NCBI GenBank assembly: GCA_963169815.1
Contig: CAUJDC010000039.1
Span: 1 to 48,549, forward strand
Origin: Patescibacteria group bacterium
GTDB taxonomy: Bacteria > Patescibacteriota > Gracilibacteria > UBA1369
DNA length: 48,549 nt
Reading direction: 5' to 3'
Below the pieces are notes generated by a model that had not been told where the DNA came from, made no database searches, and saw only the letters and a program-made list of their open reading frames with translations. This document shows, one piece after another, positions 1 to 48,549 of the stretch. The position numbers and the translations under genes are program-made. Each line of letters opens with the position of its first letter. The first letter of the stretch is position 1.

Positions 1-1
1 G

Positions 2-2326
2 AATTTGCATAAACACGCTGCTGATCCGCTCTTGAGTGGAATCACTGAAAGTCCGCATTATTTCTACCTGCCGTCTGGCGACACTGAAGCCGTGTCTGAA
101 AAAGGAGTCATGACCCGTTTCAGCTACGAGGAAGACACCGTGCAGGAAGATTCCCAAAACATTGAAGTTGTAAATGATGACTTTCAAGGCTATGAAAACA
201 ATTACAAAGTCATCACGAATTTTGATAACGAAGCGGGCGAAACCTACACAGGCGGATCATTCGACACGTCAGAATACAAACAAGGAACCCAAGCCAGAAA
301 ACTAAGTCTCACTACCGACAGCACGGCAACGCTTCTTATCGATATTCCGAGCAAAAACATCTCGACATTTTCTGGTTCCGACAAAATTGAATTCTGGGTT
401 TATGTGAGTACGTTGGCCAATATCGATATGGCTACGCTTCAGCTCGGATCGACCACGCCCTCAACAAACTATTTCCAAAACAACTTCCTTTCCCAGCTCG
501 TGCAAAACGGCTGGAACCGCATATCGATACCGATGAGCGGATTCACTCAAAACGGATCGCCGAACTGGAATAACATCATCCGCGTTAGGCTTGAATTCTC
601 GACCAACACCAACGGCGCTTCAGACTTTATTGCCGACAGCATGCGCGTTGTGAAGGCTGCGAACACCACAAACACATTCTGGTCTAACGATGAAGGCTTC
701 TGGGAAATCCATGAATTCAGCGGTTTGAAGCGCTACGTGAAAACGGATGAAGCTTCGGGCGATAAAAACAGCATTCTCTCGCTTGGAAATCAGAGCCGTA
801 ATTATTTGAACGGAATATTTACGGCGCGAATCAGGCGCCTGCAAGGGTCGCTGAACTCGGGAATCAAGTGGCGTTACACCTCTCCATCCAGCTGCTACCA
901 CGCCTACTTCACTGGAACTGAGCTCAAATTTGCAAAGAACGGCGGAACTGTAATCCAAAGCGTTGCTTTTCCAATCAGTGCGAATACCGATTACTGGCTT
1001 CGCGTAGCTTTCAATGGCAATTCGGTTGTGATTTCGACCTCTCTCGACGGGATCACATTCACGGCTCAAATCAGCATGACTGATTCAAGCATTACGACCG
1101 CAGGACAGGTCGCGCTATTTGATAGCGGAAACATCACTGCATTCGACAAAGTTATCCTGCAGCAAACCTCTATCACCTACGAACGCGACGCAGCTGATCG
1201 TCTCGTGAAGATCGAAGAAAATACGGGCGAAGGCGACAAGTTCGACGGCTTCGGCTCGTTCTTCAAACGCATAGCCACATTTGAGGTCGACGAAAATGTC
1301 ATGACTGGGGGCGTCGCGGATATAGCAAACTACAAAACGGGAAGCCGAGGATGGAAAGTCAGCGCCGCGTCTTCGTATGCCTACGACAATACATTGAGCC
1401 TCGACCTGACCAAATTTGAGGACGGGATAAGCTCGGCCAACACGGACGTGATTGCCTTCTGGGCTTATATCGCCACCGAAGTGCCGACATCAATCCGTCT
1501 TGAACTTTCAGAAACGCAGGACGTGAAGGAAGCGGAGACCATTATCAACGCAGCCAGTCTGGCACTCGGCTGGAATTACATCGAAGTGGCGAAGTCCGCC
1601 TTCACGACGATCGGCGGATTCGATTGGTCGTCCGTAAAACAAGTCCGTTTCTGGTATGCCCACGGAAACAACAATCCTCAAGTGACTTTCGACTCAATCC
1701 AGCTCGTGAAAAGCAACGGGATAGTAACAAGCAAATACGACACGGCAAACGGTAAATGGCTCATAGAAAAAGACATCGAAAATACCAACCAATATTTGGT
1801 GCAATCGGATGAAGTGGCTGGTGAAAAATTCATGGCTCTGAAGACTGACGGTGAAAAAAACATCTTCCAGAACTTTACATATCGGGGAGCCTTCAACGCT
1901 CGGCGCGGTAATGCCTGCGCATTGATCTTCAAGTATCAGGACTCCAACAACTTCCTGCGATTGCAGAGCAAGAACGGCAGGATTTCATTTGTGAAAAGAG
2001 TGGCTGGGATCGATACGGTCTTAGGCGAGGAAATGGCATTCACGCCGAGCGCTGACAACTTCTTCCATTTCAAAGTCGAGTGCGACAGCAATAGCTTCAA
2101 ATATTACTACTCCGAAGACGGCGCGATTTGGATTCTGATCGATGAAGTGACAGCCTCGGATTTCACCGAAGGCCAGATCGGCGTTTTCTCGGAAGGAATG
2201 CTGTTGCGGGTCGACCAGCTCTTTGTCTATGAGCACAACCAAGGCGGTGACACGTTCTACGAGCTCTTTTACGACGATGACGGCAACGTCTCTTCGATTG
2301 TAAAGAAGCCAATAATTGCATCTTAA
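2..2326 (+). CDS. Partial (5'-truncated) large surface/phage tail-type protein with two tandem units of CBM-like + LamG-like domains, each ending in a YD/RHS-like strand
   Basis: ORF open to the window edge; two internal copies of 'F..E..T.GG..D...YK.G.....' (CBM-like) followed by 'FW..../KWLIE...' LamG-like segments, then 'ITYERDAADRLVKIEE' and 'FYELFYDDDGNVSSI'. Confidence 0.7.
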   Translation, partial: NLHKHAADPLLSGITESPHYFYLPSGDTEAVSEKGVMTRFSYEEDTVQEDSQNIEVVNDDFQGYENNYKVITNFDNEAGETYTGGSFDTSEYKQGTQARKLSLTTDSTATLLIDIPSKNISTFSGSDKIEFWVYVSTLANIDMATLQLGSTTPSTNYFQNNFLSQLVQNGWNRISIPMSGFTQNGSPNWNNIIRVRLEFSTNTNGASDFIADSMRVVKAANTTNTFWSNDEGFWEIHEFSGLKRYVKTDEASGDKNSILSLGNQSRNYLNGIFTARIRRLQGSLNSGIKWRYTSPSSCYHAYFTGTELKFAKNGGTVIQSVAFPISANTDYWLRVAFNGNSVVISTSLDGITFTAQISMTDSSITTAGQVALFDSGNITAFDKVILQQTSITYERDAADRLVKIEENTGEGDKFDGFGSFFKRIATFEVDENVMTGGVADIANYKTGSRGWKVSAASSYAYDNTLSLDLTKFEDGISSANTDVIAFWAYIATEVPTSIRLELSETQDVKEAETIINAASLALGWNYIEVAKSAFTTIGGFDWSSVKQVRFWYAHGNNNPQVTFDSIQLVKSNGIVTSKYDTANGKWLIEKDIENTNQYLVQSDEVAGEKFMALKTDGEKNIFQNFTYRGAFNARRGNACALIFKYQDSNNFLRLQSKNGRISFVKRVAGIDTVLGEEMAFTPSADNFFHFKVECDSNSFKYYYSEDGAIWILIDEVTASDFTEGQIGVFSEGMLLRVDQLFVYEHNQGGDTFYELFYDDDGNVSSIVKKPIIAS

Positions 2327-2344
2327 TCATTTAACTAAAACACT

Positions 2345-4759
2345 ATGGCAAATATCACTATCGGCGGCGGATCTGGCTCAGTCTTCAAGGACGCAATTCC
2401 ATCCGCGCTGCAATTCACAAGCTGGGATATCTATCAATGGTTTCAGCAAGGCGGTCAGGGGTTTAACCTCAACTACCAAAACTTCAACTACAACCCTGTT
2501 TATTTCAACCATGTCTTCGATGTGGCAAATAAAAAGTTTTTCGCAATCCCTCAAGGCATGGGAAACAAATACGACTACAAGTACGACAAGCAAAGTCCGA
2601 TCGGAGTCTATAAATATGACCACCAAACTGATACGAGCGTATGGATAGAATTCAATAAAACCGATGTCTACAACAACCGCAGCCGTTTCAGCAATTCCCA
2701 AAACTCAAACTACAACAACATCATTTACGATGAAACCAGCAACAAGCTCTTCTGGCTTTGCTTCAGCGATAAGACGCTCTGGGAAATTGATCAAAGTACT
2801 GGGGCGATGACTCAAAAGACCACATGTACACTAGCTGGAACCATTTGCTCAATCGTCGCATGCAATGGAATTTTGTACGTCATGGATACAAGCAAGAACT
2901 TTGCGAAATATACGATCGCAAGTAACGCGTGGGCTTCCCTTACGACCATGACGGGCTCTGCAAGCATGAGTCAGGGCTATGCTCGGCTTCTCACTGATGG
3001 CTCGGCTTGGGTGGTCTTTGTTCCGTATCAGAATATGCAGACCGCAGGGCAAGAACTCATGAAATACAACATATCCGCCAATACTTGGACAGCGGCGGTT
3101 ACAACAGGTGCCCCAACCAGTAGCAGCTATTACATATCAGAGATATTTAATGGTTTTGTGTACGTTCAGTACCTCGGAACGTCTGATAACTACAGCCAAA
3201 TTTGGAAATACAACATTTCTGGCAACACATGGACGGCGAGTGCATTAAACCTCCGCACGAAGGGTCTAACAAACGGCGGCGCCTATGGCATGTTCCGCGC
3301 AAACAGCAAGCTCTATTGGATTGGTTCGTATGCAGTCAATGACTACAGCGATACTCGCGCAATGCAGAAATACGGAATTTGGGAAATGGATACTGCCGAA
3401 AACTTTACACTCAACGCCAGCAAATTCACTCCCGTACAAATGGGACAGTGGTGTTACGGCCAGCAAGGCGGTTATGAGCAGGACATGATGGCGGCCACAA
3501 AATCAAACGCGCGATATCAAGTCTATTGCGGATTCCATAGCTACGCCCGAGGCTTCCGCTATTTCCCGTACGTTGATCCGACGCTTAAAACCGTAGAATG
3601 GGTGAAAGTACCAATGGAGTCGGGAAAGGAAAAGGAGTGGAGCGGTTGGGGCGCCGTCGTGAAAAATGGAAAACTCTACATGGTTGACCCCGTATCGCTC
3701 GATCTGTTTGTTTGCACGATTGGCACTTGGACTTGGACGAAGAAAGACAACATTTACGCTCGCATCGGAAATAAAATGCCGTACAGCGTGCATGGAGATG
3801 AATGGAATTTGGGTTGCGGTCTTGCATATTTGAGCGGAGCGACTCCGCATCAGCTTGTAGGCGGATTGTTTACCGTAAAGGAAGATGCTACGAACATCTA
3901 CCTGATGGCGCCTCGATACGGATCGAATGATTACGTCTACGTATACAAATACGATGTCGTGGCAAACCAATGGAGCGTCTTGAACACCTCGGGGTCAATG
4001 CCGAACGCCTATCTCGGAAATAACACTTCGCAATCAAGTTATGCGATGTGGAAGAGTCATCTGATCACATCAAACGAAGCCAGCACATGGTTGCTTCTGA
4101 CGTCTCACTGCTATAACAGCACGACTCAATATTTCGTTCAGAGATACTACGCATTCAATCCGACCGACGGCTCATTTGAAGCGGTGGTTGGATATAACCA
4201 CACAAGCCAATGGTATGGAGTTTACGGCTTCACGCTTGAAGGAAAGCCCATCTGGCACACAAGCACTAGTGACAGCAAGCTCTATTACAACGACATGAGC
4301 ACAATGGCTTATGACGTTACAAATAAGCTGCTCGAACAATTCCTGAATGACCAAAACAAATATATCTGGATGCAAAGCACGTTCTGCCAGAACGCGGTAG
4401 CTATCTTCAATTTGGATTCCAGCAACTTCGAAAAGTGCTTCATGCTTCGAATGGATATCAGTAGCACACAAGGAGCGGTAAACCAGATTTGGGGATTCTA
4501 TCAGCAAATCGATGCCGTGAAGGGAGGGTATCTTCTCGGTTGGGCAAGAAACGCATCGTTGAGCTCACCGTACCGATACGGCCGAATCATGATCGATAAC
4601 GACAATGTTCGATCGGTCATCGTAAATGACGCACTGCCATCATCGGTTGTTGACTCAGCCACGGTATTCACCACAAAGGTCAAAAAGAACTTCAAACTTT
4701 ATCTCGAATATTGGTGCTACAACAACGGTCTTGTGACCTTCTTTGCGCCAGCCAATTAA
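2345..4759 (+). CDS. Kelch-like beta-propeller protein, probable phage structural/adhesin protein
   Basis: 804 aa; repeated 'KYNISxNTWTA..', 'KYDVVANQWSVLN', 'YFVQRYYAFNPTDGSFEAV' blades; directly downstream of the first ORF. Confidence 0.65.
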   Translation: MANITIGGGSGSVFKDAIPSALQFTSWDIYQWFQQGGQGFNLNYQNFNYNPVYFNHVFDVANKKFFAIPQGMGNKYDYKYDKQSPIGVYKYDHQTDTSVWIEFNKTDVYNNRSRFSNSQNSNYNNIIYDETSNKLFWLCFSDKTLWEIDQSTGAMTQKTTCTLAGTICSIVACNGILYVMDTSKNFAKYTIASNAWASLTTMTGSASMSQGYARLLTDGSAWVVFVPYQNMQTAGQELMKYNISANTWTAAVTTGAPTSSSYYISEIFNGFVYVQYLGTSDNYSQIWKYNISGNTWTASALNLRTKGLTNGGAYGMFRANSKLYWIGSYAVNDYSDTRAMQKYGIWEMDTAENFTLNASKFTPVQMGQWCYGQQGGYEQDMMAATKSNARYQVYCGFHSYARGFRYFPYVDPTLKTVEWVKVPMESGKEKEWSGWGAVVKNGKLYMVDPVSLDLFVCTIGTWTWTKKDNIYARIGNKMPYSVHGDEWNLGCGLAYLSGATPHQLVGGLFTVKEDATNIYLMAPRYGSNDYVYVYKYDVVANQWSVLNTSGSMPNAYLGNNTSQSSYAMWKSHLITSNEASTWLLLTSHCYNSTTQYFVQRYYAFNPTDGSFEAVVGYNHTSQWYGVYGFTLEGKPIWHTSTSDSKLYYNDMSTMAYDVTNKLLEQFLNDQNKYIWMQSTFCQNAVAIFNLDSSNFEKCFMLRMDISSTQGAVNQIWGFYQQIDAVKGGYLLGWARNASLSSPYRYGRIMIDNDNVRSVIVNDALPSSVVDSATVFTTKVKKNFKLYLEYWCYNNGLVTFFAPAN

Positions 4760-4778
4760 TCATTAACCACATAACATT

Positions 4779-5264
4779 ATGAAATTCTACAAAGCAAAAC
4801 ACTCGGTAGTCAGCGAAGGTGTTGAAGCCACCGTCGTGTACCACAAAGATAACGGCGATGAGCTGGTCTGCGTGCGCGAAGGCGCCGAAGCTTTCGAAGA
4901 ACAAAATCCAGACGCCAAAGAACAAACCGTTGTCGAGGCTGACAAGCTTCTGGGAAAAGAGAGCGTAAAAATTTCAGTGCCTACAAAAGCTGAGATTCGA
5001 AAACAAAAACCGCTAACAAAGGAAGAAATAACGTCTGAAATTGAAAATGCGGAGACTTTGACCGCTGATATTTCCGTGGTCGAGGAAAAAGACAAGGAAG
5101 GTAAGGCTGTTCAAAAGCTGACGTACTTCGAGAATCGGGAAATCAAGTCGGTCGAGGATTTTCTCAAGGCTCAGGAAGAACAACAAAAAGAGCTGGAGCA
5201 TGTAGCGCCAGCCGATGAGGTTGCACTAGAGGAAACCAAAACAGACACCGAAGAGAAATTGTAA
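4779..5264 (+). CDS. Small charged hypothetical protein of the phage-like module
   Basis: 161 aa ORF with the same leader motif as its neighbours; no recognised family. Confidence 0.6.
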   Translation: MKFYKAKHSVVSEGVEATVVYHKDNGDELVCVREGAEAFEEQNPDAKEQTVVEADKLLGKESVKISVPTKAEIRKQKPLTKEEITSEIENAETLTADISVVEEKDKEGKAVQKLTYFENREIKSVEDFLKAQEEQQKELEHVAPADEVALEETKTDTEEKL

Positions 5265-5283
5265 TCATTAACCCCGTTATTGT

Positions 5284-6009
5284 ATGCCAAAACTATACTT
5301 AATTGCTGGGCACACTCAGGGCAAAGATGAAGGTGCTCAGAACCTGAAAACCAAAGAAACCGAAAACATGATTGCAAGGAATATTCTTTTGCAGGTATTC
5401 CCGAAGATCAAAGAGCAGATATTTACCGATCTTTGTCCTTTCGACCTGACTCTTGAAGAGCAGACGAAATGGATCAATAAAAGGGCAAGCGAAAACGATT
5501 ACGTCGTTTGCTGCCATTTGAACTCCTCGCCCGAGCGCAAAGAAACAGGCGCCCTCTGCTTTTACTATGGCGGAAGCGAAGAGAGTAAAGCAAAGGCCGA
5601 TAAATTCCTAAAAGCCTACTGCCAAGAAATCGGTCTGAGAAACGCTGGATTGCTGGCCGATACCCAGAGTCGATTCGGCCGACTCGGGATTGTGAGGGAT
5701 ACCAAGGGATGGGCATTCCTGTTGGAAATGGGCTCAATCAATAATGATATAGAAACCGTGAAGACTAAGGGAGCTCAAGCCCTGATTGAGGCTTTGCAGG
5801 CGCTTGTTGGCCTGCCTGACGCGCCTGTGGCAGCTAACCAGCTCTTTACCGATGTTCCCGCCACACACCCCGATTTTGAGGCTGTTAAGTGGGCGAAGGA
5901 AAAAGGTGTCGCTGCGGGATACCCAGACGGCAGGCTTGGCGTCGATGAACCGCTTAAAGTAGGCCGATTCTTGTCATTTCTCAAAAAATATGATAACTTA
6001 CCTAAGTAA
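5284..6009 (+). CDS. N-acetylmuramoyl-L-alanine amidase (Amidase_3-like) with C-terminal SLH domain; endolysin-like
   Basis: 'LYLIAGHTQGKDEGA', 'CCHLNSSPERKETGALCFYYGG', 'FLLEMGSINN'; C-terminal 'FTDVPATHPDFEAVKWAKEKGVAAGYPDGRLGVDEPLKVG' is an SLH motif. Confidence 0.75.
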   Translation: MPKLYLIAGHTQGKDEGAQNLKTKETENMIARNILLQVFPKIKEQIFTDLCPFDLTLEEQTKWINKRASENDYVVCCHLNSSPERKETGALCFYYGGSEESKAKADKFLKAYCQEIGLRNAGLLADTQSRFGRLGIVRDTKGWAFLLEMGSINNDIETVKTKGAQALIEALQALVGLPDAPVAANQLFTDVPATHPDFEAVKWAKEKGVAAGYPDGRLGVDEPLKVGRFLSFLKKYDNLPK

Positions 6010-6184
6010 ACGGGCGGGTTTCTCCGCGAAGTGTTGACAGAGCTGTTGGTACGGAACAAGATCGACGGAAGCGAAATATTCCTTGATTCCAAGCACAACT
6101 TCCTCCACAATTTGGGGTAACCATTTGGTTAGCGGTTCCAATCGCGTCAATGACCCCCCACCAAAAAAACTCTTATTTTATTGA

Positions 6185-6403
6185 ATGGAATTACTTATGG
6201 ACAACAATCTTCCTACATCAAACTTATTACATGCGTTTGGCTTGTTTTTTACTATAAATCTGATTTTAGATATTATCGTATATAAATTTTTCGGCTTTGA
6301 AGTTGGACTTATATTTGCAATTGCTTTAAGTACTGGTTCTATAGGCTTTGCGTTGGTAGGAATAGAAAATGTAATAATTCTTAAAGATAAACAAAGCAGG
6401 TAA
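6185..6403 (+). CDS. Small hydrophobic membrane protein, hypothetical
   Basis: 72 aa ORF with two hydrophobic segments. Confidence 0.45.
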   Translation: MELLMDNNLPTSNLLHAFGLFFTINLILDIIVYKFFGFEVGLIFAIALSTGSIGFALVGIENVIILKDKQSR

Positions 6404-6421
6404 ACACTTAGGGAAGAGATC

Positions 6422-7177
6422 TTACTCCCAGGGATATACTAGTTTATTGTTTTCAGTTATTACTTCATGGATTGTATCAAAATAAACTTCTAAAAATTTG
6501 TGTATCTCTTTTGAATCGTTCTTAATTTTTCGTTTCCACTTTTTTCTTACTTCTCTAAAAACCAGTTCGCGCCCTAATTTAATGTTTTTCACGAACTCGT
6601 CATCTGAAGATTTGGTAAGTACTTCAAATAGGCTAAGCCTGTCAACATCACTGTCGGCATACCTTGCAACATGGACATGGGAACCTCTAACTTTTATATA
6701 GTTCTCAAACATTTTTTCAACTAGATTTTTCAAATTAGTAGCTTTCTTGCTTACTTTCTCACTTATTCTGGATTTTTTATATGCTCGCTCTATTGTTGTT
6801 AAATAAACTAAAAGTCTTAATCGTAATATATATAATTCTTGCAAGTAATTCTCTATGTTGTACCGAATATAACTCACTTTTGAAACTTGTTTTTCTTGAA
6901 ATGGAAATACGCCTATGTATATAGGAATATTTTGAATTGATTCATAAGAATTGGCTATCTCGTAAAAAGGCCTAAACAGCTTGTTTACTATAAGATTATC
7001 TTCTCTGTCTAACTTTGCACCAGTAAGTTGAGTGGGTTCTGATCCTAAAAGTTGGTTTACAAAGATTTTCTCTAATTCTCTTTTTTTAGTTTTTTTACGA
7101 AATAATTTTATTTTTTTAACTGAAAGCTTAGAAAGAAAACTGCTGTAAACTTTTATTTTTCTTGTATAAAAATCCAT
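6422..7177 (-). CDS. Hypothetical protein, possibly HEPN-like
   Basis: 251 aa, Lys/Arg-rich, helical; contains 'VRGSHVHVARYADSDVDRLSLFEVL' with an R-x4-H arrangement. Confidence 0.5.
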   Translation of the reverse strand: MDFYTRKIKVYSSFLSKLSVKKIKLFRKKTKKRELEKIFVNQLLGSEPTQLTGAKLDREDNLIVNKLFRPFYEIANSYESIQNIPIYIGVFPFQEKQVSKVSYIRYNIENYLQELYILRLRLLVYLTTIERAYKKSRISEKVSKKATNLKNLVEKMFENYIKVRGSHVHVARYADSDVDRLSLFEVLTKSSDDEFVKNIKLGRELVFREVRKKWKRKIKNDSKEIHKFLEVYFDTIHEVITENNKLVYPWE

Positions 7178-7292
7178 ATTAGCAAAAATTAAATATATTT
7201 TTACAATGAGTAAACTAGCTTCAGTATATTTGATTATTTCCTGAGATTAAATGAGAATTAGCATTTTCTACACAACAGATATGAGAAACTGA

Positions 7293-7544
7293 GTTCTGCT
7301 GCTTGGAGCATACGCTCTCTTTGCAATACTCTGTCTCACCAGCTTTGCATTTTCGAGAAAAAGAAAACCAGATGAACAAGTAGCAATCGTGATAAGCCGC
7401 ATTTACATGAACAATGCCTTAGCATTTGTCTTAGCGTCTAAATTCTTTACTCCAGAAGTAACATTGATAACTATCTTGGCAGAGATAACCTGGTTTACAA
7501 CATTTGGATTGTATCTATGGTTTCAAAAACGGTTTATTGATTAA
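7293..7544 (+). pseudogene. C-terminal remnant of a membrane transporter, possibly bile acid:sodium symporter (SBF)-like
   Basis: Open frame without start: LLLGAYALFAILCLTSFAFSRKRKPDEQVAIVISRIYMNNALAFVLASKFFTPEVTLITILAEITWFTTFGLYLWFQKRFID*; preceded in frame by TGA at 7290. Confidence 0.45.
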
Positions 7545-7693
7545 AATTGAATCTGGGAGACCTGAGATAGAAATGCAATATTTTGAAATGATGGAAGACC
7601 CTTTCACTTTTGTCATATTACAGGTTTTGAAGGGTGTGATTCAGTTGGAGAATTCAAAATTGCACTAAAACCATTTAGATTTTCTGATAAAAT

Positions 7694-8293
7694 TTACAAC
7701 AGCTCACTTGAAAAACTTGTTCCTAAATAATTGAATTGTTTAAACCCCTCAGCGTGTTCACATCGGCATCTTGAGCCGTATAACCTTGTTAGCATCTCTA
7801 CTTTCTCAATATAGAATTCTGGCCCTTGTGACTTAAATGGCATGATCATAGATCTTTTCCGTTCGATAACAGAGCTTACATCAACATATTTCGTAGGACT
7901 AAACTCTCCGTATAAACCTAACTTATTATACGTATCGCAAAAGAAAAATTGTGTAGGTTTTTTATGTTTTATCCAACATTGCTTGACCGCTCTAAGTACA
8001 TCAAGACTAGTTTGTCTGTGATCGGGATGACTGTCTTCATCCCAATGAGTAATAAGGATATCTGGAATGACAGCAGTCAACCTATCCCTTAAAAGACCAA
8101 CTGTTTTGTAGTAAGACACGTCAAATCCTGAAACAATACTTGATTCTTCTTGCTCTTTTTTTCTAAGTTTATCTTGCGTATCTCTGATGATAACATTCAC
8201 TTGATGTCCATTGTCCTTGTAGTTTAACAATGTCCCCCCTGCCCACAATTCTGCATCATCTATATGTGCTCCAATGTATGTGATCTTAAGCAT
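7694..8293 (-). CDS. PIG-L/LmbE family N-acetylglucosaminyl deacetylase-like protein
   Basis: 'ITYIGAHIDDAELWAGGTL' (xHxDD) and 'DSHPDHRQTS' (HPDH) motifs. Confidence 0.88.
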   Translation of the reverse strand: MLKITYIGAHIDDAELWAGGTLLNYKDNGHQVNVIIRDTQDKLRKKEQEESSIVSGFDVSYYKTVGLLRDRLTAVIPDILITHWDEDSHPDHRQTSLDVLRAVKQCWIKHKKPTQFFFCDTYNKLGLYGEFSPTKYVDVSSVIERKRSMIMPFKSQGPEFYIEKVEMLTRLYGSRCRCEHAEGFKQFNYLGTSFSSELL

Positions 8294-8309
8294 AAGTAAT
8301 ATATAATAA

Positions 8310-9476
8310 CTATTTCAATTCAGATAAGGCTTCAATCAACTTATCTATAGACGTTATTTTTATTTTATCTTCTGCTGTCTCATAGCGAACCCCCAACAAA
8401 GATAGAGCTTTTGTGATACCTCTATCGCATTCTGATAGGCCCCATTTCTTATACAATTCTATTGTTCTTAATAACACTCTTAAAATACTACTTTCAAGAT
8501 CATTTTCTAACCTAAAATTCGTAACTCTAACCTTTAGCTCGGATTCACTTAAAGACCTGACCCGACTATCTTTAGCAAATGAATCATTCTCCCATTGTTC
8601 AATAGGTGAAAGCCCATTGAGAACTGTAATGATAGCTCTTCTACTATTTACTTTTAATTTTGCTCCAGGAGAAAATTTGAAATTATCGTATTTTGTGCCA
8701 AGTGCTACCATCTTTCTGCCGATAATTCTATCTATAAAACTTCTATCCAAAGAATACCCGCCGACTTCAGCATATACGCTTGACCTAAAACCAAAATTGG
8801 CACCTGGAGTTGGAATATAGTTTCGCTTGTTTCGGTGATAGGCTTGAACGTATTGCATAAATCTCAGCCCCACTTGTAATTCAGGCAAATCTTTAAAGTA
8901 TTGAGCGTCCCAGTCTAATATACCGTGAGAACATGGAGACTCTCCTAAATTGGTAACATGACTTTCCATAAACCTCTCACCTAAACCTTGTGTATCAGCA
9001 TCTACAGATATCAATCCATGATCATAATGTGTGTCATTTTGCAATATTCTGTATAAAATTACGTCAGCTATTTCTTTTCTAACCCTTCCAATAGAAAGGT
9101 TAGCATATTTTCTAACAAAATATGCTATAGAAGGTATCTTATTTTTTTGGCCTTCCTTGAAATTTTCCAGATTTTCGGCTAAAAGTTTAGCCTTTTGTTC
9201 ATCGAAACTATTAGCATGTTGATAGTTGATGTTAGCAACTATTTCATATTTAGAAGGGTCTAGTGTTTGATTTAGAGCAAGTAATCTAATAGTCGACAAG
9301 AGCCCTGAAGGACTTTCTTCAGAGGATACTGGCAACATGACGGAAACAATATGACGACCATCCAGTGGGGGTATCTGCTTTGAAATAGCATCAATCTCTG
9401 ACAAGTAACCTGCATCTTGTAAGTTTAGGTATGATGATAATTTATTTCCTACACTAGAGTGCATGGATTTGTACAA
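8310..9476 (-). CDS. GT2-like (GT-A fold) glycosyltransferase
   Basis: 'VSVMLPVSSEESPSGLLSTIRLL', 'SVDADTQGLGERF' (DxD-like), 'GANFGFRSSVYAEVGGY'. Confidence 0.7.
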   Translation of the reverse strand: MYKSMHSSVGNKLSSYLNLQDAGYLSEIDAISKQIPPLDGRHIVSVMLPVSSEESPSGLLSTIRLLALNQTLDPSKYEIVANINYQHANSFDEQKAKLLAENLENFKEGQKNKIPSIAYFVRKYANLSIGRVRKEIADVILYRILQNDTHYDHGLISVDADTQGLGERFMESHVTNLGESPCSHGILDWDAQYFKDLPELQVGLRFMQYVQAYHRNKRNYIPTPGANFGFRSSVYAEVGGYSLDRSFIDRIIGRKMVALGTKYDNFKFSPGAKLKVNSRRAIITVLNGLSPIEQWENDSFAKDSRVRSLSESELKVRVTNFRLENDLESSILRVLLRTIELYKKWGLSECDRGITKALSLLGVRYETAEDKIKITSIDKLIEALSELK

Positions 9477-9477
9477 A

Positions 9478-10692
9478 TCATTTTTTTAAAATAGCCCACT
9501 TATTTTGCCCATACTTTACTTCTACCGCAGAGGAAACCTCTACTAAAAGCCTGCCGTCAGTTGAGATGTTTGTAGCATCAAGTTTTTTGCCGTTTATACT
9601 TACTGCTCCACCTTTTACTAAATTCCTGAATTGGCTTTTGCTTAAAGCAAAATTAGCTTTTGCAAAATCCAATAAATCTATTTCATTTTGACCCACAATG
9701 TAACATGGGGCATCGATGGGTATTGACTTAGACGCTGATCTCTCATAGCTTTCTTCAGCTTCTCCAATAGTCTGGTCGACGTGATACCTTTTCAACATTT
9801 CTTTTGCTAATTTCTTTTTCAAACCTCTAACCCCTTCTCTGGCATCAGCTATAACGCTTACAATTTCCGATGAAGCTAAGTCAGTATAAATATCAAAATA
9901 ATCCTTAATCAATGAATCCGGAATAGACATTATACGTCTATATTGTTCGGCAGCGCTGTGATTTAATCCTATGTAATTTCCAGCTGTCTTACTCTGCTTG
10001 CCTTTGCCATCTGTACCTAAAGTAATTTTGGTGGTTAAAATCGACTGTGGTTCTTGCTTGTAATGACTCTGGAGATCCCTACCCATCATCTCATTAGTGA
10101 GCTGATCATCTCCGCAAACAGCAATGTCTGTTTTTAAATATACTGAGTCGTACCCCTGCAATAGTTGGTAAACAAGTTCGTGAGCATGGATAGGCTCTCC
10201 CTTTTCGATACGACTTTTGAATGTATTTCTTTCGGTTAACTTACTTAAAGTTATTGGCCTTAAAACCCTATGAATAAAACTTAAAGCGTCCATGTCTTTA
10301 AACCAAGCTGAATTTCTATGTACTTTTAAAACTTCAGGATTATTTATCAATACTTTCGTAGCTTGATCGAGGAATTTATCAGCATTAGCTTGGATAGCGT
10401 CTTCATCAAGCTGTGGTCTTTCCAAATTTCTACCTGTTGGATCACCAATCGAAGCCGTAGCATCTCCAATTATCAAATCAACTTTATGACCAATTTCTTG
10501 CATATATCTAAGCACCCATAGATTCACAGCATGGCCAAAATGCATATCTCGTCCTGTTGGATCAGTACCAAATTTAATATTTAATTTTTCCCCATCCTTT
10601 AATCTTCTAAGTAAGCTATCTTTATTTCCGGGGATAACTTTATCAATGACTCTATATAGATGTGAATCTGTTGAAAATTTTTCAATAGTCAT
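9478..10692 (-). CDS. tyrS: Tyrosyl-tRNA synthetase (class I, with C-terminal S4 domain)
   Basis: 'FGTDPTGRDMHFGHAVNLW' (HIGH), 'GKGKQSKTAGNYIGL' (KMSKS-like), 'FALSKSQFRNLVKGGAVSINGKKL' S4 domain. Confidence 0.85.
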   Translation of the reverse strand: MTIEKFSTDSHLYRVIDKVIPGNKDSLLRRLKDGEKLNIKFGTDPTGRDMHFGHAVNLWVLRYMQEIGHKVDLIIGDATASIGDPTGRNLERPQLDEDAIQANADKFLDQATKVLINNPEVLKVHRNSAWFKDMDALSFIHRVLRPITLSKLTERNTFKSRIEKGEPIHAHELVYQLLQGYDSVYLKTDIAVCGDDQLTNEMMGRDLQSHYKQEPQSILTTKITLGTDGKGKQSKTAGNYIGLNHSAAEQYRRIMSIPDSLIKDYFDIYTDLASSEIVSVIADAREGVRGLKKKLAKEMLKRYHVDQTIGEAEESYERSASKSIPIDAPCYIVGQNEIDLLDFAKANFALSKSQFRNLVKGGAVSINGKKLDATNISTDGRLLVEVSSAVEVKYGQNKWAILKK

Positions 10693-10734
10693 ATTATAGG
10701 TTTAATAAGATGTAATTATAGATTTATTCAAAAT

Positions 10735-11673
10735 CTAGTCAAGGGCATATATCACCCTAAATAACGGTAAATATAAATCTTTTTGTCTCATCATCTTGAC
10801 CCCCTTCTCGAATTCTTTAAAAGGAATCTCGTGTGTTATAATAGTCTCCAACTCCGGATGAGCAGTCAGAAAGTCTATTGCTTTAACAAAGTACTTGATT
10901 TTGTAGGCAACTGATGAGGTTAAAACAGCTTCTTTTTGAAAAAGAAGCCTATTGTTGAAAACCAAATTGTAATTTATTGGAAAAACACCTAGTGAAACAA
11001 CTTCCCCCCCTTTTTTAATATGCCTCAAAGAAAGTTCAATAGTCTCTGACTGATCTCTTCCAACTGTCTCGAATACTTTATCGAATAGATTAGACTGGCT
11101 TATCTTGTCAGATGTTACTTTTATCTCTGGCGACAATTTTTGCATAAATGTCCTGGTCGTATTGTGTTTAGACAGTAGAGTTACGTTTTTCCCTAACGAA
11201 TTTAGTACATAAGAAAGCATAACTCCAACTGCCCCGTCCCCAACCACAAGTGCCTCATATTTTAAATCAGAGCTGATTCTCTCATATATAGCATGCAAGC
11301 ATACTGCTACTATATCGCAAAGCACCCCTAATCGTGGTGATAGACTATTAGGCAATAAAAAAACATTTTCTGATGGTAATGTAACAAATTTACTAAAAGC
11401 TCCGTCAATATTCCTGCCTATTGCTCTAAAAAATTCACAGAGATTATCTTGGCTATTAAGACAACTAGAACATTCTTTACAAGGTATAACTGGCATACCA
11501 ACAACATTTCTACCTATCAAATCTTTTTTTTCACTTTGAATAACTTGTCCAACAAATTCATGTCCTAGTTTATGGCTAAAACTATCTATGGGAAAGCCCT
11601 CATTAAGCTTTAACATGTCAGAGCCACATAACCCTGCGTATGTTACTCTTATTGTAGTGGAAAACTCTTTCAT
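10735..11673 (-). CDS. Zinc-dependent medium-chain dehydrogenase (MDR, alcohol/polyol dehydrogenase-like)
   Basis: 'VTYAGLCGSDMLKL', 'GHEFVGQV', 'CKECSSCLNSQDNLC' structural-zinc Cys cluster, 'ALVVGDGAVGVMLSYVL' Rossmann motif. Confidence 0.85.
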   Translation of the reverse strand: MKEFSTTIRVTYAGLCGSDMLKLNEGFPIDSFSHKLGHEFVGQVIQSEKKDLIGRNVVGMPVIPCKECSSCLNSQDNLCEFFRAIGRNIDGAFSKFVTLPSENVFLLPNSLSPRLGVLCDIVAVCLHAIYERISSDLKYEALVVGDGAVGVMLSYVLNSLGKNVTLLSKHNTTRTFMQKLSPEIKVTSDKISQSNLFDKVFETVGRDQSETIELSLRHIKKGGEVVSLGVFPINYNLVFNNRLLFQKEAVLTSSVAYKIKYFVKAIDFLTAHPELETIITHEIPFKEFEKGVKMMRQKDLYLPLFRVIYALD

Positions 11674-11701
11674 ATGACACTTATGAGTATAGAATTGATA
11701 A

Positions 11702-12796
11702 TTAATGTCTTTCGCTTATCTTCTTCCACTTTTCAGATAATTTACAAACATGGTCAGCATATTCTTGCTTAACTTCCTCCCATATTTTACCTCCTTTTGT
11801 GCACGCATCAAACGCCTCTTGAATTTGATTTGGAGAAAACAAACTAGCGTTTGAGATACATTGAAAAATTATATTATCCATGGGTGTGTCATACGCTCCT
11901 TCTCCATTTAAAATTAAATTTCTAATCGCATCAGCTGAATAATCAAGCGTAATCCCAGAATTTGGCATACTTTTACTCATTTTCGGAAAATCATTGAAAC
12001 CTTTAATCAAAGTAGAATACATTGCGGCAATTGAGGCTTCTGAGAGTTTATCATGAAACATTTCACTTATTTTCATTTTTTCTAAAACTGTCTGAGAGAA
12101 TTTGACGTACTTATGCTCATCTATGCCCAATGTAATTAATAGATGTTTCTTCTTATTGTATAGCAATTGGTGATACCAACCAGCTACCATAAGAGCAAGG
12201 GACAGTTTTCTTCTGTAAGTCATGGTAGAATCTACTTTGCCCTGAGAGACGTAAAAGCCATGCAAGTCTTCCTCTGCGGATTCAAAGTCTGTGTCAGTCA
12301 TAAAATGGCTACATAAGTACATTGTCCTCAAGATGTCTAATTCATCGTACTGGTCTCTTAGTTCACTACCATTGCCTTCTATAAAACCAAGTTCCAACAT
12401 AAATCTTCTTGTTTGCTCGCCTATCTCTTTTGTTTTAGATAAACTTGTACCTTTACCATTAAATGCATCTAAATCTCCTAAAACAAATTTAACAGGCATT
12501 CTGCCATATTTCTGCAATTTAACTGCTTTTATGATTTGAGACAGCGTACCAAGATGAGGAGTACCAGAAAGGCCAATACCTGTTATAGCTAGGACATCAT
12601 TATGAGTTTGACCTGCTATTGTTGCAAACTTATCTGCTTTGTAGTGACAAAACCACATAGTAGAAAGATCTGACGGCTTAAGTGTACCCAACTGAAAATC
12701 TATTGGTTTGACTTCATCTCTCATGTTCTCATAACCTCCATCAGACAAGATTTTTTTATAATACTCCTCTCCTATTTCTATGTCTACTTTATTCAT
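11702..12796 (-). CDS. Tryptophanyl-tRNA synthetase-like class Ic aminoacyl-tRNA synthetase or paralog
   Basis: 'GIGLSGTPHLGTLSQ' (HIGH region), 'ITLGIDEHKYVKFSQTVLEKM', 'FPKMSKSMPNSGITLD' (KMSKS). Confidence 0.75.
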   Translation of the reverse strand: MNKVDIEIGEEYYKKILSDGGYENMRDEVKPIDFQLGTLKPSDLSTMWFCHYKADKFATIAGQTHNDVLAITGIGLSGTPHLGTLSQIIKAVKLQKYGRMPVKFVLGDLDAFNGKGTSLSKTKEIGEQTRRFMLELGFIEGNGSELRDQYDELDILRTMYLCSHFMTDTDFESAEEDLHGFYVSQGKVDSTMTYRRKLSLALMVAGWYHQLLYNKKKHLLITLGIDEHKYVKFSQTVLEKMKISEMFHDKLSEASIAAMYSTLIKGFNDFPKMSKSMPNSGITLDYSADAIRNLILNGEGAYDTPMDNIIFQCISNASLFSPNQIQEAFDACTKGGKIWEEVKQEYADHVCKLSEKWKKISERH

Positions 12797-12801
12797 AGTG
12801 T

Positions 12802-13374
12802 TTATTTTATGTAATCTATAAAGGTTTTGCCATCTTCTATAAATTCTGTCCTCATTCCAAGCATCTTTGCTGGGGATAAATCATATTTATCATTATCTCC
12901 AAATACCTTTATAAGCTCTGGAGAAAACTTTGATTCTAGAAGAACACTTCTGTAAGCGTAATACTTATTCGGAGCGTCTAAATTAAATATTTTTACAAAT
13001 GAATCACTACATCCTAATGCATCAAGGAGTGATTTGGTAAATTCTTTTGAGGAGAAAGTTACTAAATACAATGATTGATCTATTTTAGAAAAAATTTCTA
13101 AAAGTTTATTCTCACTTTTAATGAGAGTTCTAATATCTCGTGAAAGTGGCTTCAATACATTTTTGTGCCAAACTCTTAAATCAAGTCCATGGGATTGCAA
13201 ACCATCAATAAAATTTGGGAATTTTTTTTTGAATAATGAAAAACCTGTAGCTGACAAACTTAATTCACTACATAGCCATTGCTTTGTTCTAGCGCTTAAC
13301 TCTAATCCTAAAGGAGATTCCTTTGAGTATATCGTACCGTCCTGGTCAAGTATAAAAGCTTTTTCAGAGCTCAT
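12802..13374 (-). CDS. HAD-superfamily phosphatase
   Basis: 'FILDQDGTIYS' (DxDGT), 'LVTFSS', 'VFGDNDKYDLSPAKMLGM'. Confidence 0.8.
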   Translation of the reverse strand: MSSEKAFILDQDGTIYSKESPLGLELSARTKQWLCSELSLSATGFSLFKKKFPNFIDGLQSHGLDLRVWHKNVLKPLSRDIRTLIKSENKLLEIFSKIDQSLYLVTFSSKEFTKSLLDALGCSDSFVKIFNLDAPNKYYAYRSVLLESKFSPELIKVFGDNDKYDLSPAKMLGMRTEFIEDGKTFIDYIK

Positions 13375-13381
13375 TTGTTTA

Positions 13382-14521
13382 TTATTTATTGAACTGAGGA
13401 TTTAACGTCCCACCAGACAACTCAATTACTTCCCTTAACTTTTCAAATGGTCGTCCAGTTGACAGCTCTTTCGTTGCTAGATCGTATCCTTCTGCTATAT
13501 CTTCAGCCCCTCCTGATAAATAAATCATCGCTGAAGCATTTACTGAGATTACTTTCTGTAAAACTTCTTCTCCTACCCCTTTTAGAACATCCAGAGTCGC
13601 TTTGACATTCTATAACTTATCTTGTTTTTCTCTGATCTGGCTAATGTTATATCTGACATTAAGTCTCAAAAGATCGACCGGATCAGCCATTAAAAGCTCG
13701 CTTTTTTCTTGAGAGGTTCTGCCAAAAACTACTTTATTATACTTGAACAACCCAATCTCATCTATATAGGCCGTCTTATCTTCACTAGAATTTGCAACCA
13801 TTACATGTGAATACCCTAAACCATGAAGTGCGTGTATAGATTTTTTAATATCTGGAAGAGATAATCCATATAGTACTGCGTCAGTCCTTATAGGAGTTAC
13901 CATAGCAGGAAGTGCATACGAAAGACTTGTTGGAGCGAGTAACTTTCCACCGTATAAATGGTCAAATTGAGGAATAGCTGATTCTATAGAGACTAATCCT
14001 AGATTTGTTTTCTTTAAGATTTCTACTGACTCTTCCGCGCCACACAATCTCCCCCCTAAAATTGTGAAAAAATCAGAGGATCCAGTAAGTGACGATGTGG
14101 ATTTTGAACATGGCTTAACTATTTGAGAACCGCACGACGCAGCAACTAAAGCAGCCGGGGTAGAGATATTTACTGTTTTGACTCCTTTTTTACCTGATCC
14201 TGCTACAGTTACCGTATTTTTGCCATTTTTTGACGGTATAGTTATTTGCTTTAAGTAAGCTCCATCTATTTCTAGGACAGTTCTTACTAGATTAATGATA
14301 AATTTTACTGAAGGATCAATGTTGTTACTGTATAGAACGGAGGCCAGATGTAAATCTCGGTCCTTTAATTCGTTTTTTGTATCAAAAATAGTTTGTACAA
14401 CCACTTGAACATCATCTGATACATCTAAACCCGCATTGAGTTTGCTGAAGTAATTAGTTAGAATGTCTCTTGCTTTATTCTGCATAGGACAATTAGTATC
14501 AAGATAACGTAAATTTACCAC
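13382..14521 (-). pseudogene. TrpD/nucleoside phosphoribosyltransferase-like protein interrupted by an in-frame TAG (13610-13612); nonsense mutation or readthrough
   Basis: 303 aa upstream ('TVAGSGKKGVKTVNISTPAALVAASCG', 'SSLTGSSDFFTILGG') ending ...REKQDKL*; same frame continues 75 codons NVKATLDVLKGVGEEVLQKVISVNASAMIYLSGGAEDIAEGYDLATKELSTGRPFEKLREVIELSGGTLNPQFNK*, which matches a TrpD C-terminus. Confidence 0.75.
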
Positions 14522-14532
14522 TTATCAAAAAT

Positions 14533-14946
14533 ATGTCAATAATCTGTATTTTCTGCGAAATAGTAAAAAACACAGAACCCGCAGACATAATCTGGGAGGA
14601 CCGGTATAGTATTTGCTTTGCGCCGCTTAAAATGGAGTCTTTTGGCCATGTATTAGTCTTGCCCAAGAGGCATGTTAAAGATATTTTTGTCGCCGATAAA
14701 AGCGATTTGACCAAAATAGCTGGAGCGCTTAAGGCGGTTTCAAAGATCTTAAAATCAAAACTTGGAGCAACTGGTGTAAATATATTTAATGCGAATGATC
14801 ATAGTGCCCAGCAATCAGTAAATCATTTACACTTTCACGTGATTCCAAGGTTTCCAGATGATAAATTAGATCTTTGGCCGCACTTTCCTAAAAAGAAATT
14901 TGATAAAAAACAGATTTTAAAATCACTAATAAAAAAATATGATTGA
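14533..14946 (+). CDS. HIT (histidine triad) family protein
   Basis: 'CIFCEIV' N-terminus, 'FGHVLVLPKRHV', 'HLHFHVIPRF' triad. Confidence 0.92.
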   Translation: MSIICIFCEIVKNTEPADIIWEDRYSICFAPLKMESFGHVLVLPKRHVKDIFVADKSDLTKIAGALKAVSKILKSKLGATGVNIFNANDHSAQQSVNHLHFHVIPRFPDDKLDLWPHFPKKKFDKKQILKSLIKKYD

Positions 14947-15475
14947 AGTTGAGAGGAAGTTTCGACTGGATGATTCAAAGAAACAAGGTGTTTTGAGTAT
15001 GCTTGAGAATAAAACGCCGCAGGATTTTCATCAAATTGATAAAGTTTTTCTCTTTCAAAATAATTCATTTAAGAATTTCAAGAGAGGGCAACCTGTGATC
15101 AGGATACGCTCATCAAATGGCGTCATTACACTTACTTATAAGCGCGCACTGAATGAAGGTGGTGACATGCTGGAGCATGAAGTAAAAGTTGACTCTGTGG
15201 ACGTTACCCAGGCCATTGTGTTGGAGTTGGGTTATTTATTGGCGACTGATATTGAGAAAAAACGACAAGAATTTAGTTTTGATAATGCAACTGTGAGTCT
15301 GGATGAGGTTGTGGGACTGGGGACTTTTTTGGAAATTGAAATTATGGCTGATGATGAACAGAAAATTGATGATGCCCAAAAGAAGGTTATGGAAATAGCA
15401 GAAAAATTTGGCTTAGGAGAAGCTGAAATCGTGACAAAGAAATATGATCAGCTGATGGAAGAGAAACGTTCTTAA
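14939..15475 (+). CDS. CYTH domain protein (CyaB-like class IV adenylate cyclase / thiamine triphosphatase family)
   Basis: 'MIEVERKFRL' (ExExK), 'VIRIRSSNGVITLTYKR', 'LDEVVGLGTFLEIEI'. Confidence 0.9.
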   Translation: MIEVERKFRLDDSKKQGVLSMLENKTPQDFHQIDKVFLFQNNSFKNFKRGQPVIRIRSSNGVITLTYKRALNEGGDMLEHEVKVDSVDVTQAIVLELGYLLATDIEKKRQEFSFDNATVSLDEVVGLGTFLEIEIMADDEQKIDDAQKKVMEIAEKFGLGEAEIVTKKYDQLMEEKRS

Positions 15476-15496
15476 GATATAAATCTTTTTAAACTA

Positions 15497-15528
15497 AAAA
15501 GCGCCAGACGTGCTGGCGCTTTTCTTTT
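15497..15528 (+). terminator. Rho-independent terminator (works for + and probably - strand)
   Basis: Stem AGCGCCAG/CTGGCGCT followed by TTTTCTTTT. Confidence 0.85.
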
Positions 15529-15539
15529 AGACCTAGGGA

Positions 15540-15932
15540 TTATTTCTGGAATAGAGCTTTGTATTTGTCCCAGTAAGCGTAACCGAGATAAGCGTTGAGT
15601 ACAGTGACGAAGAGGGCAGACCAGATGTATTGAGGGCTGTTGAGTAAATTCATAGTTGTAGCGCCGATACAGATTGGTGCGAGGAAAATGGCAGCAAGTG
15701 CAGGACGGAAACCGACAACGAGCATGAGGCCCGCGATTAATTCTGTGCCCTTAACTAATTGGAAAATTCCCATAGCCCAAAGTGCTTGAACATTTGGAAG
15801 CATTTCAGTTGGAATACCAGCCCAGCCATTCATGGCGCCATAAAAACCACCAGCGCCGCTCATAATGAAGAATAAGCCGAGGATGACACGCAAAGTTGTC
15901 AGTAAATATTTATTGCGAAGATTCATTTTCAT
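15540..15932 (-). CDS. DoxX family membrane protein
   Basis: 'LRVILGLFFIMSGAGGF', four hydrophobic segments; start likely at 15932 or 15926 rather than 15977. Confidence 0.75.
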   Translation of the reverse strand: MKMNLRNKYLLTTLRVILGLFFIMSGAGGFYGAMNGWAGIPTEMLPNVQALWAMGIFQLVKGTELIAGLMLVVGFRPALAAIFLAPICIGATTMNLLNSPQYIWSALFVTVLNAYLGYAYWDKYKALFQK

Positions 15933-15968
15933 AATAGTTATTTGAAAAAGACTAATTGATATGTTCAA

Positions 15969-16418
15969 ATGATACAAACAGTAGCCCTAAGAAACAAGCT
16001 TATGTATAAAATTTTTGCCGCCTGCAAAGCATTTGTTAATTATAATGGCAAAATTCTGATTTTGCGCGAGTCCGGAAAATACGAGGATGGAACCAATGTT
16101 GGCCGCTATGACATACCAGGAGGACGCGTTCAGCCTGGTGAAAGTTTTGACCAAGGTTTGATTCGTGAGATCAAAGAAGAAACCGGATTAGATGTAGAAA
16201 TTGGCCGACCATTTGCAGTAGTTGAATGGCGACCAGTGGTGCGAGACGAACAATGACAGATAGTAGCAACTTTCTTTGAGTGCAAAGCTAAAACTGATCA
16301 GGTGGTTTTGAGCGGAGATCATGATAATTTTATTTGGATTGATCCCAAAGATTTTGCGAATTATCCAATCATTGCCAATATGAAAGGAGCTTTTGAGGAC
16401 TATGTGAAATTAAATTAA
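15969..16418 (+). pseudogene. NUDIX hydrolase interrupted by an in-frame TGA (16254-16256)
   Basis: Nudix box 'GGRVQPGESFDQGLIREIKEETGLDVEIG'; after ...VVRDEQ* the same frame continues QIVATFFECKAKTDQVVLSGDHDNFIWIDPKDFANYPIIANMKGAFEDYVKLN*, a typical Nudix C-terminal half. Confidence 0.8.
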
Positions 16419-16422
16419 TCAT

Positions 16423-17037
16423 ATGAAAAAATTAAAAATTGAAGTGCCAAGCACATCTCGTCTAGAAGCATTTAGCGACGGCATACTAGCCTTTGTAGCC
16501 ACACTGATGGTGGCAAGTCTAGATATACCAAAATTTCTGTCCAATGGCTTTGGAGAATTCACGGACTACTTGGGAGACTTGATGCCCAGACTGGGAATTT
16601 TTGCTTTTAGTTTTTTTACGATTTGCGTGATTTGGGTGAATCATCATCATTTCTTTCATCAGCTGAAAAAAATTAATTGGCAGATTTTATGGCTAAATAA
16701 TTTGATGCTTTTTTTCATAACTTTGATTCCATTTATTACGGCTACAGTAGCTGAGAAACCAATGTCGGCCATTCCTCTGCTAATTTATGGCCTAACTATG
16801 TCGCTAGTTTCAGCTTTCTTTTGGGCGATGGTTCATCAGGCTTTTTTGAAAACGAATTTGCTAGATGAAGACTACGACTTGAAATCGAGAAAAAGAGAAG
16901 TTAATAAAGGTATGATAGCCACAATTTCTTATCTGGCGGCTGGTCTATTATCTCTAATAAGCCCAGTAATTGGGCTGATACTGGTAGTCTTAATCCCCTT
17001 CTATTTCTTCGTGCCAACTATAGTTGCTGCTGATTAG
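16423..17037 (+). CDS. TMEM175/DUF1211-family putative potassium channel protein
   Basis: 'SRLEAFSDGILAFVATLMVASLDIP' signature and 'WVNHHHFFHQLKKI'. Confidence 0.88.
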   Translation: MKKLKIEVPSTSRLEAFSDGILAFVATLMVASLDIPKFLSNGFGEFTDYLGDLMPRLGIFAFSFFTICVIWVNHHHFFHQLKKINWQILWLNNLMLFFITLIPFITATVAEKPMSAIPLLIYGLTMSLVSAFFWAMVHQAFLKTNLLDEDYDLKSRKREVNKGMIATISYLAAGLLSLISPVIGLILVVLIPFYFFVPTIVAAD

Positions 17038-17521
17038 GTTTTCCGAAGAATTGAACGACATAAGTTGCCTCTTCACCTTTATAGAACCCTTTAGCCGTGG
17101 CGATACCGACTTCAGTGTATTTTTTATTCAAGATATTCTCGCGATGCTTTGGTGAATTCATCCAGGCTTTGTCGACATCAGCAGATTCAGTAAAGTTCAC
17201 GGCCAGATTTTCACCAGCAGAACGATAGTCATATTCAACCTGATCTAGCCAATACCAGGGAGGGTTGCCTTCTGGAGTGTAATGTGAGAAATAACCTCGT
17301 TTAGCCATATCGTTAGCCTTTAATTGAGCCGCTTTTTGCAATTTAGGGCTTATCTCCAGTAAAGGTATTTTGGCCTCTTCCCGTTCGGAATTAGAAAGTC
17401 CAACCAGTGCTGAAGGCAGTACCAAAGTCATTAATTCATGACGTAGAGGTAAAACCATCAAAGCAGATGCTCCGAGAGCAAGTGCCAAAAATCCTGAAAT
17501 GAGAAGAGTTTTTTTGTTCAT
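17018..17521 (-). CDS. Secreted CAP/SCP-domain protein
   Basis: N-terminal hydrophobic segment; 'KANDMAKRGYFSHYTPEGNPPWYW', 'AGENLAVNF', 'AWMNSPKHRENIL'. Confidence 0.9.
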   Translation of the reverse strand: MNKKTLLISGFLALALGASALMVLPLRHELMTLVLPSALVGLSNSEREEAKIPLLEISPKLQKAAQLKANDMAKRGYFSHYTPEGNPPWYWLDQVEYDYRSAGENLAVNFTESADVDKAWMNSPKHRENILNKKYTEVGIATAKGFYKGEEATYVVQFFGKPNQQQL

Positions 17522-17550
17522 CCCAGTATTTTACCATTTTTGGGTTTGAT

Positions 17551-17581
17551 AATCAAAAAGCCCGGCCGTATGGCCGGGCTT
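17551..17581 (-). terminator. Rho-independent terminator for the 17602-18915 gene
   Basis: AGCCCGGCC-GTAT-GGCCGGGCT stem; on the minus strand followed by TTTTTGATT. Confidence 0.85.
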
Positions 17582-17601
17582 AAGATCTGATTAACTAATG
17601 C

Positions 17602-18915
17602 TTAGCGAAGTTCTGGCATTGGAAGATTGAGGGAAGCACACATGATGTTGTTGATACGGCGCTTAGTTGTTTTGTAGACATAACCTGTACCTTTTTTGCT
17701 GATCTTGATGCCTGCTAGTGACCATGGGCTTAAAACTTCGCCACTTTCCTTTACCTGGAAAGCCTTAACTGCGTTGAAAGATTTGAGATCATATTTACCA
17801 GTTACTTCGAGACCTGCGTTCATATATTGGTTAAGGAATCGCTGTAATTTCTTTACATCCTCAACATTATTTTTACGACCGTATTTGATGTAAGAATTGA
17901 GATAAGGAGTACAAGCAGCTGGCTGTTCCTGAACAACTGGTTTTGGAGCTTCTGGCTTGTCGATTGTTTCACCGAGCACTTCTCCTGCTGCTGGCGTAGT
18001 TACTACTGGAGGATTTGGTGCAGTTGGGGATGGAGTAGTAGGAGCTGGACTTCCACCACAAGCTGAGCCAGAACAAGATGGTGCACCGAAACTTGCACTA
18101 CCACCACTTCCGCCACCTCCACCTGACTTGTCATCAAAAGTAATTACACAAGTGCGATATTCAGCCAAACCAATTGTGCCTGAGCAGTTTTCGCCGATTA
18201 GAGTTGAGTAATTGGAAAGACCTGAAGAAGTTACTGAATAACTTCCAGCATCAAGCGTAATTGCATAACCTTTCCCTGACACACCATTGAAATTGGCATC
18301 AGATGGGTCAGTTGCTGTGACGTGAATTGGGAAACTTGACGCCGAAGAACTGCCACCGTTGTCATTAATCACCTCAACAACAACATTCAGATTGGCCGCG
18401 ATATCGTTGTTAGTAATAGTACAAATCTTAGAAGATTCACCGTCCATCGTCACCTGCCCTTCAGCATTACAATCACCACTGAAAGTTGTGCTGTATTTAG
18501 CTTCTTCACTTTCGCTTGGGTAGCTTTCAGAGACGCTGTATGTGCCGGCAGAGAATTCATTAGCTTCGCCTGAATAAACTTGAGATTCACCTACATAATA
18601 GTTGAAATCAGTTACTTCAGCTGTACCACCATTATCCTGAATCAATTCTTTGATCACTGTAAGAGTTGGACCTTCTGAAGTCGGAACACATGTTTCAGTT
18701 ACTTCACATGGAATCTCTGGGATTGGAGGAAGACATTCCGGTGCGGTTGGATTCATTTCACATGGTGAAATGGGAGGTACTGGAGGAAATTCTGTACATT
18801 CTGGCAACTCTGGATTCATCTCACATGGAGTTGCTTCTTGGGCAGACACAGCCAAACTTGGAATTAGCAAAAAAGCCAATAAGAAGCTGGCCGTAATTTT
18901 CTTGATTAAATTCAT
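17602..18915 (-). CDS. Secreted Cys/Pro-repeat surface protein with C-terminal peptidoglycan-binding-like domain
   Basis: Signal peptide; repeats 'CEMNPELPECTEFPPVPP/ISPCEMNPTAPECLPP'; 'VEDVKKLQRFLNQYMNAGLEVTGKYDLKSFNAVKAFQ' PG-binding-like segment. Confidence 0.75.
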   Translation of the reverse strand: MNLIKKITASFLLAFLLIPSLAVSAQEATPCEMNPELPECTEFPPVPPISPCEMNPTAPECLPPIPEIPCEVTETCVPTSEGPTLTVIKELIQDNGGTAEVTDFNYYVGESQVYSGEANEFSAGTYSVSESYPSESEEAKYSTTFSGDCNAEGQVTMDGESSKICTITNNDIAANLNVVVEVINDNGGSSSASSFPIHVTATDPSDANFNGVSGKGYAITLDAGSYSVTSSGLSNYSTLIGENCSGTIGLAEYRTCVITFDDKSGGGGGSGGSASFGAPSCSGSACGGSPAPTTPSPTAPNPPVVTTPAAGEVLGETIDKPEAPKPVVQEQPAACTPYLNSYIKYGRKNNVEDVKKLQRFLNQYMNAGLEVTGKYDLKSFNAVKAFQVKESGEVLSPWSLAGIKISKKGTGYVYKTTKRRINNIMCASLNLPMPELR

Positions 18916-18979
18916 TATATTTTTTAATTATTATTGCCAAAACAACTTATCATTTTTCTGCTAAATTACAAGTCAGCAT

Positions 18980-19020
18980 CAAAAAAGCAAACCTCCAACT
19001 GGTCAGAATTGGAGGTTTGC
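18980..19020 (-). terminator. Rho-independent terminator for the 19051-19731 gene
   Basis: GCAAACCTCCAA...TTGGAGGTTTGC 12-bp stem; on the minus strand followed by TTTTTTGATG. Confidence 0.85.
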
Positions 19021-19050
19021 GGGGGATCGTAACTCTTTTAAAGATGTTAC

Positions 19051-19731
19051 TTAAGAATTTGGAGCTGAATCGTCCTCAGCAGGGTCGCCTTCGTGATGGG
19101 CAGGCAGAGTTATACCGTTAGCTTTGAGAATTTGGTCTACTTTGGCACGATCTCCAGCTTTCATAGCGGCCTTCAGTTCAGTTTTGGCAGTAGCCGGGAG
19201 CTCTTTGAAGAAAGGAGGTTCAGGCATATTAATGCCATTAGCTTCTAGTATTGAGCGCACCTTTTCCGGATCTTTTGATTCGTGAGCAGCCTTGAGTTCA
19301 GCCTTAACTGAATCAGACAACTTATCGATTTGAGCTTTTAGTTCGCCACGAAACTCTTGGCGCATTTCACGTCTCATTTCTCTTTTCATTTTTCCTGGTG
19401 TAGGGAGGCCTAATTTCTGGCCAAGCTCTTTAGCTTTGGCGAAATCTTTTGCTTCTAGGGCGGCTTCTATCTCTTTTAATGTCGGGAAATTTTCAGCAGT
19501 GATTTTTTCTAGAACTTTGTCGTGACCCTGTGCTTTTTCATAAGCAGCCCAGGCATTGTAATCGCCTGCTTTGACTAATTTGGTCTCTTCGGCCCGGACC
19601 GTGGGATCAAATCGCAAATAATTTTTTTTAGTTTTGGTAGTGTCAGTGCTTTGCGCACCAACTACTGCCGCACCAACGGATATTGCTACTAAAGCGCCAG
19701 ATAGAATTTTAGTGGGAAGACTTAATTTCAT
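19051..19731 (-). CDS. Secreted hypothetical protein with helical repeats
   Basis: Signal peptide; repeats 'LKAAHESKDPEKVRSILEANGINMP' and 'LKAAMKAGDRAKVDQILKANGITLP'. Confidence 0.65.
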   Translation of the reverse strand: MKLSLPTKILSGALVAISVGAAVVGAQSTDTTKTKKNYLRFDPTVRAEETKLVKAGDYNAWAAYEKAQGHDKVLEKITAENFPTLKEIEAALEAKDFAKAKELGQKLGLPTPGKMKREMRREMRQEFRGELKAQIDKLSDSVKAELKAAHESKDPEKVRSILEANGINMPEPPFFKELPATAKTELKAAMKAGDRAKVDQILKANGITLPAHHEGDPAEDDSAPNS

Positions 19732-19819
19732 ATTTTAATTTTAAGGATAAATTTGAAGAAGTTACCATGGTTGCTTCACATGGTTGATACAAAGATAGAC
19801 AAAACTTTATTACAAAAAA

Positions 19820-20440
19820 TTATTTTCTTTCTTTAAAGTGCATCAGAATGAGAAAGCTCAGAATTGCAGCGAAGAAACACCAGACTGAAAAGAGTCCCTG
19901 AAAATAGAAAACAAAACTAACCAAATAAGCTATACCCAAGGAAAGCCCAAAAAAATTGAGCCAGCGGCTTGAACTAAGTAGCGGCGGCAAAACAGTAGCA
20001 AAAAGATAGAGCGCCATTACATAATGCTCGCCGAATACATTATAGTAGTACTCAATGTGATTGCAGCAATTGCTGTCGAAGTGCAGCGGATTGGTAATCA
20101 GGAAAAAAGTTAAATATACTGAAACCAATAAGCCCAGTGGAATTAAGTAAAGAATTTGTCGACGCGACCTTTCGGAGGTCTCTTGCATGTAGAAGGCGTA
20201 CGGAACAACCGCAGGCCAAAGTAAAAAAGCAATGATGACAAAGGCATAGGCAAAATAAACTTGCCAATTCGTCCCATTTCCCAGCCAAACAAAACCTTCA
20301 ATGAGTTGTTGCGCAGAAAAAATAAAAGGTATGATCGCCAGAGGTAAATCAGTACTGTAAAGAAGCTTAGGCCTATTGGTAAGACCAAGGCCTGCCAGGG
20401 TTCCACCCGCTATAAAACTGGCTGGTGCAGAAAAACACAT
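19820..20440 (-). CDS. Multi-pass membrane protein, DUF6629-like
   Basis: 'MCFSAPASFIAGGTLAGLGL...AIIPFIFSAQQLIEGFVWL' pattern. Confidence 0.65.
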   Translation of the reverse strand: MCFSAPASFIAGGTLAGLGLTNRPKLLYSTDLPLAIIPFIFSAQQLIEGFVWLGNGTNWQVYFAYAFVIIAFLLWPAVVPYAFYMQETSERSRRQILYLIPLGLLVSVYLTFFLITNPLHFDSNCCNHIEYYYNVFGEHYVMALYLFATVLPPLLSSSRWLNFFGLSLGIAYLVSFVFYFQGLFSVWCFFAAILSFLILMHFKERK

Positions 20441-20549
20441 AAGTTTATTTATTTTTCATGTTAACTTTAGCACAAAAAGACCAGATCTTTCCAATTTGAG
20501 TTTGAAAAAATTGATCAATTCAATTAGATTCTTAGCGTTTATTAAATAG

Positions 20550-20636
20550 GCTCGGGTGGCGAAACTGGCAGACGCGCTACGTTCAGGTCGTAGTGATCGC
20601 AAGATCATGGAGGTTCAAGTCCTCTCCCGAGCACCA
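20550..20636 (+). tRNA. tRNA-Leu (anticodon CAG), CCA encoded
   Basis: GCTCGGG...CCCGAGC acceptor stem, CTACG-TTCAGGT-CGTAG anticodon arm, long variable arm TGATCGCAAGATCA, GAGGTTCAAGTCCTC T arm, terminal ACCA. Confidence 0.97.
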
Positions 20637-20724
20637 AAAAAACTAAAGTCGTTTTAATGCTCTCCAGTGCGTCTCTCTATTCGATCATCCTCTGCTGCTC
20701 TTCTATTTAGATTATTTGGATCTA

Positions 20725-22095
20725 TCATCTATTTATTATGTTGATGTTGCTATCCCTTGTCTTAAGAGTTTTAGGGTCAGTTTGAGTGACTAAAATAGCC
20801 AATGTATTTTCTTTGATTCGGTCATTAATTTCCTTATCCGAAGCTATAAGCTCACGGAGTTTATCAAAAACAGCGGCAATTTTATAATTACGTGCTGGGA
20901 CGTCCAGGTGAAGCATGGCTGGCTTGTCGGGATGATGTTTGAGATAATTCTTATCGACAATACCTAGCAGTAGCTTAAGATGGTCCAAAATCAATTCTGG
21001 ACTGTCGGTCCAGGAAATCTCAAGGGCACTGCGGCCTTTTAGAGTATGAGCGAAGTGTGTTTGACTAACTCTGACTATTTGTTCATCGTGCTCCTCAACA
21101 TCAATATTTAAGTGATTTTTTTGGTAATTTTGGGTTACTCCGGATTGATCAACTTTTGGTGGATTGAATTTGGCAGCCTGATCAAACATTTTCTGATGTT
21201 TGGAACGATACTCTTGCGTAACTCTAGTTTGATCCAAAAAACTTCCACTGTAAACATTCCCACCCTCAACCGTATCATGGCCAGTTCGATAAATACGGAA
21301 GTCTCCAGCTTTGTACTCTTTGGGATATTTTTCTTTAAGCCAGGAATCGAGTAAAAACACATTTTTAATTGTTTCTGCCTGGGCTTGGTTAAAATCGCTA
21401 CAATGAGCGCCGCAGCCATGATGAGGAAATTCTTTACCATGGAAATGCGCCTGGAATTCGAAGTCTAACTTCGCTAGTACTGGTTGGGTAGTTTTGCGTT
21501 TGAGAAACTCTTTTATTTTTTGACCAAATATCATATCCAATCTCTCATAGGCTTTTTTCTTGAGTTCAAGGTCAGAAAGCAACTTATGTGCTAATTGATC
21601 TTGGTCAAGCCCAGACTCAATTTCAGGGACGATAATTAGCCCAACATACGGCAACCACTCAATGGCATAGCGACCAGTCAACTGCTCTCTCTTCATAAAA
21701 AGTGTTGGTGCATTACGACCATCGGCGCATTCTACCAATATTCGACTTTGTTTTTTACTTGGCAATTCAGGATCATCAGGATAAAATTCCAGCGGCGATC
21801 TGTTATAAATCTGCTTTTCTCTAGCCCAAACTTGATTCACCTCCTGATCATGCTTAGCAAATTCCTGAGATGACTCAAACCCTTCTTTTGGCTGATCATT
21901 TTCCATATCAATATAAAGTCCTAATTGGTTTCTGGCTTCAATAACTATAGGAACTACCAGTTTTTGAGTAGCAGGCTTGACCCTTTCTAGATGCAAATCT
22001 CTAGCGATATGTTTTAGTTTTAATAGACCTACTTTGTGCTTAGGCTGAACTGGCTCTTGTTCTGGCAATGATTCTGCATGTGCTAAATTAGACAT
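20725..22095 (-). CDS. Large hypothetical protein with beta-carbonic-anhydrase-like motifs
   Basis: 456 aa; 'ILVECADGRNAP' (CxDxR) and 'EFPHHGCGAHCSDF' (HxxCG-like). Confidence 0.55.
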   Translation of the reverse strand: MSNLAHAESLPEQEPVQPKHKVGLLKLKHIARDLHLERVKPATQKLVVPIVIEARNQLGLYIDMENDQPKEGFESSQEFAKHDQEVNQVWAREKQIYNRSPLEFYPDDPELPSKKQSRILVECADGRNAPTLFMKREQLTGRYAIEWLPYVGLIIVPEIESGLDQDQLAHKLLSDLELKKKAYERLDMIFGQKIKEFLKRKTTQPVLAKLDFEFQAHFHGKEFPHHGCGAHCSDFNQAQAETIKNVFLLDSWLKEKYPKEYKAGDFRIYRTGHDTVEGGNVYSGSFLDQTRVTQEYRSKHQKMFDQAAKFNPPKVDQSGVTQNYQKNHLNIDVEEHDEQIVRVSQTHFAHTLKGRSALEISWTDSPELILDHLKLLLGIVDKNYLKHHPDKPAMLHLDVPARNYKIAAVFDKLRELIASDKEINDRIKENTLAILVTQTDPKTLKTRDSNINIINR

Positions 22096-22217
22096 ATTTT
22101 TCTAATAAATATCTAATTATTGTAACACTTTTGCTGTCTTTTTGATATCCATAATTAGATGAAGCGATGCTTGATTTATCAAAAAGTTAGCTGCGAGAAA
22201 TCAGAGTTTGCTAAGAC

Positions 22218-23531
22218 CTAAGGAGTAGTTTCAGTAGTACTGCTAGTTGTCGTGTCTGCTGTGCCATAGGTAGTTGTTTCTAAACCTTCAATATTTGTTG
22301 TTAAAGAAGCAATCATCACTTGAAGAGTTGCTTCATCTACAGCCGCTCCTGTTAAGCGATAAACACGGCTGGAATTATTGATTTTGGCTGAGAATTGGAG
22401 ACGTCCATCCTCGAGAGTCACCTTCTTAAACATAAAGCCACTGTATTCTTGATTAGCTGCAAAGTCTTTGTCGTCAGGAAGCAATTCCAAAACGACCTGT
22501 GCGACATTTTCTGACAAATCCTTTGGACCGAAACCATAAGTGCGGATAGCGGTTTTATCAGTGCTATCAATGTTGCTATAGAACCAGTTACGAGGATATT
22601 GAATGGCAAATTTATAACTTGTACTTACATATATTCCAAAGTCTTTTGCAATTTCTGGAGCTGGACTTGAAGTATCATCAGTGGCTGGGGTTGTAGGTTT
22701 AACTTGTTTGAGGAAATTCCCATAACGACGAATAATTTCAGCTGCTCGGCCACGAGTCAAAGGTTCAGCAGGTCTAATATTATTGCTAGTGTCCGCATCT
22801 ACCAAGCCGTTAATTTTAGCGAAGTTTACATATTTAGAATACCATTCCCCTGGTCTAACATCACCGTAAGGGATTTGAGAAAGATTGGTTTTGGATAAAT
22901 CTGCCTTTTGAGCAATTTCCAACATCTTGAGGAATTCAACTAAATTTACTGATTGAGCAGGCTTGAAGCTGCCATCAGGATATCCTCCGACGATTTCCAG
23001 GAAAACGGCGCGATTGAGATAGCTAGTGTACCAAGTGCTTTTCTCAATATCAGTGAAGCTGGCAGGTGCGACACCAGTATTTAAATCAATTGAAGCCAAT
23101 TCGAAAATTAGTTTCAGGGCTTCCACACGGTTTAGTGGTTGATCTGGGCGGAAAGTATTATCTGGATAGCCCTTTAAGAGCCCCTGATAACGCAGCAGGA
23201 TGATAGCGTTATAATAGGGATGATCGACAGACACATCAGAGAAATCTTCAAAAGCTTTTTCTGTTTTAGTCTCAGTTTTGAGTGTTGAAGTTGCAGTAGT
23301 GCCGCTAGTAGTGGAACTTGTGTCACCGCTTTCTGCTGGTTGAGTAGAAGTTTCTGTACTGGTTGAAGTTGTAGTAGTGTCGCTAGTAGTGGAACTTGTA
23401 TCACCGTTTTCTGCTGGTTGTGTAGAAGTTTCTGTACTACCAGTAACTGGAGGCAATTCATCATAAGCAGCTAGAGCTGTTTGGGTGAGCAAAGCTGTGA
23501 TGAATAAAATAGAAATTATTTTTTTAGACAT
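22218..23531 (-). CDS. SLH-domain surface protein with Ser/Thr-rich repeat linker
   Basis: Signal peptide, two 26-aa Thr/Ser-rich repeats, three SLH motifs ('FSDVSVDHPYYNAIILLRYQGLLKGYPDNTFRPDQPLNRVEAL' etc.). Confidence 0.88.
   Translation of the reverse strand: MSKKIISILFITALLTQTALAAYDELPPVTGSTETSTQPAENGDTSSTTSDTTTTSTSTETSTQPAESGDTSSTTSGTTATSTLKTETKTEKAFEDFSDVSVDHPYYNAIILLRYQGLLKGYPDNTFRPDQPLNRVEALKLIFELASIDLNTGVAPASFTDIEKSTWYTSYLNRAVFLEIVGGYPDGSFKPAQSVNLVEFLKMLEIAQKADLSKTNLSQIPYGDVRPGEWYSKYVNFAKINGLVDADTSNNIRPAEPLTRGRAAEIIRRYGNFLKQVKPTTPATDDTSSPAPEIAKDFGIYVSTSYKFAIQYPRNWFYSNIDSTDKTAIRTYGFGPKDLSENVAQVVLELLPDDKDFAANQEYSGFMFKKVTLEDGRLQFSAKINNSSRVYRLTGAAVDEATLQVMIASLTTNIEGLETTTYGTADTTTSSTTETTP
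23293..23438. repeat. Two near-identical coding direct repeats, 78-bp period
   Basis: 23293-23360 and 23371-23438 share GxAGTAGTGxCGCTAGTAGTGGAACTTGTxTCACCGxTTTCTGCTGGTTGxGTAGAAGTTTCTGTACT. Confidence 0.9.
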
Positions 23532-23546
23532 ATTTGTTTTAATTTT

Positions 23547-23580
23547 AAATGGTCGAGTTCGTTGGAGAACTCGACCATTT
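23547..23580 (-). promoter_or_regulatory. Perfect 14-bp inverted repeat between doxX-like and SLH genes (terminator or leader hairpin)
   Basis: AAATGGTCGAGTTC-GTTGGA-GAACTCGACCATTT, ending 15 nt upstream of the SLH ATG. Confidence 0.75.
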
Positions 23581-23613
23581 GATAGTGAGCTCTCCTGCTC
23601 GTATTAGTTAAAT

Positions 23614-24021
23614 TTATTTTTTCTTACCAATCATGGCATCTACGGAATATTGGCCGGCACCTGATGCGCAAAGAGTTAAGAGTGATGTGAAGATCAACAT
23701 TACGTATTGAGTCATTTGGTTCGCTAAGCCGTCCTTGATGTGTACAGTCAAGAAAGCAACCACCATGATGAACATCAAAGGTAAAGTTGAAATGCAAGTG
23801 AATGCGCCAAGTACGACTAGGATACCAAAAATAAATTCAGAAAAAGATAATACCCAAGCCAGTACTACTGGTAGAGGGAAGTTCATACCAGTGAGCATTC
23901 CTTGCACCATTGCTGGGTTCTGCAATTTCATCCAGCCAGTATAAACAAAGATTCCGCCCACAACCAATCTGAGTAAAAGTTTGCTGAAACCTTTTAGTTT
24001 TTCACATTTTGCCATCATCAT
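23614..24021 (-). CDS. DoxX family membrane protein
   Basis: 'LLLRLVVGGIFVYTGWMKLQNP', four hydrophobic segments. Confidence 0.88.
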   Translation of the reverse strand: MMMAKCEKLKGFSKLLLRLVVGGIFVYTGWMKLQNPAMVQGMLTGMNFPLPVVLAWVLSFSEFIFGILVVLGAFTCISTLPLMFIMVVAFLTVHIKDGLANQMTQYVMLIFTSLLTLCASGAGQYSVDAMIGKKK

Positions 24022-24067
24022 ACTGTTTTTTTGTTAAATTTTATTTTGTCCCATAATGGGAGTTTGA

Positions 24068-25885
24068 CTACAACAAATTTAAGCACCTTTCGAGATTTTT
24101 CGCAACTGCTCTGTAAATATCTGGCTTGGTGAAATCGAGTCCACTTTTCTTTAATTGAATTAGAGGAAAATCATTGCCGCCGGATTTAAGCAGACCTAAA
24201 TAGTTTTCAGCAGCTTTGACGCCATTTTTTGGATGCAGGATTTGATCGGAAAAGAAGTAGGCGGCAGCTATGCCTGTAGCATAAACGTAAACGTAGAAGT
24301 TGTAATAGAAGTGCGGGATGCGTGCCCACTCGTATTGAATGTAATTGTCATCTGCAACTGCTGGACCGTGATAGAGTTTATTAAGGCGAGCGTATTCCTG
24401 ATTGAAGAATTGAACTGTGAGTGGCTCCCCTTTTTCTACTTCGCTATGAATCAAAAGTTCAAATTCAGCAAACATAGTCTGGCGGAAATAGGTTGCACGG
24501 ATAGCATCGATTTCATAAGCTAAAACTGATTTTAATTTAACTGAGTCTTTGACGTATTTTTTGAGGAGGTAGGCGGTTAGTAGACGTTCATTTACAGTGG
24601 AGGCAATTTCAGCAGTGAAAAGTGTGTAATCTGCCAAATTGTATGGTTGAGTTTTGCGAGCCAGATAAGAGTGCATAGAATGTCCACCTTCATGAATCAA
24701 AGTGTAAACGTCATTGAGAGTGCCGTTGAAGTTCATCAGGATATAAGGATCTGAATCGTAACAACCTCCAGAGAACGCGCCGCCACGCTTACCTTTATTT
24801 TCATATTTATCTACCCAGCCATTTTTCAAACCATTTTCCATGATTTTGGCGTATTCTCGACCGAGTGGAGCAACTGCAGCCACACACATTTCGACCGCCT
24901 CTTCGTAAGTGAAAGTGAGCGAAGTATCAAAAAGATTAACTCGCAGATCATACATGCTAAGCTTTTTCAATTTGAGTTTTTTCGCTCTGAAATCGAAATA
25001 CTTATGAAGAACTTTGAGGCTCTTATGAGTTTCGGCCAGCAAAGTATGATAAACTTTTGGGTCAATCATATTGCCAGAAATGGCTGCTTCGAGAGAAGAA
25101 TCATATTTCTTGGCTTTAGCATAAAAGTCATGCTGCTTGACACAGAGATTGAGAGTTTGAGCATAAGTATGAATGTGAGCTTGATAGGCTTTGTAAAAAT
25201 TTTCAAAGTTATCATGACGTACTCGACGGTCCTGTGACTCAGCGTATTTTGAGTATAATCCATAAGTAATTTCTACTTCTTTGCCTTTTTCATCTTTGAT
25301 TTTACCAAAGGTTAAATCTACATTATCCAAGGCACTGAAAATGTCTTCTGGACCTGGAAAAAGTTTGCCGACTTGAGACATAAGGTTTTCTTCTGCGTCA
25401 GAGAGTATATGTTTTTTCTTGGCCAGAATTAACTTAAGTTCACGATGATAGAGTTGGAAACGTTTTTCTTTGAGTAAATTTTTTAAGTAAGCGTCTGGTT
25501 GTTTGGAAAGTTCTGGAGATTGAAAGGAAGTAGTCTGAGAGAAATTTGTATAGAGATTTTGGGCCTTCTGAGTGAGGATTTGAGCTTGTTGATCGGACAA
25601 GTCAGTTGCTGACCAGTGACTGGCATAGACGTAAAGTTTTTCCAGTTGGCGAAGAATATCGGAACTAGTCTCAAAGTATTTGATTAATTGCGCTGGCTTG
25701 TTTAGCTTGCCTCGATATGTGGACAAACCTGGGATTTCTTTTTGCACATTAGCGAAAAGTTTATTCCAGTCGGCGACTGATTTGAACATTTTTTCTAATT
25801 TCCAGCGATGCTCGGTTGGAACAGCTGCTCTAGACTCAAAAGTTGTTTTACTCATTTTTGGCTTCTTTGTGCTTGTTTTAGGCAT
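24068..25885 (-). CDS. pepF: Oligoendopeptidase F (M3 family)
   Basis: 'YTLIHEGGHSMHSYLA' HExxH zinc motif and overall M3/PepF architecture. Confidence 0.93.
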   Translation of the reverse strand: MPKTSTKKPKMSKTTFESRAAVPTEHRWKLEKMFKSVADWNKLFANVQKEIPGLSTYRGKLNKPAQLIKYFETSSDILRQLEKLYVYASHWSATDLSDQQAQILTQKAQNLYTNFSQTTSFQSPELSKQPDAYLKNLLKEKRFQLYHRELKLILAKKKHILSDAEENLMSQVGKLFPGPEDIFSALDNVDLTFGKIKDEKGKEVEITYGLYSKYAESQDRRVRHDNFENFYKAYQAHIHTYAQTLNLCVKQHDFYAKAKKYDSSLEAAISGNMIDPKVYHTLLAETHKSLKVLHKYFDFRAKKLKLKKLSMYDLRVNLFDTSLTFTYEEAVEMCVAAVAPLGREYAKIMENGLKNGWVDKYENKGKRGGAFSGGCYDSDPYILMNFNGTLNDVYTLIHEGGHSMHSYLARKTQPYNLADYTLFTAEIASTVNERLLTAYLLKKYVKDSVKLKSVLAYEIDAIRATYFRQTMFAEFELLIHSEVEKGEPLTVQFFNQEYARLNKLYHGPAVADDNYIQYEWARIPHFYYNFYVYVYATGIAAAYFFSDQILHPKNGVKAAENYLGLLKSGGNDFPLIQLKKSGLDFTKPDIYRAVAKNLERCLNLL

Positions 25886-25994
25886 GTTGGAGAACTTGTT
25901 TTATTGGTTAATTTTTTGACATAATAAGTTCGATCAGTATTATTAGTAAAGTCGAAACGAGAAGAAGCATCTTAATAAATTCATAAAAATATAA

Positions 25995-28526
25995 ATGGCA
26001 ATGGGAAAAAATTTAGTAATTGTAGAGTCGCCTGCCAAGGCCAAGACTATTTCGAAGTTCTTGAGTAAAGATTATCGGGTGGAAGCCTCAATTGGCCACA
26101 TTAGAGATTTGCCTGGAAATGCTCAGGAAGTTCCAGAAAAATTTAAAACTGAGAAGTGGGCCAGACTTGGAGTGGATACTGAGCATGATTTCAAGCCGTT
26201 ATATATAGTGCCTGATGCCAAGAAAAAACAGGTTAAAAAACTGAAGGAGGCAATGAAGGGTATCGACACACTTTATCTGGCAACGGATGAGGATCGTGAA
26301 GGAGAGAGTATTTCCTGGCATTTGTTCGAACTCCTAAATCCAAAAGTTCCTGTTAAAAGACTTTTGTTTAATGAAATTACCAAAGAAGCAATTCTCAACT
26401 CTTTTGAGAAAGCAGGGCAGATTGATATGAATCTCGTCCACGCTCAAGAAACTAGACGTATTTTGGATCGTCTTTATGGCTATGAAGTTTCTCCAGTACT
26501 TTGGAAAAAAATTGCTCCCCGCTTATCTGCTGGACGCGTACAATCCGTAGCGATCAGACTGGTTGTAGAAAGAGAAAAAACTAGACAGAAATTTAAGGCC
26601 TCATCTTACTTCGATTTGGGAGCTACTTTCGCCAATGTGGCAGGAGAAAAGTTTGGAGCTGAATTGAAAGAAATAGATGGCAAAAAACTGGTTAATGGTA
26701 AAGACTTTGACCCAGAAACAGGCAAATTAAAAGTGGCAGCCAAAAAAGTTCATTTGGATGAAAAACAGGCTGTGGATTTGAAAGAAGCTATTTTAAAGAA
26801 CGATTTCAAGATCGCCTCTATTGAACAAAAACCTTTTGTTAGAAATCCTGAAGCGCCATTTACAACTTCAACACTTCAACAGGAAGCTGCTAGAAAACTC
26901 CGCTATTCTGCTAAGAGAACGATGCAGGTCGCACAAAAATTGTATGAAAATGGTTTTATTACTTATATGAGAACTGACTCGACGACTTTGGCTGAATCAG
27001 CAGTAAAGGAAGCTAGAGCATTGGCGACAAAATTGTATGGTGGAGAGTATATTGCTGAGAAACCAAGACAATTTACTTCTAAAATCAAGAATGCCCAGGA
27101 AGCGCATGAAGCGATTAGGCCATCTGGTTCAACTTTTGCTTTGCCAGAAGATTTGGCTAAGAGTGGAAAATTAACTGATGAGGAAGCGGCGCTTTATGAA
27201 CTTATTTGGAAGAGAACAATTGCTTCTCAAATGAAGGAAGCGCAAATGATGTCTACTATTGTAGAAATTAGTGATGGCAAACATGTATTTGGCGCGAGTG
27301 GTAAACAAATTGTCTTTGCCGGATTCCTGAAAGCTTACGTTCAGGGTTCAGATGATCCAGAAGAAGAACTCGAAGATCAGGAAAAGATTTTACCAGCTCT
27401 GCATAAGGGTGAAAAAGCAGATCTTAAAGATATTGAAGTTAAGTCTCATCAGACTAAACCAATCGCCAGATATACTGAAGCATCTTTGATCAAGGAACTT
27501 GAAGCCAAAGGCATTGGTCGACCATCTACATACGCAACAATTATGGATACGATTGTCCGTCGTGAATATGTCTTCAAACAGGGATCTGCCCTGGTTCCGA
27601 CATTCGTAGCTTTCGCGGTAGTTTCTTTGATGGAAAAATATTTTAGTCATTTGGTGGATTATACTTTCACTGCGGAAATGGAAGAAGATTTGGATAAAAT
27701 TGCTGGAGGCAAAATGCAATCTATTCCATATCTGGATAGCTTCTATTTCGGTAGTAAAGGACATGAAGGATTAGTTAAATTAATCAAACAAGATATTGAT
27801 GCCAGATCAGTTTGTACAATTGATATTCCAGAAACTTCTGAAATTAAAGTGAGAATTGGTAAATTTGGACCATTCATTGAAAAAGGTGAGAAAAAAGCAC
27901 CTATTCCTGATGAAACTGCTCCAGCTGAATTGACCGAAGCCGAAGCAGAAAAATTATTGGAAAATTCCAAAACTGAAATTGATTCAATTGGTAATCATCC
28001 TGAAACGAATTTACCTATCTTTAGAAAAGTTGGTCGTTTTGGACCATTCCTGCAAATGGGTGAGAAGGATGACAGTGGCTTTAAGATGAAATCCATTCCA
28101 AGATTCCTCTCTCCTGAAACATTAACTATGGAACAGGCAATAGAGATTTTGCGCTGGCCTAAGAACCTTGGCCAAACAAAATCTGGTGATGAAGCGATTT
28201 TTGACGTTGGACCTTATGGACCTTATATCAAAGTTGGCGGCAAGAATCGTCCATTACCTGATGGTTACGATGCTATGACCTTGTCACTAGATGATGTGGA
28301 AAAGATCATGAAGAGTCCAGTGACTGCTGGAACAAAAGGTGGAAGAGGCGCACCTTCTGCGGCTGCGGCGCTAAAAGATTTCGGTAATGGCATTGTGGCT
28401 AAATCAGGCAGATATGGAATTTATCTGACTAATGGGAAAATTAACGCAGCGATTCCAAAGGGACAGAGTTATCAAAACATGAATGCTGAAGAAGCTTTAG
28501 AGCTAATTAAGAATAAAGAAAAATAA
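25995..28526 (+). CDS. topA: DNA topoisomerase I
   Basis: 'LVIVESPAKAKTISKFL', 'ATDEDREGESISWHL', 'FITYMRTDSTTLAESA', C-terminal TopoI repeats. Confidence 0.97.
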   Translation: MAMGKNLVIVESPAKAKTISKFLSKDYRVEASIGHIRDLPGNAQEVPEKFKTEKWARLGVDTEHDFKPLYIVPDAKKKQVKKLKEAMKGIDTLYLATDEDREGESISWHLFELLNPKVPVKRLLFNEITKEAILNSFEKAGQIDMNLVHAQETRRILDRLYGYEVSPVLWKKIAPRLSAGRVQSVAIRLVVEREKTRQKFKASSYFDLGATFANVAGEKFGAELKEIDGKKLVNGKDFDPETGKLKVAAKKVHLDEKQAVDLKEAILKNDFKIASIEQKPFVRNPEAPFTTSTLQQEAARKLRYSAKRTMQVAQKLYENGFITYMRTDSTTLAESAVKEARALATKLYGGEYIAEKPRQFTSKIKNAQEAHEAIRPSGSTFALPEDLAKSGKLTDEEAALYELIWKRTIASQMKEAQMMSTIVEISDGKHVFGASGKQIVFAGFLKAYVQGSDDPEEELEDQEKILPALHKGEKADLKDIEVKSHQTKPIARYTEASLIKELEAKGIGRPSTYATIMDTIVRREYVFKQGSALVPTFVAFAVVSLMEKYFSHLVDYTFTAEMEEDLDKIAGGKMQSIPYLDSFYFGSKGHEGLVKLIKQDIDARSVCTIDIPETSEIKVRIGKFGPFIEKGEKKAPIPDETAPAELTEAEAEKLLENSKTEIDSIGNHPETNLPIFRKVGRFGPFLQMGEKDDSGFKMKSIPRFLSPETLTMEQAIEILRWPKNLGQTKSGDEAIFDVGPYGPYIKVGGKNRPLPDGYDAMTLSLDDVEKIMKSPVTAGTKGGRGAPSAAAALKDFGNGIVAKSGRYGIYLTNGKINAAIPKGQSYQNMNAEEALELIKNKEK

Positions 28527-28544
28527 TTTTTTGACCTATGATGT

Positions 28545-29171
28545 ATGAAAACAATAAAAGAGTTAATGGAATGGAGATTTGCCAGTAAACATTTTGATCA
28601 AAATAAGCAAATTCCTGAAGCGGAGTTAAAAGAAATATTGGAAGCGACCAGGCTTGCCCCCAGTTCCAATGGGTTGCAAGCCTGGAAGTTTGTAGTTGTG
28701 ACAAATGCAGAATTGAGACTGAAATTACTACCAGTTTGTTTCAATCAGTCACAGATCACTGAGGCGTCAGCCCTGGTATTTTTCTGCGCTAGAACTGATT
28801 TGATGGGAGAGAATGGCGTCATCAATCGTTGGGTGCAATTGACTAAAAAAGAACAAAACAGAACTGATGAGGAAGCTGCCAAATACAAAGTTTATCTAGA
28901 AGAGGGCATTACACGCAGAAGTGAATCGGACTCTGTTAACTGGGTTCAAAAACAAGTCTATATACCCGCACAAGTATTGATATTGGCGGCAGCGGACAAA
29001 GGCATAGACTCATGCCCGATGGAAGGGTTTATTCCGGATGAAGTAGCTAAAGTTTTGGAATTACCTGAATATATAAAACCAACTGTTTTGGTAAGTCTGG
29101 GTTTTAGAAATATGGAGCAACCTAAAAAAGTAAGGTTTGCATTTGAGGAAATTGTGGAGTTTAGAAATTAG
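28545..29171 (+). CDS. Nitroreductase family protein
   Basis: 'RFASKHFDQNKQIPEAELKEILEATRLAPSSNGLQAWKFVVV', 'GIDSCPMEGF'. Confidence 0.93.
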   Translation: MKTIKELMEWRFASKHFDQNKQIPEAELKEILEATRLAPSSNGLQAWKFVVVTNAELRLKLLPVCFNQSQITEASALVFFCARTDLMGENGVINRWVQLTKKEQNRTDEEAAKYKVYLEEGITRRSESDSVNWVQKQVYIPAQVLILAAADKGIDSCPMEGFIPDEVAKVLELPEYIKPTVLVSLGFRNMEQPKKVRFAFEEIVEFRN

Positions 29172-30646
29172 CTCAAATACTGACTAGCTAATTGTTTAGC
29201 AGAATTACTGCGAAGTACATTTCTGTTTTGATAGGGATTAGCAGCCATTTCGAAATGCATTGGATCTGCTCTACCTGCCCAATCGCCTCCCCATTTAAAG
29301 CCAACATCTTTCATTATGCTGACAAATTCTGGTGGCCAATTAGAAACCATTTTACCACCATGATTGGAAGCGTTTAAATGTGGCTGCCAGGGGTTGTCGA
29401 TAGCATTTAAATCTACAGCCATACCCCATGAGTGATTGGAAAGTTCAGTGCCGCCACGGATTGGACGCCAGTTCTGGCAACTGCATTGTTCTTGTGTTAA
29501 ATGAATATTTAAACCGGCTGAACGAACTCTGCTTTCTGCTTCAGCTAGATATGGTGCGATCAATTTATTAACGCGCATATTTACGCCGAGGAAGTTGATG
29601 CTGACCATAAATTTTTCTACCTGCTCTGGGGATCTGGCGACATTTGCTAGTAACCAATCGCGATTAATGCGAGGGGCATTTAGACTCTCAGCGCCATTTC
29701 CTATTTTGCCCATTTTATCAGCGCCAAAATAAGAAGTGCCAGTAGGCTTTTCTGTAGTTGATGAGTCGGGTTTAGAGATAAGTTTTTCAAAGCCTAATGA
29801 AGCAATCAATGTGTTGATTGGGCCAAGTAGCTTATCGAAATCCAATTTAAAATTACTTTGGAAATTTTCCCAAAATTTTGGCTCAATGGCTTTCATTAAA
29901 TCGCCTAAAATATTATCAAAGAAATTTTTATCAGTCTTAACTTCTTTTCCCTGCGCATCAGCTCTTTTACGAACTTCTTCTTTGAGAGCACCTTTGCGGG
30001 CATTGTCAACGAGGTAAACTTCTTCCTTGAAGGCATGAGTATTAGTTTTATAACCAGCTTTCTTATCAGTGAAGGCCAAAGTAGTTTGGGTTTGTTTAAC
30101 TTTAACCAGATAATTTTCCTGAACAGCAATACGAATTGGCGGCTCGCCATGGAAATAACCAGGACGGCCATCAGCAAAACCTCTTTGTGCTCCTGGATAA
30201 ATTAATTTTCCTTGATCATCATAAATATCTACTTTGAGAATATTGGCAGGAAGTATATCGGCCAAATCAATGTCCCATTGAGCCATTTCATTGCCCTGAA
30301 AATGTAGTCTAAAAGCCAATCCATCCCCCTTTTCTCTCTGCAAAAATAAAGCCGCTAGCTTAATGTGGCGATCTAGGGGAGCTTTTTTAAGCTGATCGAG
30401 GCTGAGTCCGGCTGATCTAAGCAAGTCCAAATCCCCTTTTTGCTCCCATTCTTTGGCTTTGTCGAGAATTTGCTGTTTTTCAACTTTATCAAATTTCTCG
30501 CTAGCTGAAACAAACTCTCCGGCATCAGCCAGAATCAATTTATCATCTTCATGAACATGATCCATGCTAGGATCTGGAGCCTTGTCGGGGAAAGGGCTTT
30601 GGCTCTTAACTTCTTTTGTCTGTGGATTTTCTCCTGGTCTTGACAT
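29168..30646 (-). CDS. Protein with C-terminal M15 D-Ala-D-Ala carboxypeptidase-like domain
   Basis: 'GGTELSNHSWGMAVDLNAIDNPW' and 'WGGDWAGRADPMHFEM' (SxHxxGxAxD, HxE). Confidence 0.85.
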   Translation of the reverse strand: MSRPGENPQTKEVKSQSPFPDKAPDPSMDHVHEDDKLILADAGEFVSASEKFDKVEKQQILDKAKEWEQKGDLDLLRSAGLSLDQLKKAPLDRHIKLAALFLQREKGDGLAFRLHFQGNEMAQWDIDLADILPANILKVDIYDDQGKLIYPGAQRGFADGRPGYFHGEPPIRIAVQENYLVKVKQTQTTLAFTDKKAGYKTNTHAFKEEVYLVDNARKGALKEEVRKRADAQGKEVKTDKNFFDNILGDLMKAIEPKFWENFQSNFKLDFDKLLGPINTLIASLGFEKLISKPDSSTTEKPTGTSYFGADKMGKIGNGAESLNAPRINRDWLLANVARSPEQVEKFMVSINFLGVNMRVNKLIAPYLAEAESRVRSAGLNIHLTQEQCSCQNWRPIRGGTELSNHSWGMAVDLNAIDNPWQPHLNASNHGGKMVSNWPPEFVSIMKDVGFKWGGDWAGRADPMHFEMAANPYQNRNVLRSNSAKQLASQYLS

Positions 30647-30692
30647 AGAATTTGAATGAATCTAAACATTATAACACAGATTAGCCTAAAAA

Positions 30693-31451
30693 ATGAGTCA
30701 AAATACGCTTAAAATAAAGGATTTAGAGGTTGAAGTAGCGGGCAAGAAAGTCCTCGACGGATTGAGCCTGGAAATCAAGCAGGGTGAAATACATGCTATC
30801 ATGGGCCCAAATGGCTCAGGAAAGAGTACTCTCTGCTACGCTTTAATGGGACATCCAAAGTATAAAATAGTCGCTGGAAAGGTGACTTTAGATGGTCAGG
30901 ATTTGCTGAAGATGGCCACTGACGAAAGGGCGCGTGCAGGACTTTTCCTGGGTTTTCAATATCCCCGTGAAGTAGCTGGTATAACTTTCGGTAATTTTCT
31001 GAGACAAGCAGCAAATCTGCGGGCTAAAACTGATAATCCCGAAGCCAAACCAGCTGGACCGGCTGAATATTATAAAACGGCAGGAAGTTTGTTGGAAAAA
31101 GTAGGCTTGGATAAAAAATTTATTGGCCGTGGGGTAAATGAAGGATTTTCTGGTGGTGAAAAGAAAAGAGCTGAGATTGTCCAAATGGCTGCAATTAAAC
31201 CTAAATTTGCTTTGCTTGACGAAATCGACTCAGGCCTCGATATCGATTCATTGAAAGTTGCAGCCACAGAAATCACCGCGATACAAAAAGAAAATCCAAC
31301 TGGATTACTTTTAATTACACATTATCAGAGACTTTTACATCATCTGGAAGCAGATTATGTGCATGTAATGATAGCCGGGAAAATTGTTAAAAGTGGCGGC
31401 ATGGAAGTTGTCGAAGAACTGGAAAAAGATGGTTATAAAAATTATCTCTAA
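30693..31451 (+). CDS. sufC: Fe-S assembly ATPase SufC
   Basis: '[12 protein letters not shown]', '[15 protein letters not shown]', '[14 protein letters not shown]'. Confidence 0.97.
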
Positions 31452-32881
31452 TGACTGATAAAGTAACAAAATCTGGCGCTCTTTCAGTAAAATTAGCCAA
31501 TCAGCTGAGTAATTATAAATATGGCTTCAAAACTAAAGATAAACCGAAATTCAAAACTGAAGCAGGTTTATCTGAAGAAGTAGTCAGAGCAATCTCAGCA
31601 CAGAAAAATGAACCGGATTGGATGCTGGAAAAACGTTTGGAGGCTTTGCAAATTTTCAATTCCAAACCGATGCCAAACTTTGGCGCAGACCTTAGTGGAA
31701 TTGTTTTTGATCAGATTCATTATTATTTGAAACCCTCTGATCAGGAAAAACGCAACTGGGAAGAAGTACCTGATGAGATTAAAAAAACTTTTGATAGACT
31801 GGGCATTCCTGAAGCTGAGAGGAAATATTTGGCGGGTGTTGGCGCACAATTTGAATCAGAAATGGTTTATCATAATTTGCATGAAACGCTGGCCAAGAAA
31901 GGGGTTTTATTTGAGGGAACTGATGCAGCTTTGCAAAAGTATCCAGAATTTTTTGAAGAATATTTTGGTGCTATTGTCCCCTCTCGCGACAATAAATTTG
32001 CAGCCTTAAATACAGCTGTTTGGAGTGGAGGAAGTTTTATTTACATTCCTAAGGGAGTACATATTGAATTACCTTTGCAGGCCTATTTCCGTATCAACGC
32101 CGAGTTCATGGGGCAATTTGAAAGAACACTGATTATCGCTGATGAAGGTAGTTCTGTGCATTATGTGGAAGGATGTACTGCGCCGACTTATTCTTCCAAC
32201 TCTTTGCACTCAGCGGTTGTAGAAATTATTTGCAAGAAAGGGGCGCGTGTTCAGTATTCAACAATTCAGAACTGGTCACATAATGTTTATAATCTGGTGA
32301 CCAAAAGAGCTCGTTGTGATGAAGATGCCAGCATGTTCTGGTTGGACTGTAATCTTGGTTCAAAAGTAACAATGAAATATCCGGCGGTTTATCTGATGGG
32401 GCGCGGCGCCAAAGCTGAAATTTTAAGCGTGGCGATGGGTAGTGGTAAACAGGTTTTGGATGCTGGGGCAAAAGTTATCCACGCCGCGCCAGATACTTCT
32501 TCAACTATCACTTCCAAGTCGCTTTCTAAAGCTGGTGGTAGAGTAAGCTATAGAGGTTTGGTGCAAGTATTGCCTGGCGCAACTGGAGTAAAATCTCGCG
32601 TAGTATGCGATGCGCTTTTGCTGGATAATATTTCTAGATCTGATACTTATCCGACTATGGATATTGCTGAAGCAGACACCGCGATTGCCCATGAAGCGAC
32701 GGTGTCAAAAATTTCTGAAGACCAATTATTTTATCTAATGTCACGCGGCTTCAATGAAGCTGAGGCAGCAGCGATGATTGTGAATGGATTTATTGATCCG
32801 ATTGTAAAAATTCTACCAATGGAATATGCCTTGGAAATGAATAGACTCATTGAAATGGAGATGGAAGGATCCGTGGGTTAA
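31451..32881 (+). CDS. sufB: Fe-S assembly scaffold SufB
   Basis: Characteristic '[21 protein letters not shown]', '[22 protein letters not shown]', '[20 protein letters not shown]'. Confidence 0.97.
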
Positions 32882-33888
32882 AGTTTACTTCTTTGAATTT
32901 CTGGGCAGTCATATTCAGCGGCTAATTGGCCGGCCGTAACGGTAGGTTTTTCTTTTGGCGAGTTTTGCTGAGGAATTGCTGTTTCAGACGGTGTAACACA
33001 GCGAGCTTTACTGGTCGCTGGAGTTAATAATTCTATTACTTCACTAGCCGCTTCGAGGGGAATGGTTGGGTCTAATGGCTTGTTTTTCTCTAGTGCGGTC
33101 TGTGTCTCTATGGCAATGCTAATTAGTCTATCACTGAATGTTTCGTGAGCCCTGCTATTTCCAGATAAGTTATTATAAATGATAATTTCTTGGGCGACAC
33201 AAGCCTCCAGGATTTTGGAATGAACCTGCTGAGCCTGTTTACCCAGATCTTCGATCATTACTGCAAAAGTTCCATGATCATTACCATTTTGCATAGTAAC
33301 TAAACCATGAGAACGGGCGTCAAGGTCAATCAGAAGACCTAAAATATCCTTGTAAATATGGTGATGAATATACTGATTTTTGATGCGACCGCGTTCAGCC
33401 TTGAGATTTGATTCTCCCCGGCGATTAATGAAAAGAATTAAATTAAACAGTATCACTACAAAAGCCTGATAAGCTGAAACTAGTCTTTCTGTGGCTTTTG
33501 AATCACCACTTAAGCCACCATGCTGGATGATTTGAGTGCCACGAATGGCAGCAGCAGCTGAAATGGTAGCTACTCTTCTGCTGACACGATCAGCAGCTTT
33601 CACTAATTTATTAAAATCTTGAAAACGACTTCCACCAAAATAAGTTCTCAAAAAAGCATCATTATGAGGTAAGTCCATCACTTCGTCATCTGGCAATAAA
33701 TCCTCAGAAGTATCAGTAACTTTTAGTCTAATGGCACAAATAGTCACATAAGTATCCAAGCTTTTTCTGACTAGAGGAAATCTATTCAGAAAATCGAAAC
33801 GATCAGGTCCAACCGAAATGTTAAATTTCTCGGCAATTTGCTTTTCTACAGGCGATAATTGTGGTTTTGCAACTGTTCGTTTTGCCAT
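32878..33888 (-). CDS. Hypothetical protein inserted antisense in the SUF operon
   Basis: 336 aa ORF, no recognised family; stop overlaps sufB stop by 4 bp. Confidence 0.7.
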
Positions 33889-33976
33889 TTTAAGAAAATG
33901 TTTTATAAAAGTGGAGGAATATTTACATAAAATTTAGCAATTTAGCAAATAATATGTAGAATGGTCCTAATTCAAG

Positions 33977-34660
33977 ATGAATAAAGAAATTAGCAAAATA
34001 CAGCTGACCAACAATATTACCTTCGGACCAGAAGAGAGTGGTTTTTATATTGTTGAACAAATTAACAGTGCACAGATTATTTTAGCAGAGCAGACTAGTT
34101 TACAGTTATTCTTGATTGCCAAAGCAGATCCGATCAAAACAAGTGTTGAAGTGATTTTGAAAAAAGACTCGAGTTTGGAATTGGTGGAAATTGTTTTGGG
34201 TGGTGCTGATCAAAAGTTTTCACAAAACTGGAAGATAATACATCAGGGTGAAAATGCTAAATCCTGCTTCATTATGAAGAGCGTAATGCGAGACAAGAGT
34301 GATTTGGATTTTTCTGGTGATGTTTTTATTCCAGAGTCAGGGAAAAATGGTGATACCTACTTGCACTTTCAAAGTTTGCTACTTTCTCAAGAAGCTAGGG
34401 CCAAAGCCATTCCGGCACTGGAAATTATTGCCAATGAAGTAAAGGCTGGACATGCGGCTTCAATCGGGAGAATTGATGATGAATTAATGTTTTATTTGGA
34501 GAGCCGTGGTTTTGACAGGAAACAGACTGAGCAAATGTTACTGGAAGCCTTTTTGAAAGAAGGACTAAAACATTTCAGCTCGATTGATGAAGAGAGAATG
34601 TTAGAATTAGAAAGAATTTTAATGGAAAAAATTGATGGCGGAAAAGTTCATAGTAGCTAA
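33977..34660 (+). CDS. sufD: SufD-like protein (short)
   Basis: 'AGHAASIGRIDDELMFYLESRGFDRKQTEQMLLEAFL' SufB/D core C-terminus; position in SUF operon. Confidence 0.88.
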   Translation: MNKEISKIQLTNNITFGPEESGFYIVEQINSAQIILAEQTSLQLFLIAKADPIKTSVEVILKKDSSLELVEIVLGGADQKFSQNWKIIHQGENAKSCFIMKSVMRDKSDLDFSGDVFIPESGKNGDTYLHFQSLLLSQEARAKAIPALEIIANEVKAGHAASIGRIDDELMFYLESRGFDRKQTEQMLLEAFLKEGLKHFSSIDEERMLELERILMEKIDGGKVHSS

Positions 34661-34943
34661 AGTCGGTGATGTTCAAAATGGACAAAAAAAACGTGTTAAG
34701 GCTGGTAATTTATTTATTATGTTGGCGATGGTTGAAGATAAGTATTATGCAGTACAAGATGCCTGCAGCCACAATAAAGCATCGTTGTCTGCTGGCTACT
34801 TGCATGGACATAGAATTGAATGTGGTTGGCATGGCGCTCAATTTGACTTGAGAACTGGCGAAGTAAAGGTTTTGCCAGCGGCAAAAAGCTTAAATATTTT
34901 TCAGGTAGAAATTGATGGTGAAAATATTATTATTGTGCTATAA
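34635..34943 (+). CDS. Rieske-type [2Fe-2S] ferredoxin
   Basis: 'DACSHNKASLSAG' and 'ECGWHGAQFDLRTG' (CxH...CxxH). Confidence 0.93.
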   Translation: MAEKFIVAKVGDVQNGQKKRVKAGNLFIMLAMVEDKYYAVQDACSHNKASLSAGYLHGHRIECGWHGAQFDLRTGEVKVLPAAKSLNIFQVEIDGENIIIVL

Positions 34944-34970
34944 TTTGAGGATTTAGTCAAATTAACATAA

Positions 34971-35777
34971 GTGATTGATCCAATCAGAAAAGCGGAGTAT
35001 GCCGGGTTATATTACCCTTCAAGTCCAGAAGAGCTGGATAAACAGCTTGATTTAGCCATGGCCGAGGCTTCAACTTTGGGGCCGGATTACAGTGAATTGG
35101 GCATAACGGCAATGATTGTCCCTTGTGGTGGATATAGTGATACCGCTAAAACTTCATCAGCGGCTTTTCAGAAAGTAATGGACAGAGAGTATCAGCGGGT
35201 GATTGTGATTGGCACATCGCATTTTATAAGTATGAATGGACTTGGTTTAACTGAGAAAAAAGTTTATCAATCTCCTTTAGGAGATGTTCAGATCGACTTG
35301 GATTTCGTGGAAAAACTTAAGTCTGATTTTAACTTCTCTGTTAACGAAATGGCTTTTGTAAAAGAATATTCGATTGAATTGCAGCTTCCCTTCCTGCAAA
35401 AATATTTAAAGAATTTCAGGCTGGTGCCGATCATTATGGGCAGTAAGGTAGCTTATGCTGATGTAGCTGCTAGACTAGCCGATTTGATTGATGATCAGAC
35501 TTTGATAGTAGTAAGTACCAATTTCTCGCATTATTTATCAGATGAAAAAGCCAGAGTAGTAGATCAAAATACTATTAATGAGGTTTTGGCCAAAGATACC
35601 AGTTCTTTGCTTGCTGAGGGCCAGGCATCGGCGTTAAGTGGCTTGGCTTTACTCAATGAATTAGCCTTGATGAAAGAATGGCAGCCAGCTTTTTTGAAGT
35701 ATCAAAATAGCTCAGAAAATGGCGGTGACAAGGACTCAGTGGTGGGATTTGCCAGTTTTGTTTATTTCAGTCAATAA
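34971..35777 (+). CDS. MEMO1 family (AmmeMemoRadiSam system protein B-like) protein
   Basis: 'AEYAGLYYPSSPEELDKQLD', 'RVIVIGTSHFISMNGLGL', 'VVSTNFSHYLSDEKA', 'VVGFASFVYF'. Confidence 0.85.
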   Translation: MIDPIRKAEYAGLYYPSSPEELDKQLDLAMAEASTLGPDYSELGITAMIVPCGGYSDTAKTSSAAFQKVMDREYQRVIVIGTSHFISMNGLGLTEKKVYQSPLGDVQIDLDFVEKLKSDFNFSVNEMAFVKEYSIELQLPFLQKYLKNFRLVPIIMGSKVAYADVAARLADLIDDQTLIVVSTNFSHYLSDEKARVVDQNTINEVLAKDTSSLLAEGQASALSGLALLNELALMKEWQPAFLKYQNSSENGGDKDSVVGFASFVYFSQ

Positions 35778-35833
35778 TTGGATTGCAAAAAAAGGGCAAT
35801 GAGGCTAAGATAAGCCCTGTTTTAGCATACACA

Positions 35834-37012
35834 ATGTTCGACTGGAAAAACGTTAAAAAAGACTTCCCGATTTTTGAAAAAAGACCAGATTTGGTTTTTC
35901 TTGATAATGCTTCCACAACTCAAAAACCATTAGTAGTTCTAGATGCTGAGCGAGATTTTTATCTGAAATCGAATGCCAATGTTCATCGTGGAGTTTATGA
36001 AATTGCGGCCAAGGCAGATCAGCTTTATGAACAAGTGCGTACTGAGATTGCTGAATGGATTGGAGCAAAACCCGAAGAAATTATTTTCACCAAAAATGCT
36101 ACTGAAGCGGCTAATTTGATTGCCAATGGACTTGCTACAACTCTTGGTGTTGATGATGAGATTGTAGTTACTGAATTGGAACATCATGCCAACTTTCTAC
36201 CTTGGCTGGAAGCGGCCAAGAGATCAGGGGCCATTGTGAAAATTACCAAGCTTGGTGTTAATGGTGGGACAGATGTTGTTTCCGAGATTAATGAAAAAAC
36301 CAAAATTGTCGCAGTCACGCAAATGTCGAATGTAATGGGTATTGGGCCAGACATAAACGAAATTCTAATGGCAGCTAAAAAAGTTGGAGCGAAAGTGATT
36401 TTGGATAGTGCGCAGGGAATAGTTCATTCAGGACTTCGCGTTGATCAGCACAAAATTGATGCGGCTTTTTTCACTGGTCATAAATTATTTGGACCGATGG
36501 GAACTGGTATACTTTTTTTGCGCAGCGAATTGTCTGGAATCAATCCCCTACTCTTTGGTGGGGGCATGATAAAGGAATTGCCAGACCAATGGCTGGATAC
36601 TCCACACAAATTTGAAGCAGGTACTCCAAATGTAGCTGGACTAGCTGGACTTAGCGCTGCGATAAAATATCTGCGACAATTTGATGTCAAAGAAATCGCT
36701 GAACATGAAAGAAGTTTAGTGAAAATGGCACGTGAAGAGTTGCTGAAAATTGAAGACGTTCGTTTACTGAGCCCTCAGAATGCAACGAGCATGGTGTCTT
36801 TTGTAATTGAAGGAGTGCATTCTCATGATATTGCTAGCATTTTGGGGGAAGAAGGAGTTTGTATCAGAGCTGGACATCATTGTGCCAAACCGCTGATGAA
36901 TGCTCTGGGTGTTACGGCATCAACCAGAGTGAGCTTTGCCATGTATAATGGACCTGAAGACGTAGAAAAATTAATTAGTGCTGTGAAAAAAGTTAAAGAA
37001 ATTTTCACTTAA
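35834..37012 (+). CDS. sufS: Cysteine desulfurase SufS
   Basis: 'LDNASTTQKP', 'FFTGHKLFGPMGTGIL', 'CIRAGHHCAKPLM'; start likely 35834 (MFDWKN). Confidence 0.96.
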   Translation: MFDWKNVKKDFPIFEKRPDLVFLDNASTTQKPLVVLDAERDFYLKSNANVHRGVYEIAAKADQLYEQVRTEIAEWIGAKPEEIIFTKNATEAANLIANGLATTLGVDDEIVVTELEHHANFLPWLEAAKRSGAIVKITKLGVNGGTDVVSEINEKTKIVAVTQMSNVMGIGPDINEILMAAKKVGAKVILDSAQGIVHSGLRVDQHKIDAAFFTGHKLFGPMGTGILFLRSELSGINPLLFGGGMIKELPDQWLDTPHKFEAGTPNVAGLAGLSAAIKYLRQFDVKEIAEHERSLVKMAREELLKIEDVRLLSPQNATSMVSFVIEGVHSHDIASILGEEGVCIRAGHHCAKPLMNALGVTASTRVSFAMYNGPEDVEKLISAVKKVKEIFT

Positions 37013-37017
37013 AAATT

Positions 37018-37395
37018 ATGGATATTTATGGAGAAATTATTTTGGATCATTTTAAACATCCACGCCAGTCTGGATTGATTAATGGGGCTGAAGCGATTGC
37101 TGATGACTTGAATCCCTTATGTGGGGATAAAGTAAAAATTTCTTTGAAAATTGCTGATGGAAAAATAGAAGGATTTGGTTTTGAAGGGGATGGTTGCGCT
37201 ATAAGTGTGGCATCTACATCAATTTTAGGAGAACAACTAGTTGGAATGACATTGGCAGATTTTGAAAAAATGAATAATGAAGAGGTATTAACAAAATTAG
37301 GAGTACCGATTTCTCCAGGTAGAATCAAGTGCGCTTTACTTGGCTACAGCTGCACAAAGAAAGCTATTACAGTTTATAAACATAGTCATGAGTAA
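37018..37395 (+). CDS. sufU: SUF scaffold/sulfur acceptor SufU
   Basis: 'YGEIILDHFKHPRQSGLI', 'NPLCGDKVKISL', 'GDGCAISVASTS', 'RIKCALLGYS'. Confidence 0.95.
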   Translation: MDIYGEIILDHFKHPRQSGLINGAEAIADDLNPLCGDKVKISLKIADGKIEGFGFEGDGCAISVASTSILGEQLVGMTLADFEKMNNEEVLTKLGVPISPGRIKCALLGYSCTKKAITVYKHSHE

Positions 37396-37957
37396 GAATA
37401 AAAAAGATGTACAGAAGATGATTGAAAAGACTTTGATGGATGCTTTTTTGAGTGGAGAGAAATTGGATTACGATAATCTTCCAACAGATGTCCCAGCAAA
37501 AGAGCCTGTCAGTAAAAAAATACCAGGTGTACAGAAGGAAGATGGCTCAGCCTGCTGCGGAGGTGGCTGTTGTACACCTAAAAAACCTGAACGTGATGAA
37601 AATTATCAGCCTGTTTTAAATAAAAAACAGTATCTGGCAATTATCAATCAAATTCTGGATCCAGAGACTTTTGTAGGGATTGTCGATATGGGACTGATTT
37701 ATGATGTAGAGGAATATGCCGATGGCAAAGTTGAAGTGACTATGACATTGACTTCGATGGGTTGTCCTGCTGGACCACAAATTACTACTGAAGTTGATGC
37801 AGTGCTAAAACTGCAAAAACATGTGCAGGATGTAAATATCGAAATTGTGTGGGAACCTGGTTGGCATCCTGATATGATGAATCCCGAAGTAAGAGCAATG
37901 CTCTTTGGTGATAGAGACGTCATTACACCAATACAAAATGAAAAATTTACCGGTTAA
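37388..37957 (+). CDS. sufT: SufT-like MIP18/DUF59 domain protein with Cys-rich N-terminal insert
   Basis: 'DPETFVGIVDMGLIYDVEEY', 'TLTSMGCPAGPQITTEV'; N-terminal 'SACCGGGCCTPKK'. Confidence 0.85.
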   Translation: MSKNKKDVQKMIEKTLMDAFLSGEKLDYDNLPTDVPAKEPVSKKIPGVQKEDGSACCGGGCCTPKKPERDENYQPVLNKKQYLAIINQILDPETFVGIVDMGLIYDVEEYADGKVEVTMTLTSMGCPAGPQITTEVDAVLKLQKHVQDVNIEIVWEPGWHPDMMNPEVRAMLFGDRDVITPIQNEKFTG

Positions 37958-38519
37958 TTATCGTAATGAATTATTTAGACTGTTTATGAGAAAGCGCTAC
38001 GGTGAGCTGACTATTTTGATAGTTCTGATGGTGGCGCTTTATTGGGCGGCTCCATATCTGGGGGCTCAGCAAGGTGAAGCTAACATCGCAACTAGCAATG
38101 GCGACTTTTATCAAGTGATTCGTGTGGTGGATGGTGATACTTTTGTTTATGACAAAAATGGCCAGGACATTACTGTCCGAATGGTGGGCATTGATACGCC
38201 GGAAACTGTTGACCCACGTCGACCAGTTGGCTGTTTTGGTAAGGAAGCGAGCGCTGAGAGTAAGAAATTGATGGAAGGGCAGAAAGTCAGAATTGAAAAG
38301 GATGCTTTGGGCGATACTATAGATAAGTATCAGCGCGAGCTGAGAAATGTTTATTTAGCCGATGGTACTATGGTCAATCAGCTACTAATTGCTGAAGGTT
38401 ATGCTACTGTTACTAGAGGTTATCAATTCAGCCAGAAAGAGAACTTTATAAAATTGGAAGATAAAGCTAGAATAGAAGGCAAAGGACTTTGGAATGAACA
38501 GACTTGTCCGAACAAATAA
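37938..38519 (+). CDS. Membrane-anchored thermonuclease (SNase) family protein
   Basis: 'VIRVVDGDTFVYDKNGQDITVRMVGIDTPET', 'EKDALGDTIDKYQRELRNVYLADG'; N-terminal TM segment. Confidence 0.93.
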   Translation: MKNLPVNYRNELFRLFMRKRYGELTILIVLMVALYWAAPYLGAQQGEANIATSNGDFYQVIRVVDGDTFVYDKNGQDITVRMVGIDTPETVDPRRPVGCFGKEASAESKKLMEGQKVRIEKDALGDTIDKYQRELRNVYLADGTMVNQLLIAEGYATVTRGYQFSQKENFIKLEDKARIEGKGLWNEQTCPNK

Positions 38520-38530
38520 AATAAATAATC

Positions 38531-39364
38531 ATGAAAAATTTAGCAGCACAGAGAGATCAAAGAGTAGCTATTTTTATTGATACTCAAAACCTTTATCACT
38601 CTGCCAAAGCCAATTTCAGATCATTGGTAAACTATGAAGAATTGATCAGGGTGGCTGTGAATAGCCGCAAATTGGTTAGAGCATTTGCTTATGTGATTCG
38701 TTCTGAAGATACCAGTGAAGAAAAATTCTTTGATGCTTTGGAAGAACTAGGTATTGAAAATCGTGTTAAAGATTTGCAAGTATTCCACACCGGCGCAAAA
38801 AAAGCTGACTGGGATGTGGGCATCGCTGTAGACATGATCAGACTTACAGAAAAAGTAGATGTGGTGGTATTAGCGTCGGGAGATGGAGATTTTCTAGAAG
38901 TTATTCGCTATTGCCAATCTCGTGGTGTGCGTGTTGAAGTAATGGCCTTTGATAAAACAACTAATAGTAAACTGAAAGAAGAAGTCGATTTCTTTGTTGA
39001 TCTAGGCGAAAGAAATACAGACTTTTTATTATCGAGTAGAAGAAAATCTTCAACTGCACGCCGAATTACTTACAAAGATCAAAGCCCCATTAGTAGTGTG
39101 GTAGAGAAAAGTGAATTTGATCAGTTTGCCAGTTCCGCAACTAACACTCCCCCTAGCAGTACTGATTATTATGCTGGAAGTAATTTGTCCAGTACCAATC
39201 GCAATGCATCATTGTCTAATGCCAAAATAGATCAAAATATTTACGGCCGACCAGGTATTAGAAAAATAAAACCAGTAGTTGGGCTCCCAGCAAAACCAAA
39301 TAATGCCCAAGCCGAAAACGCCTTTGGCAACAATAAGCCTAAACGCCGTTTTGGTATGAATTAA
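38531..39364 (+). CDS. NYN/LabA-like (DUF88) domain protein
   Basis: 'VAIFIDTQNLYHSAK', 'KADWDVGIAVDMIRL', 'VVLASGDGDFLEVIRYCQSRGVRVEV'. Confidence 0.92.
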   Translation: MKNLAAQRDQRVAIFIDTQNLYHSAKANFRSLVNYEELIRVAVNSRKLVRAFAYVIRSEDTSEEKFFDALEELGIENRVKDLQVFHTGAKKADWDVGIAVDMIRLTEKVDVVVLASGDGDFLEVIRYCQSRGVRVEVMAFDKTTNSKLKEEVDFFVDLGERNTDFLLSSRRKSSTARRITYKDQSPISSVVEKSEFDQFASSATNTPPSSTDYYAGSNLSSTNRNASLSNAKIDQNIYGRPGIRKIKPVVGLPAKPNNAQAENAFGNNKPKRRFGMN

Positions 39365-39687
39365 TCTTTTACCAACTGCCCTTTCCAAATCGACAAACCT
39401 CCTTCAAGGCTATCAGCTTGAAAGCCTTTTTGCTGAAGAAATTTTTCGCAAATCCCACTGCGAACGCCATGCAGGCAAATGGTTATTATGTGTTTGCCCT
39501 GTGGGATTTCTTTGATTCGGTTTTCCACCTCATCGATTGGTATATTGACTGAACCTGGCAGATGACTGTCGTTATACTCTGAAGGAGAGCGGACGTCCAA
39601 AAGAAAATAATTGGATTTTTTGTCGTCATAATTTGTTAGGAGCGATGCTTGATTTATCATTTTTAGAATAGTAAATTTTAGTATCAA
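39361..39687 (-). CDS. Rhodanese-like domain protein
   Basis: 'FLLDVRSPSEYNDSHLPGSVNIP', 'HIITICLHGVRSG' with active-site Cys, 'LEGGLSIWKGQLV'. Confidence 0.92.
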   Translation of the reverse strand: MILKFTILKMINQASLLTNYDDKKSNYFLLDVRSPSEYNDSHLPGSVNIPIDEVENRIKEIPQGKHIITICLHGVRSGICEKFLQQKGFQADSLEGGLSIWKGQLVKD

Positions 39688-39714
39688 ATTTAAAATAATT
39701 TAACCTAAAAATAT

Positions 39715-40236
39715 ATGTTTATACAAGTAGGTAAACCGGCTCCGGAATTTACAGTAGATACTGTGTTCAAAGGACAAGATTCAAGAGTTTCGCTAGTCGA
39801 TATGAAAGGTAAATGGGTAGTTTTGTTCTTTTACCCGCTGGATTTCACTTTCGTTTGTCCAACTGAAATCGTTGAAATGAGCGAAAAAATGCCTGAATTT
39901 GAAAAACTCAATGCAACCGTACTCGGAGGTAGCACAGATTCAGTTTATTCTCACAAAGCTTGGATGAAGGATTTGGGTGAACTCAATTACCCACTCTTCT
40001 CCGACATGAATCGTGAAATGAGCCGCAATTATGGTATTTTAATTGAAGAAAAAGGTCATTCACTCAGAGGCACATTCATTATCGATCCAGAAGGGCTGCT
40101 TCGCTATCACCTGGTACATGATTTGACTGTAGGTCGCAGCGCTGATGAAACACTTCGCGTGTTACAGAGCTTACAGACTGGTGAACTTTGTCCTGCTAAT
40201 TGGAAGCCTGGTAAGAAGACATTGGGGAAGGGATAA
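39715..40236 (+). CDS. Typical 2-Cys peroxiredoxin (AhpC/Prx1-like)
   Basis: 'FYPLDFTFVCPTEI' and C-terminal 'GELCPANWKPGKKTL'. Confidence 0.95.
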   Translation: MFIQVGKPAPEFTVDTVFKGQDSRVSLVDMKGKWVVLFFYPLDFTFVCPTEIVEMSEKMPEFEKLNATVLGGSTDSVYSHKAWMKDLGELNYPLFSDMNREMSRNYGILIEEKGHSLRGTFIIDPEGLLRYHLVHDLTVGRSADETLRVLQSLQTGELCPANWKPGKKTLGKG

Positions 40237-40280
40237 ACTTTTCCAAATTTTTGCGAGCAATTAACAATCATTTAATACAT

Positions 40281-41222
40281 ATGGAAAAATACGATTTTAT
40301 AGTAATTGGAGCAGGGTGCGCTGGAGCAAGTGGAGCGATGTATGCTTCGCGTTTGAATCTGAAAACTTTAATGATTGGAGAATTGCCAGGTGGGCTGATT
40401 ACAACAACACATTTGGTTGAGAACTGGCCTGGAATCAAAGCTATTTCTGGGCCAGATCTTGGCTTTAATTTGGTTGACCATGCTTTGGCCTTTGGAGTTG
40501 ATTTCAAAAATGAAAGAGCTTTGAGCATAGAGCATGCACCAATTAGTGCAGAGGACAAAGCAGCTGGTAAAAAGTCGGCTTACATTGTTAAAAGTGCTAG
40601 TGGAGAATACTGGGGTAAAACGGTTTTGTTCGCCACAGGCAGTCATCATCGTCATTTGAATTGCCCAGGTGAAAAAGAATTCGAAAATAAAGGCGTGTCA
40701 TACTGCGCGCTTTGTGATGGAGCTTTTTACAGGGATAAAATTGTGTGTATTGTAGGAAGTGGAGATAGCGCCGCTAAGGAGGCATTGCTTCTCAGCGAGC
40801 ATGCCGCGAAAGTACATGTCTTTTCTAGAACTACTTTGCATCCTGAACCAATCAATTTGCAGAGAGTTAAAGCAAATGCAAAAATTGAGTGTCATGATAA
40901 ATCTGAAATTGCTGCGATTTTGGGTGACACAAAAGTGACTAAAGTTAAGCTAAAAGATGGTAGAGAATTCAATATTGATGGTGTGTTTATTGCCATTGGT
41001 TTACTCCCCCATTCTGACTTGGCTGAATCACTTGGAGTAGAGTTAAATGAAAAGAAAGAAATTAAAATTAATCGTAATAGTGAAACAAGCCTTCCTGGCA
41101 TTTTTGGAGCAGGAGATGTTTGTGACACTGCATTCAAGCAGGCCATTACGGGTTCCGCAGAAGCTGTAACAGCCAGTTACTGGGCATATGAATATTTGCT
41201 CAATCAACAGGTGGCGATTTAA
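40281..41222 (+). CDS. Thioredoxin reductase-like FAD flavoprotein
   Basis: 'FIVIGAGCAGASGAMYASRL', redox CxxC 'SYCALCDGAFYRD', 'GIFGAGDVCD'. Confidence 0.93.
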   Translation: MEKYDFIVIGAGCAGASGAMYASRLNLKTLMIGELPGGLITTTHLVENWPGIKAISGPDLGFNLVDHALAFGVDFKNERALSIEHAPISAEDKAAGKKSAYIVKSASGEYWGKTVLFATGSHHRHLNCPGEKEFENKGVSYCALCDGAFYRDKIVCIVGSGDSAAKEALLLSEHAAKVHVFSRTTLHPEPINLQRVKANAKIECHDKSEIAAILGDTKVTKVKLKDGREFNIDGVFIAIGLLPHSDLAESLGVELNEKKEIKINRNSETSLPGIFGAGDVCDTAFKQAITGSAEAVTASYWAYEYLLNQQVAI

Positions 41223-41303
41223 ATATAGATAATGAAAAGACCGATATTCTTTAAAGGAAACAGTTTTATATCTTCGATAATTTAAACTTCTGTAGAAGTC
41301 AGG

Positions 41304-42767
41304 TTATTTGATATTTTGCAGATATCTGGTCAAAAGTCTTACCCCATAGCCAGTTCCACCAACAAAATCGATTTCTTTTGGCTTCTTTGGCATGGCTGGA
41401 CCTGCAATGTCCAGATGAACCCAATCAGTGTCTTCTACAAAATATTCTATAAAGGCAGCACCAGTAGAAGCACCAGCCATACCTGAGCCATCGACATTAT
41501 TTAAATCAGCAAATTTGCCTTTCATCCCTTTTCGGTGAACTTCATGAATAGGTAATTCCCACACTTCTTCATCAGTTTCCTGAGCAGCATTTTTGAGACG
41601 ATCTTTCATCTTGGAATTGTTACCAAACAAACCAGCCATTTGGTCACCAAGGGCAACGATACAAGCTCCTGTCAGTGTGGCAATATCAATAACCTGGCTA
41701 GGTTTATAAGTTTTGACAGCATAAGAAATGGCGTCACAGAGAATAAGTCGTCCTTCAGCATCAGTATTGCCAATTTCAATAGTTTTTCCAGAATATGAAG
41801 TAATAATGTCAGCCGGCTTTTGAGCCTGCGCATCGACAGAATTATCAGTAAGAGGAATAACTCCAATAACATTTTGTTTGATTTCGAGTTCCTTGAGTAA
41901 GGAGAAAACACCCATTACTACAGCTGCACCAGCCATATCCATATGCATTTCAGCGATACCATTGGATGGTTTAATATTCACACCACCTGTATCGAATGTA
42001 ACGCCCTTCCCTACCAAAACAATTGGGTCCTGGCGTTTACCAAGAGGCAAATGTTCCATAATCACCATTTTGGCACCAAGTTTGGAACCATCATTTACGC
42101 CAAGTAATGCACCCATCTTCATTTTCTCCAATTGCTTACGATCAAAGATCGTAACTTTGAAACGATTTTTTTTGCAAATCTCTTCGGCCGTTTTGGCCAT
42201 CTCATCAGAATTAACGATGTTGTGTGGTGAATTAATCAAATCTCTAACCATATTCACAGTTAGACCAATTTTGAAACCTTCTTCCAAGTCAAACTTTTGA
42301 GTTCTGTTAATGTCTGCTGAAACGATGATAATTTCTTTGAGCTGTTTGGCCTGCAGGTCTACCAAATCCTGGCCAGTTTTGAGAAAGGAGTGGTTGTAAT
42401 TAGCGAGCGCTAAGGCCTCTCCGATTTCCTGTGGGTATTTGGCGAATTGGCTGGAGAGAGCGATTTCCAAAGTACTCAGAGGATGTTTGCGCAATTCTTT
42501 GAGCGCGAGGGCGAAGTTAGATCTAACCTTTTTGGCATTGATTGATTTTTCCGTACCGAAACACCAGAAAACTGTTTTTTTAGGCTGGCCATCGGCATCA
42601 GAAAATTTGATTAAATGTTCACCGTAATGGCCATTAATATCTTTATGTTCAATTCTTTTTTGTAACCAGCTTTTATTTTCAGCAGAAAGGTTTTTGAGAT
42701 CAGCGTAGAAAGGGATCAGTAAAAGTTGTGGATGTTTAGAAAGGCTTTTGTTGAAAGATATTTTCAT
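41304..42767 (-). CDS. pepA: Leucyl (cytosol) aminopeptidase, M17 family
   Basis: 'LVGKGVTFDTGGVNIKP' and 'NTDAEGRLILCDAI'. Confidence 0.95.
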   Translation of the reverse strand: MKISFNKSLSKHPQLLLIPFYADLKNLSAENKSWLQKRIEHKDINGHYGEHLIKFSDADGQPKKTVFWCFGTEKSINAKKVRSNFALALKELRKHPLSTLEIALSSQFAKYPQEIGEALALANYNHSFLKTGQDLVDLQAKQLKEIIIVSADINRTQKFDLEEGFKIGLTVNMVRDLINSPHNIVNSDEMAKTAEEICKKNRFKVTIFDRKQLEKMKMGALLGVNDGSKLGAKMVIMEHLPLGKRQDPIVLVGKGVTFDTGGVNIKPSNGIAEMHMDMAGAAVVMGVFSLLKELEIKQNVIGVIPLTDNSVDAQAQKPADIITSYSGKTIEIGNTDAEGRLILCDAISYAVKTYKPSQVIDIATLTGACIVALGDQMAGLFGNNSKMKDRLKNAAQETDEEVWELPIHEVHRKGMKGKFADLNNVDGSGMAGASTGAAFIEYFVEDTDWVHLDIAGPAMPKKPKEIDFVGGTGYGVRLLTRYLQNIK

Positions 42768-42777
42768 TATTTTAATA

Positions 42778-43224
42778 TTAATTTGATTGATTTAGAAATT
42801 GCTCAGCTTTTTTCAGAATGGTACGAGCATTTTCAAATGTAATTTGCCTGATTGACTGATCATAATCAAGCCAAACAAATCCCTGATGCTCGAAGGAGAT
42901 AGTCACTTTTTCATCTGGGACTTCGCCAAGGAAAAAAGTTACAGTTTTATGAATGGTTTTATCTTTGCGACGGAAAAAATATTCCAGTTTATGTTCAAAA
43001 TTCGGTACCATTTTAATCTCCTTGATGCCAGTTTCTTCTTCCAGTTCGCGAATGGCGGCCTGCATTTCTGATTCTCCTGCTTCGAGGTGACCTTTGGCGA
43101 AATCGTAATGACCTCCTGGATAATGTAATAATAGATAATGGCGTTTGCCGTTCTCGGGGTAGTAAACCACTACTCCCGCTGAAAATTCTTGTGAATCTCT
43201 TTTTTTGCTTTTTTGCTCTTTCAT
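42778..43224 (-). CDS. NUDIX hydrolase (Ap4A-hydrolase-like)
   Basis: 'GHLEAGESEMQAAIRELEEETGI' Nudix box; start likely 43224 (MKEQKS). Confidence 0.88.
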   Translation of the reverse strand: MKEQKSKKRDSQEFSAGVVVYYPENGKRHYLLLHYPGGHYDFAKGHLEAGESEMQAAIRELEEETGIKEIKMVPNFEHKLEYFFRRKDKTIHKTVTFFLGEVPDEKVTISFEHQGFVWLDYDQSIRQITFENARTILKKAEQFLNQSN

Positions 43225-43316
43225 AAATTGAATTGGTTTTGTGTTAGAATTATAATAAGATTTTGCTAGACTTATGCCAAGTAGAAAGGATTCTAAAAAG
43301 CTGTCCAAATAAACTA

Positions 43317-44300
43317 ATGATGAAGAAAATTTCCGGTCAGGAGAAAGTAAAAAATATTTTAGCCACTCAGACCAAGGCCTCTAAAGTGATGAAAGACTTG
43401 GGAATAAATTTAAGCGATGAGGATGAAAATCTGGCGCTGATTGAATTGGCCCTAAAAAATAAAATACCGCTACAGATTCTCTTAAATAACTTGGCTAAAA
43501 ACTTGGGAATGAAAGTGGAATGGCCAAAGGTCAAAGGAGTTGATGAAAAGTTTATTGGAGCTTATGGAAAATCAGCTGGATCCAGAACTGGTCGACCTGC
43601 TGATATCAAAAAGATTGTAGCAGTACATAGTGGTAAAGGTGGTGTAGGAAAAACTTTTTTAACTATTGCTTTGGCTTTGTATGGCCTGCAGAGAGACAAA
43701 AAAATCGGTTTACTGGATTTGGATATTGATTGTCCAAATGTCTACAAGGCATTAGGGCTCAAAGGTAGACTGATTGCCAATAAGAATCGCCAGATCGAGC
43801 CTCTTAATTATCGTGGACTCAAAGTTATTTCGATGGGAGCAGTTTTAGAAAGAGAAAATGAAGCGATTATGTGGAGAGGACCAATACTGACCAAAGCCAT
43901 CGAACAATTGCTTTACGACACTGCTTGGGGTGAATTGGATTTATTGATTATCGATTTCCCTCCTGGAACTGGCGATGCACCTTTAACTTTGTTTAATATG
44001 CTGAAACCTGATGCAGTTATCGCAGTTACTACTGCCACGCCAATTGCTTTGCTGGACACATCCAAAACTATCGACATGTGCAAACAATTGGGTGTGAAAG
44101 TAGCTGGACTGGTAGTAAATATGTCTGGGGATATTATGGGGAAATTATCCAAACAGGAGGCTACAAAGAAACTGGGGGTGGAGTTGTTGGCAAGTATAGA
44201 AATGTCGAAAAAATATGGTGGTGGCCTGAATTGGAATGAACAGCCAGACAGCACACTTAAGCGGAAAATTAAAGCTATATGGAAAAAAATCTTTAGTTAG
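43317..44300 (+). CDS. Mrp/NBP35-family P-loop ATPase
   Basis: 'AVHSGKGGVGKTFLTIALAL', 'IMWRGPILTKAIEQLL', 'LLIIDFPPGTGDAPL', 'GLVVNMSG'; N-terminal DUF1858-like segment. Confidence 0.9.
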   Translation: MMKKISGQEKVKNILATQTKASKVMKDLGINLSDEDENLALIELALKNKIPLQILLNNLAKNLGMKVEWPKVKGVDEKFIGAYGKSAGSRTGRPADIKKIVAVHSGKGGVGKTFLTIALALYGLQRDKKIGLLDLDIDCPNVYKALGLKGRLIANKNRQIEPLNYRGLKVISMGAVLERENEAIMWRGPILTKAIEQLLYDTAWGELDLLIIDFPPGTGDAPLTLFNMLKPDAVIAVTTATPIALLDTSKTIDMCKQLGVKVAGLVVNMSGDIMGKLSKQEATKKLGVELLASIEMSKKYGGGLNWNEQPDSTLKRKIKAIWKKIFS

Positions 44301-44343
44301 AAAATAAACCGTGCTAGATTGTTATAGTCTTTTTATTTTAAAA

Positions 44344-45366
44344 ATGGCTAATAATTCACCACTTAAAAAGCATCAACAATTTGGCATTAAACTACTACTG
44401 ATTGCCGTAATTGTAGGAGTGACTTTTACTGTGTGGTATTGGTCTGAAAAAAAACAACCAGGTAGTGATGCCATGGTTGAACATCAACAAAATCAAATTC
44501 CAGGTAATGATTTATCTGCCAATAAAGCAAAGTATGCAGAATTGGCAAAGAAAATAGTGACGAGTGATTATGAGGATATTATTTTGGCTGAAAATTTCCA
44601 TTTGATTAGTGAAGGAAAGGCTTTAAATGCTTCAGATGCAAAACAGTTTTGGATGGACTTTAGAAAACAATGGGGAGAGGTTAAACCCGAGTCAGTGAAA
44701 ATGGAAACTCTTGGCAATCAAGTAAAGATTAGTTATCAAACTACAAATCTGCAATTCCGCAGAGTTTTGGCTTTTGGCAATTATAAATCACCTCAAATAC
44801 AACCAAGTTTACTGAGAGATTTTGTTGAAGCCGCGCCAGTTGGAAGTAAGCAGAACTTACTGGTTGGACAGACTCTCCCCGCAGGTATGATTGTAGAAAC
44901 TTACATGGATGGAAAGATTAGCAAAACAGATATTACTAAATCTAAGAATTGGAAAATCATTGTCTTCTACCCAGCAGACTTCACCTTTGTCTGTCCGACA
45001 GAGTGTATTGCCTTAAGAGATGATTTTAAAAAATTTGATGACATGAAAGTTGATGTTTATGGCGCTAGCATTGATTTGCCAGAAACACATCAGGCCTGGG
45101 AAGAAATGTATCTGGGCATGCTCCCCTATCCCTTGATCAGCGATTACGATAAAGTTTTGGCCAGGACTTTTGGCTTTTGGAGTGAAAAAGAAGGCGTTAC
45201 TCTCCGGGGTACTGTGATCATTTCTCCTGATAATGAAATTAGATTCATGTCTGCTCAAAGCAATGATACTGGAAGAAACGTAGATGAATATTTACGCTTA
45301 ATCAAGGCTTTTCAGACGCCTGGTTTAAAACCAGTAAACTGGCATGAAGGAGAAAAAACTCTTTAA
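44344..45366 (+). CDS. Membrane-anchored peroxiredoxin with extra N-terminal domain
   Basis: N-terminal TM 'KLLLIAVIVGVTFTVWYW'; C-terminal 'FYPADFTFVCPTECIAL...LRGTVIISPDNEIRF'. Confidence 0.88.
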   Translation: MANNSPLKKHQQFGIKLLLIAVIVGVTFTVWYWSEKKQPGSDAMVEHQQNQIPGNDLSANKAKYAELAKKIVTSDYEDIILAENFHLISEGKALNASDAKQFWMDFRKQWGEVKPESVKMETLGNQVKISYQTTNLQFRRVLAFGNYKSPQIQPSLLRDFVEAAPVGSKQNLLVGQTLPAGMIVETYMDGKISKTDITKSKNWKIIVFYPADFTFVCPTECIALRDDFKKFDDMKVDVYGASIDLPETHQAWEEMYLGMLPYPLISDYDKVLARTFGFWSEKEGVTLRGTVIISPDNEIRFMSAQSNDTGRNVDEYLRLIKAFQTPGLKPVNWHEGEKTL

Positions 45367-46082
45367 TTGTCTGTACTAAGTTTGACGTGCTCCCACTGTT
45401 TGGTTCTTAGGCCAGCCAGGGCAGCTTCTTGTTCAGCTTTTTGTTTGCTTGAGCCACTACCTTCAGACACTTTTTCTTTGCCCAGGTAAAGTGCCATAGT
45501 AAAAACTTTGTTGTGATCTGGACCTGCTTCTGAAATAAATACATATTCAGGAGTTACTCCGAGTAATTCCTGGGCAATTTCCTGAACACGGGATTTTGCA
45601 TCAATGTGATGTCCTTGTTCTAGAATATTGTTAAGACGTCCTAAAATAAAATTGTCAGCAAATTGATGTATTGCTCCATATCCCTGATCCAAGTAAATCG
45701 CTCCAATTAATGCTTCAAGAGTGTTAGCAAGGATATAATTTTTCTTACGCCCTCCTGAACGCTCTTCGCCCCTACTCAGGTAGAGATAGAGGCCGAGATC
45801 TAATTCAACAGCAATTTCAGCCAAATGCTTGCCTTTAACCAAGGCAGAGCGCCAATTAGTTAAAACCCCTTCTTCTTCTTGAGGGTATTTTTGATAAAGA
45901 TATTCAGTTACGACTAATTCCAACACGGCATCACCAAGGAACTCCATACGCTCATTATGCTGATTTTTCAGATCACGATGTTCATTTAGATAAGATTTAT
46001 GAACAAAAGCCAAGTCCAAGATTTTCAAATCTTTAAATTGAACTCCTAGCTTTTCCATTAGAGCTTTGTACCGAATGTGCAT
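45363..46082 (-). CDS. rnc: Ribonuclease III
   Basis: 'HNERMEFLGDAVLELVVTEYLY' signature and dsRBD 'SEGSGSSKQKAEQEAALAGL'. Confidence 0.96.
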   Translation of the reverse strand: MHIRYKALMEKLGVQFKDLKILDLAFVHKSYLNEHRDLKNQHNERMEFLGDAVLELVVTEYLYQKYPQEEEGVLTNWRSALVKGKHLAEIAVELDLGLYLYLSRGEERSGGRKKNYILANTLEALIGAIYLDQGYGAIHQFADNFILGRLNNILEQGHHIDAKSRVQEIAQELLGVTPEYVFISEAGPDHNKVFTMALYLGKEKVSEGSGSSKQKAEQEAALAGLRTKQWEHVKLSTDN

Positions 46083-46085
46083 AAT

Positions 46086-46538
46086 TTATTTTTTTTCTTT
46101 AGATTTAGTACCTTTGACTGACTTCGCGTCTGGTTTGTGTTTGTTCATAATAGAACTAAGTACTCCATTAATAAACTTACTGCTATTGAGGTCGCCGAAT
46201 ACCTTGGCAATTTCTATAGCTTCGTTAATTGCAACTACTGGAGGAACATCATTAGAGAAAAGAATTTCGTAAGTCCCCATTTCTAAAATGACGCGATCTA
46301 CCAATGCGATACGATCAAAAGGCCACTCTGGTGCCTCGGTAGAAATTATTTTTTGAACTTCTTTCTGATGCTTGAGTACGCCTTTTAGTAATTCTTCAGC
46401 AAAAGTTGAATCGGTCAGTTTGTCAGCAAACTCTTTGAGATTGCTGGCGAGGTCTGGCTCTACAGTTCCGTTGCGGAACTCGTAGCTAAACAAGGTCTGC
46501 ATTACTGCAATGCGAGCAAGATGCCTATAACTGGCCAT
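46086..46538 (-). CDS. nusB: Transcription antitermination factor NusB
   Basis: 'ARIAVMQTLFSYEF', 'DRVILEMGTYEILFSNDVPPVVAINEAIEIAKVFG...KFINGVLSSI'. Confidence 0.94.
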   Translation of the reverse strand: MASYRHLARIAVMQTLFSYEFRNGTVEPDLASNLKEFADKLTDSTFAEELLKGVLKHQKEVQKIISTEAPEWPFDRIALVDRVILEMGTYEILFSNDVPPVVAINEAIEIAKVFGDLNSSKFINGVLSSIMNKHKPDAKSVKGTKSKEKK

Positions 46539-46596
46539 ATGGGTAGGGGTAGGTTTTTAAATATCAGTTTATTATAGCCTAACTGCAGCCTTTTTA

Positions 46597-46788
46597 CTAG
46601 GCTTTTACCTTTTTAACAGTAGCTGTTTTAGTTTTTTCACGAAGCTTCAGATTACCCTTAAGATCAAGGTTCTTCATTTTTGTAACTACACCCATGAGTT
46701 TAGTGCGAGTGTGGGACATAAAAGCGCTGTGTCTAGACTTAGAACGGCTCTTAGTCATTTTATATTTTGGTACTGGATGCTTAGCCAT
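46597..46788 (-). CDS. rpmF: Ribosomal protein bL32
   Basis: 'MAKHPVPKYKMTKSRSKSRHSAF' and context upstream-adjacent to a YceD/DUF177 gene. Confidence 0.83.
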   Translation of the reverse strand: MAKHPVPKYKMTKSRSKSRHSAFMSHTRTKLMGVVTKMKNLDLKGNLKLREKTKTATVKKVKA

Positions 46789-46806
46789 GGCTAGAGAATT
46801 AAATAA

Positions 46807-47367
46807 TTATTTAATTAAATCTTTTAAATGAGCAAAAGGTTTGTGAGTTTCTGCCTGAGTCTCTGCGTTTTTCGTAGTAGATTTGACCTGACAACCCGGT
46901 TTGTGCTTTGACTTCGTATTCAAATCGATGCGACAGTCTGTGCAAAGCCCTTTGCAGCGCTCAGAGCATACTGGAATCATGGGAAATTGCAAGAGCATTT
47001 CCTGACGTAACATCTCAGTCAAATCTATGGCCATATCCTGTTTATCGATGAGAAAAACCTCCATCGCATCATAGTCACGAGAAGGTGGTTCCGCATAGAA
47101 AAGTCTTTCTGAAGTCTTAACATCAATAGGATAGTTAAATTCCTTTAAACAACGGGAACAAACCTGATCTGTTGAAGTATATAGATTTTCCAAAAGTACA
47201 GAAAGACCATCTTTTAAGCGGATTACTGTGAATTCGGCGGTAATGGGCTCTGCCAAGTCGATATCTGACCCTAGAGATGGACTAGCTTTTAGTTCGTCCT
47301 TGAAGGTGGCGCCACGACCATCATTCCACACTTGCCCAATTTTGACTGAGTTGATGTTGTTTATCAT
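46807..47367 (-). CDS. YceD/DUF177 family protein
   Basis: 'CSRCLKEFNYPIDV', 'RQEMLLQFPMIPVCSERCKGLCTDCRIDLN'. Confidence 0.9.
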   Translation of the reverse strand: MINNINSVKIGQVWNDGRGATFKDELKASPSLGSDIDLAEPITAEFTVIRLKDGLSVLLENLYTSTDQVCSRCLKEFNYPIDVKTSERLFYAEPPSRDYDAMEVFLIDKQDMAIDLTEMLRQEMLLQFPMIPVCSERCKGLCTDCRIDLNTKSKHKPGCQVKSTTKNAETQAETHKPFAHLKDLIK

Positions 47368-47371
47368 AAAA

Positions 47372-48046
47372 CTAACGGCGGTTTAAAGCACTTAATAAGC
47401 GTAGAATATAGAGGAAGAGATTAAAAATATCCAGATAAAGTTCAATAGCAGCTTCTATATACATATGTTCAGGAAAAGTCTTGAGACGCTGCAAATCGTA
47501 CATTGTGTAAGCACTGAAGATAACGACGCCAATACCAGAATAAATCATTTCAAAAGTATTGCTCCAAGGTACAAAGATACCAACGACGCCAACAACGATC
47601 ATGCCAAGCAGTGAAAGCATTAAAAACCCTCTTAATCCTTGCAGGTTGAAGTGTGTGGTGTAGCCAAAAACTGCAGCAGCTGTGAACATTAGAGCTGTCG
47701 CACCAAAAGCTTTAATGAGAAGACTTACTCCGGCCGCACTTTCCACAAAATAAGCTAGAATCGGCACTAAAGTAAGTCCAGTAATCACGGCGAAAGCCGT
47801 AAATAGCACATAATTTAACCCCTGCTTTTGACTCCAAAGTCTGGCAGTCAGAATTAAAATAACTTCAGCAAACAGCAAAATATAGATGCTGGCCGTATTA
47901 GCAAGGAAGAATGGAACCAAATAATTCAGTCCGACATAAGCTCCAGCAGCTGAAGCAGCGACTGCTAAACCGAAGAAAAACATAACTTTAGAGAGGAAAC
48001 TGCTCTGATAAACAGGACGTGTTTGTGAAAGATCTGGGTTCAGCAT
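47372..48046 (-). CDS. Bax inhibitor-1/YccA family membrane protein
   Basis: Seven hydrophobic segments; 'FSAYTMYDLQRLK...AAIELYLDIFNLFLYILRLLS'. Confidence 0.93.
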   Translation of the reverse strand: MLNPDLSQTRPVYQSSFLSKVMFFFGLAVAASAAGAYVGLNYLVPFFLANTASIYILLFAEVILILTARLWSQKQGLNYVLFTAFAVITGLTLVPILAYFVESAAGVSLLIKAFGATALMFTAAAVFGYTTHFNLQGLRGFLMLSLLGMIVVGVVGIFVPWSNTFEMIYSGIGVVIFSAYTMYDLQRLKTFPEHMYIEAAIELYLDIFNLFLYILRLLSALNRR

Positions 48047-48158
48047 AGTTTTATTGTTAAATTTTAGCTATCCTATAAGGGGAATCGGGTGTGATGTTAA
48101 CATTTTTTTGGCAGAATTGCCAGTATCAATTACAATACCATCCGTAAATTTACCCTAT

Positions 48159-48549
48159 ATGGAAAAATTTAAATTCAAAATAGCAGGAAGAGAAGCGGCT
48201 GGCTGGTCAATGGGCCAAGGCAAACCAATGATTTTCCTGCATGGTTGGGGAGGTTGTAAAGAATCCTGGGAACTTTTGATGACTAAACTTGGTGTATTGG
48301 GCTTAACCGAAAAGCACTGTTTAATAGCTTTAGATTTGCCTGGTTTTGGAGAAAGCAAAGAACCACCAGTAGCCTGGAACGTTGGGGATTATGTAAAATG
48401 GTTTGAAGAAGTCCTGGACTACTTAAATGACAAATATGGCGCTAATTTATCAGATGGCTACGATTTAGTAGTGCATTCTTTTGGCGGACGCATGCTATTT
48501 AAAATGTTAGGCCAACAGGAGACTCAAAAATATCGTTTAGATAGACTGG
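48159..48549 (+). CDS. Alpha/beta hydrolase, truncated at the window end
   Basis: 'PMIFLHGWGGCKESWELL', 'LIALDLPGFGESK', 'LVVHSFGGRML'. Confidence 0.9.
   Translation, partial: MEKFKFKIAGREAAGWSMGQGKPMIFLHGWGGCKESWELLMTKLGVLGLTEKHCLIALDLPGFGESKEPPVAWNVGDYVKWFEEVLDYLNDKYGANLSDGYDLVVHSFGGRMLFKMLGQQETQKYRLDRL

Follow-up and report, generated by a model that had tools for sequence, protein, structure and literature searches.

A seven-gene operon with a second TyrRS and a divergent TrpRS-like protein in a Patescibacteria genome, possibly for a small-molecule pathway

To our knowledge, few aminoacyl-tRNA synthetase (aaRS) paralogs act as ligases in small-molecule pathways, i.e. MshC, AcmF and SbzA. 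For ascamycin, an additional, complete AlaRS provides Ala-tRNA and is itself resistant to the product, and an AlaRS-like enzyme transfers the alanine (AcmD/AcmF; PMC12945691); for SB-203208, the extra IleRS SbzA performs the aminoacyl transfer (PMC12945691). Mycothiol (MshA, MshB and MshC) and bacillithiol (BshA, BshB and BshC) each depend on a glycosyltransferase (GT), a PIG-L deacetylase and an amino-acid ligase (PMC7278568).

The window analysed here, i.e. the whole contig CAUJDC010000039.1 (48,549 nucleotides) of assembly GCA_963169815.1, belongs to a Patescibacteria group bacterium with a genome of 1,087,992 bases in 59 contigs (completeness 99.89%, contamination 1.15%). It harbours an operon spanning positions 14485 to 7694 on the minus strand, whose seven consecutive genes are present where an earlier note on this DNA had placed them. 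The operon and the features beside it are as follows.

8-6009, plus strand: prophage-like end with tail-type proteins and an endolysin carrying amidase and S-layer-homology (SLH) domains
7694..8293, minus strand: PIG-L deacetylase, BshB1-like (PF02585, 43 bits; TIGR04001, 60 bits against a cut-off of 182.5)
8310..9476, minus strand: GT2-like (GT-A type) glycosyltransferase, starting at TTG or an internal ATG, no Pfam match
9478..10692, minus strand: second full-length TyrRS with S4 domain (TIGR00234, 280 bits; cut-off 113.8)
10735..11673, minus strand: zinc-dependent MDR dehydrogenase with a short N-terminus (PF08240, 63 bits)
11702..12796, minus strand: TrpRS-like class Ic synthetase paralog (PF00579, 39 bits; trpS model TIGR00233, 43 bits against a cut-off of 176.75)
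12802..13374, minus strand: HAD phosphatase, pyrimidine-5'-nucleotidase-like (TIGR01993, 35 bits, below cut-off; PF00702, 20 bits)
13382..14485, minus strand: TrpD-like gene, class IV PRTase fold (PF00591, 56 bits; TIGR01245, 69 bits), in-frame TAG at 13610-13612
14533..14946, plus strand: HIT (HinT-type) gene, divergent, possibly associated (PF01230, 63 bits; HLHFHV triad)
14939-15475, plus strand: CYTH (cyaB-type) gene, beside the HIT gene and divergent from the operon

All seven family assignments proposed earlier were upheld, i.e. by Pfam and NCBIfam for the TrpD-like, HAD, TrpRS-like, MDR, TyrRS and PIG-L proteins, and through relatives in other Patescibacteria for the GT2-like protein. 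These GT relatives are 26-30% identical (best E 7e-38) and have a DAD motif and a GANFxFRSSxYxxVGGY-type motif in common with it. The GT family lacks a Pfam model, and at four loci of other Patescibacteria (L038, L039, L040 and L042) the relatives are domains of very large proteins (open frames of 1100-1560 aa). On reading of the sequence, the catalytic motifs are complete in the PIG-L (HIDDAE and HWDEDSHPDH), HAD (DQDGT and GDNDKYD) and MDR (GLCGSD, GHE and four structural Cys) proteins; the top NCBIfam models of the MDR protein are threonine and polyol dehydrogenases, with scores under their cut-offs. Single-sequence structure predictions of the GT and the TrpRS-like protein had mean pLDDT values of 32 and 35, respectively, and were not used.

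The operon TyrRS scores well above the TIGR00234 cut-off and retains the Tyr-pocket residues Y175, Q179, D182 and Q197. A search of the rest of the genome found a housekeeping tyrS on contig C47 and a trpS on contig C16. Operon and housekeeping TyrRS are 37% identical over residues 26-388, and the operon protein differs at 35 of the 112 columns conserved among about 30 Patescibacteria TyrRSs, which themselves, one badly extracted frame aside, differ at 0-10 such columns. Its changes include CGDDQ for GGTDQ and KQSKT in the KMSKS-type loop. Since its mean identity to these TyrRSs is 35%, compared with 55% among them, the gene did not arise by recent duplication of the native tyrS.

The TrpRS-like protein remains under every TrpRS cut-off (43 bits against 176.75 for TIGR00233) and, judged by these models, is not a recognisable TrpRS. 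It does possess HLGT (HIGH-type) and KMSKS motifs, which makes amino-acid activation plausible. Its closest PDB match is an M. jannaschii-type TyrRS, at an E value that is not confident (0.012), and in this weak alignment Ile71 falls at the position of Tyr32 of M. jannaschii TyrRS. A likewise weak alignment to the TrpRSs of relatives puts a Gly opposite the Asp of MAAD, and at such weakly alignable positions the pocket appears unlike one for Trp. Of the Tyr/Trp-type substrates suggested in the earlier note, tyrosine is supported for the operon TyrRS.

The first gene had been called as an ORF at 13610-14521. The TAG at its supposed end lies in frame, however, and the TrpD frame runs on to a TAA at 13382-13384, while ATG 14485 is a likelier start than GTG 14521. 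Beyond the TAG follow 75 further TrpD-like codons without another lesion, then TAA TAA. With readthrough, the protein scores 111 instead of 69 bits against TIGR01245 (cut-off 199), the match now covering positions 61-329 of 330, and an independent genome search likewise found a single TAG within a PF00591 match (3-251/253). Readthrough also reduces the gap between the TrpD-like and HAD genes from 235 to 7 bp; the tight spacing of the original operon (all gaps 1-42 bp) therefore stands, apart from a 235-bp gap that is due to the TAG. This single TAG could be an assembly error. Reading it as a sense codon by way of the operon aaRSs was rejected, as two of the operon's own genes, those for the MDR and GT proteins, terminate at TAG; it is also disfavoured by the tRNAs, none of the 28 detected (an incomplete list) having a CUA anticodon. 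As a separate observation, the TyrRS frames of six genomes of the same class (G100, G102, G109, G121, G130 and G144) contain 8-18 in-frame TGA codons, as would fit TGA being read as sense in part of this class.

Compared with bona fide TrpDs, the TrpD-like protein, the sole PF00591 protein found in the genome, has GSGKK in place of the GTGGD loop and KPCSKS in place of KHGNRA, and has lost the anthranilate-site Arg; NxST and the DE motif are retained. With 111 bits against 199 even on readthrough, an altered PRPP loop and neither HGN nor the Arg at the anthranilate site, its sequence is not that of an anthranilate PRTase. Most TrpD matches across the phylum belong to ordinary trp operons and have GTGGD. 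A weak TrpD-like match in another genome (G188, locus L089), a frame of about 310 aa, adjoins a radical-SAM-type frame and not trp genes.

We tentatively read the locus as an operon for small-molecule biosynthesis, probably of lateral origin, in which an amino acid is coupled to a sugar-type amine, and would give this reading somewhat less than an even chance. The gene set, its compactness, the second-copy status of the synthetase, the kept catalytic motifs and the non-canonical active sites of the TrpRS-like and TrpD-like proteins are directly established; the substrates, the order of steps, the amino acid and the product are what we infer. The GT would add an N-acetylamino sugar to an acceptor, the PIG-L protein would take off the acetyl group to leave a free amine, and the MDR dehydrogenase would oxidise an alcohol. 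The pair of TrpD-like protein and HAD phosphatase may attach a ribosyl-type unit and strip it of its phosphate. The freed amine would then receive an amino acid, with the operon TyrRS as the presumed source of Tyr-tRNA and/or an additional enzyme tolerant of an inhibitor, and the TrpRS-like protein as candidate aminoacyl ligase or transferase. This coupling could be either ATP-dependent, as with MshC, or aminoacyl-tRNA-dependent, as with AcmF and SbzA, and the product would be an aminoacylated amino-sugar conjugate, by analogy with these systems. Both the logic of GT, PIG-L protein and amino-acid ligase and the idea of ribosylation are plausible but unproven.

Several features speak for this biosynthetic reading, i.e. 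gaps of no more than 42 bp and as little as 1 bp across all seven genes with the TAG read through, housekeeping tyrS and trpS genes elsewhere in the genome, a TyrRS above the tyrS cut-off with its pocket intact, a TrpRS-like protein in which HIGH/KMSKS-type motifs persist though it is far under the TrpRS cut-offs, the complete PIG-L, HAD and MDR motifs, and the parallels with mycothiol, bacillithiol and ascamycin. Against it stand the TAG in the first gene, which could leave the pathway altered or without activity, the altered PRPP loop of the TrpD-like protein, a composition like that of the host, and an operon containing neither transporter nor regulator gene. Comparative support is also absent, since searches of sampled Patescibacteria, phages and plasmids and a narrow GTDB pattern scan turned up no further copy of the operon. 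Relatives of the TrpRS-like protein were likewise found neither in 149 close genomes, 389 genomes from the phylum and phage or plasmid records, nor in the GTDB scan, which relied on exact words of eight residues and is limited to close relatives. The surroundings of one TyrRS relative from that scan (L050) and the loci of related GTs (L131-L133) had no operon in common with the window. The neighbourhood conservation sought in other genomes was thus not found, leaving no independent sign that the gene set works as a unit. Of the two observations that the earlier note had named in advance as speaking against its proposal, an unconserved neighbourhood therefore holds in the genomes searched, whereas the other, that these be the only tyrS and trpS, is contradicted by the copies on C47 and C16.

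If the biosynthetic reading is correct, a Trp/Tyr-type aaRS-paralog ligase alongside sugar enzymes and another complete TyrRS would amount to new chemistry, and to a small-molecule pathway in a lineage, the reduced-genome Patescibacteria, where dedicated ones would be unexpected. It is tempting to go further and to postulate aminoacylated amino-sugar conjugates of a new class, made by a novel Trp/Tyr-type synthetase paralog acting as amide ligase and a TrpD-family enzyme with a non-anthranilate acceptor, but this stronger version is improbable, at well under an even chance. The TrpRS-like and TrpD-like proteins are in any case concrete enzymes open to testing.

Lateral acquisition of the operon is probable from its sequence divergence and its absence in relatives, on which it has to rest because the composition is close to that of the rest of the genome. 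Accordingly, the 'AT-rich block' described before is a weak argument for an island: the GC content of the operon is 0.354, compared with 0.396 over the remaining contig and 0.371-0.379 in stretches elsewhere in the genome. In composition, the true outlier of the window is its left end, the right end of a prophage-like element that runs off at the contig edge, with GC 0.47-0.49 where the host has about 0.38-0.40. As this prophage adjoins the operon, the latter is possibly its cargo, although third-position GC is 0.23-0.33 in six of the seven operon genes (the TrpD-like gene left out) and 0.52-0.59 in the phage genes. Between them lies a 251-aa ORF (6422-7177, minus strand, GC 0.30) of no convincing family. 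The operon was also said to be bounded by decayed genes, which applies at most to the left, where a fragment resembling a membrane protein (about 7251-7543, plus strand; no Pfam match) contains an in-frame TGA; on the right, the HIT gene is intact and starts 11 bp away. Farther out, a NUDIX gene (15969-16256, plus strand) is truncated, with about half of the domain covered. A TTGACA-N16-TAAATT site precedes the first gene (14539-14512); promoter-like sites in this region are no commoner than in shuffled sequence.

It is unlikely, though worth serious attention, that the locus is in decay, i.e. the remnant of an imported pathway beside a prophage, its function lost. The in-frame TAG, the gene fragments close by, the prophage-type genes at 8-6009 and the lack of a counterpart in the relatives searched would all agree with this. 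On the other hand, the six other genes are intact with their catalytic motifs, the 75 codons past the TAG are free of further lesions, and one TAG may equally be an assembly error.

Slightly less probable still is a resistance locus, in which the TyrRS would be a copy tolerant of a tyrosyl-adenylate mimic and the other genes would modify or disarm that mimic, so that the operon protects rather than produces; the adjoining HIT gene may then hydrolyse aminoacyl-nucleotides. The many changes of the TyrRS at otherwise conserved positions, CGDDQ and KQSKT among them, point in this direction, and HIT hydrolases of some clusters do protect against peptide-nucleotide antibiotics (PMC7157772). Yet five further biosynthetic-type enzymes would be superfluous, and the HIT gene lies outside the operon transcription unit. 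In MccH-type immunity proteins the third His of the triad is replaced by Lys (PMC7157772), whereas the HIT protein of the window has the ordinary triad, HLHFHV. It matches the PADLOC ThsC HIT model (62 bits); the seven operon genes have no PADLOC match, and a known defence system was rejected on this basis. As for the adjacent CYTH gene, no more than 7 of 31 relatives have a CYTH match, and outside its own genome every such match is 27-33% identical. Self-resistance as such is compatible with the biosynthetic reading.

A surface-glycan locus, with GT and PIG-L protein modifying a cell-surface sugar and the aaRSs providing amino acids for its aminoacylation, is distinctly unlikely: GT relatives within very large Patescibacteria proteins would suit it, but the operon lacks a flippase, polymerase, sugar-nucleotide enzyme and FemX-like transferase, and the TrpD-like/HAD pair would be left unexplained. 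Finally, the proposal that an island simply captured the genome's housekeeping tyrS and trpS, attractive insofar as the operon TyrRS looks functional, is refuted by the separate genes on C47 and C16 and by the sub-threshold TrpRS-like protein, barring the very remote case that both contigs are contaminants (reported contamination 1.15%).

Among known systems, 2-deoxystreptamine aminoglycosides of the butirosin/ribostamycin type involve the PRTase BtrL, the phosphatase BtrP and GT, PIG-L and MDR steps. By kind of enzyme the operon is similar, with its PRTase-like protein and phosphatase, GT, PIG-L protein and MDR dehydrogenase; unlike those clusters, it has aaRSs and no aminotransferase. The 2-deoxystreptamine pathway itself was excluded, as 2-deoxy-scyllo-inosose synthase belongs to the DHQ synthase family and the genome has no PF01761 match, which 11 of 14 control genomes do.

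With mycothiol and bacillithiol the operon shares a GT, a PIG-L protein and a candidate amino-acid ligase, MshC being an aaRS relative. In contrast, its GT is unrecognisable as MshA or BshA, its PIG-L protein scores far under both equivalog cut-offs (BshB1, 60 bits against 182.5; MshB, 17 against 224), and its ligase candidate is Trp/Tyr-type, not CysRS-type, with no MshC-type (CysRS-like) or BshC family member among the seven proteins.

As for ascamycin, both proteins there are AlaRS-type and AcmF is without ATP-site residues, whereas the operon pairs a TyrRS with a TrpRS-like protein carrying HIGH/KMSKS-type motifs; it also lacks nucleoside-sulfamate genes, and a transfer role of the TrpRS-like protein is putative. 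Nevertheless, the arrangement seen with AcmF and SbzA, i.e. an extra aaRS or aaRS-like gene in a biosynthetic-type operon and the housekeeping copy elsewhere, is found here as well: like the ascamycin and SB-203208 systems, the operon places a complete second aaRS and a divergent aaRS-like protein among biosynthetic-type genes.
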